Origin: an uncultured Myxococcales bacterium
GTDB taxonomy: Bacteria; Myxococcota_A; UBA9042; DTJE01
NCBI GenBank assembly: GCA_903847405.1
Contig: CAINDP010000133.1
Coordinates: 1 to 58,219 of the forward strand
Length of the DNA stretch: 58,219 bases
Direction of reading: 5' to 3'
Shown here: positions 1-58,219 of the stretch, one piece after another
Position numbering within the stretch: the first letter of the stretch is position 1
Layout: the number at the start of each line of letters is the position of its first letter
Made by a program: the position numbers and the translations under genes
Notes under the pieces: generated by a model
What the model saw: only the letters and a program-made list of their open reading frames with translations
The model's database searches: none
What the model was told of the DNA's origin: nothing

Positions 1-1
1 C

Positions 2-1897
2 GTCCCGGACGTCCCCCGCAATGACGGCTACGCCTTCGACCCCGCGGAAATGGACGTGCCCTGCGTCGAATCCGCCGTGCGATGCGCGTCCCTGCACAAC
101 GTCGAAGCCTGCGTGAACCAGGAGTGGAAGTTCCTGGCGCTGTGTTCCAACGGCGACATCTGCGTCCAGGGGAGCTGCGTCACGCCGGATCCCTGCACCC
201 CCGGCGAAGTCCGCGGCTGCTACGCGCCCGACGCCCAGGAAATCTGCAACGACACGGGCTTCGCGTGGATCCCCAAGACGTGCCCCGACGGCCTGATGTG
301 CGTGCTGAACGGCCAGTGCGTCCAGACCGTCTGCCACCCGACCTACGGCCTGTGCGTGGACGTCGGACACTACAAGGTCTGCAAGGACGACGGCAGCGGC
401 TACGACGAACCCCTGGACTGCCCGGAAGGCCTGCAGTGCATCGGCGGCGCGTGCCACGGATCGTGCGAGGCCGAAATCAAGGTGTCGTCCTACCTGGGCT
501 GCGAGTACTGGACCGTCGATCTGCACAACTGGGACATGAAGGGCCAGGCGTTGTCGCCGCCCGCCGAGCCGATCCCGCACGCCGTCGTCATCGCCAACCC
601 GGGGCCCGATGTCGCCGTGATCAAGTTCGAAACGAAGGACACGTCCGTCACGCTGAACTTCCCCGCGGCGGACCTGTCCATCCAGCCGGGGGACATGAAG
701 GTCTACACGATGCCGGTGATGAACCAGAACGGCACCAACGTGAACAACAAGTCGGTCCGGATCACGTCCACCCATCCCGTCACCGCCAGCCAGTTCAACC
801 CGCTGAACAACGTGGGCGTCGCGTCCAACGACGCGTCGCTGCTGCTGCCGGCGAACGCCATGGGGTCCGAGTACCTGGTCATCGCCTTCCCGACCTTCTA
901 CGCCGCCGGCATGGCCGGCATGGAATCGATCACGTACTCGGGCTTCGTCACGGTGGTGGCGACCAATCCGGGCGTGACGAAGGTGACCCTGCACAACGTC
1001 CGGGGCTTGACCGAGGCCGGGCCTGCGCAGCCCGGGTACCCGGCCGGCATTCCCAGCATCTCGTACAACCAGTCGCGCACCTTCACGCTGAACCAGTACG
1101 ACGTCCTGAACGTCGAGCCGGCCATCAGCGAAACGCTGACGCGGGCGTGGGACCTGACCGGCACGGTCATCACGGCCACCCAGGCCATCGCGGTCTTCGG
1201 CGGGCAGGAGTGCGCGGTCATCGGCGATGGGGACAGTTGCCCGGCCCAGAGCGCCGAGGGCGGCAGCGACAACTGCTGCTGCGACCACCTGGAGGAGCAG
1301 TTGATCCCGCTGTACGCCTGGGGCAAGGACTACCACGCGGTCCGCACCCACCCGCGGGGCGACCAGGACGAGGCCGAGTACTGGCTGGTCATGGGCGGCG
1401 AGGACGGCGTGACGGTGCACACGAACCCGCCCATCGCCGGCGTCGACGGGATCGTGCTGAACAAGGGCCAGTTCAAGTACTTCTTTTCGAAGCTGGACTT
1501 CGAGGTCACCGGGACGGGCAAACTGGGTCTGGCCCAGTACATGATCGGCGCCCACTGCACGCCGGAGTACATCGGCGATCCGTCGATGACGGTGTTCCCG
1601 GCGGTCGATCAGTACAGGAAGACCTACGCGATCCTGACGCCCGAAAAGTACCGCGAGAACTGGGTGACCATCACGCGTCCGGTCGGCCAGCCCGTGATGC
1701 TGGACGGGTCGCTGGTCCTGGAAACCTTCACGCCGTTCGGCAGCGGCGCGGCCGAGTTCGGCTACGTCCCGCTGGAACCCGGCGTGCACCACCTGTCGTC
1801 CGATTCCGAGATCGGGGTCATCGTCTACGGCTTCGACAACGCGGTGTCGTACGGGTATCCCGGCGGCATGAACCTGGTGAAGCCCGTCACGCCGTGA
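2..1897 (+). CDS. IgGFc-binding-like surface protein, 5' end missing
   Basis: The frame is open to the left edge, so the true start lies outside the window; the first visible residues (VPDVPRNDGYAFDP) look like the end of an Asp/Val/Pro linker of the kind found behind lipoprotein signals here. About 150 residues of Cys-rich modules follow (CVNQEWKFLALCSNGDICVQGSC, in the style of myxobacterial Cys repeats), then about 440 residues resembling the IgGFc-binding N-terminal domain family, with motifs such as SSYLGCEYWTVDL, ASQFNPLNNVG and FGGQECAVI. Members of this family in myxobacteria are large extracellular proteins of unknown ligand, probably adhesins. The last 11 bases overlap the 3' end of the convergent histidine kinase gene. 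The family call is from motif memory and is fairly secure; ligand and anchoring are unknown. Confidence 0.8.
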   Translation, partial: VPDVPRNDGYAFDPAEMDVPCVESAVRCASLHNVEACVNQEWKFLALCSNGDICVQGSCVTPDPCTPGEVRGCYAPDAQEICNDTGFAWIPKTCPDGLMCVLNGQCVQTVCHPTYGLCVDVGHYKVCKDDGSGYDEPLDCPEGLQCIGGACHGSCEAEIKVSSYLGCEYWTVDLHNWDMKGQALSPPAEPIPHAVVIANPGPDVAVIKFETKDTSVTLNFPAADLSIQPGDMKVYTMPVMNQNGTNVNNKSVRITSTHPVTASQFNPLNNVGVASNDASLLLPANAMGSEYLVIAFPTFYAAGMAGMESITYSGFVTVVATNPGVTKVTLHNVRGLTEAGPAQPGYPAGIPSISYNQSRTFTLNQYDVLNVEPAISETLTRAWDLTGTVITATQAIAVFGGQECAVIGDGDSCPAQSAEGGSDNCCCDHLEEQLIPLYAWGKDYHAVRTHPRGDQDEAEYWLVMGGEDGVTVHTNPPIAGVDGIVLNKGQFKYFFSKLDFEVTGTGKLGLAQYMIGAHCTPEYIGDPSMTVFPAVDQYRKTYAILTPEKYRENWVTITRPVGQPVMLDGSLVLETFTPFGSGAAEFGYVPLEPGVHHLSSDSEIGVIVYGFDNAVSYGYPGGMNLVKPVTP

Positions 1898-3734
1898 CCG
1901 GGGCCGGGTCCAGCGCACCGGGCAGCGTGAAGTAGAAGGCCGCCCCCTGCCCAGGCCCCGCGGACTCCACCCAGATGCGACCCCCGTACAGCTCGACAAT
2001 CCGCTTGACGATGGCCAGCCCGACTCCCGTGCCTTCGGCCTTGGCGTCGATCTTTTCGAAGAGGCCGAACACCTTGCTCTTGAACCGCGGGTCGATCCCC
2101 ATGCCGTTGTCGCGCACGAAGAACACCGTCTCCTCGCCCTGCCGCAGGACCCCGATGTCGATCCGCGGGGCCTTCTGGTCGCCCATGAACTTGACGGCGT
2201 TCTCCACGAGGTTCTGCCAGATTTCCGCCAGCCGGATCCGGTCGCCGAACAGTGACAGGTCGGGGACGTCCACGTTCGCCTGGACCCCGCGTTCGGCGAT
2301 CGTTCCTGCCACCGAGGACAGGGTTTCATCGACCAGCGCGCACAGCGCAATGTGCTCCGGTGGCAAGACCACCCGACCGATCCGGGACAGTTCCAGCACC
2401 TCGTTGATCAGTTGCGCCATCTTGTCGGCCGCGGCGCGCATGTAGTGCAGGTCCTTTTCGACCCGCTCGGCCATGCCGGACTCCATGTCCTGCGACAGGT
2501 AGCCCAGGAACGTCCGGATGGTCACGACGGGGCTCTTCAGATCGTGGGAAATCGTGTAGAGGAACCGTTCCAGTTCCGCGTTCTTGTCCCGCAATTCGCA
2601 GGAACTGCGGACCAGCGCGGCTTCGGCCTGCCTGCGCTCGGTCACGTCCAGGGCCATGCTGATGACCAGGCGCCGCCCGTCCGGCAGCCGGCCCAGCGGC
2701 GCGGAACTGAAGTCCCAGATGCGGATGGCGCCGGATCGGGTGCGGATGTGGTAGTCGCCTTCCGCCTTCCTGCAATTCATCCCGTACAACGCGTCGATGT
2801 CGGCCTGGACCTGGTCCTTCCGTGCGCCATAGGCGCGCTGGGTCCAGTCGCCGATCGTGGCCAGTTCGTCCCGCGTGTACCCGGTGATTTCGTACCAGGA
2901 AGTGCTGGCCTGGACGATGGTGCCGTCCTCGGCGTGGATCAGGATGGGAAACGGCGCGTCCACGATCGCGCGGCGGAAGCGTTCCTCGCTCTGCTGCAGC
3001 GCCTGGTCGGTCCGCCCGCGTTCCAGGATTTCGCGCTGCAGTGCCGCGGCGGTCTCCTCGGCCTGTTTCTGTGCGTTGACGGCCTCGACCATCAGGTGGA
3101 TGGCGTCAAGTCGGGAGGCGGCGAGGGACAGGTTCGCATCCTCCAGGTCGGCGGTGCGATCGGCGACGCGGCGCTCCAGTTCGTGCGCGTGGGCCTGCAG
3201 TTCCCGGGCCTGTTGGGCGATCTGCTCGTGGGCCAGCGCGTTCCGGAGGGCCAGGGCCATCACGGGCGACAGGTGCGACACGATCCGCGTCACTTCGTCG
3301 ATCCGGTCGGGAGCGGGCAGGTCCAGCAGGACCAGCGTTGCGGTCAATGTTCCGCCCGCCCGCAGCGGAAAGCGCAGCAGGGAATGGACATCACGGCGCA
3401 GCAGGGGTTCCCGCAGGGGGTGCTCCCGTGGGAACTCGTCGGGGCGATGGGGGAGCGCCGCGGGGTTTTCATTCGGGCAGAAGAGGCCGAGTTCGTCGGG
3501 GGCAAACAGTCCGGCACGCCGTTCGGGCGACACGGTGATCAGCCGATGCGGCTGCCCGTCCTGCGCGTGCCCGATGAGCATCACGGTGCGGGCGCCGGTC
3601 AGTTCGCGAAGCTGCTCCGTCAGCTTCTGTCCCATCTGGCCCGGATCGGTGGACGCCAGCAACTCGGAGAAGACCTCGCCGGCCATCCACCGATCTGCCA
3701 GGGCGGCCGGCTCCTGCGGCACGTCAGGATTCAC
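1887..3734 (-). CDS. PAS/GAF sensor histidine kinase, cytosolic
   Basis: A 615-residue sensor kinase with no membrane segment. Layout: a GAF-like region (about 20-165), a coiled coil (about 170-250), a PAS domain (about 255-380), then HisKA with the H box SHDLKSP and a HATPase with N box ENLVENAVKF, G1 DNGMGIDP, F box FGLFEKID and G2 GTGVGLAIVK. All catalytic boxes are intact, so it should autophosphorylate. No receiver domain is attached and no response regulator gene is nearby. The start is GTG at 3732-3734, chosen because it overlaps the stop of the DUF1638 gene by 4 bases (GTGA), which implies translational coupling. It is the last gene of the corrinoid methyltransferase operon, so its signal may relate to that methyl-transfer system; this is inference. 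Confidence 0.93.
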   Translation of the reverse strand: MNPDVPQEPAALADRWMAGEVFSELLASTDPGQMGQKLTEQLRELTGARTVMLIGHAQDGQPHRLITVSPERRAGLFAPDELGLFCPNENPAALPHRPDEFPREHPLREPLLRRDVHSLLRFPLRAGGTLTATLVLLDLPAPDRIDEVTRIVSHLSPVMALALRNALAHEQIAQQARELQAHAHELERRVADRTADLEDANLSLAASRLDAIHLMVEAVNAQKQAEETAAALQREILERGRTDQALQQSEERFRRAIVDAPFPILIHAEDGTIVQASTSWYEITGYTRDELATIGDWTQRAYGARKDQVQADIDALYGMNCRKAEGDYHIRTRSGAIRIWDFSSAPLGRLPDGRRLVISMALDVTERRQAEAALVRSSCELRDKNAELERFLYTISHDLKSPVVTIRTFLGYLSQDMESGMAERVEKDLHYMRAAADKMAQLINEVLELSRIGRVVLPPEHIALCALVDETLSSVAGTIAERGVQANVDVPDLSLFGDRIRLAEIWQNLVENAVKFMGDQKAPRIDIGVLRQGEETVFFVRDNGMGIDPRFKSKVFGLFEKIDAKAEGTGVGLAIVKRIVELYGGRIWVESAGPGQGAAFYFTLPGALDPAPVTA

Positions 3735-4339
3735 GGCGACTCCTCCTCAGGTGCCCGGACTGCCGCCGCGGATTCGGCTGCCAGCAGCAGCGCCAGCAGG
3801 TGATCCAGCCCGACGGATTCCACCCGGCATGGCAGGCCGGTATAGGCCGCGCAGTCGGCCAGCGTGGCCGCGGGCACGGGCGCCAGGCCCGTGTCCAGGT
3901 AGACCAGGACCTGGCGGGTTTCGCCCATGAAGTCCCGCGCGATTTCCGGCGACAGGCCCAGTTCGCCCTCCAGGATTTCCTTCCACCGGGGCGCCCATTC
4001 GGGCAGGAGCATGAAGGCCTGCTCCCGCATCAGTTCGCGGTAGCGCGCGCGGCCCACCAGCATCTGTGCGCAGTTGATCGCATCGACGCGGCCCACGCGG
4101 TGCTGGCGCACCAGGTCCAGCATCGTGCTGCAGCAGTCGCCATAGACCAGGACCAGGCGGCCGCCCTCGGGGCCGGACTGCCCCAACGTGCGCTGCAGCG
4201 TTGCCTGCAACTGTCCCGGATCCATGTGCAGCATCGAGTCCAGGAAGCGCAGTTCACCGTGGATCGCCCCCCGGCGCAGCAGTTCTTCCAGTTCGGCGCG
4301 CAGCACGCCGCAACTGAGCCACAGGGTCGGAGCCATCAT
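3731..4339 (-). CDS. DUF1638 family protein
   Basis: A 202-residue soluble protein matching DUF1638: it has the conserved LVYGDCC segment (about 64-70), DAINCAQMLVGRARY (about 86-100) and LLPEWAPRWKEI (about 111-122). The several cysteines in these conserved segments could bind a metal or cofactor, but the biochemical role is not established to my knowledge. DUF1638 genes are often found next to corrinoid methyltransferase genes, and here it sits between the UroD-type methyltransferase and the kinase. Two adjacent ATG codons (4339 and 4336) can serve as start; the first overlaps the upstream stop as ATGA. Translationally coupled on both sides. Confidence 0.85.
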   Translation of the reverse strand: MMAPTLWLSCGVLRAELEELLRRGAIHGELRFLDSMLHMDPGQLQATLQRTLGQSGPEGGRLVLVYGDCCSTMLDLVRQHRVGRVDAINCAQMLVGRARYRELMREQAFMLLPEWAPRWKEILEGELGLSPEIARDFMGETRQVLVYLDTGLAPVPAATLADCAAYTGLPCRVESVGLDHLLALLLAAESAAAVRAPEEESP

Positions 4340-5370
4340 GACACGCTCCTTCCGTCGGCCGCGTAGGCCTGGCTGGCCCGGATCATCGCCCGCAGGTTTT
4401 CCACCGGGGTGCTCACGGGCACGTCCGCGGCGGAGTGGGACAGGATGTAGCGGCCGGCAGGTGCGGCGGCCCGCAGGCAGGCCAGGCTCCACGCGGACAC
4501 CTGGTCCGCGGAGGCGGTCGGGAGGCTGAGGTTGTCCAGGTTGCCGATCAGCACGGGCGCCGAACCCAGCGCCAGCCGTGCCGCGCCCAGGTCGTCCCTG
4601 GAACTGACGACCACGCCCGCCAGCCCGGGAAGGTCGGGCAGGAGGTCCAGGACGTGCCCCAGTCGCCCCCCGCCATGGTGGAACACCATCGGGCCCTTCA
4701 CCCGGGAAAACATGGCGCGCACGTGGGGCAGCAAGCGCTCCGCGAACAGGCTGCGCGGCGTCATTTCGGCCGACGCGATCGACTCCGTGACGATGATGCC
4801 GGTGACGCCCGCTTCCAGCAGCGCGTTGGACCAGTCCACGAAGAAGCGGCCGGTCCACTCCAGCATCCGGTGGGCGGCGGGCGGGTCGAACAGCAGGGTT
4901 TCCATCCAGCCTTCCAGCCCCAGCACCATCGAGGGCAGCGCACCCGGACCCGGGACGGCCGCGAAGATCGGCACCCGTTCCCGGTAGGTTTCGGCAAGCC
5001 GGCGGGTCGCCGCCAGGATGACGGGCAGCCGCGCGGTGCGCTGCGGATCGGGCAGCGGCAACGCCAGTGCCGCGGCGGCATCGCGCACCCCCGGGAACTT
5101 CACGTTCGGCGCCTGGTCGTCGGACCACGCCACCTGGCCGCCGAACGCCTCGGCGATCGCGCTGTAGTCGAAGGTGGCCAGGACCAGGTCCATGCCGACG
5201 GCCTGCTGGACCGCGTGTTGCCCGGCGACCCACGCGTCCGCATCGCTGTACAGCGTCCGCAGGTCCGTGCCGGTCAGTTTGCCCCCGTACGCCCCCAGGA
5301 CGGCGAAGACCGGCACCCGGTCCGTCGGCAGGCCCTGGAGGGTGTTCATCACGCGCTCGTAGGCGTTCAT
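4336..5370 (-). CDS. Uroporphyrinogen decarboxylase-fold (UroD) methyltransferase
   Basis: 344 residues of the UroD superfamily, beginning NAYERVMNTLQGLPTDRVPV, the usual N-terminal pattern of corrinoid-linked methyltransferases of the MtaA/MtbA/MtgA type rather than haem-pathway HemE. Other conserved stretches are GIIVTESIASAEMTPRSLF, KGPMVFHHGGG and LIGNLDNL. In the methyltransferases of this fold a zinc centre built from His and Cys residues activates a thiol or acceptor; the HHGGG segment is a candidate ligand site, although the usual C-terminal Cys is replaced by a Ser/His context (ILSHSAADVPVSTPVENL). Coupled by 4-base ATGA overlaps to the corrinoid protein before it and to DUF1638 after it. 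Methyl donor and acceptor cannot be read from sequence. Confidence 0.88.
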   Translation of the reverse strand: MNAYERVMNTLQGLPTDRVPVFAVLGAYGGKLTGTDLRTLYSDADAWVAGQHAVQQAVGMDLVLATFDYSAIAEAFGGQVAWSDDQAPNVKFPGVRDAAAALALPLPDPQRTARLPVILAATRRLAETYRERVPIFAAVPGPGALPSMVLGLEGWMETLLFDPPAAHRMLEWTGRFFVDWSNALLEAGVTGIIVTESIASAEMTPRSLFAERLLPHVRAMFSRVKGPMVFHHGGGRLGHVLDLLPDLPGLAGVVVSSRDDLGAARLALGSAPVLIGNLDNLSLPTASADQVSAWSLACLRAAAPAGRYILSHSAADVPVSTPVENLRAMIRASQAYAADGRSVS

Positions 5371-6053
5371 GGCGCACCCACTCCCGTTGCCTCGGCATGG
5401 AGGCGCCGCAGCAGCGCATCGGCGCCCGCGGCGTTCGTGGTCGTTCCGTCGCCTCCCACCTCCGCCACGAGGTCCGGACGCCAGTTGAAGACCGCGCCCC
5501 CCACCGCCAGCTTCAAGCGGCCGTTCAAGCCCCGGGCGTCGATTCGGTCGCGCAGTTTGCGGATGTTGAGGGCCGTGGTCTGCATCATCGCCGAGGCGCC
5601 GATCACGGAGGCGCCCACCTCGAGCGCCTTGTCCACGAAGTGTTCGGCCAGCACGTCGTTGCCCAGGTCGTGGACGTCCCACCCGGCGGCGCGCAGGAAA
5701 CTGCCCACGATGCGCCGCCCCAGGCTGTGGAAGTCGTCCTCGATGTTGCCCAGGACCACCGGGCGGTTGTGGGGAACCGACGCGCCCACCTCCGGCATGC
5801 AGCGTAGCAGGATGTCCTCGGCGATCTTCGCCGCGACGAAGGTCTGTGCCAGCGAGACCGTTTCCAGTCCCCACAGGCGGCCCAGGCGGGTGAGGGCCGG
5901 ATCCAGAAGGTCGGCGATGATGCGACCCGGGGGAATGCCTTCCGCGATGGCCTGCTCGATCACCGAGGCTGCGCCCGCCCGATCGGCGTTGATCATCATG
6001 TCCAGCAACCGGGAGGTCCCGGGACGGGCGTTCGGAGAGGTGGGCGAGTTCAC
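5367..6053 (-). CDS. Corrinoid (B12)-binding methyltransferase protein, MtaC-like
   Basis: 228 residues with the two-part layout of methyltransferase corrinoid proteins: an N-terminal helical cap (about 10-90, with MINADRAGAASVIEQAIAEG and DPALTRLGRLWGLETVSLAQ) and a Rossmann-like B12 domain. The B12 signature is present: DVHDLG (DxHxxG, whose His is the lower cobalt ligand), then SAM at the SxL position in GASAMMQTT, then the GG of LAVGGAVFNW. It should shuttle a methyl group between a substrate-specific methyltransferase and the UroD-type partner next in the operon. The start is a GTG at 6051-6053, preceded by a GAGGGAG ribosome site 6 bases upstream; there is no suitable ATG. First gene of the operon. 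No reductive activase (RamA/DUF4445 type) is seen nearby. Confidence 0.92.
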   Translation of the reverse strand: MNSPTSPNARPGTSRLLDMMINADRAGAASVIEQAIAEGIPPGRIIADLLDPALTRLGRLWGLETVSLAQTFVAAKIAEDILLRCMPEVGASVPHNRPVVLGNIEDDFHSLGRRIVGSFLRAAGWDVHDLGNDVLAEHFVDKALEVGASVIGASAMMQTTALNIRKLRDRIDARGLNGRLKLAVGGAVFNWRPDLVAEVGGDGTTTNAAGADALLRRLHAEATGVGAP

Positions 6054-6115
6054 GAGAAACTCCCTCTTCCACTGAAGCGACCGATTACGATTTCCACCCT
6101 GTGAGGCAGTATCAA

Positions 6116-6127
6116 CCCCGATCGGGG
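6116..6127. promoter_or_regulatory. 12-base perfect palindrome in a divergent promoter region
   Basis: CCCCGATCGGGG reads the same on both strands and lies in the 171-base gap between the divergent corrinoid operon and GH84 gene, about 65 bases upstream of the operon start. It could be an operator for a dimeric regulator. With such high GC, a chance palindrome is possible and no regulator gene is adjacent. Confidence 0.3.
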
Positions 6128-6224
6128 CGCGGTCAACTTCGGAAATCGGGCTTTCACCGGGGACGATTGCGAATCCCGACCGACCCCCTGTAGGATGCGT
6201 GCGTTGGCAGACGTGGAGAACCCA

Positions 6225-8180
6225 ATGTCGTGCGTGCGCGGTGCGATCGCGATGGTGCTGGCCGGCGCGCTGGCGATGGCCGCGTGCGGCGATACGGCGA
6301 CGGGGGCCGACCTGGATGCGACGATCGACCTGCCGGGGGACCCGGGCGATGATGAGGGCGCGCTGGCGGACGTGACGGACGCGACGGACGTGTTCCCGCC
6401 GTTGTCGTCGCTGTGTCCGCCGGCCGGGGCGCCGGTGTCCGTGACCGGCGTTGTGCCCCAGCCCTGGCAGTTCCAGGACCTCGGAGCAGCGGTCGAGGCG
6501 GGCGTGTGGAGCGTGGCCGGCGCGTCGGCGGACGAGGTCGATGAGGTGCAGGCGACCGCGGCCCGGGCCGGGGGCGTGCTGACGGACAAAGGCGGGTGGA
6601 CGGTGCGGTTCCTGGACCTGTCGCGGTGGGCCGACCTGGTCGCGGCGTGCGGGTTCGCCACGGACCTGCCGGCCGGGTCGTACTACCTGCGCACCGGGGC
6701 CGATGGGGCGTTCGTGGCGGCACCCGACGACGACGGCCGGTTCCACGCGCTGAAGACGTTGAAGCAACTGGTCGTGGCCGGGACGTCCCGGGTGCGGGCG
6801 GCGGCGGTGCTGGACCGGCCCGCGGTGGCGATCCGCGGCTTCGGGGAGTCCTACTACGGCATACCCTGGGAACCGGACGCGCGCCTGGCCATGATCCCGA
6901 TCCTGGCGGACCTGAAGTGCAACTTCTACATGTACGCGCCCAAGTTCGACCTGGCGATATCGACCTTCTGGGCCTACGCATTCACCCCCGAAATGCTGGC
7001 CCACCTGAAGGCGGTCACGACGCTGGCGAAACGGAACCGGATGCACACCTGCCTGCAGATCCACCCACAGGGCGTGCGGTTTTCGGTGCCGGACGACTAC
7101 GACGCCGCCCTGGCCAAGTTCCACGCCGCGGCGGCCCAGGGATTCGAGTGCTTCGTGCTGGCCTTCGACGACAGCGCCAAGACGCTGCAGCCCGAGGATC
7201 TGGGGGCGAACAAGCCGTTCGTGGAAATGCAGGTGGAGTGGTCGAACCGGGTCGGGGTGGAACTGCACAGCGCATACCCGGATGCCTTGCTGGGGTTCGT
7301 TCCGAACGACTACTGGTCGGGTGCGGAAGGGGTCCAGACGGATCTGAAATACATCGGCACGCACCTGGACGCGACGTGGGTCATCGCGTGGACGGGCCCC
7401 GAGGTCGGGTCGCGAAAGATCGATGCAAAGGATGCCGACGACATCGCGGTCGTGATCGGGCGCCCGCCGTTCCTGGCCGACAACCACCCGGTCGTGGACA
7501 ACACGCAGTCCTCGGGGGTGATGAACCTGGCGCCCCTGGAACAGCGCGCCGGCGACCTGACGGCCCACGTGGTCGGGATCATCTACAACCCCATGCCCCT
7601 GGCGTTCGCGTCCCTGCCGGGGCTGGCGACGGGCCTGGATTTCGCGTGGAATTCGGCCGCGTACACGCCCCAGCGTTCGCTGACCGCGGTCGCGGGATGG
7701 ATGGTCGGCGCCGATGCGACGCCCGCGTTCGAAACCCTCAGCCGGGCGAACTACTCGCCCTATTCCAGCACGTCCGCGTCGCCGCTGCTGGAGGCCGCGT
7801 TGTCGGCGTTCTGGACCGAGCACGCCGCGCGGACGCCCCTGGACGTCGCGGAGGGGCCGGCCGCCGTCGCGTTGCGGGCGATGTTCACGGCCTACGTGGC
7901 GGTGCCGTCGGGGCTGGCGGCTGCGACCGGGGATCAGCCCGGTTTCCTGGCAGACGTGAAGCCCTGGTCCGACAAGCTGGGCGCCGAGGGCGCGGCGGGG
8001 CTGCTGGCCCTGGACCTGCTGGGGGCGATGGCAACGGGCGGCGTCGTGGACGGGGCGAAACTGGCGGAACTGACGGCCGCGCGGGCCGCGATGGACGAAA
8101 CGGTCGCGAAGCCCGCAGGGAAGTTGGTGACGGGGTTCCTGACGACCGCGATCGTGGCGCTGACCCCCCCGAATCCGTAG
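6225..8180 (+). CDS. GH84-like lipoprotein (beta-N-acetylglucosaminidase family)
   Basis: 651 residues. The start at 6225 is preferred over an in-frame ATG 30 bases earlier because GGAG lies 7 bases upstream and it gives a clean lipoprotein signal (hydrophobic run ending MAAC). An Asp-rich linker follows. The middle matches the GH84 catalytic barrel: RGFGESYYGIPWEPDAR, then KCNFYMYAPKFD, the pattern that contacts the N-acetyl sugar in O-GlcNAcase and hyaluronidase-type enzymes, and FVLAFDD with the neighbouring acidic pair Asp315-Asp316 at the place of the catalytic pair. SGVMNL and the Asn-rich tail also fit. It probably trims GlcNAc-containing glycans from the outer surface. First gene in a run of secreted proteins; substrate is inferred from family only. 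Confidence 0.82.
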   Translation: MSCVRGAIAMVLAGALAMAACGDTATGADLDATIDLPGDPGDDEGALADVTDATDVFPPLSSLCPPAGAPVSVTGVVPQPWQFQDLGAAVEAGVWSVAGASADEVDEVQATAARAGGVLTDKGGWTVRFLDLSRWADLVAACGFATDLPAGSYYLRTGADGAFVAAPDDDGRFHALKTLKQLVVAGTSRVRAAAVLDRPAVAIRGFGESYYGIPWEPDARLAMIPILADLKCNFYMYAPKFDLAISTFWAYAFTPEMLAHLKAVTTLAKRNRMHTCLQIHPQGVRFSVPDDYDAALAKFHAAAAQGFECFVLAFDDSAKTLQPEDLGANKPFVEMQVEWSNRVGVELHSAYPDALLGFVPNDYWSGAEGVQTDLKYIGTHLDATWVIAWTGPEVGSRKIDAKDADDIAVVIGRPPFLADNHPVVDNTQSSGVMNLAPLEQRAGDLTAHVVGIIYNPMPLAFASLPGLATGLDFAWNSAAYTPQRSLTAVAGWMVGADATPAFETLSRANYSPYSSTSASPLLEAALSAFWTEHAARTPLDVAEGPAAVALRAMFTAYVAVPSGLAAATGDQPGFLADVKPWSDKLGAEGAAGLLALDLLGAMATGGVVDGAKLAELTAARAAMDETVAKPAGKLVTGFLTTAIVALTPPNP

Positions 8181-8240
8181 CATTCCCCCCAGACGTGCGA
8201 GTGGCGGGCGGGACGCAGGGAACGGGACGCGAGGTGTGTC

Positions 8241-9395
8241 GTGAAGAGGGCTGCAGTCCTGATGCTGGCCGGGTTCGTTCTGGGGGCGGGGGCCGGGTGC
8301 GCGGGGAACGGTGCGGCGATCGGGGCGGACGTCGTGGCTGGCGACCCGGGGGATGCGGTCGATGGCAGTGAATCCGGCGATCCGGGCGACCTGCCCGGTG
8401 CCGACGTGCCCGATGTTGGCGGCGTTCCCGATGCGGTCCTGGACGCGGATGCGGGGGCCGAGGCCGACGCGTGCGTTCCGGATTGTGCGGGACGCGAGTG
8501 CGGTGACGACGGGTGCGGCGGGTCGTGCGGGTTCTGTGACCTGCTCGGCCCGGAATGCACGTCGGAGGGACATTGCGGCATCGAGAAGTGCGACTGGTAC
8601 TTGGACCGGCCGACCACCTGGGGGCCCGCTGCCGTCGTGACCGAAATGGCGCTCGTGTCGGACGGTGAAGCCGTCAAGCCGAACTGCTTCGACTACACCG
8701 GGGATGGCCTGGGCGACAACGGCGCCAAGGGGTTCGCGGGCCAGTTCAACGGCCCTATGGCCGACGCCCTCGCCGCGGGGGAGTTCGCGCTGCTGATCGA
8801 ACTGGTCGGGGTGAAGGACGTCGCCAATGCGGCTTCCTTCCAGTTGAACGGTCTCGTGGGCACATCCACCGCCACGCCGCCGACGATTTCCGGCGACTTC
8901 CTCCTCCAGGGCGCGTCGTTCATCACGGACATCTGCCAGCCGATGATCGACTTCGCGGGGGCTCGCATCGCCGCCGGTACGCTTTCGGCGGGTCCGGATG
9001 AATTCCAGTTGGCCATTCCGATCCAGGAGGGTCTGGTGATCGATCTGACCCTTATCCAGACGAAGTTGCGGGGTACGATCCCTGCCGGGGGCTCGGCCGA
9101 CGGCTTCACGGTCGAAAACGGCGTGCTGTCGGGCGTGATCACCAAGTCGCAACTGTCGACGGCGGCCGACAAGATGAAGGAATTCTGCCAGGCGGCCCCG
9201 GCCGAACCCCGGCCGGAGTGGTGTACATACCTCGATATCAGTCCCATGGCCTACACGTTCTTCGACCTGCACGACAACGGCGACGGGACCTTCAGCGCGA
9301 AGTCCAAGGACCTGCCGGGCGACGCCATGTCGATCTGCATGTCCTTCAAGGCGCAACCGGCCCGGATCGTCGGCTACGAACCCTTTCCGCGGTAG
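8241..9395 (+). CDS. Lipoprotein with Asp/Pro/Gly linker and Cys motif
   Basis: 384 residues, GTG start with GAGG 6 bases upstream. The signal peptide ends in GAGAGC, a lipobox-like site; residues about 25-80 are an Asp/Val/Pro/Gly linker. Then comes CVPDCAGRECGDDGCGGSCG, a Cys motif seen repeatedly in myxobacterial secreted proteins. The remaining 280 residues form one domain I do not recognise, with alternating hydrophobic stretches that suggest a beta fold. It follows the GH84 gene by 60 bases on the same strand, so they may be cotranscribed. Function unknown; export and lipid anchoring are well supported by sequence. Confidence 0.8.
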   Translation: MKRAAVLMLAGFVLGAGAGCAGNGAAIGADVVAGDPGDAVDGSESGDPGDLPGADVPDVGGVPDAVLDADAGAEADACVPDCAGRECGDDGCGGSCGFCDLLGPECTSEGHCGIEKCDWYLDRPTTWGPAAVVTEMALVSDGEAVKPNCFDYTGDGLGDNGAKGFAGQFNGPMADALAAGEFALLIELVGVKDVANAASFQLNGLVGTSTATPPTISGDFLLQGASFITDICQPMIDFAGARIAAGTLSAGPDEFQLAIPIQEGLVIDLTLIQTKLRGTIPAGGSADGFTVENGVLSGVITKSQLSTAADKMKEFCQAAPAEPRPEWCTYLDISPMAYTFFDLHDNGDGTFSAKSKDLPGDAMSICMSFKAQPARIVGYEPFPR

Positions 9396-9489
9396 CGCGG
9401 CGCCGGTCCCGGGCCCCCTGCATCGGCGTGGTTGACAACGGGCCTCCCAGGCCGGATCGTCATGCGACCACGGGCGGTTCGGAGGCACG

Positions 9490-12400
9490 GTGCGGGCAGG
9501 GATTCGGGCGACGTCCGGCGCGAGTATTCGATGGATCGTCCGATGGGCCGCCGTGGTCCTGGTCGTGGCAACGGTGCTGGCCCCGGCCGATGCCGCCCCG
9601 CCGGTCGTGCCGGGGAATCCCTCGCCGGCCCCGGGCGCGGTCACGGTTCCGACGGACCCCGACCTGTGCGTGGACGTGTCGGACCCTGACGGCGGGACGG
9701 TGCAGGTCACCTTTCGCGGCCGGGAGGTCCTGCCCCCGGGGGACGACTTCACGGTCGTGGTCATTCCGGATCCCCAGAACTACGCGCTGACGTATCCCGA
9801 CATCTACCGCGCCCAGATGCAGTGGATCGCGGACAACCGGGACCGGCGCCGCATCGCCTTCGTGTCGGGCCTGGGCGACATGACCAACAACGGCGACACG
9901 GCGGGGCAGGAGGTCCAGTGGGGGAACGCGTCGGACGCGTTTGCGATCCTGGAGGCGGCCACCGGGCCGGGGTACCCCGACGGCATCCCCTACGGCATGT
10001 GCGTGGGCAACCATGACAACGGCGGCAGCGCGCGCAGTGGCGGCGACGAGGGCGCGACGACGCGGCGCTACACCGGCACCTTCGGCCAGACGCGCTTCTG
10101 CGGAGGGACGTGCAGCAACGACGCGGCCCGGGCCTGCCGGATGGACGCCGACTGCGTTTCCCCCGGCGCCTGCGGCAGCCCCGGTGTGGCCTGCCGGTCC
10201 TACGTGGGCGGGCGGTTCGACTTCGGGGACCCGGCGCGCTACCCGGCCAACCGGGACGATCACTACGAAGTCTTCCGGGGCTCGGGCATGGACTTCGTGG
10301 CCGTACACCTGGAGTGGGACGAGGCGGACAGCCCCGAACGGCAGGCGGTCCTGTCGTGGATGGAAGGGGTGCTGGCCGACGCCGAACCCGAGCGGCGGGC
10401 GCTGATCGCCCAGCACTACCTGATCCCGACCTCCGGGACGCCGCCGGCCTTCACGGGCATGGGGCAGGCCGTCTGGGACCGGGTGCGGGACGACCCGGAC
10501 GTGTTCCTGATGACCAGCGGGCACCTGGACCAGGCGAACCGGCGGCTGGACGTGGCCGACGACGGACACCCGGTGCACACGTTGGTGTCGGACTACCAGG
10601 GGCGCCCGTACGGCGGCCGGGGATGGCTGCGGCTGCTGACCTTCCAGCCCCGGCAGGGGACGATCCACGTCCAGACCCTGTCGCCTTGGGTGAACTACCC
10701 TGCGCTTCCGGCCCAGGAGGCGTTCATCACGGGCCACGTGGACGACCTGGCGCCGGCACAGAACGACGTGGTGCTGTCCTACGCGATGGACGGCGGGGGC
10801 TCGTTCGCGGACATCGCGACGGTGGCGGTGGACGGCGGCGGGCGGGCCTGCGTGACCTGGCCGGGGCTGCGGCCGGGGGGGACGTACCAGTGGACCGCCC
10901 GGGTGGCGGACGGGACGTCCACGGTCCGCGGGGGGCGGTGGCTGTTCGACGTGGGATGCGGGGCGGACGGGGACTGCGACGACGGCGCCGTGTGCACGGC
11001 GGATCGGTGCGACCTGGGGCAATGCCGGCACGAGCCGGTGGCGGGCTGCTGCCTGCGGGACGCGGACTGCGCGGACGGGAACCCCTGCACGGATGACGCC
11101 TGTGACCCGGCCGCCGCGGCGTGCCGGTTCGTGGCCAACACCGACCCCTGCGACGACGGCGACGCGTGCACCGACGGCGACACCTGCCTGGTGGGGGCGT
11201 GCGCGGGGGCGGCCGTGCCGGGGTGCTGCGGGATCGACGCCGAGTGCGACGACGGGTCGTCCTGCACCGCCGATGCCTGCACCCCGCCGAACGTCGCGGC
11301 GCTGGACTTCGACGGCGTGAACGATCGGGTGGACCTGGGGACCGGAGCCGCGCTGAACGACCACGGGACGGACAGTTTCACGGTGGAGGGGTGGTTCAGG
11401 ACGGACACGGCGGCGGCGGGATACACGGGGCTGTTCCGCCAGGGGCGCCAGGGCAGCTTCCCGCAGGTCGCGGTGCAGTTGGCGCCGTCGGCCCCGTTCG
11501 ATCGCATCGCGGTTTCGGTGGAGGCCACGACGTCGCCCTACACGGCGGCACAGGTGGACTCGGATCCGGCGACGTTCACGCTGGGGGCCTGGCACCATGT
11601 GGCGGCGGTGGTGGACAGGACGGCGGGGGCCCCGCAGTTGCGGGTGTACCTGGACGGGACCCTGGTCAGCACCAAGAGCGGCAGCGCCTGGGGCGCCTGG
11701 CCGGTCACGATGACCGACGGCGCGATGCTGGGGGCGACCCGGGGATCCGGCGGGACTCCGACGCTGTTCTTCGACGGGGCGCTGGACGAGTGGCGGGTGT
11801 GGTCCGGCATCCGCACCGCGGCGCAGATCCGGTGGGGGATGCACCGGGCCATCGCGTCGGCGACCGGGCTGGTGGCGCGGTGGGCGCTGGACGAAGGGCA
11901 GGGCGCGGCGGCGGCGGATTCGGCGGGCGGGACGGTCGCGACCGTGGACGGGGCGACCTGGCGGATCGGGGCCGGCATCGCGGACCTGGGACCGGGCGCC
12001 TGTGCCCACGGGGCGTTGACCGGCCCGGCGTGCGACGACGGGGATGCCTGCAGCGACGGGGACGTGTGCGCGGGCGGCAAGTGCGTGGGCGGCGCGGCGG
12101 TGGCCTGCGACGACGGGGACGCCTGCAACGGCCCGGAAACGTGCGACGGGGGCCTGGGCTGCATCCCGGGCGCCCCGCTGGCCTGCGACGACGGCGACGC
12201 GTGCAACGGCGTCGAAACGTGCGACGCGACGGTGGGCTGCGTCCCGGGGACTGCGCCGGCCTGCGATGACGGGGACGCGTGCAATGGTGTCGAAACGTGC
12301 GATGGGGGACTGGGCTGCATCCCGGGCGCCCTGCTGGCCTGCGACGACGGCGACGCGTGCAATGGTGTCGAAACGTGTGATGCGGCGGTGGGCTGCGTCC

Positions 12401-13761
12401 CGGGGACCGCGCCGGCCTGCGACGACGGGGACGCGTGCAACGGCGTGGAAACGTGCGATGCCGCGTGGGGATGCCTGCCGGGGGCGCCGTTGGCCTGCGA
12501 CGACGGCAACGTGTGTACGGACGAGGCCTGCGACCCGGTGACGGGGTGCATCGCGACGGCGAACACGGCCCCCTGCGACGACGGGGCAGCCTGCACGGTG
12601 ACGGCCTGCCGCAGCGGTGCCTGCGCGGTCGTGGGCATGGCGCCCGGGTGCTGCGCCCCCGGGGTTCCGTGTTTGGGAAGCGCGGACCTGTGCGATCCGG
12701 GCCTGGGCCTGTGTGTTGCCGTGACCTGCCGGGCCTGCGGGACCGACGGCGACTGCGGCGCGGCGGGCAACCATTGCGCGACGCTTTTTTCCGGCGCCTG
12801 GTGCCTGGTGGGCTGCCGGGACGGGACCTGCCCCGCGGACACCACGTGCCGGGACCTGGGGGGCGATCGCCCGGCCTGCGTGCCCGACGTGGGGGACTGC
12901 CGGTGCGTGGCGGAGGCCCGGGTGGCCTGCGACGGGGACGCGCTGGCCTGGTTCGACTCGTGCGGGCGCATTGGCGACGTGGCCGAGGACTGCGGCGGGC
13001 GCGGATGCCTGGCCGGGGCGTGCTGTCCCACGGGCACGCGCGCGGACGGCGGGGGCTGCCGGCCGGACGTGCCGGACGGCGGGGCCGAGGACAGCACCGA
13101 CCCGGTGGAGGACGTTCCCGCAACCGACCCGGGCGCTGCGGACGAGGGGCCGGCGGATCCGTCGACCCGCGACACCGTGGATCCGGACCCGGGCCTGCCG
13201 ACCGACCTCGAGGCGGACCGGCCGGACGACCCGGTCGGGGAAGATGTCCCGGCCTTGGACCCGGGTGCTGCCGACGTTGCGGGCACGGATGCCGGGACGG
13301 ATTCCGCGACCGATGGCGTTACGGATGTCGTGACGGATGCTGTGGTTCCGGACCTGCCGTTGGTCGATGTCCTGCTGGATACCGTGGCCGACCCGGGCTT
13401 CGGGGACCCGGCGGTGGCCGACCCCGCCCAGGAGGGTGGTCGGGATGGCGCCCTTCCGGAGGTCGTCGCCGATCAACCGCCGGTCAACGACACCGGGCTT
13501 TCCTCGGACCCTGGGACCGCCGGCCGCTCCGGGGGCGGCTGCGCGGCCGGTGGCGCCCCGTCCTCGCCCGTAGCCCTTGCGCTGGTGCTGATGGCCTGCC
13601 TGGGGATGCTGGCCGGCCTGGGAAGGGGCGCCCGGGCATGGCGGACGGCGACCGGGTCGGGGAACCCTGTCCGGGTGCAGGGCCGCAACCCGCGTGCACC
13701 TCGCGTCCCGTCGGATCTTCGCTGCCAGGTGGATAACCCCCCCGCGAATTCCGTATGCTGA
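9490..13761 (+). CDS. Giant secreted metallophosphoesterase / LamG / Cys-repeat protein
   Basis: 1,423 residues, GTG start behind GGAGG. Order: signal peptide (1-36, ending ADAA); calcineurin-like phosphoesterase (about 85-410) with DPQNY (94-98, the D-x-Q variant of motif I), GLGDMTNN (127-134), GNHD (173-176) and SGHLD (343-347); a Cys-rich segment (about 495-600); a LamG/concanavalin-like domain (about 603-790, starting LDFDGVNDRVDLG); five 26-residue Cys repeats (872-1001); more Cys-rich sequence; a long Asp/Pro linker (about 1195-1350); and a tail of SGGGCAAGG, a hydrophobic span and RGARAWR. That tail resembles the MYXO-CTERM sorting signal, although 30-40 extra residues follow the Arg cluster. 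Probably a surface-attached phosphoesterase; its substrate cannot be told. Confidence 0.88.
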   Translation: MRAGIRATSGASIRWIVRWAAVVLVVATVLAPADAAPPVVPGNPSPAPGAVTVPTDPDLCVDVSDPDGGTVQVTFRGREVLPPGDDFTVVVIPDPQNYALTYPDIYRAQMQWIADNRDRRRIAFVSGLGDMTNNGDTAGQEVQWGNASDAFAILEAATGPGYPDGIPYGMCVGNHDNGGSARSGGDEGATTRRYTGTFGQTRFCGGTCSNDAARACRMDADCVSPGACGSPGVACRSYVGGRFDFGDPARYPANRDDHYEVFRGSGMDFVAVHLEWDEADSPERQAVLSWMEGVLADAEPERRALIAQHYLIPTSGTPPAFTGMGQAVWDRVRDDPDVFLMTSGHLDQANRRLDVADDGHPVHTLVSDYQGRPYGGRGWLRLLTFQPRQGTIHVQTLSPWVNYPALPAQEAFITGHVDDLAPAQNDVVLSYAMDGGGSFADIATVAVDGGGRACVTWPGLRPGGTYQWTARVADGTSTVRGGRWLFDVGCGADGDCDDGAVCTADRCDLGQCRHEPVAGCCLRDADCADGNPCTDDACDPAAAACRFVANTDPCDDGDACTDGDTCLVGACAGAAVPGCCGIDAECDDGSSCTADACTPPNVAALDFDGVNDRVDLGTGAALNDHGTDSFTVEGWFRTDTAAAGYTGLFRQGRQGSFPQVAVQLAPSAPFDRIAVSVEATTSPYTAAQVDSDPATFTLGAWHHVAAVVDRTAGAPQLRVYLDGTLVSTKSGSAWGAWPVTMTDGAMLGATRGSGGTPTLFFDGALDEWRVWSGIRTAAQIRWGMHRAIASATGLVARWALDEGQGAAAADSAGGTVATVDGATWRIGAGIADLGPGACAHGALTGPACDDGDACSDGDVCAGGKCVGGAAVACDDGDACNGPETCDGGLGCIPGAPLACDDGDACNGVETCDATVGCVPGTAPACDDGDACNGVETCDGGLGCIPGALLACDDGDACNGVETCDAAVGCVPGTAPACDDGDACNGVETCDAAWGCLPGAPLACDDGNVCTDEACDPVTGCIATANTAPCDDGAACTVTACRSGACAVVGMAPGCCAPGVPCLGSADLCDPGLGLCVAVTCRACGTDGDCGAAGNHCATLFSGAWCLVGCRDGTCPADTTCRDLGGDRPACVPDVGDCRCVAEARVACDGDALAWFDSCGRIGDVAEDCGGRGCLAGACCPTGTRADGGGCRPDVPDGGAEDSTDPVEDVPATDPGAADEGPADPSTRDTVDPDPGLPTDLEADRPDDPVGEDVPALDPGAADVAGTDAGTDSATDGVTDVVTDAVVPDLPLVDVLLDTVADPGFGDPAVADPAQEGGRDGALPEVVADQPPVNDTGLSSDPGTAGRSGGGCAAGGAPSSPVALALVLMACLGMLAGLGRGARAWRTATGSGNPVRVQGRNPRAPRVPSDLRCQVDNPPANSVC
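12103..12492 (+). repeat. Five in-frame 78-base tandem repeats (26-residue Cys unit)
   Basis: Five units of exactly 78 bases encode A-C-D-D-G-D-A-C-N-G-x-E-T-C-D, then a variable turn with GC, then PG. A sixth copy (ACDDGNVCTDEACD) begins at 12493 but diverges. Units 1 and 3 share GGLGCIPGA and units 2 and 4 share VGCVPGTAP, so the array probably grew by doubling a two-unit block. Each unit carries four Cys, presumably paired as disulfides outside the cell. Confidence 0.95.
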
Positions 13762-15278
13762 TGCACATCTTCCCCCGGACGATGTCGATGCGTCGAAGCC
13801 CATCCGTGTTCCTTGCCGGAATCGCGTGGTGCGGGCTGCTGTGCTGCGTCGCATGCGGGTCCGGGGGCGGGCCGGGCCTGACGGACGCGACGATCGTCGA
13901 TGACGGCCAACCGCCCGACGGTGCTCTGGTGGACGACCTGGCGACGAAACCGGACGCTATTCCGCCGTCGGAGTGCTGGGGTTGCGCGTCGGACGAGGAC
14001 TGCACCGGTGATGCGAAGTGCGTGGTGATCGGCGGCTCCAAGACGTGTCTGACGTCCTGCGTGGACGACGGCGACTGCCCGCGGTCCTTCATCTGCTACG
14101 CTGCCACGACGGCCGGCAAGATCTGCCTGCCCGTGTCCTTTAGCTGCGCGGCCTGCATCGTGGACAACTCCTGCCAGGCCGGAGGCAAGGTTTGCGATTT
14201 CGTATCGGCCACCTGCAAGACGGGCAACCCCACCTGCGGGAGGTGTACCTACGACTTCGATTGCGAACAGGACCTCCGCTGTTACAGGGCAACCGGCGCC
14301 GCGACCGGCCGCTGCGTCCCCGAGTGCTCGGGTGCGACACCCTGCGCCGACAGCTCCACCTTCGCCTGCGGTACCACCGAAAGGGGCGTGCACCTCTGCA
14401 TTCCGAAGGATCCGGGTCGCTGCGCTGAAGGTTGCAGCCCCGGCGCCCCGTTCCCGTCCCCCGACGGCACCGCGTGCTACGAGTGCCTGAACAACAGCCA
14501 CTGCACCGAACCGGGGGAGTACTGCAACATCAACGTGACCCACACGTGCGTTCGCGAAGGCGATTGCATCGGCCAGATGCAGTGCTCGGACGGAATGTGC
14601 CACGAATGTTGCGAGGATTCGGATTGCCTGGGCGGCTCGGGTCCCTGCATGGACTACCAGTGCCAGAACCGGATTGATGCCTGTGACGGCCAGTGCACCG
14701 GCACGTCCTTTCCGGTCTGCAAGATCATCAACAGTGTCCCGCAGTGCGTGCAGTGCGAAACCGACGCTCAGTGCGCCGACATGGACCCGTCCTGCACGTG
14801 CACCGGCGATCCGACCTACACGTGCCTGGCGTCCAACGGAAATGTCTGCTGCCCGTGCGGCTGTCCCGCGATCTGTTCGACCGACGCGGACTGCCCCCCG
14901 GACGCCAACGGCGCTTCGTTGTTGTGCAGCAGCACGGTCAACGGTTTCTGCTACAACCCGACGGGCGCGTGTGACGGCGTGACCTCCTGCTGTGGCGCCG
15001 GCCAGTCCTGCTTCGACATCCTGTCGGAGTTGTCCAGCGGCATGGGCGGCATCCCCGGCGGCGTCCTGCCCGGCACCGGCGGCTACTGCACCTGCAACGA
15101 CGCCCACCCATGCCTGGGCGGCGGAGCCTGCACCAGCACCGACGCGGTCTGCTCGATCCCCGTCGTGTCCGACACGCTGTGCCCGGGTGGTGTGAAGGCG
15201 GCGACCTTGCCCGACAAGATATGCGCCGACCTCGGCACGATCCTGGGCGGCCTGTTCGGTGGGGTCAGCCTGCCGTGA
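13755..15278 (+). CDS. Cys-rich lipoprotein
   Basis: Up to 507 residues. Several ATGs are possible: 13755 and 13761 overlap the upstream stop (the second as TGATG), while 13788 gives the most ordinary lipoprotein signal (MRRSPSVFLAGIAW..., Cys after CVA). None has a strong ribosome site, so coupling to the upstream gene is plausible. After a short Asp/Pro linker the rest is packed with Cys pairs in the pattern C-x5-D-x2-C (for example CASDEDCTGDAKC, CTYDFDCEQDLRC, CCEDSDC), typical of Cys-repeat proteins of myxobacteria that are thought to be surface or adhesion proteins. The last 60 residues lose the repeat style. Binding partner unknown. Confidence 0.85.
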   Translation: MLMHIFPRTMSMRRSPSVFLAGIAWCGLLCCVACGSGGGPGLTDATIVDDGQPPDGALVDDLATKPDAIPPSECWGCASDEDCTGDAKCVVIGGSKTCLTSCVDDGDCPRSFICYAATTAGKICLPVSFSCAACIVDNSCQAGGKVCDFVSATCKTGNPTCGRCTYDFDCEQDLRCYRATGAATGRCVPECSGATPCADSSTFACGTTERGVHLCIPKDPGRCAEGCSPGAPFPSPDGTACYECLNNSHCTEPGEYCNINVTHTCVREGDCIGQMQCSDGMCHECCEDSDCLGGSGPCMDYQCQNRIDACDGQCTGTSFPVCKIINSVPQCVQCETDAQCADMDPSCTCTGDPTYTCLASNGNVCCPCGCPAICSTDADCPPDANGASLLCSSTVNGFCYNPTGACDGVTSCCGAGQSCFDILSELSSGMGGIPGGVLPGTGGYCTCNDAHPCLGGGACTSTDAVCSIPVVSDTLCPGGVKAATLPDKICADLGTILGGLFGGVSLP

Positions 15279-15290
15279 TGCGCCATCACG
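15274..15290. terminator. Hairpin between convergent genes
   Basis: Perfect 7-base arms (CGTGATG and CATCACG) with a 3-base loop lie at the stop codon of the Cys-rich lipoprotein gene and just beyond the stop of the convergent lipoprotein gene. No T run follows on either strand, so this is at most a weak or factor-assisted bidirectional terminator. Confidence 0.35.
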
Positions 15291-15308
15291 CGCGCACCGC
15301 GAACGGGC

Positions 15309-16598
15309 CTACTCGATCGTGGGCGTTTCGATCCAGCGCAATCCGGAAATGAACAGGTTGGCGTTATCGCTGCAGTCGAGAATGCGGATTTCATCGGTGC
15401 CGTCGACCTTCGCGACATACAGGTCCGAGCAGTTGTGGGCCTGGTCCGCCACCGTATATGCGATCTGCGTGCCGTCCGGCGACGGCGTCAGGTCGTCGGC
15501 CACCTTGCCATCGCCGATGAGAACGACGACGGCTGCGCCCAGTTTGTTCCAGTCCGCTCGCCACGTGGAGCCGTTCTTCTTGAACCAGGCGACCTTGCCA
15601 TCCTGCGAAACGATGGCCCGGTTGCCGTCCTCCACTTCCAGGGTGACGGGGGTGCCGTCGGCTCCCATGGAATAGAGGGAAGACTTCATCTCGTCCGCGA
15701 AGAACCGCGTGAACAGCAGGGTCCCGTCGTCCCGGGGCCAGGCGCTCAGATCGTTCACGAGGGGGTTCAGCGGCGACAGCCAGGTGTTCGTGCCGGCCTG
15801 GGTGTCCAGACTGACCAGGCGATAGGGGTCGTTGAACCACTGGATCGCGGGTTCCGCTCCGGGGGTTTCCACGCCGTAGAACTTCGCGCGCCGGCACATC
15901 AGCAGCGTCTTGTTGTCGGGCAGGAACACGTGGCACTCGTCGTTGACCCGGCCGAAGGAAATCTGCTGTGGGACATCGTCCGCGGCGGGCCCCCAGAGGT
16001 ACGTGTTCTGGATGGCGTTGCCCAGGTTCGCCAGATCGGGGTAGTGCGTGTCCTTCAGCGGGTCGGCCGATGCGAAGGCGATCGTGCCGTCGGACCGGAT
16101 GCCGAAGGTCCAGAAACTGAACGCACGGGCGCGCACGCCCATGGTGCTGCCCGCGGGGTCGACGTTGGGGCGGATCATCCGGATCGCATCCTTGCCCTCG
16201 TCCGTGCCGTCGCCCGAACCCCAGGTGTTGAAGTAGATCACCGAACCGCTCCACGGCGCCTCGACCGCCTGGAAGCCCAGTTGCTCGGGGGTGAGGGGCG
16301 GCGGGAAGGCGTCGAAATCGATGTCCGGGCCCGTGTCCACGGGGACGTCCGCGGGGACGTCGATCGCAGGCACGTCGGCCGCGTCCATCGGTGCCGGATC
16401 GTTGGCGATATCGACGACCGGCACGTCCGGACGGACGTCGGGGGACGCAATGTCGGAATGCACGTCCGCGGGGACATCACCCGGAACGTCGGCGCCCACC
16501 GTGTCGGACGTGGAGGACGACGACCCGCACGCCGCCAGCACCAGCAGACCGGCCGCCAGGGCCATCGCGAACGGGATTTCGCGCGGGGAACGGACCAT
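15309..16598 (-). CDS. Lipoprotein with TolB/WD40-like beta-propeller repeats
   Basis: 429 residues. A lipoprotein signal ends LVLAAC; residues about 30-95 are a linker of repeated DVP units. The remainder has recurring beta-propeller style stretches such as IRSDGTIAFASADPLKD, PRDDGTLLFTRFF, VSQDGKVAWFKK and PSPDGTQIAYTVADQ, each near 45 residues apart, as in TolB-type or PD40 repeats. The propeller probably serves as a binding scaffold at the outer membrane; there is no sign of an active site. It ends 15 bases before the OPT transporter gene begins its 3' end on the same strand, that is, downstream of it, so it may be read through from the transporter. Confidence 0.8.
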   Translation of the reverse strand: MVRSPREIPFAMALAAGLLVLAACGSSSSTSDTVGADVPGDVPADVHSDIASPDVRPDVPVVDIANDPAPMDAADVPAIDVPADVPVDTGPDIDFDAFPPPLTPEQLGFQAVEAPWSGSVIYFNTWGSGDGTDEGKDAIRMIRPNVDPAGSTMGVRARAFSFWTFGIRSDGTIAFASADPLKDTHYPDLANLGNAIQNTYLWGPAADDVPQQISFGRVNDECHVFLPDNKTLLMCRRAKFYGVETPGAEPAIQWFNDPYRLVSLDTQAGTNTWLSPLNPLVNDLSAWPRDDGTLLFTRFFADEMKSSLYSMGADGTPVTLEVEDGNRAIVSQDGKVAWFKKNGSTWRADWNKLGAAVVVLIGDGKVADDLTPSPDGTQIAYTVADQAHNCSDLYVAKVDGTDEIRILDCSDNANLFISGLRWIETPTIE

Positions 16599-16613
16599 GA
16601 TCCACCTCGCAGC

Positions 16614-18749
16614 CTACTTCCCGGCCGATTCCTTCTTCTGCATGTTCGCGCCCCAGCGTGCCAGCAGGAACGTCACGACGATCAGCACCACGAACATCCC
16701 CAGGCTGATCGCCTGGCCCGGGAAGCCGTCGTACCAGGCCGTGGCGGTTTCCCGCAGCGTGGTCACGCCGGCGTCGGTGGTGACCACGTCGTAGTCCACG
16801 CCGATGCTGAGGTACCGGATCGCGTAGGACGTCCAGTCCAGGCGCAGCACCGCGGACACGATGCCGATGATCGCCGCGCCGGCCATCATGCCCGACGCGA
16901 TCAGGGTGCCCTGGCTGTTGCGGGCCTCGCGTTCCTCGGGGGTGCGGCCGGACCGTTCGACCAGCCACGCCACCGCGCCGCCGGCCAGGACGACAGCGTT
17001 GATGCTGATGGGCAGGTACATGCCCAGGGCGAAGGCCAGCGTGGGCATGCCGGCCATGGTGATCAGCAGGCTGATGATCGCGCCCAGGCCGTACAGCAGG
17101 TAGGGCTGCTCGCCGCCGGTCATCAGGCCCCGGACGACGGCCGCGATCATGTTGGCCTGGGGCGCGGGCAGGACGTCCTCGTTGCTGACCATCACGCCGC
17201 CCTTCATCACCAGGAAGTGGTAGCCCTGGTCCATGACCGGGATGACGAAGGCGCAGACCAGCGCCGCGATGGCCAGACCCAGGAACTTCCAGCCTTCCTG
17301 GCGGCGCGGCGTGGCGCCGATCCAGTAGCCGACCTTGAAGTCGGAAATCAGGCCGCCCGCGACGGACAGGGCCGTGCAGACTGCGGTGCCGATGACCAGC
17401 GCCACGAAGATGCCGGTGCTGCCCGACAGGCCGACGCCGGTCATGACCAGCGACGCCAGGACGACGGTGACCAGCGTCATGCCGGACACGGGGTTCGTGC
17501 CGACGATGGCGATGGCTTCGGCCGCGACGGGCGTGAACAGGAAGCACAGCAGGAAGGCGATCAGCATGCCGATGATGGAGTACATCGCCGACTGGCCCAG
17601 GTCGTAGCCGCCCGCGCCCATGCACACGACGAAGAACAGGATGCCCATGGCCAGGATCGACAGGACCTGGATCAGCAGGACCTGCGAGGGGGCCAGGTCG
17701 CGCTGGGTCCGTTCGGCGCCGTCGGGGCCCTTGTGCGTCAGGCCCTTGAAGCCCAGCGACACGGACCCGATGATGATGCGGCCCATGCGGATCAGGCCGA
17801 TGACGCCCGCCGTAGCGATGGCGCCGATGGCGATGGGCTTGATGAACGCCGCGAAGATCGCCTGGGCGCTCATGGTCGAAACCGTGTAGGCGACGCCGGC
17901 CGACGTGATGGTGCCGGCCTGGCCGCCCACCAGGAAGATCAGCGGGACCATGACCATGTAGGCCAGCACGCTGCCGGCCATGATGATCGCCGCGTACTTG
18001 ACGCCGATGATGTAGCCCAGGCCGAACAGCGCCGCGATGCCGTTCATCTTCAGTTCGATGCGGAAGTTGTACAGCCACTCGCCGGCGCCGCCCAGGAGGG
18101 TCTTGGTGGTCAAGGCCGGGTTCCAGGCGTGGACGACCTCGACCAGGAAGTCGTAGGCGGCGCCCAGACCGAAGGAGGCCAGCAGGACCTTGCCCGCGCC
18201 GCCGCCGGAGGACTCGCCGGACACCAGGATTTCGTTGATGGCGGTGGCTTCGGGGAAGGGCAGTTCGCCGTGGCGCTCGGCCACGAAGTACTTTCGCAGC
18301 GGGATGATCAGGACCACGCCCAGGGCGCCGCCGATGAAGCACGCCAGGAAGATCTGCCACCACTCGGGGGTGACGTTGTTCAGGTAAAGGGCGGGGATGA
18401 CGAAGGCGGCGCCGGCGGCCACGACGCCCGAGGCCTGGCCCACCGACTGCACGATGACGTTTTCCAGGATCGTGCTGCGGGTCTTGCGCATGCGGCCGAA
18501 GAAAATGGCGGCCACGGCGATCGGGATGGCCGCCTCGATGCCGCTGCCCGCACGCAGGGCGATATACACGCAGGCCGCCGAAAAGATGACGACCATCAGG
18601 AGGCCCAGGCCGATGGACCACCGCGTGGTTTCCGGCATGGAACTGCCGGCGGCCACGATCGGGTCGTAGCGCTCGCCCGGTTCCAGCTTGCGATAGGCGT
18701 TCTGCGGCAGCAGGCGTCCCGAAGTGTTCGTCGGCGCGGTCCCGTGCAT
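16614..18749 (-). CDS. OPT family oligopeptide transporter
   Basis: 711 residues, about 15 membrane spans, matching the bacterial OPT family (oligopeptide or metal-chelate symporters). Typical family features seen are the N-terminal LRAGSGIEAAIPIAVAAIFF, GELPFPEATAINEILVSGES, the DFKVGYWIGATPRRQE loop and TLAFALGMYLPISINAVVLAGG. Start ATG at 18747-18749 with GGGAGG upstream, in the 115-base gap shared with the divergent DPG-repeat lipoprotein. The N-terminus is cytosolic. The substrate may be short peptides; with the POT transporter and dipeptidase 33 kb away it suggests growth on peptides (inference). Confidence 0.95.
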   Translation of the reverse strand: MHGTAPTNTSGRLLPQNAYRKLEPGERYDPIVAAGSSMPETTRWSIGLGLLMVVIFSAACVYIALRAGSGIEAAIPIAVAAIFFGRMRKTRSTILENVIVQSVGQASGVVAAGAAFVIPALYLNNVTPEWWQIFLACFIGGALGVVLIIPLRKYFVAERHGELPFPEATAINEILVSGESSGGGAGKVLLASFGLGAAYDFLVEVVHAWNPALTTKTLLGGAGEWLYNFRIELKMNGIAALFGLGYIIGVKYAAIIMAGSVLAYMVMVPLIFLVGGQAGTITSAGVAYTVSTMSAQAIFAAFIKPIAIGAIATAGVIGLIRMGRIIIGSVSLGFKGLTHKGPDGAERTQRDLAPSQVLLIQVLSILAMGILFFVVCMGAGGYDLGQSAMYSIIGMLIAFLLCFLFTPVAAEAIAIVGTNPVSGMTLVTVVLASLVMTGVGLSGSTGIFVALVIGTAVCTALSVAGGLISDFKVGYWIGATPRRQEGWKFLGLAIAALVCAFVIPVMDQGYHFLVMKGGVMVSNEDVLPAPQANMIAAVVRGLMTGGEQPYLLYGLGAIISLLITMAGMPTLAFALGMYLPISINAVVLAGGAVAWLVERSGRTPEEREARNSQGTLIASGMMAGAAIIGIVSAVLRLDWTSYAIRYLSIGVDYDVVTTDAGVTTLRETATAWYDGFPGQAISLGMFVVLIVVTFLLARWGANMQKKESAGK

Positions 18750-18864
18750 CGTCCGTTCCTCCCACTCAGCCCCCAGGCGGGCTGGATTCCGGCGAAGCAT
18801 AGAACAGGCGCGGGTGCAGGGGAAGCGGGCCGATCGGTGGCCCGAGGGGAGGCGGAGCGGCATA

Positions 18865-20775
18865 ATGAGGGGCACCCGGAAAAGCGAGAGGGGCATGCGT
18901 CGGTGGTCCTGGATGATCGTGCTGGTGATGGCCGCCTGTGGCGGGGGCGGGCAGGCCGGCAAGGATTTCGGGGGAGCGGACGTTCCCGTGGACCGGGACG
19001 TCGTGCTGGAGTTGCCGGCGCTGGACGAAGGCGGGGATGCGGAGGATGCGCCGCAGTGGGACGCGTCGCGGGATCTGGGGCAGGACGCCGGGCACGAGGT
19101 CGGCGAGGACGATTCGGGGGACGATCCGGGGAACGATTCGGGGAGCGTGGACCCGGGGAGCGTGGATCCGGGGACCGAGGATCCGGGGACCGAGGATCCG
19201 GGGGTGACCGATCCGGGTGCGAGCGACCCGGGTGAGGGCGATCCGGGCACGGCGGATCCCGGGGGCTCCGATCCAGGGGCCGAGGATCCGGGAGCGAACG
19301 AGGATCCCGGTGCAACCGATCCGGGCGCAACCGATCCGGGCGCAACCGATCCGGGCAGCGTCGATCCCGGCGCCGTCGATCCAGGTCCGACCGATCCGGG
19401 TCCCGTCGATCCCGGACCCCTGGATCCCGGGACCCCCGACCCCGGCCCCGTCGATCCCGGCCCGATGGACCCCGGCACCATCGACAATGGAACCGTCTGC
19501 GACGACCCGGTGGTGGGCCGCTTCCTGGCGCCCGCCTGGGCCGGCGGCCCCTGGCCGAACGCCACGTCCTGGGACGGGGCCTGGTCCCCGACCGTCTTCC
19601 CGATCCCGGGCCTGTTCGACAACGAATACGGGGACGGGCACCTCAGTGGCGGCACCCCGACGCCCATCCTCCCGCCCGGAAAGTGGGACTGGGTGGACGC
19701 GGACAACGACCAGGCGAACTGGCGGAATTTCTACACGAACAAGGGCGAGTTCCTGAAACTGAAGGACGGCTGCGGCCGGCAGTTCGGGTGGAAATTCGTG
19801 TCGAAGTTGGACTACGTGGACGCCATCGACTTTGCCGGCCCGGCCGAGTACCTCGAGGGTTCGGCGGGCACCGACCTGCTGCTGCTGGGCACCGAGGGGG
19901 CGATCCACAGCATCGCGGGCTCGATGGCGGGCGGCCCCGACGTCCTGGTGTTCGGCAAGTCCTTCAGCCTGGACTACCGGACGGGGGCATCGGGGGACCT
20001 GAACGCCGCGAACGACGACGACCTGGTGATCGCCGGGTGCGTGATGGACGCGGGCACCACCTATCCCATCTACACGACGACCGTCCACACGGGCCCCGGC
20101 GCCGACGTGGTCTTCGCGCGCAACCTGCGGGCCTCGGCCGTCGATGCGGGCAACGGGGCCGGCGGCCGCACCGATACCCTGGACCCGCTGGACGGCGACG
20201 ACCTCGTCGTGCTGGGCGGCAACGTGAAGGACGTGCGGTTCTTCGGCGGGCGGGGCAACGACACGCTGGTCTGGTACACCGATCAGATGAACGAAAAAAC
20301 CGCGTTCCAGGGCGGCGACTTCTTTGGCGGCGGGGGTGCGGGCGATGCCCTGTGGGGCGATCCGGGCACCGATCGCCTGGTCTACGTCATCCCGACAACC
20401 ACGTCCCTGGTGAAGGTCCCCCAGGACCCCGCGACGACGAACTTCCTGCTGGTCATGCGGGAAAACGCCGGCGGAGGCGTGGACGACCCCATCTGGGACC
20501 AGCCGACGGTCAACGACCCCTACGCCAAGTACTGCAGCACCTGCGGGACGGGACCGGGCGACCAGCACACGCTGTTCGTCCAGTACGTGTCCGCCGACGG
20601 CCGCGTGAACACCGGGTACGTGTCGGTGACCGCGTTCGAGGAACTGCAGGTGGGCATCGGGCCCGCCGCACAGGTCTACCGCCTGGACCAGGTCAACGGC
20701 CGGCTGATCCTGGCGTCCGACCTGTCCCCCGTCACCCCGCCCCCCTTCCCGCTGGAGTGGTGCGCGATGCGGTAG
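18865..20775 (+). CDS. Lipoprotein with 22-fold DPG pentapeptide repeat and RTX-like domain
   Basis: 636 residues from the ATG at 18865 (GGAG 7 bases upstream); ATG 18895 would give a shorter signal, MRRWSWMIVLVMAAC, and is an equal alternative. The lipobox is followed by an acidic linker and a run of about 22 DPGxx units. The folded part (about residue 215 onward) has Gly/Asp-rich turns like RTX calcium-binding repeats (FFGGRGNDTLV, GDALWGDPGTDRLVY, DPLDGDDLVVLGG), suggesting a calcium-stabilised beta roll. The long repeat should act as a stiff, negatively charged stalk that holds the domain away from the outer membrane. Function otherwise unknown. Confidence 0.82.
   Translation: MRGTRKSERGMRRWSWMIVLVMAACGGGGQAGKDFGGADVPVDRDVVLELPALDEGGDAEDAPQWDASRDLGQDAGHEVGEDDSGDDPGNDSGSVDPGSVDPGTEDPGTEDPGVTDPGASDPGEGDPGTADPGGSDPGAEDPGANEDPGATDPGATDPGATDPGSVDPGAVDPGPTDPGPVDPGPLDPGTPDPGPVDPGPMDPGTIDNGTVCDDPVVGRFLAPAWAGGPWPNATSWDGAWSPTVFPIPGLFDNEYGDGHLSGGTPTPILPPGKWDWVDADNDQANWRNFYTNKGEFLKLKDGCGRQFGWKFVSKLDYVDAIDFAGPAEYLEGSAGTDLLLLGTEGAIHSIAGSMAGGPDVLVFGKSFSLDYRTGASGDLNAANDDDLVIAGCVMDAGTTYPIYTTTVHTGPGADVVFARNLRASAVDAGNGAGGRTDTLDPLDGDDLVVLGGNVKDVRFFGGRGNDTLVWYTDQMNEKTAFQGGDFFGGGGAGDALWGDPGTDRLVYVIPTTTSLVKVPQDPATTNFLLVMRENAGGGVDDPIWDQPTVNDPYAKYCSTCGTGPGDQHTLFVQYVSADGRVNTGYVSVTAFEELQVGIGPAAQVYRLDQVNGRLILASDLSPVTPPPFPLEWCAMR
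19138..19494 (+). repeat. 15-base minisatellite coding (DPGxx)n
   Basis: About 22 consecutive units of GATCCGGG plus 7 variable bases code for Asp-Pro-Gly-x-x. One unit carries an extra codon (GANEDPG). Three successive ATDPG units are almost identical in DNA, a sign of recent slippage or unequal exchange. Length should vary between strains. Confidence 0.93.
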
Positions 20776-20790
20776 CCGCCGTCCGCCCCG

Positions 20791-22203
20791 TCACTTCGCC
20801 CGCGACAGGCCCTCGACACCCTGGGGCAGCGTCCGCCCGGTCAGTTCCACCATCGTCGGGTAGATATCCACCGTGCGCATCGGGCCTTCGAACAGCGGCG
20901 CGTTGCACAGGACCGGGACGTGGGCGTGCTGGGCGTGCAGGCCGCCGTGGGTGCCCCGGGGCTCCTGGTATTCGAACCAGTCCCGCAGGTCGAAGCCCAG
21001 GCGGGAGGTCACCAGCAGGTCGCCGGAACGCGGCGACCGGGCCCACGTCAACAGCCCGAAGGGCGCGTCCGGGTAGGCGGAGTCCTCGGTGCAGTGCAGG
21101 GCCGTTTCCACGTCCATCGTCGCGGGCAGGGGGCCGTACCCGAAGGGATCCGTGCCCTCGACCACGTAGATCAGGCCGCCCGGAACCTCCCGCATGCGGG
21201 CCGCGCCGCCGTGGCCGGTCACGCGCAGCCAGCCGTCCCGGGTACGCCACGCCACGTGATCGACGGCCTCGTTCGACAGCAGGCCCATCGCGAAGGCGCG
21301 GAAACGTTCCGGGTCCGGGCGGCCCAGGTCCCAGCCGTCGCCCTTGAAGTACACGTTGGCCATGCCGTTGCCGGAGGGCAGCACGACGGCCTCGAACCCC
21401 CGCGGCGGCGTCGGCCACCGCTTGTAGGTCAGCGTCGTTCCGAAGACCGACGCGACCGTGCGGTCCAGCGCGTAGTGCGTGTGGGTGGCGCTCTGGCCGT
21501 GATCCGCGGACAGGACGACCAGCGTCGTGTCGGCCTGGCCCCGGCGTGCCAGGCGATCGAAGAGGCGCCCGATCACGCCGTCCATGTTGCGGTAGGTGGC
21601 GAGGGCCTCCGGCGAGGTCGGGCCGAACCGGTGGCCCACCTCGTCGGCCGAAGGGAACACGCTGAACACGAACCCGGCGTGCCCGTCGATCGCGCGGTTC
21701 TGCGCGGCCTCGGCGTCGGCGTCGCAGCGCAGCCAGTCCTTGGTCAGGAAGCCGCGGACGAAGGACGGGATCTTGGTCCAGCGGGTCAGCAGCGCCCGGT
21801 CGGGGCTGCCGCGGGTGTACCAGGCGAACACGTATTGCGTGTCGGGCCAGACCGCGGCCAGGGTCGGGGTGAAGGGGGCCACGTCCCCGTTCAGGTTCGA
21901 CACCTTGAACGGGGTCAGGTAGGACCGGACGCTGTGCCGGACGCTCTTGCGCAGGGCGTGCGCGGGGCGATCGAACCAGTAGACGCCGGGGGCGCCCAGG
22001 GTGCCCGGGAAGCAGCCCGTCATGAACGGCAGGTGGGCCGGGCCCGACACGGTGGGGAAGCCGGCGACCGCACGTCGCACCCGGCCGTCCGGCGCCAGAT
22101 GCGTACGGATGTTCGGCAGGTCGCCGGCGTCCATCAGTTGCTGGAACACGTCCCAGCGGGCACCGTCGAACAGCAGGAAGATCGTGCGCAGGAACGGCGT
22201 CAT
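20791..22203 (-). CDS. Type I phosphodiesterase / alkaline phosphatase-fold enzyme
   Basis: 470 residues of the phosphodiesterase/nucleotide pyrophosphatase branch of the alkaline phosphatase superfamily. Metal and nucleophile motifs: FLLFDGARWD near residue 10, FPTVSGPAHLPFMTG (Thr/Ser nucleophile region, about 48-62), DEVGHRFGP, SADHGQS (second metal site) and a late H-x-H region, GLHAQHAHVP. No signal peptide is evident, so it may act in the cytosol or at the inner face of the membrane. It is the last gene of an operon with a membrane glycosyltransferase (ATGA overlap at 22200-22203) and an LPG-synthase-TM protein, so it may trim phosphate-linked lipid or glycan headgroups; that role is inferred. 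Confidence 0.85.
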   Translation of the reverse strand: MTPFLRTIFLLFDGARWDVFQQLMDAGDLPNIRTHLAPDGRVRRAVAGFPTVSGPAHLPFMTGCFPGTLGAPGVYWFDRPAHALRKSVRHSVRSYLTPFKVSNLNGDVAPFTPTLAAVWPDTQYVFAWYTRGSPDRALLTRWTKIPSFVRGFLTKDWLRCDADAEAAQNRAIDGHAGFVFSVFPSADEVGHRFGPTSPEALATYRNMDGVIGRLFDRLARRGQADTTLVVLSADHGQSATHTHYALDRTVASVFGTTLTYKRWPTPPRGFEAVVLPSGNGMANVYFKGDGWDLGRPDPERFRAFAMGLLSNEAVDHVAWRTRDGWLRVTGHGGAARMREVPGGLIYVVEGTDPFGYGPLPATMDVETALHCTEDSAYPDAPFGLLTWARSPRSGDLLVTSRLGFDLRDWFEYQEPRGTHGGLHAQHAHVPVLCNAPLFEGPMRTVDIYPTMVELTGRTLPQGVEGLSRAK

Positions 22204-24071
22204 GGAGCCTCCACAGGGTCCGCCGGTGCAGACCCCGGGAACAGGTATACGCGGATCGAGGCTCCCAGTCGACGATCCGGCGTGCGGTCGGCCAGGAACG
22301 GGAACAGTCCGTCCGGGTGGGCGTCGCTGCGCAGCAGGAAGCGGTTTTCGCTGACGTACAGCGTGGTCGGGCCGGGAAGGATCCTGGGATCGGTCGGTTC
22401 GCGCCAGGGTTCCACCGGCGTGCCGTAGTCCGCGGGCTGCGCCGTGCCGGAAACGGCGGCCAGGCAGCGGCGGCCGTCCGTGCAGTGCGTCCGGGCGTCC
22501 GCATCCAGGGCGGGAAGGTCCTGTCCCCAGTCCAGGTTGCTGTCGGCCAGGTGGCGCCCGCCGTTGGGCGTGCCGCCGGCGAGGACGTTGAAGAACGCCA
22601 GGTGGTCCGGCGAGGCCGCGACCGCGACGCCCGCGTGGGCGGCGACCAGGGCCACGGACGCGGCGGCCATCGCGGCGGTGCGGGTGCGCGTCGCGACGGA
22701 AACCGCCGGACCCCGGACGTATGCCATCGCGGCGTCCCAGCACCGGCCCACCAGCCAGCCCGTGCCCAGGCACAGGAACGGGATCGCGGGCAGCACGTAG
22801 CGGTGCCCGATGTTGATCGTCTGGACGCTGCAGGCCGCCACCCACAGCAGGGGCGGCACCGCGAGGAACACCCAGGAGGGATCGGAAGCGTCGTTTGCGC
22901 CCGTCCCGACGCCGCCTCGGGACGATCCATGTCGCGCGACGGCCCACAGCCCCGCGCCGGCGACCCACGCCCACAGCAGCAGGGAGGGCAGGGTGGACTT
23001 GTACAGGAACGTGCGGAGGAAGTAGGTGCGGAACCCGCTGCGGTCGTAGTCCCCGTCCAGGTACTGGTAGAAGTCCCGGTCCTCCCAGGCGTCCTGCCGG
23101 GCCGCGTGGAACGCCTGGGCGCCCAGGCCCTTCAGGAACGAGTAGGCGGGGATGGGCACGGCCGCCATGTCGTCCGCCGACACGCCGATCGCGTCGGCGA
23201 CCTGGCGGATGCCGTCCTGGACGGCGGCGCGTTCGCGCATCGCCGCGATCTGGGGGTCCTGGGACAGCGACCGGACCTCGAACCCGTAGGCCGCCCACAC
23301 CATCGCCAGAGACAGGCCGATCGCCGCGATCCACCATCGCCAACCAGGTGCAGGCGCGGCGATCGCGCGTCGGCCGCCGGCCAGGCGCCACGCCGCGGCC
23401 GTCACCGCCAGGATCGGCACCAGCAGAAGCCCCGCGAACCGGGTCAGGGTCGCGATCGTCACCAGGGCCGCCAGCCCCAGCAGCCGGGGCCCGGTCGGCG
23501 CGCGAAGGAATCGCTCGAAGGCCCTCACGGCCAGGAACACCGCCAGCGTCAGCGCCAGGTCCGTCGTCGCCAGCGTGCCGTGAGCCAGGACCGTGGGTTC
23601 GAAGGCCAGCGCCGCCGCGGCCGCCAGTCCCGCCGCGCCGCCCCAGCGCCGCCGGGCCTCGCGGGCGACGCCAATCACCAGCGCCGCGCACAGCAGCAGG
23701 ATCGGCAGGCGCGCCAGGTCCAGGATCGTCCGCCAGGGCAGGACGTTGTGGAACAGGAACTCGCGGCCGTACGGGTGCCAGTCGATGCCCAGGGACGGGT
23801 GGTCCGGGTGGGCGTCCACGCCGGCCAGCAGCAGGGGCACGGCCATGGCAAACCGTGCCAGGGGCGGGTGGGTCGGGTCCGCGTGCCGGCCCGTCGCCAG
23901 CAACGCCACCCCGGACGGGAAGTTCGCCAGTTCGTCGCTGACCGCACCCAGGCGCGATTGCGATGCCCACTGCGTGCCGGCGGCAACCACCACGATCAGC
24001 GACAGCCCCAGCCACCATGCGGTTGTAGGCGCGCGGACGCCTCGTCCGGAGGTGCCTGGATCACGCGGCAT
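22200..24071 (-). CDS. GT39-like (ArnT/PMT type) membrane glycosyltransferase
   Basis: 623 residues, around 11-12 membrane spans. The first loop has SDELANFPSG followed by DPTHPPLARF, the acidic pair and HPPL pattern of GT-C glycosyltransferases that use a polyprenyl-phosphate sugar donor. A long extracytoplasmic C-terminal part contains DSNLDWGQDLPAL, common in bacterial GT39-like proteins. The start at 24071 overlaps the upstream gene by 11 bases. Partner genes suggest it glycosylates a lipid or surface polymer; acceptor unknown. Confidence 0.87.
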   Translation of the reverse strand: MPRDPGTSGRGVRAPTTAWWLGLSLIVVVAAGTQWASQSRLGAVSDELANFPSGVALLATGRHADPTHPPLARFAMAVPLLLAGVDAHPDHPSLGIDWHPYGREFLFHNVLPWRTILDLARLPILLLCAALVIGVAREARRRWGGAAGLAAAAALAFEPTVLAHGTLATTDLALTLAVFLAVRAFERFLRAPTGPRLLGLAALVTIATLTRFAGLLLVPILAVTAAAWRLAGGRRAIAAPAPGWRWWIAAIGLSLAMVWAAYGFEVRSLSQDPQIAAMRERAAVQDGIRQVADAIGVSADDMAAVPIPAYSFLKGLGAQAFHAARQDAWEDRDFYQYLDGDYDRSGFRTYFLRTFLYKSTLPSLLLWAWVAGAGLWAVARHGSSRGGVGTGANDASDPSWVFLAVPPLLWVAACSVQTINIGHRYVLPAIPFLCLGTGWLVGRCWDAAMAYVRGPAVSVATRTRTAAMAAASVALVAAHAGVAVAASPDHLAFFNVLAGGTPNGGRHLADSNLDWGQDLPALDADARTHCTDGRRCLAAVSGTAQPADYGTPVEPWREPTDPRILPGPTTLYVSENRFLLRSDAHPDGLFPFLADRTPDRRLGASIRVYLFPGSAPADPVEAP

Positions 24072-25044
24072 CGGCGGCCCTCCCGCGCGACATCGCCATC
24101 CCGACCAGCAGGCCCACCCCGATCCACAGCAGTCCCCGGACGCGCCGGACCAGGCTGAACGCGACGCCCGTCGCCGGGTCCATCCCCAGCGCCTGGAACA
24201 GCACGAGGTGCCCGCCTTCGGCCGCGCCGATCTGCAGCGGGATGAAGGCAAACACCAGGTTCAGCAGCACGCTGACGGTCTGGATCAACAGGGCCTGGAG
24301 GATCCCGACCGGGCAGCCCATCAGGGTCAGCAGCACCGCGGCGTCCACCGTCGCGATGCTGCGCGACGCCAGGTGCCAGGCCATCGACGCGGCAAAGTCG
24401 ACGCGACGCCCGCGGTAGAACCCCCCGATCGCGGCATCGATGCGGTCGGCGGCGGGCCGGTGGCGTTCGATCGCGCCGGGGCGGATGCCCAGACGGCGTC
24501 CCAGGTCCAGGGCCCGGCCCAGCAGCCCGCGGGCCTGCAGGCCGAAGGCCAGCCCGACCAGGACCGCGATGGCCGCGAAGGCAACCGCCAGGCCGCCCCG
24601 TACCCGGGGTTCCAGGTCCAGCATGCCCAGCGACAGGCCCAGCCCGATGGCCAGGAAGACGAAGGTGGCCAGGTAACGGATCGTGTTGTCCACGACCAGC
24701 GACGCCACGACGGTGTCGGCGGGCACGCGTCCCCGCAGCAGCAGGCCCTTCACCGGCTCGCCGCCCAGGTTCATCAGGGGCGTGGCGTTGTTGACGGCCT
24801 CGCCGGCGACGGTCGCCCAGATCAGCCGACCGGCCATGCCCGGCGAACGTCCCGAGGGTCCCAGGACACGGGCCCAGCCCCGGGCGTCGGCGGCGTACCA
24901 CAGCAGGTTCACGGCGGCGAGGGGCCAGAACCAGGCGCCCAGGTGCACGGCGGCGTCCGCGATCGTGCCCGGCCCCACGGCCGCCACGGTCCCGACGAGG
25001 CAGGCCAGTCCGACCGCGAAGAAGATCCGGTTCACCCACTTCAT
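24061..25044 (-). CDS. LPG synthase TM-domain (HpnL/AglD-like) membrane protein
   Basis: 327 residues with about 8 hydrophobic spans and the family pattern of the lysylphosphatidylglycerol synthase TM domain: NNATPLMNLGGEPVKGLLL, VVASLVVDNTIRY, IGAAEGGHLVLFQALG and FSLVRRVRGLLWIGVGL. There is no attached aminoacyl transferase domain, so it is not MprF itself; stand-alone members are often found beside glycosyltransferases and hopanoid or polyprenyl lipid genes and may move lipids. First gene of a three-gene overlapping operon. The divergent region upstream (194 bases) is shared with the SDR gene. Confidence 0.85.
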   Translation of the reverse strand: MKWVNRIFFAVGLACLVGTVAAVGPGTIADAAVHLGAWFWPLAAVNLLWYAADARGWARVLGPSGRSPGMAGRLIWATVAGEAVNNATPLMNLGGEPVKGLLLRGRVPADTVVASLVVDNTIRYLATFVFLAIGLGLSLGMLDLEPRVRGGLAVAFAAIAVLVGLAFGLQARGLLGRALDLGRRLGIRPGAIERHRPAADRIDAAIGGFYRGRRVDFAASMAWHLASRSIATVDAAVLLTLMGCPVGILQALLIQTVSVLLNLVFAFIPLQIGAAEGGHLVLFQALGMDPATGVAFSLVRRVRGLLWIGVGLLVGMAMSRGRAADAA

Positions 25045-25138
25045 CGCGCGCCAGTGTAGCGCAGGTCGGTGGATCGGCCAGAGGCGACTTCGGGGGGAAG
25101 CAACGGCCGCCGGGCTCCTGCCGGGGTCCCGTCATCTT

Positions 25139-25161
25139 GACGCAACGCGGCATCTTGCGTC
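25139..25161. promoter_or_regulatory. Inverted repeat next to a candidate promoter of the SDR gene
   Basis: GACGCAA and TTGCGTC are perfect 7-base arms around a 9-base centre, a layout fitting a dimeric repressor of TetR type. The right arm overlaps a weak -35-like TTGCGT (25155-25160), with TATCCT (25179-25184) 18 bases later as a possible -10. The SDR start codon is at 25239. Repression of the SDR operon is a plausible reading; no regulator gene is adjacent. Confidence 0.4.
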
Positions 25162-25238
25162 GGACGTGTCAAACGGTCTATCCTCCGGGAGTCGTGTCGG
25201 GACGGACGCGACAGTCCGGCTGGAGAAAGGGGGGTTCC

Positions 25239-26045
25239 ATGGGTTCGCTGCAGGACTTCTATCGCGGCAAGAACATCGTGATCACGGGGGCTTCGTCGGG
25301 CATCGGAAAGGATCTGGCCCTGGTGTTCGCCGGATGGGGCGCCCGCCTGGCGCTGTCCGCGCGGCGCAAGGAACTGCTGGACGAGGTTCGTGTCGCGGCC
25401 GAAGCGGCCGGGTCCGAGGCCCTGGTCTACCCCGTGGACGTCACCGACCGCGCGGCCATGCAGGCCATGGCCGAGGACGTCCTGGCCAAGTGGGGCCACG
25501 TGGACATCGTCATCGGCAACGCCGGCGTGGGCGGCCTGAACCCCGCCGACAAGTTCGATCTGGACATCCACAAGCGGACCTACGACATCAACTGCATGGG
25601 GCTGGCCTACACGCTGATGCCCTACGTCCCGTCGATGATCGCGCGCAAATCCGGCCACCTGGTCGGCGTTTCCAGCCTGGCGGCCTTCCGCGGCCGGCCG
25701 AACGCCGCCTCCTACTCGTCCGCCAAGTCGGCCCAGGGCGTGTTCCTGGAGGCCGTGCGGATGGACCTGAAGAAGCACGGCATCAAGGTGTCCGCGGTGC
25801 ATCCGGGCTTCGTTGAAACGCCCATGACCGCCCACGACGAATTCAACATGCCCTTCAAGATCGGCGTCCGCGAGTCGTCCCTGCTGATCGCGCGGGCACT
25901 GCGGCAGGCCAAGCCGCGCTTCCTGTACCCCTGGCAGATGAAGTGGCTGGTGCGCTTCGAGGGGATGCTGCCCTGCGCCGTGTACGACTGGCTGCTGCCC
26001 CGGGTGTCGGGCCAGCGCGACGACATCAAGCCCCGCACGCTGTAG
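25239..26045 (+). CDS. Short-chain dehydrogenase/reductase (SDR)
   Basis: 268 residues, classical SDR: TGASSGIG nucleotide loop (16-23), NAG motif at about 94-96, and the catalytic Ser-Tyr-Lys set with VSSLAAF (Ser145/146), SYSSAK (Tyr159, Lys163). The C-terminal 60 residues (PWQMKWLVRFEGMLPCAVYDWLLPRV) are amphipathic and resemble SDRs that act on lipid or steroid-like substrates at membranes. Start chosen by GGGGGG 4 bases upstream of ATG. Followed after 26 bases by a small membrane protein on the same strand, so probably an operon. Substrate unknown. Confidence 0.93.
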   Translation: MGSLQDFYRGKNIVITGASSGIGKDLALVFAGWGARLALSARRKELLDEVRVAAEAAGSEALVYPVDVTDRAAMQAMAEDVLAKWGHVDIVIGNAGVGGLNPADKFDLDIHKRTYDINCMGLAYTLMPYVPSMIARKSGHLVGVSSLAAFRGRPNAASYSSAKSAQGVFLEAVRMDLKKHGIKVSAVHPGFVETPMTAHDEFNMPFKIGVRESSLLIARALRQAKPRFLYPWQMKWLVRFEGMLPCAVYDWLLPRVSGQRDDIKPRTL

Positions 26046-26071
26046 CAAAGACGCTTGGAGGACGTGACCCG

Positions 26072-26557
26072 ATGGACACCGCCATTCCCCTGCTGTTTCG
26101 CTTCACCGCCTACATGTGCTTCGGCCTGGTGATGGAAACCCTGTGCGCGATCGACGGCATCGAGCGCCTGGTCGGGCGTCCGATCCCGCGCAGGGTGCCG
26201 AAGAAGTACCTCGAAGGCTTCGTCAGCGCCTACATGATCCCCCTCCACGGCCTGGGCGTGCTGTTCCTGATGGAACCCCTGATTGACATCGTGGCGCCCG
26301 TGTCCTGGCCGTTCCGGGTGGCTGTCTACGCCGCGGGCCTCACGGTCTGCGAAATGGGCTGGGGCTGGATCCTGGACAAGACCCTGGGGTTCTTCCCCTG
26401 GGACTACTACTCCCTGTCGAAGTGGAAGATCGGCAAGCGCGGCTACTCGCTGTGGACGCTGGTGCCGATGTGGGGCTTCGCCGGGATGGTCCTGGAGCAG
26501 TACTGCGGGCTGATCCGCTACCTGTCGCCGTTCGTGTCGACCTACTTCGGCTATTGA
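26072..26557 (+). CDS. Small multi-span membrane protein, CmpB-like
   Basis: 161 residues, about four hydrophobic spans. The pattern KTLGFFPWDYYSLSKWKIGKRGYSLWTLVPMWGFAGMVLE (about 106-145, quoted here only in part: FPWDYYSLS and SLWTLVPMWG) resembles the family annotated as putative ABC-transporter type IV / CmpB, whose function is not known. Start ATG at 26072 with GGAGG about 10 bases upstream. Lies behind the SDR gene and overlaps the convergent AlaX gene by 7 bases at the 3' end. Could help the SDR as a membrane partner; no direct evidence. Confidence 0.75.
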   Translation: MDTAIPLLFRFTAYMCFGLVMETLCAIDGIERLVGRPIPRRVPKKYLEGFVSAYMIPLHGLGVLFLMEPLIDIVAPVSWPFRVAVYAAGLTVCEMGWGWILDKTLGFFPWDYYSLSKWKIGKRGYSLWTLVPMWGFAGMVLEQYCGLIRYLSPFVSTYFGY

Positions 26558-27738
26558 GGGCTGCGTTCGCCGGCCCGGACGCCCACGAAGGCCTCGGCCT
26601 CCGCCCGTCGATCCAGGCGGGTCGCCTTGCCCTGGTAGGCCCCGCCGCGCCCGCCGCCGCGCCCTTCCAGGATCCGCGCGACCTCGGGGCCCGTCGCCGC
26701 GACCCGCTCCTCCGGGCCCGCCACCAGGAACACGCCCTCGCGATCCCCGGCGGTGGCCAGCACCAGCAGGTCCGGGCGCGCCTCCCGGGCGGCGTTCGCC
26801 ACGGCGTGCAATGTGTCCATGTCCACCTGGGGGGAATGGAAGGCGACGGCCGCATCGCCCGTCCGCGCCAGGTCCCGCCCGATCGTCACCGCCCGCTGGG
26901 CGCGCAGTTCCTTGAGGGCCTTGTCGGTCGCGCGGCGCTCCAGGACCAGCCGTTCGATGGCGGGCAGGTGCTCATCGGTTCCGCAGGTCAGCACGCGGGT
27001 CAGCGAGCGGTCGCGCTCCAGGGCCCGGTCCAGTTCGCGCAGCACCCGCCCCCCCGCGATGAACGACAGCCGGGTCCCGCGCGAGATGCGCTCGGTCCCC
27101 AGCAGCTTCAGCGCCTGCAGTTCCGACGTGTTCGCGACGTGGATGCCGCCGCAGGTGTTCAGGTCGATCCCGTCGATTTCGATCAGCCGCAGGGGCCCGG
27201 TGAGCCCCTCGGGCAGGCGCCGCGACCGGACGCCCAGTTCGGCCATGTGCTCCCGATCGGTGATCCGGACGCGCACGGGGTGGGCCTCCCGGATCCGCGC
27301 GTTCACCTCGGCCTCCATGGCCCGGAGGTCGGACTCGGGCAGGGCATCGACGTCCAGTTCGACGTCGGAACGGTCGGGCCCCAGGTGGAACGCGATGGTG
27401 CGCCAGCCGACCCGATCCAGGAGCGTGGCGGTCAGCAGGTGCTGCGCGGTGTGCTGCTGCATGTGGTCGTACCGGCGGACCCAGTCCACCACGGCGTCCA
27501 CCACTCCCGACACGGGGGTCGCCAGGTGATGCACCACCGCGCCGTCCTCCCGCCTTCGCAGCGACAGCACGGGGACGCCCCCCACGGTACCGCCGTCCGA
27601 GGGCTGGCCGCCGCCCTCCGGGTACAGCGGCGTCCGGGACAGCACCACGTCGAACCCGTCGGCGGCGGGCACGCATTCCAGGACCTCGGCCTGCAGCGTC
27701 CGCAGGCCGGCGTCCTCCTGGCAGGGCAGCAGTTCCAT
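26551..27738 (-). CDS. AlaX-type alanyl-tRNA editing protein with DHHA1 domain
   Basis: 395 residues. It holds the AlaRS editing part without the aminoacylation core: LYPEGGGQPSDGG (about 39-50), metal ligands HTAQH (His96, His100) and CGGIH (Cys196, His200), then a helical linker (about 250-300) and a DHHA1-like domain ending GGGRGGAYQGKA. The complete zinc site predicts active deacylation of Ser- or Gly-tRNA(Ala). The CGGTH of the family is CGGIH here. The ATG at 27738 is preferred because GAGG lies 5 bases upstream; a TTG at 27771 overlapping the Rieske stop is the alternative. Third in a same-strand run after DUF5777-like and Rieske genes. Confidence 0.92.
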   Translation of the reverse strand: MELLPCQEDAGLRTLQAEVLECVPAADGFDVVLSRTPLYPEGGGQPSDGGTVGGVPVLSLRRREDGAVVHHLATPVSGVVDAVVDWVRRYDHMQQHTAQHLLTATLLDRVGWRTIAFHLGPDRSDVELDVDALPESDLRAMEAEVNARIREAHPVRVRITDREHMAELGVRSRRLPEGLTGPLRLIEIDGIDLNTCGGIHVANTSELQALKLLGTERISRGTRLSFIAGGRVLRELDRALERDRSLTRVLTCGTDEHLPAIERLVLERRATDKALKELRAQRAVTIGRDLARTGDAAVAFHSPQVDMDTLHAVANAAREARPDLLVLATAGDREGVFLVAGPEERVAATGPEVARILEGRGGGRGGAYQGKATRLDRRAEAEAFVGVRAGERSPQ

Positions 27739-27767
27739 GAAAACCTCGCGGGCAGGGTGGATTGGCG

Positions 27768-28166
27768 TCAATCGTCCAGCGTCACGATGATCCGCTCACC
27801 GGACAGGGAGCATTCGTAGGTGCGGATCGGCCGGGGGGACGGGCCCGACAGGACCTTCCCGTCCGGGCTGAACGAGGACGCGTGGCACGGACACTGGAGG
27901 TTGGCCGCCTTCGCGTTCCACGCGACCGAGCAGTTCTGGTGGGGGCAGGTCGGGTCGTACGCCCTCACGGTCGCTTCCGTGTCCCGCACGAAGAGGATCG
28001 AGCGATCCTTGATTTTCAGCGTGACCGACCCGCCGACGGTCTTCAGGGCCTCGGCCTTGTCCAGGCCGACCGCCATCTTCTTCGCGAAGGCCCGGCGCGC
28101 CGGCAGCAGGATGGCGGCGACGATCGCGCCGATGGAAGCCTTCAGGAACCCGCGACGGTCGAACAT
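27768..28166 (-). CDS. Tat-exported Rieske 2Fe-2S protein
   Basis: 132 residues. The N-terminus DRRGFLKASIGAIVAAILL is a twin-arginine signal or anchor, so the protein is exported folded. Cluster motifs are CPHQNC (Cys74, His76, Cys79) and CPCHASSF (Cys92, Cys94, His95): the full set of two Cys, two His plus the disulfide pair typical of high-potential bc1-type Rieske centres. It is much smaller than a bc1 Rieske subunit and no cytochrome b gene is near, so it is likely a periplasmic electron carrier. Strong ribosome site AAGGAGG. Placed 29 bases after a beta-barrel gene. Confidence 0.93.
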   Translation of the reverse strand: MFDRRGFLKASIGAIVAAILLPARRAFAKKMAVGLDKAEALKTVGGSVTLKIKDRSILFVRDTEATVRAYDPTCPHQNCSVAWNAKAANLQCPCHASSFSPDGKVLSGPSPRPIRTYECSLSGERIIVTLDD

Positions 28167-28195
28167 TGGGGGCCTCCTTCAATCCCTGGAACCGG

Positions 28196-29302
28196 TCAGT
28201 GGGGCAACTGGAACTCGCGCTGGATCTGGAACCCGATGATCAGGTCCTTGTATCCGCGACGGGTGTTCGCCACGATGCCGTCCGCCCCGATGTACTGCGT
28301 GTTGCTGAGCATCAGCGAAAAGACGTGCCGGGGCGACAGGAATTTCCAGGCGGTCGAGAAGGTCGGCCACTTCGCGCCGTACCCCGCCACCCGGAAGGTC
28401 GCCTCGACGTTCCACGCCAGCCAGGGAAGGATGCGGATTTCGACCGCGCCGGGCACGGCCAGGGACCACTGCGTGTCCCGGTTGGACTTCACGTCGCCGG
28501 ACGAGTCGCTGTGGAACATCAGGCCGGTGCCGATGGTCAGGCGCTTGAACAGCATCCGGCTGATCAGCAACTGGCCGAAACCGCCCGCGGCGTCCTGGGC
28601 GTTCTTCTGCGAGAACCAGGTCACGCCGGCCCGGACGGCCATGTCGATGTAGTGCCGGTCGGCCCGCAGGAACTGCCACTTCATGTCGAACTCGTAGGTG
28701 TCGAAGGCGTCGGTGGCGTTGTTCAGGCGGTACACCCCGGCGTCCAGTCCGTCCAGGATCCCGAAGCGCAGCCCCAGGCCGATGCGCAGGTTGCCCGAGT
28801 CCAGGCCGAAGAAGTCGTTCCACGAGTTCTCGTTGAACGCGGCCTGGAAGGTCCGGTGGTCCACGACCAGCAGGAAGGCGTGCTTCCGGGTCGTGGTGGC
28901 GAACGGGACGTTGGTGGCGCGCTCGGCCCCGACGATCTGCGCCAGGTCCCACTTCGGATCCTCGGTCACCACGACGGCCTCGACCTCCTCCACGACCTCG
29001 TCGGCCGGGGCGGGGGTGGCTACGGGGGCCGCGGCGGGCTCGGCAACGGGGGCCGCTGCGGGCTCGGCGTAAACCGGCGCGGGCGCAGCAGGCTCGGCGA
29101 GGATCGGCGCCGGTTGCTCCGTGGGCGTCGCGGGGGCAGCCGGCGCCATCTCGGCCGCGGGCTCGGCCATCGCCTCCGGCGGCGGTTTCGGTGCGTCGTC
29201 CGCCCTGGCCGGCAGCGCGAACGCCGCCAGGATCAGGGGGGACAGCAGCCACGCGAAGGCCTTGGACCCGAGGCGCGGTGACCGGGCGACGAACGTTTGC
29301 AT
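28196..29302 (-). CDS. DUF5777-like outer-membrane beta-barrel protein
   Basis: 368 residues: signal peptide ending ALPARADD, a Pro/Ala/Glu-rich stretch (about 36-105), then a beta-rich domain starting RKHAFLLVVDHRTFQAAFNE with alternating patterns and repeated GLGLRFGI, GAGVTWF-like strands, ending in the barrel-style tail LIIGFQIQREFQLPH. The layout agrees with DUF5777, a barrel family often found near Rieske proteins and cytochromes. GGAG 6 bases before ATG. It may carry electrons or ligand across the outer membrane together with the downstream Rieske protein; the pairing is seen, the role is inferred. Confidence 0.78.
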   Translation of the reverse strand: MQTFVARSPRLGSKAFAWLLSPLILAAFALPARADDAPKPPPEAMAEPAAEMAPAAPATPTEQPAPILAEPAAPAPVYAEPAAAPVAEPAAAPVATPAPADEVVEEVEAVVVTEDPKWDLAQIVGAERATNVPFATTTRKHAFLLVVDHRTFQAAFNENSWNDFFGLDSGNLRIGLGLRFGILDGLDAGVYRLNNATDAFDTYEFDMKWQFLRADRHYIDMAVRAGVTWFSQKNAQDAAGGFGQLLISRMLFKRLTIGTGLMFHSDSSGDVKSNRDTQWSLAVPGAVEIRILPWLAWNVEATFRVAGYGAKWPTFSTAWKFLSPRHVFSLMLSNTQYIGADGIVANTRRGYKDLIIGFQIQREFQLPH

Positions 29303-29366
29303 GACCCGCTCCAGGCAACAGGGGTCGGGGCCGATGCCCCGGGACTGCGGACGGTGGTGAAGGATA

Positions 29367-32300
29367 TCACGGGATCGAGCGGGGGGAAGCGGCTGGATCG
29401 GGGTGGCGGCGCGCCCGCGCCCGGGCCAGGATCAGCAGGACCGCCAGGGCGAACAGGGAGGCCGCCGCGGATCCGGCCGGGGGGCCGCGCGGGGCCGCAG
29501 CGCACCCGCCGGAACCGGTCGATGCCGCGGGGGGGACATCCGTGGACGGCACGTCCCCGACGACGTCGGTCGCGACCGTGTCGGGAGGCACGTCCGCCTG
29601 GACCTCGGGCACGTCGGAATCCCCGGCCGTGTCGGGCTGGGGTTCCGGCGGCGCCGGGGGCGGCTCCCATCCGGGCAGCGGGCGCTGCAGCGGGTCGAAG
29701 TCGTCGAACAGCACCGACGCCGGCACCGTCCCGCCGTCGGGCTCGCCGGCCAGCGTCACGGCCAGCACCTTCACCCGCGGATCGTCGGGCAGCGTGAGCG
29801 TCACGGCCCCCGCGGGCACGTCCAGCACGTAGTGGAACAGGTAGCTGAAGGCGTACACGTCGTCGCCGGCCGCCTTGTGGCGGTGCGTCCCGTACCAGGC
29901 CACCTCGGCCTGCTTCAAGTAGGCCGGCACGGCAGGCATGGGCGTCTCCTGGAACACCCCGTCCACCAACCGGCTGTCCCACTGGCCGATGAAGCCGCCG
30001 TGGTCCTGGATCGGGAGCGTCGTGGCCTGTGTGCCCACCCGGAACGTCGCATCGACGTCGCCGACGGCCGCGGCCAGGACGTGCAGGCGCTCGCCTTCCA
30101 GCGGCTGGATCGGGATCACCTGGCCCGCGCACGCCAGGGCGTTCTGCGCACCGGGGGCCGTCGGACCCAGCACGAATCCCACACCCGCCACGTCCAGCGT
30201 CGCGGGGAACTGCTCGGCCGCCCAGGCCACGCCCGCCGCGGCATCGAACGCGCCGTCGTCCCGGGCCTCGTTGAACGACACCACGTCCGTGTCGAATTCC
30301 AGGGCCTGGGGCCGGGAGGCGGTTCCGGTCAGAGGGCTTGCCGGCGCCACCAGGCGCACCGCGAACGTCCGGGGCTGGAACGGCGTCAGGTCGGTCACCA
30401 GTTCGCCGTCGGACACCGCGGCCATGCCCTTCGGCTGCTCGTCGCCCCGGATTTCCCGGGCCTGGGCGATCCCGGTCCCGACGGTGACGTGGACGCCCGT
30501 CCGCAGCGTGCCGGAGGTTTCCTGCAGGCGGACCACGATTTCGTCCGAGTCCTCGGCCCGCTTCAGGGCGCGGATGGCAACGGCGGGATCGGACACCCGG
30601 GCGAACCCGAAGGACCGGCCCAGGGCGCCCGCGTGCGACGGCGCCTGGAACGCAGTCAGCGGCTGGTTGAACCGCGCGGCCTGGTCCGCGGTCCCGTTGG
30701 TCCAGTCGCCCGTGTGGCCATACAGCGCCCACGCGGTCCGGTGACGCCCCAGGTCGTTCGTGTCGTGGTGGAAGTCCGGCATCATGGACGTGTGGATCAG
30801 CGTCAGGTACAGGGTGGCGTCGTCCGGCTTGTGCCAGCCCACCTTGTCCAGCGACAGGATGGAAGCGCCGTACAGGCCGCCTTCGGGCGTCACGTCCGCC
30901 CACTGCTGGGCCGGAACCTCGTACAGAAGAGGGGTCGAATTCGGGCGGCGAATCACGCCCAGGCCCAGATCGAACGTGGCCTCGGGCGCCGACGCCTTCA
31001 GCGGGAACTCGACCTTCAGCAGCGACATCCGGGTCCCCCAGTCGATGTCGGCGTTCCACACCAGGCGATCGCCCGTGTCGCCACCCTCCAGGCTGACGCG
31101 CAGGACGAAGGTGGAGGAGCCGTTTTCCACGCCGTACTCGCGCCGGATCTCGACCGTGGCCCGGGCGGGGCCCGACTCGATCACCCGGATGTCCGCGCTG
31201 GACTGGACGTACTCGCGCACGCCGTCCGCCAGGTTGTACCAGGGGATTTCCCACGCCGGGTAGGTGAACGACGTGTCGGGGAATTCCGCCAGGCGCACGG
31301 GTCCGGCCAGGATTTCGCGGCCGGCCACCTTGTCGAACACGCTGAACACGTCGCCGTTGCCGTCGATTTTCACCTTGTACCGGGCGTTCTCCAGGATTTC
31401 CTTCGAGGCGGACAGCGGGGTGTGCAGCGCGCAGGGCACGTCCGAGGGGCGGGCGTCGAACACCGCGAACCCGGTGGCGGGAACGCGGGCCAGGAAGGCC
31501 ACGTCCACCGCGCCGTCGTGGGTCCCGGTCACCTGCGCGGGCACTTCCGCGCCGTCGGGCCCGAAGACGCGCACGTAGGTCGGGACGCGGTCCGGGAACC
31601 GCACGACCGCGTCGATCACGTCATGGCGATCCGTCGCGACGGCGTTGTACACCACCAGCGGAACGCCCTCGGCCGTCGTGTCCAGGGCCCGGGACACCGC
31701 GCCCGCGGCCGCCGACAGCACGGTGGCGAACCGGTGCAGGGCGATCAACTCGTCGTTCCACGAATAGGAATAGACCTCGGGGATGCTGGTCCCGGTGAGG
31801 TCGTCGTGGAACTGGTGCACCAGGAACCGGAACCACGCGTCCGTCAGCCAGGCGCCCGGGTAGGGCAGGGCGCCCAGCCAGTCGGCCGCCACCGCCGCCC
31901 GTTCCGCCGCGTCGCCCAACTGCTCGTTGCGGCGGTTCCAGCGCTTCATCGCGCACTGGGACGTGTACGACCCCGTGCCGTGCGTGCTGAGGACCAGTTC
32001 GCCGTCGTACAGGGGCAGGGCGGCGACCTGCGCGTCGGTCAGGTCGCGGAACATCTGGTCCGACGGTGCGGACAGCACCTGGATGGGGCCGGCGCCGGCG
32101 ATGCCGACCTCCAACTCCTGCACGTCCGCTTCGCGGACCGCGCCGCCCTGATCCCCCACGCCAAAGTAGCCGTAGCCGAACCGCAGGCCGGACTTTGCCT
32201 CTTCCCGGTCCAGCGCCGCGGTCCAGTTCTGCGATTTGGACCAGTCGTCGACGATCCCGCCGACGTAGTTCCCCGGGTCCAGGGCCGCCGTGATTTCCGC

Positions 32301-32933
32301 CCCGTCGGGACCGCGCCACCGGCCCACGTCGAAGGGGATGCCGTAGACCGAACCCCAGTGCAGTTTCTGGGTCGAAAATCCCTTCAGGCCGCAGTGCGCC
32401 GCCACGGAAGGCAGCGCCCACCCGAACCCGAAGCAGTCCGGCAGGAACACGTCGATGCTGGTCCGGTCGAACTGGCGCCGGAAGAAGCCGTTGCCGTACA
32501 GGAACTGCCGCGTCAGCGACTCGGGCGACACGATGTTCACGTCGCCGCCCTCCAGGGCGCTGCCCGACGGGGACCAGCGCCCGTCGGCCACGTAGCCCTT
32601 CAGGCGCTGCCACAGGTCCGGGTAGTACTCGCGCAACAGATGGTAGCGATGGGCCCCCTCGAAGCCGTACCGGAAGCCGGGGTGCCGATCCATCAGGTCC
32701 ATCGTGTCCCGGAACGTCGCCGGGATGAACTCCTGGATCGTCTGCACGATCGTCCACCACCACTGGGTGTCCAGGTGCGAAACCGCCACCACGTACAGGC
32801 TGTTCGGGGCGACGCCGGCAGGGGCCTCGTCGGCCCGGACCGGGGACGGCGGCAGGGCGCCGGCCAGCGCGACCAGCACCGGAAGTGCACGCAGGGCAAC
32901 GGACAACCGGTTGGACTTGGGGGGTCGCGCCAT
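29367..32933 (-). CDS. Secreted GH38 alpha-mannosidase with MYXO-CTERM-like tail
   Basis: 1,188 residues. Signal peptide 1-34 (ending PVRADEA), then a GH38 catalytic domain: VSHLDTQWWW (metal ligands His53, Asp55), FLPDCFGFGWALPSVAAHCG with the nucleophile Asp166, and a distal TGTSIPEVY-type region. Middle and C-terminal beta domains (about 470-1080) match the mannosidase pattern. A linker of DVP repeats leads to GSGGCAAAPRGPP, a hydrophobic span and RARARR, so the enzyme is probably displayed by a myxosortase-type system. GGAGG 8 bases before ATG. It should cleave alpha-mannosides such as fungal or bacterial mannans; precise linkage is unknown. Confidence 0.9.
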   Translation of the reverse strand: MARPPKSNRLSVALRALPVLVALAGALPPSPVRADEAPAGVAPNSLYVVAVSHLDTQWWWTIVQTIQEFIPATFRDTMDLMDRHPGFRYGFEGAHRYHLLREYYPDLWQRLKGYVADGRWSPSGSALEGGDVNIVSPESLTRQFLYGNGFFRRQFDRTSIDVFLPDCFGFGWALPSVAAHCGLKGFSTQKLHWGSVYGIPFDVGRWRGPDGAEITAALDPGNYVGGIVDDWSKSQNWTAALDREEAKSGLRFGYGYFGVGDQGGAVREADVQELEVGIAGAGPIQVLSAPSDQMFRDLTDAQVAALPLYDGELVLSTHGTGSYTSQCAMKRWNRRNEQLGDAAERAAVAADWLGALPYPGAWLTDAWFRFLVHQFHDDLTGTSIPEVYSYSWNDELIALHRFATVLSAAAGAVSRALDTTAEGVPLVVYNAVATDRHDVIDAVVRFPDRVPTYVRVFGPDGAEVPAQVTGTHDGAVDVAFLARVPATGFAVFDARPSDVPCALHTPLSASKEILENARYKVKIDGNGDVFSVFDKVAGREILAGPVRLAEFPDTSFTYPAWEIPWYNLADGVREYVQSSADIRVIESGPARATVEIRREYGVENGSSTFVLRVSLEGGDTGDRLVWNADIDWGTRMSLLKVEFPLKASAPEATFDLGLGVIRRPNSTPLLYEVPAQQWADVTPEGGLYGASILSLDKVGWHKPDDATLYLTLIHTSMMPDFHHDTNDLGRHRTAWALYGHTGDWTNGTADQAARFNQPLTAFQAPSHAGALGRSFGFARVSDPAVAIRALKRAEDSDEIVVRLQETSGTLRTGVHVTVGTGIAQAREIRGDEQPKGMAAVSDGELVTDLTPFQPRTFAVRLVAPASPLTGTASRPQALEFDTDVVSFNEARDDGAFDAAAGVAWAAEQFPATLDVAGVGFVLGPTAPGAQNALACAGQVIPIQPLEGERLHVLAAAVGDVDATFRVGTQATTLPIQDHGGFIGQWDSRLVDGVFQETPMPAVPAYLKQAEVAWYGTHRHKAAGDDVYAFSYLFHYVLDVPAGAVTLTLPDDPRVKVLAVTLAGEPDGGTVPASVLFDDFDPLQRPLPGWEPPPAPPEPQPDTAGDSDVPEVQADVPPDTVATDVVGDVPSTDVPPAASTGSGGCAAAPRGPPAGSAAASLFALAVLLILARARARRHPDPAASPRSIP

Positions 32934-32993
32934 GGGGTGTGCCTCCGTGACGCGAAACGATAGTCCAACCCCGGCGCACGTGTCTAATGTTCC

Positions 32994-33440
32994 GTGACGG
33001 CGGTCCCGATGCCCTTTCCCATGCGTATCATGAAACAGCAACGCAGGGCCTGGACGACGATTCGGCGCGTCATCGTGCTGTGCGCCGTCCTGGTCATCGC
33101 CCGCCCCGGGACCGCCGGGATGGTGTCGCTGGACGCCCTGGCCGCCACGACCGGTCCCGCCCGCGAACTGGTGCAGGCCATCCTGCGGATGTGCGGCGAG
33201 GAGGACGCGGCCCGCCAGAACCTGCGCGCCGACCTGGACCAGGCGTTGAGCCTGGCCGAAATGGCCCAGGCGCAGTCCCAGGACGCCGAGGCCGCCATCG
33301 CCCGCGAGGCGCCGTTCCGTCAACTGGACAGCGCGTGGCATTCGACGTTCGAGCCCCGGCCGGCCGCGGAACGCCGCTACACCTCCCCCGGCAATCCGGC
33401 CATTTCCGACGCTGCCCGTTCGCTGCGGGCCGCCCTCTGA
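32994..33440 (+). CDS. Small exported protein of unknown function
   Basis: Up to 148 residues (GTG at 32994; ATG at 33009, 33021 or 33030 are alternatives, none with a strong ribosome site). A basic N-terminus followed by VIVLCAVLVIARPGTAG is a signal peptide or anchor. The rest is helical and rich in Ala, Gln and Glu (MCGEEDAARQNLRADLDQAL, AEMAQAQSQDAEAAIARE), which suggests a coiled coil. No family recognised. Divergent from the mannosidase gene by 60 bases. Base use at third positions fits a real host gene. Confidence 0.6.
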   Translation: MTAVPMPFPMRIMKQQRRAWTTIRRVIVLCAVLVIARPGTAGMVSLDALAATTGPARELVQAILRMCGEEDAARQNLRADLDQALSLAEMAQAQSQDAEAAIAREAPFRQLDSAWHSTFEPRPAAERRYTSPGNPAISDAARSLRAAL

Positions 33441-33543
33441 CGCGCCCCTCGCCCGACCCGCTCCAACATCTTTCGCCCGTTTTCTTGCGGACCCTGCAAT
33501 TTCGGGGATGCGTCGGGCCCCCCTTTGGTCCTACAATCGCGCC

Positions 33544-34788
33544 ATGGAAGCCATCAACCCAGATGACCTCGTTGTCCTGCATGTAACCGGCCCCGACCGA
33601 CCCGGCATCACCGCGGTCCTCACCGGCATCTTCGCCCGGGAACGGGCGCGGCTGGTGGACCTGGGCCAGTCGGTCCTGCACGGCCACCTGACGCTGTCGG
33701 CCTTCGTCGAGGTCCCGCCCGGGTCCGACGTCCTGCGCCAGACGCTGTTCAAGGTGTCCGAAATGGGGCTGCGGCTGGAAGTTTCGATGTACCGGCCGGC
33801 CGTGAACGACCCGGCGCACGACGGGGCGACCTGCGCCCTGTGCGTGACGCTGCTGGGGGCGCTGGAGGACGGCGTCGCCGTCGGCCGGACCACCGAGTAC
33901 CTCGCGGACAAGGGCCTGAACATCCGCGAGATCCGCACCCTGTCGCGCCGCCGGCTGACGGGCCTGGAACTGATCGTGGACCTGCCGCCCGAGCGTCGCC
34001 TGACCGCGGGGGAAATGCGGGCGCTGCGGGGCGAAATCCTGGCGCTGTCGGGACGCCTGGGCGTGGACATGGCGGTCCAGCGGGACGGCGTGGGCCGTCG
34101 CAGCAAGCGGCTGGTCTGCATGGACGTGGACTCGACGTTCATCCAGATGGAAGTGATCGACGAACTGGCCAAGATGGCGGGTTGCGGGGAACAGGTTTCC
34201 CTGATCACCGAACGGGCGATGCGCGGCGAAATCGACTTCCCCGGGGCGCTGCGGGAACGCGTGGCGCTGCTGGCCGGCCTTCCCATGGAGCAGGCGCGGC
34301 GGCTGCTGGACGACGTGCCCATGACGCCCGGCGCCGAGGTCCTGGTGCGGACGCTGAAGGCCCTGGGCATGCGCATCGGCCTGGTCAGCGGCGGGTTCAC
34401 GTTCTTCGTGGACGAACTGAAGCACCGGTTCGGCCTGGACTTCGCCTTTGCCAACACCCTGGAAGTCGAGGAAGGCAGGATCACGGGGCTGGTGAAGGGC
34501 CAGATCGTGGACGCCGACCGGAAGGCCCAGGTCCTGTCCGACATGGCGCACGTCTACGACTGCCGGCTGGACCAGTGCGTGGCGGTCGGCGACGGCGCGA
34601 ACGACATGCACATGCTGCGCCTGGCCGGGCTGGGGGTCGCCTTCCGGGCCAAGCCGCGCCTGCAGGCCGAAGCCGACCTCAGCCTGAACGCCTCGTCCCT
34701 GACGGGCGTCCTGTACCTGATGGGCTTTTCCGAGCGCGACGTGGCCGAACTGGCCGGCGACGTGCCGGAGGGCTGCTCGGGACGCTGA
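33544..34788 (+). CDS. serB: Phosphoserine phosphatase with two ACT domains
   Basis: 414 residues. Two ACT-like domains (about 8-85 and 95-170, LHVTGPDRPGITAVLTGIF is the first) precede a HAD phosphatase core: motif I MDVDSTFIQME with nucleophile Asp194 and acid Asp196, motif II VSGGFTFF, and motif III/IV GDGANDMHML. This is the SerB arrangement, last step of serine biosynthesis from 3-phosphoglycerate. The tandem ACT form, as in mycobacteria and proteobacteria, often senses serine. ATG at 33544; SD is weak. Stand-alone transcription unit between divergent and lipoprotein genes. Confidence 0.96.
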   Translation: MEAINPDDLVVLHVTGPDRPGITAVLTGIFARERARLVDLGQSVLHGHLTLSAFVEVPPGSDVLRQTLFKVSEMGLRLEVSMYRPAVNDPAHDGATCALCVTLLGALEDGVAVGRTTEYLADKGLNIREIRTLSRRRLTGLELIVDLPPERRLTAGEMRALRGEILALSGRLGVDMAVQRDGVGRRSKRLVCMDVDSTFIQMEVIDELAKMAGCGEQVSLITERAMRGEIDFPGALRERVALLAGLPMEQARRLLDDVPMTPGAEVLVRTLKALGMRIGLVSGGFTFFVDELKHRFGLDFAFANTLEVEEGRITGLVKGQIVDADRKAQVLSDMAHVYDCRLDQCVAVGDGANDMHMLRLAGLGVAFRAKPRLQAEADLSLNASSLTGVLYLMGFSERDVAELAGDVPEGCSGR

Positions 34789-34896
34789 TCCGGTCTTGCG
34801 CGTTGCCGCATACTTCACGAGAATGTCACGGCCGCGACGGGGGCGATACGGCCCGTCCCGGTGCATGACCGACACCTCCGGGAGGAAACAGGACCC

Positions 34897-37188
34897 ATGA
34901 CGCAGCGAATCCACCACGTGGTTCCTCTGGCGCTCTGGATGGCCATCGGGCTGGCCGGGCTGGGCTGTGGCAGTTCGAACGACGGCGCGGCCGACGTTCC
35001 CGATACGCAGACGGACACCGTCACCGACGACGGCCCGGGCGACGTCCTGGATGTCGCGGACGTGCCGGTCATCGTCGATGCGCCGGACGTCGTCGACCTG
35101 GACACCCTCCCGGGCGACGTCTCGACCGACGTGCCGGCCACCCGGCAGCGGACGTTCAGCTTCCGCGCGTTGTGCGGCATGTCGATGGGCGCCGCGGCCA
35201 TGACCGTCGCGACCCACTCGATCACCCGGGGCGGTCCCGACTTCGACGTCATCGGCGCCATGGGCGGCTATATCGACTACCGCTACATGAGCCACGCGTT
35301 CCGGGATCTGTTGATGGGCGGCTTCCCCAAGATGTCCGACATCCTGGACCACATCGACACGATCAACGATCCGGTCGCGTCGGGGCTGGAATGCGGGCCG
35401 GTGGCCGGCACGCAGCCCTACGAGTGGGCCTGGAGTTTCAACCAGTTGCACTACAACAACAACGGCGGCGCCTGGAAGCGCCAGTTCTACCTGGACGCGA
35501 TCGGCAGTTTCTCGTACGCCTTCGGCAACATGATGTCCTACAACCCCGACAACCCGCTGCTGCCTCCGGGAGTGCCGTACGAGTGGATGAGGGACACGTC
35601 CCGCGGGGAGATGTGCGCCCATCCCTACGTCATCCCGAAGAAGTCCAAGGACGCGTACAACGCCGAATACAACCCGAACGGCGACTACGACCTCGTCACG
35701 GTGTGCGACGGCGACACCCCGGTCGGATGCAAGGACGACGACCCGAACCTGTGCGGGACCAGCAACCCGGACTACCGGCAGTTGGCCTCGTGGTTCGACC
35801 CGTCGCAGCCGCACAACTTGCCGTACCCCTTCCTGCTGGCCGTGGATTACAACGGTAACGGCAAGCGCGACTACGCCGAACCGATCGTCGTCAACGCCAT
35901 CGAGCGCTTCAGCGACGTGGGCCTGGACGGGTGCCCGAACGCGCTGGAGGACGGCCTGGGCGGGTGCCTTGCGGCAGCCCGCGCCAACCCGGTGGGCGAC
36001 CCGAACGGCGACGACTTCGACCTGCAGACCCGGCCCCTGGGCACCGAGGGAAACTTCGAATACGACGCGGAGACGGGTACCGGACGGCACGAGTCCTATG
36101 AGGACTTCGGGCTGGACGGCGTGGCGGGCACGCTGGATTACGGCGAAGGCGACGACCAGTACTCGATGAGCCCGGGCATGAAGGCCCTGATCGACCAGGA
36201 CGTCCGGACCTTCATCATGAACGCCACGGACGAGCAACTGCGCAACCACACCTGGTACTTCGACGGCGGCATCCGGGACGCGCTGCACTCGCTGACGTCG
36301 AACATGCACATCACCGCCCGCCTCGAGGAACGGGGACAGGGCGTCCGGATCTACGACGACTTCGCCCGGACCTCGACCGCGGTGGTGCCCAACAGCGATC
36401 TGAACGAACTGGCGCTGGACCTTTCCGGCGTGGACTTCTCGCCGGCGCATTTCGGCCGCAACGCGATGGTCCGGTACGGCGACCCGAACGCGGCGCTCAG
36501 CGACATCCTCGCGGGGGACGGCGGGCACGTGGGAGCCGGCGCCGAAATCGTCCTGCGGGCAACGATGTTCTTCGGGTTGGCGTTCAACCGGATGCCCGAC
36601 GTGTTCGTCAGCCAGGATTTCAGCGGGGGCGCAGCGGTCTGGTCGTCCCACTATTCCGAGGCCCTGAAAGGCCGGCGCTGGTTCGTGCTGGCGGTGCCAC
36701 CCGGTTATGACGACCCGGCGAACAAGGATCGGAAGTACCCGCTGGGCATCATGCTGCCGGGCATCGGGATGCCCCTGAACGACATGTCCGCGACCATGGC
36801 GGTCTTCGACCTGCTGCAGTCCAACGGCCGGATCCCGCACTTCATCACGCTGCTGCCCGACGGCCAGTGCGCGCTGGTCCGGACCAGCGACGGCAAGCGC
36901 ATGCCGGGCTGCGTGGAAGGCCCGAACGGCGGGATCGACTGCGTGGACGACGAATGCAAGGGCCCGCACGAAACCTGTACGGTCACCCACTTCGACAATG
37001 ACGCGGGCATGCGGCAGGAGTGCAACAGCGGGCACTTCTTCGTGAACCACAAGACCAACATCTGGGGCGATCCCGGCAAGGCGTCCGAAATGAAGTACGA
37101 GGACAGCCTGTTCGAGGTCATCACCCACGTGAACCAGAACTACCGCGCGAAGGAATCCGGCACCTACGAGGTCCCCGCGGACTGGTAG
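34897..37188 (+). CDS. Alpha/beta-hydrolase (esterase) lipoprotein with permuted domain order
   Basis: 763 residues from the ATG at 34897 (AGGA just upstream). Lipoprotein-like signal ending AGLGC, an Asp/Val/Pro linker (to about 80), then CGMSMGAAA with Ser96 at the nucleophile elbow (GxSxG). Downstream, GGIRDALHS gives a candidate acid Asp461 and GDGGHVGAG a candidate His544. Only after these, at about 599-730, come VPPGYDDP, KYPLGIMLPG and IPHFITLLPDGQ, which in esterase D/feruloyl-esterase proteins form the N-terminal half and precede the GxSxG. The chain ends with YEDSLFEVITHVNQNYRAK, normally placed just before the Ser. The order therefore looks circularly permuted. Calcium-style loops (DYNGNGKRDYAE) sit between. 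Substrate unknown. Confidence 0.75.
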   Translation: MTQRIHHVVPLALWMAIGLAGLGCGSSNDGAADVPDTQTDTVTDDGPGDVLDVADVPVIVDAPDVVDLDTLPGDVSTDVPATRQRTFSFRALCGMSMGAAAMTVATHSITRGGPDFDVIGAMGGYIDYRYMSHAFRDLLMGGFPKMSDILDHIDTINDPVASGLECGPVAGTQPYEWAWSFNQLHYNNNGGAWKRQFYLDAIGSFSYAFGNMMSYNPDNPLLPPGVPYEWMRDTSRGEMCAHPYVIPKKSKDAYNAEYNPNGDYDLVTVCDGDTPVGCKDDDPNLCGTSNPDYRQLASWFDPSQPHNLPYPFLLAVDYNGNGKRDYAEPIVVNAIERFSDVGLDGCPNALEDGLGGCLAAARANPVGDPNGDDFDLQTRPLGTEGNFEYDAETGTGRHESYEDFGLDGVAGTLDYGEGDDQYSMSPGMKALIDQDVRTFIMNATDEQLRNHTWYFDGGIRDALHSLTSNMHITARLEERGQGVRIYDDFARTSTAVVPNSDLNELALDLSGVDFSPAHFGRNAMVRYGDPNAALSDILAGDGGHVGAGAEIVLRATMFFGLAFNRMPDVFVSQDFSGGAAVWSSHYSEALKGRRWFVLAVPPGYDDPANKDRKYPLGIMLPGIGMPLNDMSATMAVFDLLQSNGRIPHFITLLPDGQCALVRTSDGKRMPGCVEGPNGGIDCVDDECKGPHETCTVTHFDNDAGMRQECNSGHFFVNHKTNIWGDPGKASEMKYEDSLFEVITHVNQNYRAKESGTYEVPADW

Positions 37189-37208
37189 GGGCCCAACCGG
37201 GGGTGACC

Positions 37209-38021
37209 ATGAACGCGCGTCTTGCGGTTTTCGCCCTGGCGCTGGCGCTGGTTGCCTGCAAGGTCGACGCCCCGCTGTCGATCGACGATGCGTCCGGCGA
37301 CTCCCCCGATGCGCTGCCGGATTCCACGGTCACCGGCGACGCTGCGCCGGACTGCACCGGTTCCCTCCTGCCGGCGGGGTGTCCCTGCGTCGGTTCCAGC
37401 GGTTGCGCCAGCGGGTGGTGCGTGTCCGAACCGCCCCTGGGGCTCCGGTGTACCACGACCTGCGCGTCCGTTTCCGACTGCGCGCCCGAGGACGCCTGCG
37501 TCATGATCGGGTTGGAGGAGGTGTACCTCTGCGTCTGGCGCGGCGTGGGGGCCTGCGTGCCGTGCGCCGCCGACCGCGACTGCGTCGGCGTCGCGAACCA
37601 TTGTGCCGCGGTGGGATCGACCCTGCATTGCCTTCCGGAATGTGATCCCGGCACCTGCCCCGACGGGACCGAATGCCGGGCCGACACCGAGGGCCGCAAA
37701 CTGTGCTTCCCGGTGACCGACACCTGTCCCTGCGTCCCCGAATCGTGCAACGGCGTCGACGACGACTGTGACGGCAAGACCGACGAGGAGGGGGCCGAGG
37801 GCTGCACCCTGTTCGGGTTCGACGACGACGACGACGGGTACGCCCGGGTGTTGACGGTCTGCCTGTGCGGGCCGATGGAAGGCACGACCCTGACGGCGAA
37901 CGTCGCGGGGGACTGCAACGACTTCGATGACCATGTGTACCCGGGACGGGTCGAGGACTGCGCCACGACGGCCGACGACAATTGCGACGGCGCCGTGAAC
38001 GAGGGGTGCCCGGCGACGTGA
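37209..38021 (+). CDS. Cys-rich lipoprotein with MopE-type metal-binding motif
   Basis: 270 residues, 20 bases after the esterase gene, so probably one operon. Signal peptide ends LALVAC (lipobox). A short linker is followed by Cys-pair repeats (CVGSSGCASGWC, CASVSDCAPEDAC, CAADRDCVG) and then the putative metal-binding motif family: ESCNGVDDDCDGKTDEE and DNCDGAVNEGC, the type named after the copper protein MopE. The Asp-rich loops should bind calcium or similar ions outside the cell. FDDDDDGYARV between them supports this. Role not known. Confidence 0.85.
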   Translation: MNARLAVFALALALVACKVDAPLSIDDASGDSPDALPDSTVTGDAAPDCTGSLLPAGCPCVGSSGCASGWCVSEPPLGLRCTTTCASVSDCAPEDACVMIGLEEVYLCVWRGVGACVPCAADRDCVGVANHCAAVGSTLHCLPECDPGTCPDGTECRADTEGRKLCFPVTDTCPCVPESCNGVDDDCDGKTDEEGAEGCTLFGFDDDDDGYARVLTVCLCGPMEGTTLTANVAGDCNDFDDHVYPGRVEDCATTADDNCDGAVNEGCPAT

Positions 38022-38063
38022 CCGGGAATCGGGTCGCCGGTGCAGGGCCTCCTCGTCGGTCGC

Positions 38064-38804
38064 CTACGGATTCGACATCTGGTAACTGTTGGCGAAATCG
38101 TCCTGGATGATCGTCGCCAGCCCGTCCACCGCGGTGATGCGCAGCGTTTCCGTCAGCGTGCGCACGCGATACGTCCAGCCCGCCGGCAGCGTCAGGCGAT
38201 CGGCCAGCGTCGCCAGGTCGGCTTCCGTCTGTGTCGGCACCTTCTGCTGGCTGTAGGACTGCATGTCATAGACGGCCCCGTCCGGCCCGACCAGTTCGAA
38301 CACGGTGTCGCCCGCGTCAAAGCGAACGGTGCTGTTCCGCTGGACCGTGGTGCCCGTGTAGGGAGCCTTGCCCAGGGAGCCCAGGGTGGCGAACGGAACG
38401 TCGATGCTGCCCGCGTGGCGCATTTCCATGCCGCCCAGGCTGCGCGGCGTCGGATCGATCATCGAGGAGCCCTCGAACCCGTTCATCATCCAGTACCGGG
38501 GCCCGTTCAGGACCGCCATGGTCACGCCCGCGTCGGTGGCGACCTGCGTCGCGTCGATCGCCGCCCAGGCAGCGTCGGGGCAGTCGTTCAGCCCGAACGT
38601 GTTGTAGACGTCCACGTGGACCTGCTCGCCGTCCAGCGTGGCCAGCAGGATTTCGCAGTAGCGCATGCCCCGGATGTCCTGCTGGGTGGACGTGCCGTCG
38701 GCGGGCGTGTCGGCGGCCGCCGTCGCGTCGGACGCCGCAGTCGTGGAATCGCAACCGAAACCGGTCGCGGCGATCAGGGCAAGGCAGGCAGCAAACTGGC
38801 GCAT
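38064..38804 (-). CDS. Lipoprotein of unknown function
   Basis: 246 residues from the ATG at 38804 (GGAGG 9 bases upstream). MRQFAACLALIAATGFGC is a lipoprotein signal; a short Ala/Asp/Thr linker follows. The remaining 200 residues form one domain with MRYCEILLATLDGEQVHVDVYNT at the start and WTYRVRTLTETLRITAVDG near the end, which I do not recognise. The DGEQVHVDVYNTFGLNDCP stretch contains one Cys that could pair with the earlier Cys. Convergent with the Cys-rich lipoprotein gene (42 bases apart) and divergent from the 100-residue protein gene. Confidence 0.75.
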   Translation of the reverse strand: MRQFAACLALIAATGFGCDSTTAASDATAAADTPADGTSTQQDIRGMRYCEILLATLDGEQVHVDVYNTFGLNDCPDAAWAAIDATQVATDAGVTMAVLNGPRYWMMNGFEGSSMIDPTPRSLGGMEMRHAGSIDVPFATLGSLGKAPYTGTTVQRNSTVRFDAGDTVFELVGPDGAVYDMQSYSQQKVPTQTEADLATLADRLTLPAGWTYRVRTLTETLRITAVDGLATIIQDDFANSYQMSNP

Positions 38805-38940
38805 GGGTTCGAACCTCCGTGGCAGACCATCGGGACGCACGCATCCGACCGGCACCAAGGCTACACGCGATGCGCTGGGATTTGAACCCGGAAGAACAGG
38901 TTCTGCCATACGCTGGAACCGCAGGATCCTGGAGGACCCC

Positions 38941-39243
38941 ATGACCGACATCGATGACAGGGCCGTCGGAATCGCATGGTATCGGGAGGACGACTACCTG
39001 CTGCTGCGAACGATGTTCCAGGACGGGGACGTGCTGCCTGCACGTTTCGCGGACTGGCTTGCGAAGGCACGGACGCTGGAGCAAAGGATCCTGAACAATG
39101 GGCAGGCCGTCGAGCACGTGTACATCGACCCGGTCAGTTTCCCGCTCTGGTGCGAATCGCACGGCCTCGCCATGAACGCGATGGCTCGAACCCGCTTCGC
39201 CGACGACGCGGTTGCCCAGCGGCACAGCGTTCCTCCGAGCTAG
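38941..39243 (+). CDS. Conserved small cytosolic protein, function unknown
   Basis: 100 residues, ATG with GGAGG 5 bases upstream (one of the best sites in the window). IAWYREDDYLLLRTMFQDG, LPARFADWLAKA, VYIDPVSFPLWCESHGL and ARTRFADD form a pattern I know from many uncharacterised proteobacterial proteins, so it is a real gene. No signal or membrane span. It differs from its exported neighbours in being cytosolic. No function is assigned to the family to my knowledge. Confidence 0.82.
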   Translation: MTDIDDRAVGIAWYREDDYLLLRTMFQDGDVLPARFADWLAKARTLEQRILNNGQAVEHVYIDPVSFPLWCESHGLAMNAMARTRFADDAVAQRHSVPPS

Positions 39244-39316
39244 TCGCCCCGACCCCCGGCAGGTTGACCGGGTCCCCAGCGGGGCCGATACTTGCCCGGC
39301 AAGGAGCGTCAACCCG

Positions 39317-40129
39317 ATGAAATCGCTTGCGCCGCGAGGTGTCGTCATGGTGCGTTTGCCGTGGGCCCTGCTGTGCGTCCTGGGCTGCGTCGGCACGCCG
39401 TCGGAGGGGCGCGACGTTGCCGGGGACATCGGCAGCGAGGAAGACGGGCTCATCGCGGACCGGTCCGGATGCCTGGACCGGGGCGGCGCCGGCGCGACGT
39501 CGGGGTGCCTGGAACCACGGCAGACGCTGGAGTACTACATCGATCAGAGTTCACGGTACTTCGACACCCTGGACGTCGACGCGGATCCCAGAAGCATGCC
39601 CCGGTACTCCGCGCGGGTCGCCCGGTGGGAGTGGCCTCCGTGGCTGCTGCTGACCGGGTATGAACGCGAGCAGATGATTGCCCTGGGCGACCTGCTGAAG
39701 CAGTTCGACCCGTCCACCGTTCCGGTTCGCGATTGCCGGGCGTTCGCGGTCCAGCCCTTCGGCCGATGCTACGTCGTCATGGAGTACAAGGGGGGCTCCT
39801 GCCCGATCTACGAAGAGTTCACCTTCAACGACGCGGGCGAAATGACCTTCATCGAGGCCTGGTCGGACCTCCCGGGACTGCTGCCGACCGCCGATCCCGC
39901 GGACCGGTGGGCGGAAGGCGCCGACGTCCATCGTCTGTCCACGCGGGTGCCGGGCCTGGGCAATGCGACCGGGTTGATCGACCTGGAATCCGGGGCGATG
40001 GCGCACGCGGCCGCCCGGGACGCCGACATCGCCGACTTCGTGACGCGGGCACGCGACTTCTGGAATACCTGGTATGACGAGTACCAGAACGCGGGCCCCG
40101 ACCTGTTCCAGCGCGGGTGCGGGTGGTAG
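39317..40129 (+). CDS. Lipoprotein of unknown function
   Basis: 270 residues, ATG with AAGGAG about 10 bases upstream. Signal ending LLCVLGC (lipobox) and a short acidic linker. The mature part is one domain with TLEYYIDQSSRYFDTLDVDADP, CYVVMEYKGGSCPIYEEFTF and FIEAWSDLPGLLP; the recurring 'FIEAWSDxPG' pattern suggests a lipocalin/SnoaL-like or NTF2-like fold, but I am not certain. Two Cys pairs are likely disulfides. It stops one base from the convergent gene's 3' end. Confidence 0.78.
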   Translation: MKSLAPRGVVMVRLPWALLCVLGCVGTPSEGRDVAGDIGSEEDGLIADRSGCLDRGGAGATSGCLEPRQTLEYYIDQSSRYFDTLDVDADPRSMPRYSARVARWEWPPWLLLTGYEREQMIALGDLLKQFDPSTVPVRDCRAFAVQPFGRCYVVMEYKGGSCPIYEEFTFNDAGEMTFIEAWSDLPGLLPTADPADRWAEGADVHRLSTRVPGLGNATGLIDLESGAMAHAAARDADIADFVTRARDFWNTWYDEYQNAGPDLFQRGCGW

Positions 40130-40130
40130 G

Positions 40131-40895
40131 TCACGGGTACGCGGTCACGCACCGGCCCCACTGGCAGGTACCTTCATCCGGCACATCCGTCATGTCATAG
40201 GTGCAGGCAGCCCCGTCCGGCGCGAAGCCCCCGGCGGCAGTCCAGCAGGCGCAGACGACACGGGCGCCGCCCAGGCAGAACTCGCACATCGAACGCGCGC
40301 CGGTCCAGCAGGTGTCGTTCGCTTCGCACCGGAAACTGCCGTTCGCGCAGGGTTCGGCACAGGCGGGCAGCAGCTGGATCGAGGGGTCGATCCCCTGGGC
40401 TTGCGCGTTCAGCGCGACCTTCCGGATGCGGACGGTGGCATCCTTGATCCGGACCGTCTGGCAGGTGCCCGAACACGACGTGCCGACGGCATCGGCGACG
40501 AAATGCACATCCTGGTAGCAGCGCGTGATGCCGCACGTCTTGGGTACGGTGGCGGCGTCCACCTCGATGGTCCCGACCACGTGGATGTCGCCCGAGACAG
40601 GCCAGCAGATGCCGTCCACCGGCCCCACGTACGATCCCTGCCCCATGTCCACCCAGGGCTGGGCCTTGACCAGTTCCAGGAACTCCTGGGCCGTGGTTAC
40701 GGTCACCGCGTCGCTGCAGGAGGTGGCCGCACAGGCGTTGAGGAATTCGGGCAGCGCGTCGAAGCCGTAATCGCGTTCCACGGTGGCTTCGGTGTCGTTG
40801 GGGGCGTCGGTGGCATCGATGCCGGGGACGTCATCGACGCTGGAACACCCGACCCACAGCGCGAGCCCGACCAGCACCGGCAGGCGGATGTTCAT
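40131..40895 (-). CDS. Cys-containing lipoprotein of unknown function
   Basis: 254 residues from the ATG at 40895 with GAGG 6 bases upstream. Signal ends ALWVGC (lipobox), a short Asp/Thr linker follows. The body has about 18 Cys, spread as pairs (CAATSCSD, CGITRCYQD, CSGTCQ, CAEPCANGSFRCEANDTC, CEFCLGG, CACW) and a beta-rich middle (DIHVVGTIEVDAATVPKTC). It may form a disulfide-rich beta-helix. No family recognised. Divergent from the beta-lactamase-family gene by 167 bases. Confidence 0.75.
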   Translation of the reverse strand: MNIRLPVLVGLALWVGCSSVDDVPGIDATDAPNDTEATVERDYGFDALPEFLNACAATSCSDAVTVTTAQEFLELVKAQPWVDMGQGSYVGPVDGICWPVSGDIHVVGTIEVDAATVPKTCGITRCYQDVHFVADAVGTSCSGTCQTVRIKDATVRIRKVALNAQAQGIDPSIQLLPACAEPCANGSFRCEANDTCWTGARSMCEFCLGGARVVCACWTAAGGFAPDGAACTYDMTDVPDEGTCQWGRCVTAYP

Positions 40896-41062
40896 GGTGT
40901 TCCTCGTCGATGACCCGTGAAGCATGGCGATTTCCGGGGGGTGAACGCAAGCGGGAAGGCTGCGGGAAGGCGGGTTGCGTCGGGGATGGGTGGGGGCCTT
41001 CGTGTTGCAGGGTGCCGTCCGCCTTCGGGGTACAATCCGCGCCGGTCCGGTGGGGGTGGCAG

Positions 41063-42091
41063 ATGGGTCCGGCACATCAAGGCAAGAAGGCGAAGGCGAG
41101 GGCGACCGCGGCGCTGGCGGGCGTCTGCCTGGCGGGGCTGTTCGCGGGCTGCGCGGGCCTGATCGTCGAAGCGCCCGTGAAGGCCGAAGGGCAGATCCAG
41201 GCGGACCTCCCGGGCCTGGAACGCACCGTTGACGACATGATGCGGCGCGACCTGCCGGTGGCCCTGTCCATCGCGATCGTCAACCGGGGCACGCTGGTCT
41301 GGTCCAGGACGTTCGGCGCGGCGGGCGACGGGCTGTTCCAGGCCGCATCGATCAGCAAGGTCGTTTCCGCATACGCGGCCCTCAAACTGGTCCAGGAAGG
41401 CAGGCTGTCCCTGGACGCGCCCCTGTCCGGAATCCTGCCGGTCCCGTACTTCCCGCAGGGCTCGCCGGGCGAACGCATCACGCTGCGGATGGTGTTGAAC
41501 CACACGTCCGGCCTGCCGAACGATGCCCTGGGCCGGGACCGCACCCTCCGTCACGCGCCGGGGCAGGGATTCCTGTACTCCGGGGGCGGGTTCGCCTACC
41601 TCACCCGCGTGGTGCAGACGGTCGTGGGCCAGCCCTTCGACACGTTCATGGAACGGCAGATCCTGGCGCCCCTGGGCATGGGCCACAGCAGGTTTCGAAT
41701 CGACGGATACGGGGTCCACGGCGTGTCCGCCGCATACAGCCTGGTGACGACGGCCGAGGACCTGGCGCGGTTCTTCCTGGAACTGATGGCGCCGCGCCAC
41801 ATCGATCCGGCGCTGGTCCAGGCGATGCTGTCGGATTCGGTGCGGATCAACGAAAAGTACGCATGGGGCCTGGGAGTCGGCATCCAGCACGGCGGCGGCG
41901 AGGATGCGATCTGGCAATGGGGCTACAACGGCAACTACCACCGGGCCCTGGCGATCTTCTACCCCAAGACCGGCACCGGGGTCGTCGTCATGACGCGGGG
42001 ACTGAACGGTTCTGGATTCCTGGCGCGGGTCGCGCACGCGGCGATCGGCGGGCCGCAGTTCGGGCTGGATCAGGCAATTCCGCTGGAGTGA
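41063..42091 (+). CDS. Beta-lactamase/transpeptidase-like serine hydrolase lipoprotein
   Basis: 342 residues, ATG at 41063. Signal ends LAGLFAGC (lipobox), so it is membrane-anchored in the periplasm or on the surface. Class C-like beta-lactamase fold: SISK (nucleophile Ser and general-base Lys of SxxK, inside AASISKVVSAYAALKL), YSGGGFAY where most relatives have YxN, HTSGLPND, and a C-terminal WQWGYNGNYHRAL in the KTG/HxG region. The Tyr-Ser-Gly in place of Tyr-x-Asn fits an esterase or peptidase more than a true penicillinase. Substrate unknown. Confidence 0.88.
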   Translation: MGPAHQGKKAKARATAALAGVCLAGLFAGCAGLIVEAPVKAEGQIQADLPGLERTVDDMMRRDLPVALSIAIVNRGTLVWSRTFGAAGDGLFQAASISKVVSAYAALKLVQEGRLSLDAPLSGILPVPYFPQGSPGERITLRMVLNHTSGLPNDALGRDRTLRHAPGQGFLYSGGGFAYLTRVVQTVVGQPFDTFMERQILAPLGMGHSRFRIDGYGVHGVSAAYSLVTTAEDLARFFLELMAPRHIDPALVQAMLSDSVRINEKYAWGLGVGIQHGGGEDAIWQWGYNGNYHRALAIFYPKTGTGVVVMTRGLNGSGFLARVAHAAIGGPQFGLDQAIPLE

Positions 42092-42127
42092 CCCCGGGGC
42101 GGGTGCGGGTGTGGCAGTCGGCCGGCG

Positions 42128-42970
42128 TCATCCCGCCGCGTCCGGATCCTCCAGCCCGTATCCCTGCTCCAGCAACTCCCCCAGGCGCGATACGAAGCGG
42201 GCGGCCTGCGCCCCGTCGACAAGGTCGTGATCGACCAGCACCGACAGGGCCAGGAACTCCCGGGGCTCGATCCGATCGCCCACGATACCGGGCTTTCGGA
42301 CGATGCTGCCCACCGCAAGATCGACCGTGTGCATGCCGACGGTCAGCGGCCAGCCGGGGAACCGTCCGAACATGCCCACCGCCGTGATCCCCACGGTGCC
42401 CAGGATGCGCTGCGCGGCGAATCCGTCGCGTGCCAGGAAGCGCCAGAACAGGCCGCGTATCCACTTCGGCACGTACGGATACAGCCGGGCTGCCCACGGG
42501 ACACGCCCCAGCCAGTGACTGGACGCGCGATCTCCGACGACCATGTCCTCCGGGCCGTGGGTTTCCTGCTGGGCGTTTCGCACCTCCTGGTGGATCTGGC
42601 GCAGGTCCTTTCGATTCGCCTGGCGAACGACCAGCGGGATTCCCCGACGCTCGCCGTCGACCTCGCGCTCGACCAGCATCATCACGTCCACGTCGTCGAA
42701 CTGCACGAACCGCCGGGCGCCCAGCCGATGGACGTTCAACGCCGGGTGCTCCACCAGGGCCTTGCCCAGGCAGAACGCCAGCCAACCCGTGGTCGAAAGC
42801 CTTTCGCCGGTGCGGGCCTGGTGCGCCCGCAGGCGCTGGCGAGCCACGGTGACATCGATTTCAACCAGGCCCTGCACGTGATGGCGCATCCGCCCGGCAT
42901 GCATGATGTCCGCCGTGGTCGCACTGTTCCATGGCAGCCGACGGACCTGGTAGGGCAGGGGCTGTTTCAT
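42128..42970 (-). CDS. Stand-alone 2-oxoacid dehydrogenase acyltransferase (E2) catalytic domain
   Basis: 280 residues with the E2/chloramphenicol acetyltransferase fold but no lipoyl or subunit-binding domain. The catalytic motif HDLVDG (HxxxDG) is in VLVDHDLVDGAQAARF near the C-terminus. ATG at 42970 is chosen because GAGG lies 8 bases upstream; a GTG at 42979 is less likely. A 70-residue insert (WAARLYPYVPKWIRGLFWRF) is typical of these stand-alone forms. Acceptor unknown; there is no E1 or E3 gene in the window. It may be an acyl-CoA-dependent acyltransferase. Confidence 0.85.
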   Translation of the reverse strand: MKQPLPYQVRRLPWNSATTADIMHAGRMRHHVQGLVEIDVTVARQRLRAHQARTGERLSTTGWLAFCLGKALVEHPALNVHRLGARRFVQFDDVDVMMLVEREVDGERRGIPLVVRQANRKDLRQIHQEVRNAQQETHGPEDMVVGDRASSHWLGRVPWAARLYPYVPKWIRGLFWRFLARDGFAAQRILGTVGITAVGMFGRFPGWPLTVGMHTVDLAVGSIVRKPGIVGDRIEPREFLALSVLVDHDLVDGAQAARFVSRLGELLEQGYGLEDPDAAG

Positions 42971-43093
42971 CCGGTTCACCTCGTCGCCCAGGCGATGCTA
43001 GCACCCGGGATGGGCGGGGGCACAGCCCGGACCGCGGCCGGTCGCAAGTGGAGCCAGGGCATCACCAGTTCCTGGCGGGTTTCGATGTCTCGC

Positions 43094-43276
43094 TTACGGT
43101 GCGAGTTCCGGGATCTGCCAGACAACGCAGGGGCGTTGACCGGTCTGAAGAGCGAACTCTCGACGGATCTTCTGCATCTCCACGACCAGACGGACCTTTT
43201 CTTCCGGGGGCAATGACGCTCGCTGCTGTCGATACGCTTTCGCCCTCATGGCCCGTGCTGGGTCGAAACTAGGCAT
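43094..43276 (-). CDS. Small basic protein, possible partner of a nucleotidyltransferase
   Basis: 60 residues, MPSFDPARAMRAKAYRQQRA followed by LPPEEKVRLVVEMQKIRREF and a Trp-rich tail (PCVVWQIPE). It overlaps the preceding nucleotidyltransferase-like gene by 8 bases on the same strand, the usual sign of an operon pair. Helical and basic. Such small proteins are found next to nucleotidyltransferase-type toxins, but I cannot assign an antitoxin role. Marks the left edge of the accessory island. Confidence 0.5.
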   Translation of the reverse strand: MPSFDPARAMRAKAYRQQRASLPPEEKVRLVVEMQKIRREFALQTGQRPCVVWQIPELAP

Positions 43277-43499
43277 CCAGAGTCCTCTTGAAGCGAGCAA
43301 ACTTCTCGGAGAGCCCATGTTTGCTCAGGAGGGAGTGAAAGCGATCCCAGTCAACGCGTTCGCCGTAGTCTTCCATCATCGACGCCAGACGTTGCTTGTC
43401 CTTCGATCGACCCAACTGAATCATGATGGCCAGAAGATGCTCCAAGGGGAAGACGAGGACGTCAACGCCGAACAACGTCAACGACCCGGTTTCGCGCAT
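43269..43499 (-). CDS. Short nucleotidyltransferase-like protein (C-terminal part only)
   Basis: 76 residues: LTLFGVDVLVFPLEHLLAIMIQLGRSKDKQRLASM and YGERVDWDRFHSLLSKHGL (quoted in pieces). The pattern matches the C-terminal half of DUF6036/AbiEii-like nucleotidyltransferases, where a slot reading 'LEdLia.Kl..gR.kDl' is conserved. The N-terminal catalytic GSxxxxxxDxD part is missing, and an in-frame stop lies two codons before the ATG, so this is either a truncated remnant or a separate short protein. Overlaps the small protein gene downstream. Confidence 0.5.
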   Translation of the reverse strand: MRETGSLTLFGVDVLVFPLEHLLAIMIQLGRSKDKQRLASMMEDYGERVDWDRFHSLLSKHGLSEKFARFKRTLDA

Positions 43500-43767
43500 G
43501 GCCCCCTACCCAGGGGGAACGGCCTTCAGGATCGGCAGGTGACCCTGGCCAACCAGCTGGGCTTCGAGCCCAAGCACGTGTATGGGGCCCTGCTGTCTGA
43601 ACTGGAACATGGGGCGCAGCGCGACCCCGGATAGATGCTTGGTCAAGGCCGCTACGAACTGGGTGAAATGGGTTTCTCGGAAGGAGGAGCTATCGCCGGT
43701 GCGGGACTTGACAGCCCTTGTTCATAGATGCTGGTTGTACCGCGCCACCCGATTTGCGTGCACGTCA

Positions 43768-45603
43768 CTACTCCGCGAGCAAGTCTTGAGAGGCGTGTTC
43801 CTTGCTTTCTGGGAAGAGAGCATGAAGTTCGTCCATCGACTCCAGGGTGACCGCACGCAAGTGCGGATTCCAGCGGCGACCGGTTGAGAGAGTTGGATGG
43901 CCTGATAGGAAGGCGCTGAACGAGCGAACTGAAGAACCGCCCGCAAGGGCGTACTCGGAGAAGATCTCGCCCAGAGAATGCTCGCCCGTCAGGCGTTCGA
44001 GGGTTTCGACTTCGTCGATGTTGAGAACAGCGATCGGAGCGACACGAACCACCTGGTTCATGCCGTTGGATATGGGTGGATATGGATTCCAGCGCACGTC
44101 GCTGGGCAAACCCAATTGCTCGCGGAAGAGCCCTGCCAGTTCGATGGCCTCGAAGTCAGAAAACTTCGAATCCGACACGATCATGATTGGGAAGACAACA
44201 CCAAGGCCCCTGATCGCTTCCGGCCACTCGCCGCTAGGCAAGGATGTCAACTCATGTATCCATGCAGCAAGTTGGCCCGTTCCCTTTCTCGGGTCGCCAA
44301 AGCGCTGCGCCAACTGCGCCCGCAACTCGTTCTCGGATCCTGAAAGTGCAAGTTCATCTCGAATGAAGGCATGCTTGACTTCAAACAGCAGGGCGCCTTG
44401 AGGTTCGCCGATGATCGCATCAATCTCAGGATCACTTCCTCTTGCCGGGGGCAACCGCAAGTTCGTGGCGATACGGGTTCCCAGGCTGTCGGTGGGAGAC
44501 GGCACGATGCGCCTGAGGATATCAATCACGTAGGCTTCGAAAGCTCGGCCGTAACTCCGGATTGCCTCCCCAACGCGGTCTCCGGGCAATAGAAAGAGCG
44601 GCGCTGTAAGGAGAAACTCGGCGAAGTAGTGCGCATCCGCAATTACGCATCTCCCGTCAGCGGAACGAAGAATTGGCCGGTCCCGCAAGGCAGAGAAGTT
44701 GAAGTCCGGAGGATTGACAAATGCGTGCGCGAGCGAAGAGGAATCGGGAAGTTTCCCTCCCCACGCCGCCAAGGCCAGGTCGTCAAGCGTGATCGAGAAG
44801 CGATCGAGATAGTGCCCGATCTTCGCGCCCACAGACGTATTCTTTCCAACTTGGTCATACTCAAACACGCCATTGTTATCTCTAAAGCCGTCGGGCTGAC
44901 TTTGCGCAAATTCCAAGAAGTAGAGGTAGAAGAGCCGAGTAATAAGCAAGAAGTCGTGCAGCGAAAGGCCAACCTCAGCCTCGAAAAGGGATGGGAACAG
45001 TGGCATGGCCGCAGGCATGAAGCGCCGCCATAGTTCGGTGCTACGGCCGATTAGTTGATGCACTTCAAGTGCGTGTGCATTCTGCAGGGCGTGACGGCGA
45101 CCCAACGAGAGTCGGAACGTGTCTGATGGTCTCGCGCTCGGTGGTTGGTCGCCAAGTCCCCGATTTGCGTGGCCGGACCAGATAGTTCCGGAAATGCAAA
45201 GAGCCAGGAGTAGCCGGTCGCGGCATGCAATGTCGTTGAATGAAAGCCCGTCATTGGCTGCGTCGGTGGCGGCAACAAGTGCCCAGCGAAGCAGTTCCAG
45301 AAGCAGACCGCGTTCAACGATTATGACGTCTGTGTCCCGGTGTTTCGTAAGGTACAACTTCAGGGCATCAACTTTGGCCGCGCTGGGCTCGATCATGCGC
45401 AACGCTCGCAGTTGCGCCTCTCGCTGATCGTAACGGGCTCCTCGGCTCACGATGCCTCCCAGCCGAGCAACGTGAAATGCGATGTCCGTACGACTCATTC
45501 CCCTAAGAAGTGCAGAGAAGGACGGCCAAGAATCCGACAGTTCAGGATCGATCTCGTTGACTGGGACCAGAATGGCTACTTTGCGCATGGCAAGTAGATA
45601 CAT
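43768..45603 (-). CDS. Unknown protein with PD-(D/E)XK nuclease-like core
   Basis: 611 residues from ATG 45603 (MYLLAMRKVAILV; GAG 5 bases upstream; ATG 45588 also possible). The open frame runs on upstream to 45903, but that part overlaps a non-coding palindromic repeat and is left out. Residues about 1-330 are a helical region of unknown type (LIGRSTELWRRFMPAAMPLF). The central segment DPEIDAIIGEPQGALLFEVKHA gives Asp395 and Glu408-x-Lys410, the D...ExK core of the restriction-endonuclease/NERD-like fold. Lower GC and codon use unlike host genes mark it as acquired. With a second such protein next door, an anti-phage role is plausible but unproven. Confidence 0.7.
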   Translation of the reverse strand: MYLLAMRKVAILVPVNEIDPELSDSWPSFSALLRGMSRTDIAFHVARLGGIVSRGARYDQREAQLRALRMIEPSAAKVDALKLYLTKHRDTDVIIVERGLLLELLRWALVAATDAANDGLSFNDIACRDRLLLALCISGTIWSGHANRGLGDQPPSARPSDTFRLSLGRRHALQNAHALEVHQLIGRSTELWRRFMPAAMPLFPSLFEAEVGLSLHDFLLITRLFYLYFLEFAQSQPDGFRDNNGVFEYDQVGKNTSVGAKIGHYLDRFSITLDDLALAAWGGKLPDSSSLAHAFVNPPDFNFSALRDRPILRSADGRCVIADAHYFAEFLLTAPLFLLPGDRVGEAIRSYGRAFEAYVIDILRRIVPSPTDSLGTRIATNLRLPPARGSDPEIDAIIGEPQGALLFEVKHAFIRDELALSGSENELRAQLAQRFGDPRKGTGQLAAWIHELTSLPSGEWPEAIRGLGVVFPIMIVSDSKFSDFEAIELAGLFREQLGLPSDVRWNPYPPISNGMNQVVRVAPIAVLNIDEVETLERLTGEHSLGEIFSEYALAGGSSVRSFSAFLSGHPTLSTGRRWNPHLRAVTLESMDELHALFPESKEHASQDLLAE

Positions 45604-45783
45604 CGAATCTCGGGTATCCGCAAGACGACGGTTCGTCGTTTCGCTTGAGGTCGATCGGATGGCACGGAGCAGGCGTATTCCGGCGAGGCGCTGAAAGCAG
45701 CGATCGGACCAGCCTCGGCCGGGGACTAGAGGCAACCGCGGCCCACTGACGGGGCCCCACGTGGGAGCGTTCCTGCGGCGGTA

Positions 45784-45827
45784 CAACGGCTTGCGCGTCA
45801 GTGGCGTCCACTGCATGCGCTGGTTCG
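45784..45827. repeat. Palindromic repeat, copy A (attC-like layout)
   Basis: An imperfect inverted repeat: CAACGGCTTGCGCGTCAGTG (left, with one further G) and CCACTGCATGCGCTGGTTCG (right) around a 3-base loop. The layout of two arms with a bulge and GTT-type ends recalls integron attC sites and the palindromic elements common between genes in environmental genomes. It lies between the divergent nuclease-like and PH-SHOCT genes. The classic GTTRRRY core is not matched (GTTCGGC), so attC identity is tentative. Confidence 0.5.
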
Positions 45828-45954
45828 GCGGCGCTTCGCTACCCTTCGTGTTTACAGGAGTATCCGCCCACAGCGAAAACTGCGATTCTGGTGTAGTAGC
45901 CATTGGATGGATGCACTAAACTGCCGGAAGGTTCGCACCTATGGAGGGGATGAC

Positions 45955-46485
45955 GTGCAAACGCTTGAGGAGATCCAGGCTCAGATCACTGCTCTCGGCA
46001 AAATCGATAGTTTCGGGACCAAGAAGGAGATCAAGTATCTCCCTGAGATTCTCAGTGACTCCGAACGAATCCTCGGCCTGACGTCTGGCTTCTTGGATGG
46101 AAATACTTGGCTCATCGTTTGCACCAATAAGCGTCTTGTCTTTGTTGATAAGGGACTGATCTATGGTCTTAAGCAACTGGAAATGCCCCTCGAGAAGATC
46201 AGTTCAATTGAACAGAAGATGGGGCTCATGATGGGTTCGATCACCGTCTCGGCGGGTTCGAGCAAGATGCAGATTGACAATGTTCTCAAGGAGTTTGTGA
46301 AGCCTTTTGTAGCAGTGGTGAACCAAGCGAGGGATGCACTGAAGGCGGCGCAGACGCCGGTTCTGCAGGCGAGTCAACCGATTGACGTGGTATCGCAACT
46401 CGAACGTCTCGCCGCCCTGAAGACGCAAGGCATCCTTACCGAGGAAGAGTTCCAGGGGCAGAAGCGGAAGATGCTTGGACTCTAG
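45955..46485 (+). CDS. PH-domain (YokE-like) protein with C-terminal SHOCT motif
   Basis: 176 residues from GTG 45955, chosen because GGAGGGG lies 5 bases upstream; an upstream ATG at 45907 lacks a site. A bacterial PH-like domain (about 25-125; GNTWLIVCTNKRLVFVDKGL, then EMPLEKISSIEQ) precedes a SHOCT motif (about 147-176; LERLAALKTQGILTEEEF). SHOCT helices usually help oligomerise or bring proteins together. The gene has clearly lower GC than its host neighbours and is flanked on both sides by copies of the same palindromic repeat. It may be a sensor or scaffold for the neighbouring nuclease-like proteins; this is a guess from context. Confidence 0.82.
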   Translation: MQTLEEIQAQITALGKIDSFGTKKEIKYLPEILSDSERILGLTSGFLDGNTWLIVCTNKRLVFVDKGLIYGLKQLEMPLEKISSIEQKMGLMMGSITVSAGSSKMQIDNVLKEFVKPFVAVVNQARDALKAAQTPVLQASQPIDVVSQLERLAALKTQGILTEEEFQGQKRKMLGL

Positions 46486-46975
46486 AACCTTCGACTCTCC
46501 ACCGCTGGATTTTCCATTCGGTCCGACACCATGCCAGTGCTTGGGTGGAAGTCTCGCCCTGTGAAGGGGGCGTGTCGACAGGATTGCGAGTTGCTTCTTC
46601 CACCGCCGGACCGAGTGCGTCTTCCTCGCCCGCCGAACGGCTTGCGCGTGAGTGGCAAACCCCGGTGACCGGCCCGAAGGGACGGGCATCCGGCGCGGTC
46701 CCTGCGGACCCGCCCGCCAAAGACGTTCGCGTACCTGGACGTGACGCAGGCGGGGCCACAGCAGGGACCGTGACGGAAGGGGTTTGTCCAATCCACGCTG
46801 GTTGGGCCGCGCCTTCCCGGAGTTCTCGGAGCTACCATGACATCCCACCCCGTTGACGCCATCTATGGTTCGGATTACCGTTTGCCGTGCATTCGGTCGA
46901 GCCGATAAGGGGTTGCGCTTGGCGTCACCTTTGGGCGGTCAACCAAGACACCAGTCTTTCGTGGAGACATCAGTC
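46486..46975. other. 490-base gene-free stretch of the island
   Basis: No supported gene. GC is higher here than in the flanking island genes, and frames are full of repeat-like translations. It contains the second copy of the palindromic repeat and a GGAG ribosome site for the following gene near its end. Confidence 0.6.
46636..46656. repeat. Palindromic repeat, copy B (single arm)
   Basis: 21 bases that differ from 45785-45805 at one position only (AACGGCTTGCGCGT[C/G]AGTGGC). The second arm of copy A is absent. With copy A it brackets the PH-SHOCT gene, as expected if that gene moved in as a cassette. Confidence 0.7.
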
Positions 46976-48544
46976 ATGAAAATCGTCGACACCTCACGTC
47001 TCGAAGAATTGAAAATGGAGAGGGAGAAGAACATCGCGGAAATCGTACATCATCGAAAGGCCGAGTTCGCCACTCTCCAGCGAAATGGTCGCTCACCAGA
47101 ATTACTTGCACTTGTCATGAAAGCGCAGGCTCTTCAGGCCGCCTTCGACGAGGAACTGAAACGTGTTCAAGCCGAATCCGGCGTCTCAGACAGCCTCTTG
47201 GATGCCCTGGAAAAGGCGGAACTCGGGCCTCAGGAGAACCGACTGCGTCGAAGCGAGGTAATGGAGAAGGAAGTCACCGCAGACCTCGATGCCGAACTTC
47301 CGAATGCGTTGAGCAACATCCTCAGCCTTGTGGATCCAGCTTGGCTGCGAGACCAAGCCTCCCGGCCCTATCGACTAACGCAACTGCCAAAGGGACCCTA
47401 CTCAATTGTTGCAGGACACCGCATGTCTCCGGTGCTGATGGACAAGCCGCAGAGGCTGGCTCACATGATCCTCCTTGCGCAAGACCATCTTGCACAACGA
47501 CCAGATTTCGATTTCATGGAGGGAGCGCTTCTGGTACCCGAACTCGCCATGCTCGGCCGTTCCCTGACGGAGATTCAAAGCCTAGGAGCGGAGGCAACGA
47601 AGAAGCTGCGAAGCCTTTCCGGCTTGGACGATGACATGGTTGCATCGACGATCTACGAATTGCTGGTCGGCGCAGCGGCGGTTAGGAAAGGGCGCGAACT
47701 CCAAATGCTTGAGCCTGAGAGCACGAAGACGCCCGACTTCAGGGTCATGAACAGCCCTGTTCCAACGGTGATTGAGTGCAAGCGGCGACTTGGATTGAGC
47801 GATTATGAGGTTGCTGAGGGGCAGGCAGCAATGGGTCTCTTCGCGCAGGGCTTCCATTCACTACTACGGAATGGGGTTCCCTTTGCGGCGGAAGTCGCGT
47901 TTTCCGTTGAGGTGACCTCGATTGACCCTAAAACCTTCCAATCGGTAGTCGAGCGCATTGCCCCCATCGCGAGCAAGGAGGTTGCTATCGCGACCGAGTC
48001 CTGGGGTGAATTGCGACTTTCGCCGGCACCTTCACGTATCGCCATTGGGCGCACACGAATGAACTCGCCAATATACCTTGAACAAGGCTTTGGATGGTCA
48101 AGCCAGCCGCTCCAATGGGATGGCATCATCGTGGAAGCTGAGTACCCAGCGCAGGTAGTGGTGGACGCAGTCTCTTTGCCGCAATCCATGAAGTGGCGCT
48201 CTCGGAGCGCGCTCGCTCAAACGAAGAAGTCAAGACACATTACGTCTCTTTGGGGCAAGGCGGTTAAGCAGATTCCGATCGGAGAGGTGGGTGTCATCTA
48301 CATTGCGTACCCCGAAGGAAACGCTGACGACCTAGCCGATAAGCGCACGACTGACATTCTCGAGTCATCCAAGACTCTTTTTCATGGGATGGAGATTCAG
48401 GTTGGGCTTCTTTGCGTGAATAGAATCTATCCATGCTCCCGCGACCACGGAAGGCCAGACCTCATCGACAGCACTCTGGTGTTCGACACTGACGGAGATT
48501 ACCGTAACTCGTATCCTACGGTCATCATGACCCCGCGAGCATGA
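46976..48544 (+). CDS. Unknown protein with PD-(D/E)XK nuclease-like core
   Basis: 522 residues from ATG 46976 (GGAG 9 bases upstream; an earlier ATG at 46853 has no site). N-terminal about 130 residues are a coiled coil (LEELKMEREKNIAEIVHHRK). The nuclease-like core sits near 240-275: IYELLVGAAAVRKG supplies a conserved Glu, TPDF gives Pro253-Asp254, and VIECKRR gives Glu267-x-Lys269, a textbook E...PD...ExK spacing of Holliday-junction/restriction-type folds. Lower GC, unlike host genes. No helicase, methylase or specificity subunit is beside it. A DNA-cutting role is supported by the motif; a defence role is inferred from the island. Confidence 0.75.
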   Translation: MKIVDTSRLEELKMEREKNIAEIVHHRKAEFATLQRNGRSPELLALVMKAQALQAAFDEELKRVQAESGVSDSLLDALEKAELGPQENRLRRSEVMEKEVTADLDAELPNALSNILSLVDPAWLRDQASRPYRLTQLPKGPYSIVAGHRMSPVLMDKPQRLAHMILLAQDHLAQRPDFDFMEGALLVPELAMLGRSLTEIQSLGAEATKKLRSLSGLDDDMVASTIYELLVGAAAVRKGRELQMLEPESTKTPDFRVMNSPVPTVIECKRRLGLSDYEVAEGQAAMGLFAQGFHSLLRNGVPFAAEVAFSVEVTSIDPKTFQSVVERIAPIASKEVAIATESWGELRLSPAPSRIAIGRTRMNSPIYLEQGFGWSSQPLQWDGIIVEAEYPAQVVVDAVSLPQSMKWRSRSALAQTKKSRHITSLWGKAVKQIPIGEVGVIYIAYPEGNADDLADKRTTDILESSKTLFHGMEIQVGLLCVNRIYPCSRDHGRPDLIDSTLVFDTDGDYRNSYPTVIMTPRA

Positions 48545-49001
48545 GATGCGATTTCTGGCACTGATTCGCGAGGACGAGATACCGCAAACGACGTGACGGA
48601 GTTCTTCGCGTTTTACTCGGTCACCTTGCCCAAGGCCTCTGCAGTGAGCCGCGAAGTCAGGCCCGGCGCCGGCCCAACCACCTCTCCACGTTTTAAGTAG
48701 ATTCCCCGAATTGCTCCCCCCTACAGGGCGGAAAGGGGCAGGTTCCATCCCGTCCATTCTCTAGGGTGGTCCGTGCAAGATGCGCGGCGAATCGACCGTC
48801 GAGGGTCCGCTGGGCTCAGTTCCGCCCACACCAGCGTGCCTTGCGGAATACGGTGGCGCAGGGAATTGCGGTCCGCGCAGGGCAACGGTGCGTCGAGGGT
48901 CGGCTCCGCAGAATCCCGGGTGAAATGTTCGGAAGGTGAGGAGGGGCCCTTCCTCGCCCCGGGTCATTCCACCCGAGGCGAGGAAGGCGAGGCGTGCGGC
49001 G
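48545..49001. other. 457-base gene-free stretch at the island's right edge
   Basis: No supported gene. GC returns to host level across this stretch. On the minus strand a start-less 29-codon open stretch (IYLKRGEVVGPAPGLTSRLT then AEALGKVTE, ending at about 48597) reads like the end of a lost gene, possibly of a mobile element. Near 48738 a GGAAAGGGGCAGGTTCC segment resembles REP-type palindromes. It may be the island's insertion boundary. Confidence 0.45.
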
Positions 49002-49736
49002 TCACGCACCATCCGCGTGAACCGCGGTAGGACCCGCGGTTTCAGCCCCCTTCACCCCAGGCGGTGCGGCAGGCACCGGCGGTTCCACGTCCGCCTTCTC
49101 GGCGCCGTTGCCCTGGACCACCGTCCGCAGGTCCGGGAACAAGGCGGCGGCGGCCTTGGCGTCCTTCAGGCGGGCGAGGACCGTGGCCTGGACCACGGCG
49201 TAGGCCGCCAGGAAGGCGTTGCGGGCGAGGGTCGCGTTGTGGGTGCCCGCCTGGGACCTGGCCCGGGACGCCTGGTAGGCGGCCTCGGCCGTGGTGAAGG
49301 CGTTCAGGGCCTCCGCCAGGGCCTTCGCCGCCGACTCCAGGCCGGGCTTGTCCGTCACGGCCTGGACCAGCGCCGCCAGTCGGCGTACCCGATTGGCGCG
49401 GGGGCTCGTGGTGACGGCCGACAACCCGTCCGGGAACACCGCCCGGTACGCGCCGCTCCGGATGTCGAACCCGGCCGCCTTGCGGACCTCGAACTCGACC
49501 GTGCGCACGGTGCTGTCCACCGCGCCCTGAGCCTGGTTCCGTTGCTCCCGGAAGAAACGCACCTCCTCCCGCGCCGTCCTGGCGCCCGCGATGGCCGTCC
49601 CCAGTTTCTGGACCTCGCCGCGCACCTCGGTGGCCAGGTCGGCCATGCGCGCGTCGGTATCCAGGCACCGCGCGGTCACGTTCCCCAGTACCTCCAGTTT
49701 CGCCGTCGACCAGGAACTCTTCGTGTCGTGTCGCAT
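49002..49736 (-). CDS. Helical cytosolic protein of unknown function
   Basis: 244 residues, ATG at 49736 with GGAGGG 6 bases upstream, so a sound start. Almost entirely helical and Ala-rich: TAKLEVLGNVTARCLDTDAR, AAKALAEALNAFTTAEAAYQ, ARNAFLAAYAVVQATVLARL. The C-terminal 40 residues are Pro/Ala-rich and disordered. The shape suggests a coiled-coil scaffold or a phasin-like protein. No family is recognised and no signal peptide is present. It is flanked on both sides by long gene-free stretches. Confidence 0.7.
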   Translation of the reverse strand: MRHDTKSSWSTAKLEVLGNVTARCLDTDARMADLATEVRGEVQKLGTAIAGARTAREEVRFFREQRNQAQGAVDSTVRTVEFEVRKAAGFDIRSGAYRAVFPDGLSAVTTSPRANRVRRLAALVQAVTDKPGLESAAKALAEALNAFTTAEAAYQASRARSQAGTHNATLARNAFLAAYAVVQATVLARLKDAKAAAALFPDLRTVVQGNGAEKADVEPPVPAAPPGVKGAETAGPTAVHADGA

Positions 49737-50294
49737 GATCAGCCCTCCAAATCACCGCCCGCCGCACCATGCGTCGGGGGGTACGGGCCAATAGACGGAC
49801 GTCGCGCGAAAAGGATCGACGGGGGCGAAAAAATATTTTCGATCGGTCACGAAACGGCGCAACAGCCCGTATTCATGATGGGCGCAACCAACGTCGGCGG
49901 GCCGGAAGACTGCGATCGGCGTCGATCCGGGGCGTCCTGCAGGCACGGAAGGTCGTCAGGACTCCGATGAAGGCCTTCGCCACGTGATGAAGGACCGAAA
50001 GAATGTCCGTGAAGGTCCACATCGCGCGCGGAAGGACCGAATCGGTTCCCGCACGGAGCGTTTGCACGTGCAGAAGGACCGACAGGACGTCAGCAACGTG
50101 CAATCGGTCGTCCCAAGGGACCTTCAGGACGTCGCGACGGTACCGCGGGACCCGCCGAAGGACGGCCGGGACCTCTTTGGAGCGTCCCAACACCGGAGGT
50201 GACGCTGCCGGGCCGCCTCGACGAACCCGCAGGACGCTCCGACGCGTCGCCAAGCCGCCTTTGCGAAACCTTGGGAGTACGATCGCCGCCGGGC
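49737..50294. other. 558-base gene-free stretch holding a periodic array
   Basis: No supported gene. Short open frames on both strands lack ribosome sites and host codon use. Most of it is a degenerate array with a 42-base period, listed separately. Confidence 0.65.
49948..50198. repeat. Degenerate 42-base periodic array (GAAGGACC)
   Basis: GAAGGACCGA occurs at 49989, 50031 and 50073, exactly 42 bases apart; related starts (GAAGGTCGTC, AAGGGACCTT, GAAGGACGGC) are at 49948, 50115 and 50157. Inside units a second GAAGG often falls at about 20-22 bases, so the deeper period is near 21. Units vary from 41 to 42 bases and are strongly diverged after the first ten bases. Confidence 0.75.
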
Positions 50295-51548
50295 CTATCC
50301 GCCCCCCCCGCAGTAGTCGACGCAGAGTCCGCTGGTGCAGCCGCCGCTGCGGCATTCGCCCGCCGAGGAGCAGAATTCCCCCGTGCTGCGCTGTTCGACG
50401 CACGTCCCGCTGCCTGCGCTGCAGAAGAGTCCGTCACCGCAGGGGGTTGCCCCATCGCACGCCGCATCCTTCGCCACGGGGGAGCGGCAGGCTCCCCGCG
50501 ACACGCATCGCAGGCTGTCTTCGCAATCCTGTCCGGTCAGGCACGCGGTACCCAGGCCGCCCTTGGGCTGGCACTGCCCTTCGGCCGAGCACAGCAGGTC
50601 ATCCTGGCACTCGTCGTACCCGTACCGGCATTCCTGGCCTGTCGCCTTGCGGGGAACGCAGTGGTTGTCGCTGCAGTACAGCGACAGCCTGCAGGAGCCG
50701 GAACCCGAACACGTCCCGCCTTCCTCGATGCCCGCCTGGCAGGTGGAATTCGAGCAGACCAGGCCCTCGGCACACTCCCGGACGTCCACACAGCCCATAT
50801 CGCCACAGATGCTATGGGTTCTGCAGGACCCCCCGGCCGGGACCGCGCCCTCGCAGTGGTATTGATCGCCGCAGTGGTACCCCGCGACGCAGTTGACGTC
50901 ACTTCCGCAGGACGCTCCGGCGCCCGCGGTACCCGTGGCGACGCAGAATCGCGTCAGGATGGGCCCGCCCACGCAGCGAAGGGGCGCCAGGCACTGCCCG
51001 GTATCGGAGGACGAACTGGACGTCGGCAACGGGCACATCGCACCTTCGCCTCCCTTCGATCGGCACCGGCCCGGGGAGGTTCCGGGGGTGATGTCGCAGA
51101 ATGCCTCGCCCGCACATTCGTCATCGTTGGCACACTCGGCACCCAGCGGCACGACCCCGATGAACACCCGCCCGCAGGGATCGTCCGTCGACGTTCCCGA
51201 CTGGCACGATGCGTACGCGATGGAACGCAGGCAGGCCTCCCGGGCAGCGCCGTCGAACTGCATCCGGCCGGCGGTCACGGAGGCTAGCGACATGTCGGAC
51301 GTGAACTCGCAGGAGGCCTGGACCAGGTACGTGCACTGCTCCAGGGGGGCCTGCGAGGAAATCCCGAACGAGGACAACTGCAGTGAAAGCCCCAGGGTCG
51401 AACCGCAGCAGGACAGCCGGTGCTGACACACCGCGGCGGCATACTGGGGGCACCAGTCGGAGTCCGCCGTCGGCAGGCCGCTGCCATCGTCGCATCCCCA
51501 GGCACAGAGCAGCATGGGCACCAGCATCCCGAACGTCCGTCGGCTCAT
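50295..51548 (-). CDS. Cys-rich lipoprotein with Dickkopf-like repeats
   Basis: 417 residues, signal ending LLCAWGC (lipobox). A 115-residue N-terminal region with about 10 Cys (WCPQYAAAVCQHRLSCCG) is followed by repeats of roughly 25-35 residues of the form G-x2-C-x5-C-x5-C-x6-G-x-C (for example GAECANDDECAGEAFCD, GQECRYGYDECQDDLLC, GTACLTGQDCEDSLRC), like eukaryotic Dickkopf/colipase folds and common in myxobacterial lipoproteins. It should be rigid and disulfide-linked on the cell surface. The C-terminus ends in a run of Gly. Ligand unknown. Confidence 0.85.
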   Translation of the reverse strand: MSRRTFGMLVPMLLCAWGCDDGSGLPTADSDWCPQYAAAVCQHRLSCCGSTLGLSLQLSSFGISSQAPLEQCTYLVQASCEFTSDMSLASVTAGRMQFDGAAREACLRSIAYASCQSGTSTDDPCGRVFIGVVPLGAECANDDECAGEAFCDITPGTSPGRCRSKGGEGAMCPLPTSSSSSDTGQCLAPLRCVGGPILTRFCVATGTAGAGASCGSDVNCVAGYHCGDQYHCEGAVPAGGSCRTHSICGDMGCVDVRECAEGLVCSNSTCQAGIEEGGTCSGSGSCRLSLYCSDNHCVPRKATGQECRYGYDECQDDLLCSAEGQCQPKGGLGTACLTGQDCEDSLRCVSRGACRSPVAKDAACDGATPCGDGLFCSAGSGTCVEQRSTGEFCSSAGECRSGGCTSGLCVDYCGGGG

Positions 51549-51653
51549 TCCCCACCCTGCGGCTTGGATTGCGACGGCGAGCCTACCAAGGCACGGGGGG
51601 GGACGTCAACGACGCGAAGGCCGCGCCGAACCGGGCGATGACGGGCAGGGGAA

Positions 51654-51678
51654 GGAAATGGTGTCTGTCCCCATTTCC
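51654..51678. repeat. REP-like palindrome
   Basis: GGAAATGG and CCATTTCC are perfect 8-base arms around TGTCTGTCC. The core GGTGTCTGTCCCC resembles intergenic palindromes I know from many bacteria that are linked to REP-associated tyrosine transposases. It lies just beyond the stop of the POT transporter gene, where it could also act as a terminator. Only one copy seen in the window. Confidence 0.65.
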
Positions 51679-51679
51679 G

Positions 51680-53080
51680 CTACGCGGGGTGCTTTTCGAT
51701 CCACCGGTTGTACATCACCATGCTGACCGCCGACGCCAGCCCGACGCCCATCAGGATCAGCCAGCCGGTGGCGGCGTTGGCGGGGACCAGTTCCAGCAGG
51801 CCGTTGTCCAGCTTGACGGCGTCCTTGGCCATGATCTCGTTGAAGATGAACGCCCCCACGGGGCCGCCCACGATGGCGCCGATGGCGATGGGCAGGTTCG
51901 CGTAGCCCAGGAACAGGCCCTCCTGGCCCTTGGGCGCCAGGGCCCCGATGTACTCGTAGGTCCGCGCGGACGTGAACAATTCGCCGAACGCGATCATCGC
52001 GACGGTCAGGATGATCACCATGGACCCGACGGGCAGCAGGTCCCACAGGGTGGCCCGCACGCCGCCGGCCAGGAAGATCGGCACGACGTTGACGACCATC
52101 GACAGGGAAATGATGACGATGCCCACGATCATGCTGCGGACGGGCTTCATGGTCCCGAAGGCCCGGGTGATCAGCAACTGGAAGAACACGATGACGAAGG
52201 GGTTCGCCATGGTGTACAGGTCCACGGCCGGGTTCGTTTCGACCACGCGCTTCAGGTACAGCGGCAGGACGTTGTACACCTGCGAGTACAGGAAGTTGAA
52301 GCCCGACGACACCAGCAGGAACATCGCAAACCGGCCGTTTTTCAGGACCAGCACCATGTCCAGCAGGATGCGCCCCGGCGAACGGCGCGGCCCGGCAACC
52401 GGCTTCGCACCCTCCCCGCGATCCGGGTCGGCGTACACGACCAGCACGATCAGCAGCGCGACCACGGCGCAGGACAGCGCCACCGCGAAGATCGCCGACA
52501 GGCCGAAGTTGGTCCGCGCCACGTACCCGACGCCGCGGCCGAACAGCGAACCGATGTTGATGATCATGTAGAAGATCGCGAACGCCAGCGTGGCCCGCCG
52601 GCCCGCGGTCTTCTGCACGGTCCCGCTGATGCACGGCTTCACGAAGGACCCGCCGATGCCGATCAGCACGATGCCCGCCAGCACCATGCCGAACACGGGG
52701 CCCGGTGCCGTGACCTGGGGCAGCACGGTGGTGCCCAGTTCGGCGCCTCCCAGCCACACCGGCGCGCCCATGAACGCGTACCCGATGCCCAGCAGCACGA
52801 AGGCCAGCACCAGCGCGCGTTTGAAGCCCACCTGGTCCGCGATGGTGCCCGACAGGATCGGCAGGAAGTAGATCAACCCCCACAGCAGCGAGTTCAGGAT
52901 GGACGGCCAGTAGTCGCCCATGCCCAACTGGCCCAGGTAGATCACGACGAACGACGCCATGGAGTAGTAGGCGCCGCGCTCGAACAGTTCGGTGACGTTC
53001 GCGGTCCAGAAGGTTCGCGGGAAGGCCTCGGGGCGCGGGGGGGTGCCCGCGCCGGCGGCAGGGGGGAATGCGGTCGACAT
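51680..53080 (-). CDS. POT/PTR2 family proton-dependent peptide transporter
   Basis: 466 residues, about 12-14 membrane spans. The N-terminal NVTELFERGAYYSM contains ExxER-x-x-YY, the proton-coupling motif of POT transporters, and GSFVKPCISG plus FYMIINIGSLFG match PTR2 signatures. It imports di- and tripeptides with protons. It begins 4 bases after the stop of the C69 dipeptidase gene on the same strand, so the two are an operon in which the exported enzyme cuts peptides and the transporter takes them in. The start is ATG 53080. Confidence 0.92.
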   Translation of the reverse strand: MSTAFPPAAGAGTPPRPEAFPRTFWTANVTELFERGAYYSMASFVVIYLGQLGMGDYWPSILNSLLWGLIYFLPILSGTIADQVGFKRALVLAFVLLGIGYAFMGAPVWLGGAELGTTVLPQVTAPGPVFGMVLAGIVLIGIGGSFVKPCISGTVQKTAGRRATLAFAIFYMIINIGSLFGRGVGYVARTNFGLSAIFAVALSCAVVALLIVLVVYADPDRGEGAKPVAGPRRSPGRILLDMVLVLKNGRFAMFLLVSSGFNFLYSQVYNVLPLYLKRVVETNPAVDLYTMANPFVIVFFQLLITRAFGTMKPVRSMIVGIVIISLSMVVNVVPIFLAGGVRATLWDLLPVGSMVIILTVAMIAFGELFTSARTYEYIGALAPKGQEGLFLGYANLPIAIGAIVGGPVGAFIFNEIMAKDAVKLDNGLLELVPANAATGWLILMGVGLASAVSMVMYNRWIEKHPA

Positions 53081-53084
53081 GGGG

Positions 53085-54752
53085 CTAGTCCTCCGTGATC
53101 TCGCCGGGGATGGTCGTCACGTCGAAGGCGCCGGGGCGCTCCTCGACGATGCGGCGGTACCAGTCCTTGGGGTAGGGCGGGTGCTGCACCTCGCCCAGGG
53201 CGTCCCGGACGTTGCCGTCCAGGTACTTCATCAGCAACTCCGGGAACAGGGCGCGCCAGCGGGTCATGGTCCGGTCCGCCTGGGCGGCGGAAAACGCGGT
53301 CAGGTAGTCCCGGGCCAGGCCGGGGGACTTCTGGTACTGCTGCAGGGCGGCGGCGTCGGCCTCGCGCACGCCGGTGATGAAGGAGCCCTCCAGGACGGCC
53401 TGGGCATCCCGCACGTCCCGCGACATGTCCGACCAGCGCGTGTACACCAGGTTCGACACGGCGTTGAACACCCAGAAGGCCGCGTCCCAACTGAACTGCT
53501 TGAAGGTGCCGGTCCCGGGGGCGTAGGCGCGGGGGGCCTCGCGGATGCCGACGTACATGGGCACGTACACGGTCAGCCAGGTGTCGTCCACGCCGAACCA
53601 CAGCACGCCGCCGATGGGGCCGGGCAGCCAGCTGCGGGACTGGGTCACGAACGAAAAGCCCGTCTGCTGGGTCGATGCGGCGCGCTCGTTGAAGTGCTTC
53701 TTGCCCTCGTAGGTCCAGGTCAGGGGGCGCCACCGGTAGGGCAGGCCGAAGGGGCCCGCGCCCACGCCCGTGGACAGGTCGAATTCCGTGCCCTCGAAGT
53801 GGTCCCGCATCAGTTCCATCACGTCGCTGACGGACAGTTTCCGTTCCGGTTTGACCCACATCGGCAGCGGTTTCGCGCCGACGACGCCCTTCACCCAGTC
53901 GGTCGTCAGGTTCAGGCCGGGCGCCACGCGCATGAAGAACCGCCACACGCGGGAATCGCAGAAGCGCATGCCGCCGAATCCGCGCGGGTAGTAGGCGTCG
54001 GCGAAGCTGAATTCGGCGTCCGTCCCCTTGAACCAGCCCTTTTCCCGGGCGTAGGTGATGACGTCCTTCGAGTAGATCGCGTTCTTGGGATCCTTCAGCG
54101 GGAACTGCCGGATGCGCGACATGTTCGCGTGGGCGCTGACGTAACCGTCGGGAACGCGCACCGCCACCCACAGCGCGCCCTTGCCGCCGGGGCCGCGGCC
54201 CACCATTTCCAGGATCCACGCCTCGTCCGGGTCGGCGATGCTGAAGGACTCGCCCTCGCTGTAGTAGCCGTGGGTTTCGACCAGGGACGTCATCACGGAA
54301 ATCGCTTCGCGGGCCGTTTTCGCCCGCTGCAGCGCCAGGCGCATCAGGCTGCCGTAGTCCACGATGCCCTTGGGGTCCACCAGTTCCTTCCGGCCGCCGA
54401 AGGTGGTTTCGCCCACCGCCAGTTGGTGCTCGTTCATCAGGCCCGTGACGCCGTACGTGACGGGCGCCTGGGGGATGCGGCCCAGGTACTTGCCGGTGTC
54501 CCAGTCGTGGATCGGGATCGTCAGGCCCGGGGCGTGCACGCCGCCGGGGAGGACCTCCAGGTCGCCGTACAGCGTGTGGCTGTCGGCCGCGTACGTGATG
54601 AAGGTGGATCCGTCGGCGCTGGCGCCCTTGGTCACCAGGTAGGACGTGCAGGCCCGCGCGGGCTGCGGGGCGCAAATCGCCAGCGCGCACAGGACCGGCG
54701 CGGCCCACAAGGCCGGGAAGGGCAGGGGAGGGGTGCGGTGGGTCATCGTCAT
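53085..54752 (-). CDS. Exported C69 family dipeptidase
   Basis: 555 residues. Signal peptide 1-34 is followed directly by Cys35 in ACTSYLVTKGASADGS, the N-terminal nucleophile of the C69 (PepD-like) family, so removal of the signal exposes the active Cys. Other family markers are ADSHTLYGDLEVLPGG, GLMNEHQLAVGETTFGGR, HGYYSEGESFSIADPDEAWILE and RPLTWTYEGKKHFNE (all about 50-400). GGGAG precedes the ATG. It hydrolyses dipeptides outside the inner membrane. Operon with the POT transporter. Confidence 0.93.
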   Translation of the reverse strand: MTMTHRTPPLPFPALWAAPVLCALAICAPQPARACTSYLVTKGASADGSTFITYAADSHTLYGDLEVLPGGVHAPGLTIPIHDWDTGKYLGRIPQAPVTYGVTGLMNEHQLAVGETTFGGRKELVDPKGIVDYGSLMRLALQRAKTAREAISVMTSLVETHGYYSEGESFSIADPDEAWILEMVGRGPGGKGALWVAVRVPDGYVSAHANMSRIRQFPLKDPKNAIYSKDVITYAREKGWFKGTDAEFSFADAYYPRGFGGMRFCDSRVWRFFMRVAPGLNLTTDWVKGVVGAKPLPMWVKPERKLSVSDVMELMRDHFEGTEFDLSTGVGAGPFGLPYRWRPLTWTYEGKKHFNERAASTQQTGFSFVTQSRSWLPGPIGGVLWFGVDDTWLTVYVPMYVGIREAPRAYAPGTGTFKQFSWDAAFWVFNAVSNLVYTRWSDMSRDVRDAQAVLEGSFITGVREADAAALQQYQKSPGLARDYLTAFSAAQADRTMTRWRALFPELLMKYLDGNVRDALGEVQHPPYPKDWYRRIVEERPGAFDVTTIPGEITED

Positions 54753-54908
54753 CGTGGGCTCCCTTGGATTCCAGCGGACGCGCCGCGACGCGGGCGGCGC
54801 GGCACGGCGACGGTACCATTGATGGCGCGTCGAATCGAGGGGGTGGCCCCTGTGAACTTGACCGGTCCCCCGATGTGACCGACGCTAGGGTTCGCAGCCT
54901 GAACGGTG

Positions 54909-56483
54909 ATGCCTCCGGTGGCCTCCGCACCCGCTTTCCTCGCCTCTTCCCCCCCGCAGGTCCGCGCGTCCCGGTGGCCGTCGGGCCTCGATTGGGTCGG
55001 ACTGCTCGCCGTCGCGCTGCTGGGCCTGTTCCAGGTGGCGATGCCGTTTTCCGGCGACCAGGCGCTGTTCACGGTGGGCGGCCGCCAACTGCTGGACGGT
55101 TCGGTGTTCTACCGCGACTTCTGGGACGTCAAGCAGCCGGGCATCTACCTGTTCTACATGGCCGGCGGGGTGCTGCTCGGGTTCACGGAGGTGGGCATCC
55201 ACCTGTTCGAGGTGCTGTGGAACCTGGTGTTCGCGGCCGGGCTGCAGCGCTTCCTGCGGCCCCGCCTGCGATCGGCCCGGGTGGCGGCGCTGGCGCCCCT
55301 GCTGGTCCAGGGGGTGTACTACGCGGCCGAGGATCTGCTGGGCATGACCCAACTGGAGGCGCTGGTCGGGCTGCCGCTGTTCGTGGTGCTGTGGGCGTGC
55401 GTTTCCACGTCCAGCGGGCGCACCGCGCGGCTGTTCCTGGCCGGCATCGCGACCGGCGTGGTCGTCGCGTTCAAGCTGGTGTACCTGCCGCTGGGCCTGG
55501 TGTTCTGGCTGTTCCCCGCCTGGGATGCCGTCCGGGGGCCGCGGCCGGTGCGGTCCTTCCTGGCCGTCGCCGCGCCGCTGCTGCTGGGCCTGGCGATCCC
55601 CGTCGGCGCGATGCTGGGGTACGTGGCGCTCCACGACATCGGCGCCCAGACCTGGTGGACGACGGTGGTGTACCCGGCCACGACCACGGCCATCGAGGGG
55701 CGCCCCTGGTCGCGGCTGCTGCTGCTGCCGCCCCAGATCCTGGACCTGCTGGGCGTCAGCGTGGTGCCGGCCGTCGTGGGACTGGTGCTGCGGGGGCGGA
55801 AGGGGATCGACCGGTTCACCGTCGCGTGCCTGGCCTGGCTGGGCGTGGCGCTGCCGCTGTTCGCCATCCAGCACTGGTGGTCCTACCACGTGCCGCTGTT
55901 CCTGCCGCCGCTGGCGCTGCTGGCGGCCCGGGGGATCGACGAGGCCCTGGCACGCGGGATGGAACGGCGCTCGGTCCCGGCCTGGATCGCGGCGGCGGCC
56001 CTGGCCCTGGCGCTGGTGTTCCCGCTGAAGGTCCTGGCGTTCAAGGGATACAACGCCGCGACCTTCGGGTTCGGGGTGACGCCGGAGGACCGCCAGGCGC
56101 TGCAGGACCGCATGCAGACCTACTACGTGTCAGCGCGCCAATGGGCGCGGATGCTGTCCCTTCCCGATGCCACCCCCGGCCCGGTCTACGTCATCGGCAG
56201 CCCGATCGCGCTGTACCTGTCGGGCCGCGACCAGGCGATCCCGCAGAACGGCTGGGCCGTGGACCAGTTCGACGGGCCGATGTGGCAGCGCATGGCCCGG
56301 CAGTTGGCTGCGGCGCCACCGCCCTACCTGGCGATCCGCCACGTGTCGGGCGAGTTCCTGAAGGAGCGCTCCCGCGAAATGACCGACCTGCTGGCCCGCC
56401 TGTACTGCCGTGACGGTGGTTCCACCGAAGACGCGTGGTACCGCCTGCGGGGGCCGAAGGGGTGCCAGGGGGACGTGCGGTAG
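54909..56483 (+). CDS. Membrane GT-C glycosyltransferase (GT39-like)
   Basis: 524 residues from ATG 54909 (a GTG at 54906 precedes it; neither has a good ribosome site). About 10 spans. The first loop has FSGDQALFTVGGRQLLDGSV then YRDFWDVKQPGIYLFYMAGG, the acidic Asp with the 'YRDf.d.k.P' pattern of GT-C polyprenyl-sugar transferases. A long soluble tail (about 390-524) has VYVIGSPIALYLSGRDQAIP. Stands alone, divergent from the dipeptidase gene, convergent with the kinase gene by 16 bases. The sugar and acceptor are unknown. Confidence 0.82.
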   Translation: MPPVASAPAFLASSPPQVRASRWPSGLDWVGLLAVALLGLFQVAMPFSGDQALFTVGGRQLLDGSVFYRDFWDVKQPGIYLFYMAGGVLLGFTEVGIHLFEVLWNLVFAAGLQRFLRPRLRSARVAALAPLLVQGVYYAAEDLLGMTQLEALVGLPLFVVLWACVSTSSGRTARLFLAGIATGVVVAFKLVYLPLGLVFWLFPAWDAVRGPRPVRSFLAVAAPLLLGLAIPVGAMLGYVALHDIGAQTWWTTVVYPATTTAIEGRPWSRLLLLPPQILDLLGVSVVPAVVGLVLRGRKGIDRFTVACLAWLGVALPLFAIQHWWSYHVPLFLPPLALLAARGIDEALARGMERRSVPAWIAAAALALALVFPLKVLAFKGYNAATFGFGVTPEDRQALQDRMQTYYVSARQWARMLSLPDATPGPVYVIGSPIALYLSGRDQAIPQNGWAVDQFDGPMWQRMARQLAAAPPPYLAIRHVSGEFLKERSREMTDLLARLYCRDGGSTEDAWYRLRGPKGCQGDVR

Positions 56484-56499
56484 CGGGCCTGCCGGGAGT

Positions 56500-57711
56500 T
56501 CACGGCCGTGCGGTGTTGCCGGGCGTCGGCGCCGGCGCCGGCAGCGTCAGCGGATGCCGGAAAAGGAAGGTCGTGCCGGCTGCAGGCGACGTGGTGAACG
56601 TGGCCCGCCCGCCCAGGAAGCGCTCCCCCAGCAGTCGCATTCCGTACGTCCCCAGGCCGCGGCCCTTTTCGCCCTTCGTCGAAAAGGAGCGCTGGAAGAC
56701 GTGTCTTGCCACGTCCGGCGGAATGAAGGCGTCGTTCCAGGCCCGCCAGGCCACACCGTCCGGCGGATCGGCCTGGACCCACATCCGTGCCTCGCCGCCG
56801 ACCGGAGTGCTTTCCAGGGCGTTCTTCCCCATGTTGATGAGGACGCGTCGCAGCAGGACGACGTCCGTGCACAGCCGCACGTCCGGCGACGGGGGGGCCA
56901 CGCGCAGCGTTCGGCCATACGCCACGCGGTGGCTTCGCAGCACGACGGCCACGTCCTCCAGCAGTTCCGCCGCGGAACTTTCGACCGCGACGGGCCGGTA
57001 GCCGTTCGTTTCGGTCAGGGACAGGATCCGCTGGGACTCGACCTCTTCCAGCAACTGCCGGACGGACGTGTCGATCAGGGGCAGCAGGGGGGCGACCTGG
57101 GCCGGGCCGGCCTCGCGCAGCAGGTCGGCGCAGCCCACCAGCCCGGTCAGGGTGTTGCGCAGATCGTGAAAGAACACGCATTCCAGGGCCTGGCGGCGCT
57201 TTTCATCGCGGATGTCCTGCAGCACCATCACCAGTAGTTCGCGGCCGTCAACGGTCATCGGGATGGCGCGGGCGCGCAGTTCGATCGCGGCGTCCTTGCC
57301 CTGGCGCAGGCTGATCAGGCACTCGCGTTCCTGGATTTCCCCGGTCTGCCCGGCCATGATCATCGCGATGGCGGCGCCGCAACTGCCGCATGCCCTGGAG
57401 GTTCCGCAGCCACCAACCTCGTCCCCGGCATGGACGCAATCCAGGGCCTCGCCCAGCCGCAGTCCCAGCAGCGCCCCCGGGTTGCCGACCCCGAGGTAGT
57501 CCAGCAGGATGTGGTTGAGCGCCACGATCTGCCGCTGGGGGTTCAGCACGGCGACCACGCACCCGACGGCGCGAAGGATGGCATCGACCACCGGGCTGCC
57601 GCAGGCGGCAGTGATGGACGCGTCGAGGTCCGCCGGCGAGGTCCTTTCCGCCGGGGCGAACCACGTTCCGTGGGGAGGTCGCAAAGGCGCCCCCGTGGGG
57701 TCGGCATTCAT
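56500..57711 (-). CDS. Cytosolic PAS histidine kinase with a Cys cluster
   Basis: 403 residues from ATG 57711 (AAGGG 4 bases upstream; GTG 57741 is possible but has no site). A PAS domain (about 42-165) contains Cys92-x-His94 and Cys102, Cys108, Cys111, a cluster that could bind a metal, haem or Fe-S centre. Then an H box FFHDLRNTLTG (His182), an N box NMGKNALES and FSTKGEKGRGLGTYGMRLL. The usual DxGxG G1 box is replaced by WNDAFIP, as in a known subgroup of such kinases. No membrane segment and no adjacent regulator. Probably a cytosolic redox or gas sensor (inference). Confidence 0.9.
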   Translation of the reverse strand: MNADPTGAPLRPPHGTWFAPAERTSPADLDASITAACGSPVVDAILRAVGCVVAVLNPQRQIVALNHILLDYLGVGNPGALLGLRLGEALDCVHAGDEVGGCGTSRACGSCGAAIAMIMAGQTGEIQERECLISLRQGKDAAIELRARAIPMTVDGRELLVMVLQDIRDEKRRQALECVFFHDLRNTLTGLVGCADLLREAGPAQVAPLLPLIDTSVRQLLEEVESQRILSLTETNGYRPVAVESSAAELLEDVAVVLRSHRVAYGRTLRVAPPSPDVRLCTDVVLLRRVLINMGKNALESTPVGGEARMWVQADPPDGVAWRAWNDAFIPPDVARHVFQRSFSTKGEKGRGLGTYGMRLLGERFLGGRATFTTSPAAGTTFLFRHPLTLPAPAPTPGNTARP

Positions 57712-58219
57712 GATGCCCTTCTGTTGTCTGCGACTGTCCACAGGGTATCAGTCAAAGCGAACGCGTCAAGATGCCTTCTGGAGGTTGTGGGGGAAGGGGC
57801 GGATCACCCCATCGTTTCCTGACGCACCCCTCCGGTCCCACCTCGGGGTCCTACCGGCTGCGACACCGCGGCACCCGGTGATCGACCTGCTGCCCCTTCG
57901 GGAGGTGCGTCATGCCGTGCTGGCGCAGGAACGCCTTCTTCGCCGACTGCGACCGGTGGATGCGGCCGTTGCTGTCCCACAGCCGCGCACCAACAAACGG
58001 CCGAGGGTCCGGGACGAGGGGGGGCGGGGTCCTTTGGAGGACCCGCGGGACTAGGGCGGGGTGACGGCGACCTGTTCGCGCGCAGCGCGACGCGGCCCAC
58101 TGTTTGAGGCCCCTTTAGGGGGCCGAGTTTGGGCCGCGACGGCCGCCGGCCCCCAGTCGGGTGCGGGGGCACCGGCGCGGCCCCGCCACCCCCTCGGCCC
58201 GGACCCCTTCACCAGATAC
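57712..58219. other. Gene-free right edge
   Basis: Beyond the kinase start there is no intact gene. It holds an HNH nuclease remnant, listed separately, and two GC-rich hairpins: GGGTCC/GGACCC at 58027-58044 and GGCCCC/GGGGCC at 58108-58124, neither with a T run. A weak -35-like TTGACG on the minus strand is close to 57767 and could serve the kinase gene. Confidence 0.55.
57851..58003 (-). pseudogene. HNH endonuclease remnant
   Basis: The minus strand reads ARLWDSNGRIHRSQSAKKAF, then LRQHGMTHLPKGQQVDHRVP and RCRSR before a stop. This is the start pattern of small HNH nucleases ('GRI.RS..A...F.R', then VDHxVPL), whose next part should carry the remaining His and an NMQW stretch. Here the frame stops right after VDHRVP, and nothing of the rest is found in other frames. 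No start codon or ribosome site is evident. Likely a decayed gene. Confidence 0.5.

Follow-up and report, generated by a model that had tools for sequence, protein, structure and literature searches.

Swapped halves in a predicted lipoprotein esterase of Myxococcota: evidence for a circular permutation of the PF00756/CE1 fold

The stretch of DNA analysed here (the window, 58,219 nucleotides from an uncultured Myxococcales bacterium) carries a gene whose product shows the motifs of an alpha/beta-hydrolase in an unexpected order. The nucleophile elbow lies close to the N-terminus, the Asp and His motifs follow, and the block that opens an esterase D-type protein closes the chain. Natural circular permutants of enzymes are uncommon, and the question raised by this locus is whether it encodes one, as a first-pass annotation had proposed, or whether the motif order has another cause. 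Considering the explanation as a whole, we find it very probable that the product is a serine esterase, secreted and anchored by a lipid, and that its catalytic domain is a circular permutant, of natural origin, of the PF00756/CE1 alpha/beta-hydrolase fold.

Reading frame, motifs and predicted catalytic residues

The following features were delineated; A1 denotes a set of 32 family members.

34897..37188, + strand: open reading frame of the putative circularly permuted esterase lipoprotein, 763 aa, with full-length homologs
34880..34890, + strand: ggaggaaac, probable ribosome-binding site ahead of the ATG (34897), by direct reading
34897..34968, + strand: predicted signal peptide with lipobox LGC, Cys24 at 34966-34968; lipobox-like motif also in relatives
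34969..35145, + strand: acidic linker rich in D, P, T and V, residues 25-83, without an esterase remnant
35149..35190, + strand: strand beta5 and nucleophile elbow RTFSFRALCGMSMG, Ser96 at 35182-35184; the permuted domain begins here
35300..36250, + strand: large insert between the elbow region and the Asp strand, with EF-hand-type loops; boundaries approximate
35845..35880, + strand: EF-hand-type loop DYNGNGKRDYAE, residues 317-328, supported by the ligand positions in A1
35914..35949, + strand: EF-hand-like loop DVGLDGCPNALE, residues 340-351
36103..36138, + strand: EF-hand-like loop DFGLDGVAGTLD, residues 403-414
36265..36279, + strand: GGIRD, residues 457-461, with the predicted catalytic Asp461 (36277-36279), invariant in A1
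36517..36534, + strand: DGGHVG, residues 541-546, with the predicted catalytic His544 (36526-36528)
36619..37185, + strand: C-terminal block, residues 575-763, with strands beta1-4, oxyanion loop LPGIG and helices A and B

That the reading frame is genuine is shown by GGAGG ahead of its ATG (34897), by a full-length paralog in the same genome (locus L002, G000:C118:5520-7739, minus strand; 48% identical) and by an orthologue in the same genus (71% identical). All motifs on which the first-pass annotation was built were found close to where it had placed them, namely the elbow GMSMG with the nucleophile Ser96 (residues 94-98), VPPGYDDP (600-607), KYPLGIMLPG (613-622) and LLPDGQ (652-657). The stretch YEDSLFEVITHVNQNYRAK, which had been taken as the end of the chain, is indeed present near the C-terminus (residues 734-752), but 11 more residues (ESGTYEVPADW) follow up to residue 763. 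GxSMG and PPGYD occurred together in 0 of 20,000 shuffles of the window protein, and thus the motif set is not due to chance.

By pattern and by reading, the N-terminus has the signal peptide and lipobox Cys of a putative bacterial lipoprotein. This is in good agreement with the earlier proposal of a lipoprotein with a linker ahead of the Ser, as Cys24 is followed by the linker at residues 25-83. Of 48 unique relatives, 45 contain a lipobox-like motif towards the N-terminus according to a loose pattern. Outside the pattern, L008 reads PAGC, while L029 and L139 begin at a contig end; thus, all relatives with a complete N-terminus show such a motif. A membrane location of the protein may be expected.

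Conservation also points to a Ser-Asp-His triad with a GxSxG elbow. The Ser motif is kept in all 48 unique relatives, a count that holds partly by construction because the set was selected on GxSMG. It could be argued that the protein, although correctly permuted, is a catalytically dead binding or structural lipoprotein, since 14 of the 48 proteins, including the window protein, have Pro-Gly in place of the oxyanion His-Gly. However, the His motif is kept in 48 and GxRD in 47 of the 48, and the Asp and His columns are invariant in A1, so that we regard this alternative as quite unlikely. Pro-Gly should preserve the backbone amide of the oxyanion site. As hardly any of the 48 unique proteins lacks the Asp or the His motif, an active serine esterase is likely. 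The mechanism would then be ordinary Ser-His-Asp ester hydrolysis, in which backbone amides presumably hold the oxyanion, namely that of Met97 and those of the P-G loop around residues 621-622. Analogy with the nearest families allows a guess at the substrate, which might be a polysaccharide-linked ester or a polyester.

EF-hand-type loops occur in the large insert, at about 2.3 per protein in the family. The first loop fits the 12-residue pattern DxNxNGxxDxxE, and its residues D317, N319, N321, D325 and E328 are nearly invariant in A1. From these motifs, the insert is probably a calcium-stabilised lid. The calcium-loop-like motif of the insert (NPDPxxDDFD...GTEGNGxFDEGEP) was also read in ORFs of about 790-843 aa for putative LptD-like outer-membrane proteins (L177, L178, L179), where it apparently forms an insertion.

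Order of the two halves relative to PF00756 and CE1

The window protein itself matches no Pfam model at E up to 10, in native or in rotated order; a significant PF00756/CE1 model match is found for the family and not for this protein alone, whose membership follows from its relatives and the family profile. PF00756 is matched by 26 of the 32 members of A1 at E up to 1 (best 1e-9). The best stretch of native L025 is C-terminal (residues 678-805) and aligns with model positions 1-114, and in native L028 an N-terminal stretch (253-320) aligns with positions 115-180. When the native ends of L025 are joined, a single stretch covers model positions 1-146 with an E-value of 2.5e-12; L025 exceeds the curated cut-off of PF00756. 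In the window protein, the C-terminal block (575-763) corresponds to the first half of the model (1-114), and the start of beta5 and the elbow corresponds to approximately position 115 onward. The halves meet at 114/115, so the break lies just before the strand of the nucleophile elbow, where it had been predicted.

A PDB search with a profile of 32 family members retrieved the CE1 feruloyl esterase 7XRT (E 1.3e-16). Read from N- to C-terminus, 7XRT is matched in turn by family positions 473-553, 624-649, 8-42 and 323-378, of which the second and fourth stretches are weak; the alignment of GGIRD to its CGDDD segment is weak as well. The ordinary esterases retrieved as a comparison agree with 7XRT in their order, which is opposite to that of the permuted family. 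An HMM built from 31 ordinary esterases detected both halves in 55 of the scored family entries (repeats included; the whole set comprises 48 unique proteins), and in every one of these the halves are swapped, with the break at CE1 model position 130 or so of 266. The CE1 comparison set was gathered with the family profile, so that neither the esterase order nor the 55/55 result is fully independent of that profile, while the Pfam and PDB results are independent of this collection. PF00756/CE1 proteins run from beta1-4 and the oxyanion loop to GxSMG, Asp and His. This order was not found in the family, which shows GxSMG, Asp and His and then the beta1-4 block. The family is a permuted offshoot of PF00756/CE1, not an ordinary member.

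Rotation of the sequences is in good agreement with this. The profile-profile score of the family against ordinary CE1 rises from 160.1 in native order to 226.6-226.9 (the range over the cuts made after the elbow and ahead of the C-terminal block), with one alignment running across the native ends, and it falls when the cut is placed inside either half. As a negative control, unpermuted type I PHB depolymerases were rotated against CE1; their score changed from 112.1 to 62-109 and never gained. As a positive control, type II PHB depolymerases rotated against type I improved from 119.5 to 217.8, and therefore the method recovers a known permutant.

The core (residues 81-763; 683 residues, 32 sequences) was modelled by AlphaFold2 as one compact domain with pLDDT 91.8 and pTM 0.91. 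The model starts with the elbow strand and helix, followed by the Asp and His strands; its last part has two strands and then, in turn, the strand leading to LPGIG, a helix, the strand leading to PDG and the helix that precedes NYR. This order of strands and helices fits the expectation for a permutant, and pTM and homology together suggest that strands beta1-4 pack beside beta5. The swapped Pfam and PDB stretches, the rotation test, the uniformly swapped entries and the compact model thus bear out the circular permutation relative to PF00756 that the first-pass annotation had put forward.

In a Foldseek search with the core model, the type II PHB depolymerase 2D81/2D80 was the top match (329 columns), while CE1 and esterase D structures matched over approximately 84-198 columns. 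None of these matches is strong: the best E-value is 1.5e-3, and 2D81 has a TM-score of 0.35 when normalised by target. The low TM-scores would be accounted for by the insert and the permutation. A model of the distant member L176 (overall pLDDT 62, most core blocks 75-94) gave the same pattern, with about 135 columns for CE1 and 228 for 2D81. It was dropped as a source of structural detail, its overall confidence being too low.

One may ask whether the family is a member of the type II PHB depolymerases and owes its permuted order to them. The type II order of lipase box, Asp, His and oxyanion residue is found in the family as well, and the top Foldseek match to 2D81/2D80 extends over the full target length. 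The sequence comparisons, however, point elsewhere. Compared profile to profile with six type II sequences, the family scores 34 (30 columns at the elbow, probability 14%), as against 227 with CE1, and a search with the family profile does not retrieve 2D80 at E up to 10. Among the NCBIfam models, one for xylanase/feruloyl esterase is matched by 14 of 32 members and that for type 1 PHBD by 8, whereas none of the 32 matches the type 2 model NF050059 at E up to 0.1. Type II sequences, in turn, match type I strongly once rotated. We therefore consider a type II ancestry very unlikely. In a tree of the cores, the permuted family and CE1 form near-complete separate groups; the type II sequences, which covered too few columns (38-46 of 164), were left out of it. 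Three partial PF10503 matches, taken as possible type II enzymes, turned out to be ordinary unpermuted hydrolases.

A combination of two separate domains, an N-terminal hydrolase and a C-terminal esterase-like fragment, might be suspected from the large insert between the halves and from the missing Pfam match of the window protein alone. It is hardly credible given that both halves match one and the same family, in complementary, non-overlapping parts of PF00756 that meet at 114/115, and that the joined ends yield one continuous alignment. With pTM 0.91 for the whole 683-residue core, there is no sign of a separate C-terminal domain, and no second unpermuted hydrolase core was seen. These two outcomes, and an assignment of the halves to different families, had been named beforehand as speaking against a permutation, and none of the three occurred. 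An assembly or fusion artefact, conceivable for a draft genome of 273 contigs, is already refuted by the homologs, as the paralog shows the same full-length order and so do many genomes of the phylum, among them G196 and G340 with one or two contigs.

Distribution and genomic context

Family matches were obtained in 31 of 90 nearby genomes. Within the phylum Myxococcota, 111 of 379 sampled genomes were matched, a number that includes some first-half blocks of ordinary esterases or the insert motif only, so that the count for the full family is somewhat lower. Homologs with the same order were found across the phylum. The full-length family was absent from 398 genomes sampled from the phylum of a Caulobacter record and from 198 sampled from that of a Yinghuangia record. 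Since these two other phyla (about 600 genomes) contained no full-length member, the permuted family may be confined to Myxococcota.

No gene neighbourhood is conserved throughout the permuted family. Synteny was seen at family level only, with genes reading as ethanolamine ammonia-lyase and microcompartment components (EutB, EutC, EutL) 2-7 kb from the esterase on the opposite strand in four genomes (L111-L114). In the window, the next gene downstream (37203-38018, + strand) encodes a putative lipoprotein with a MopE-type metal-binding motif (PF11617), and a serine beta-lactamase-like protein (PF00144), possibly another serine esterase or peptidase, is encoded at 40910-42091 (+ strand). Several distant relatives (L025-L031 and others) carry, between lipobox and GxSMG, a domain that reads as ZU5-like (LGPAVxFxPxGxxFxxPxxFTIPY...FGTYQAV); this N-terminal domain is without a Pfam match.

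Origin of the permuted order and comparison with known systems

In the architecture we propose, the new N-terminus would lie just ahead of strand beta5 and the Ser96 elbow, with Asp461 and His544 next, while strands beta1-4 and the oxyanion loop, now C-terminal, would fold back beside beta5. The permuted order probably goes back to a single event in a myxococcotal ancestor and has persisted ever since. An origin by tandem duplication and loss, which the first-pass annotation had considered, is possible and so far unsupported, because no relative keeps a first-half remnant before the Ser: none of 66 entries has a first-half block upstream of it, and the N-terminal extensions of relatives gave no CE1 signal.

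The order as such is not new, because type II PHB depolymerases already have it, a precedent absent from the first-pass annotation. To our knowledge, this is the one well-known case with such a topology in the alpha/beta-hydrolase superfamily. Since sequence ties type II to type I and the present family to CE1 esterases, the permutation probably arose twice at the same place. From a more general point of view, alpha/beta hydrolases have likely undergone permutation with a break at the elbow on two or more independent occasions: type I would have given rise to type II PHB depolymerases, and CE1 to the Myxococcota lipoproteins with their predicted calcium-loop lid. If true, permutation would have a natural hot spot in the linker before beta5. 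Two cases that are independent in sequence and broken at one and the same place would demonstrate that the fold can be opened at this point, and type II PHB depolymerase and the present family would form a natural pair for permutation studies.

While the topology is known from another family, the permuted CE1/PF00756 esterase domain conserved across Myxococcota is well supported; in the open-access literature searched, no permuted CE1 esterase and no case from Myxococcota was found. For annotation, order and divergence hide permuted esterases from Pfam, as seen from the window protein with no match at all.

The CE1 feruloyl and acetylxylan esterases and esterase D (PF00756; 7XRT, 1JJF, 5VOL, 8Z91) resemble the family in catalytic residues and fold and give the best profile match, with the common motifs YSxxLPPGYD, YPVxxLHGxG, ELIxYVDxxYRT and RAIxGxSMG. 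Unlike them, the family has swapped halves, an insert with EF-hand-type loops, a lipobox and an Asp-His spacing of 83 residues. Type I PHB depolymerases (PF10503, NF050058) are distant alpha/beta-hydrolase relatives; they are unpermuted, and their match to the family (score 68 for the rotated family) is much weaker than that of CE1. The circular permutation of type II PHB depolymerases (2D80/2D81, NF050059) is evident from the rotation of six type II sequences, and Hisano et al. 2006 reportedly described 2D80 as a circularly permuted alpha/beta hydrolase. The 2D81 enzyme has the triad S39-D121-H155, with C250 in the oxyanion hole (PMC9878459), and in type 2 PHA depolymerases the lipase box lies near the N-terminus and the oxyanion hole is C-terminal (PMC11893044). 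These enzymes are closest to type I, show hardly any sequence relation to the family beyond the elbow and, in the six sequences read, are without a calcium-loop insert. What they have in common with it is the permuted order, the break before the Ser strand and the top structural match.
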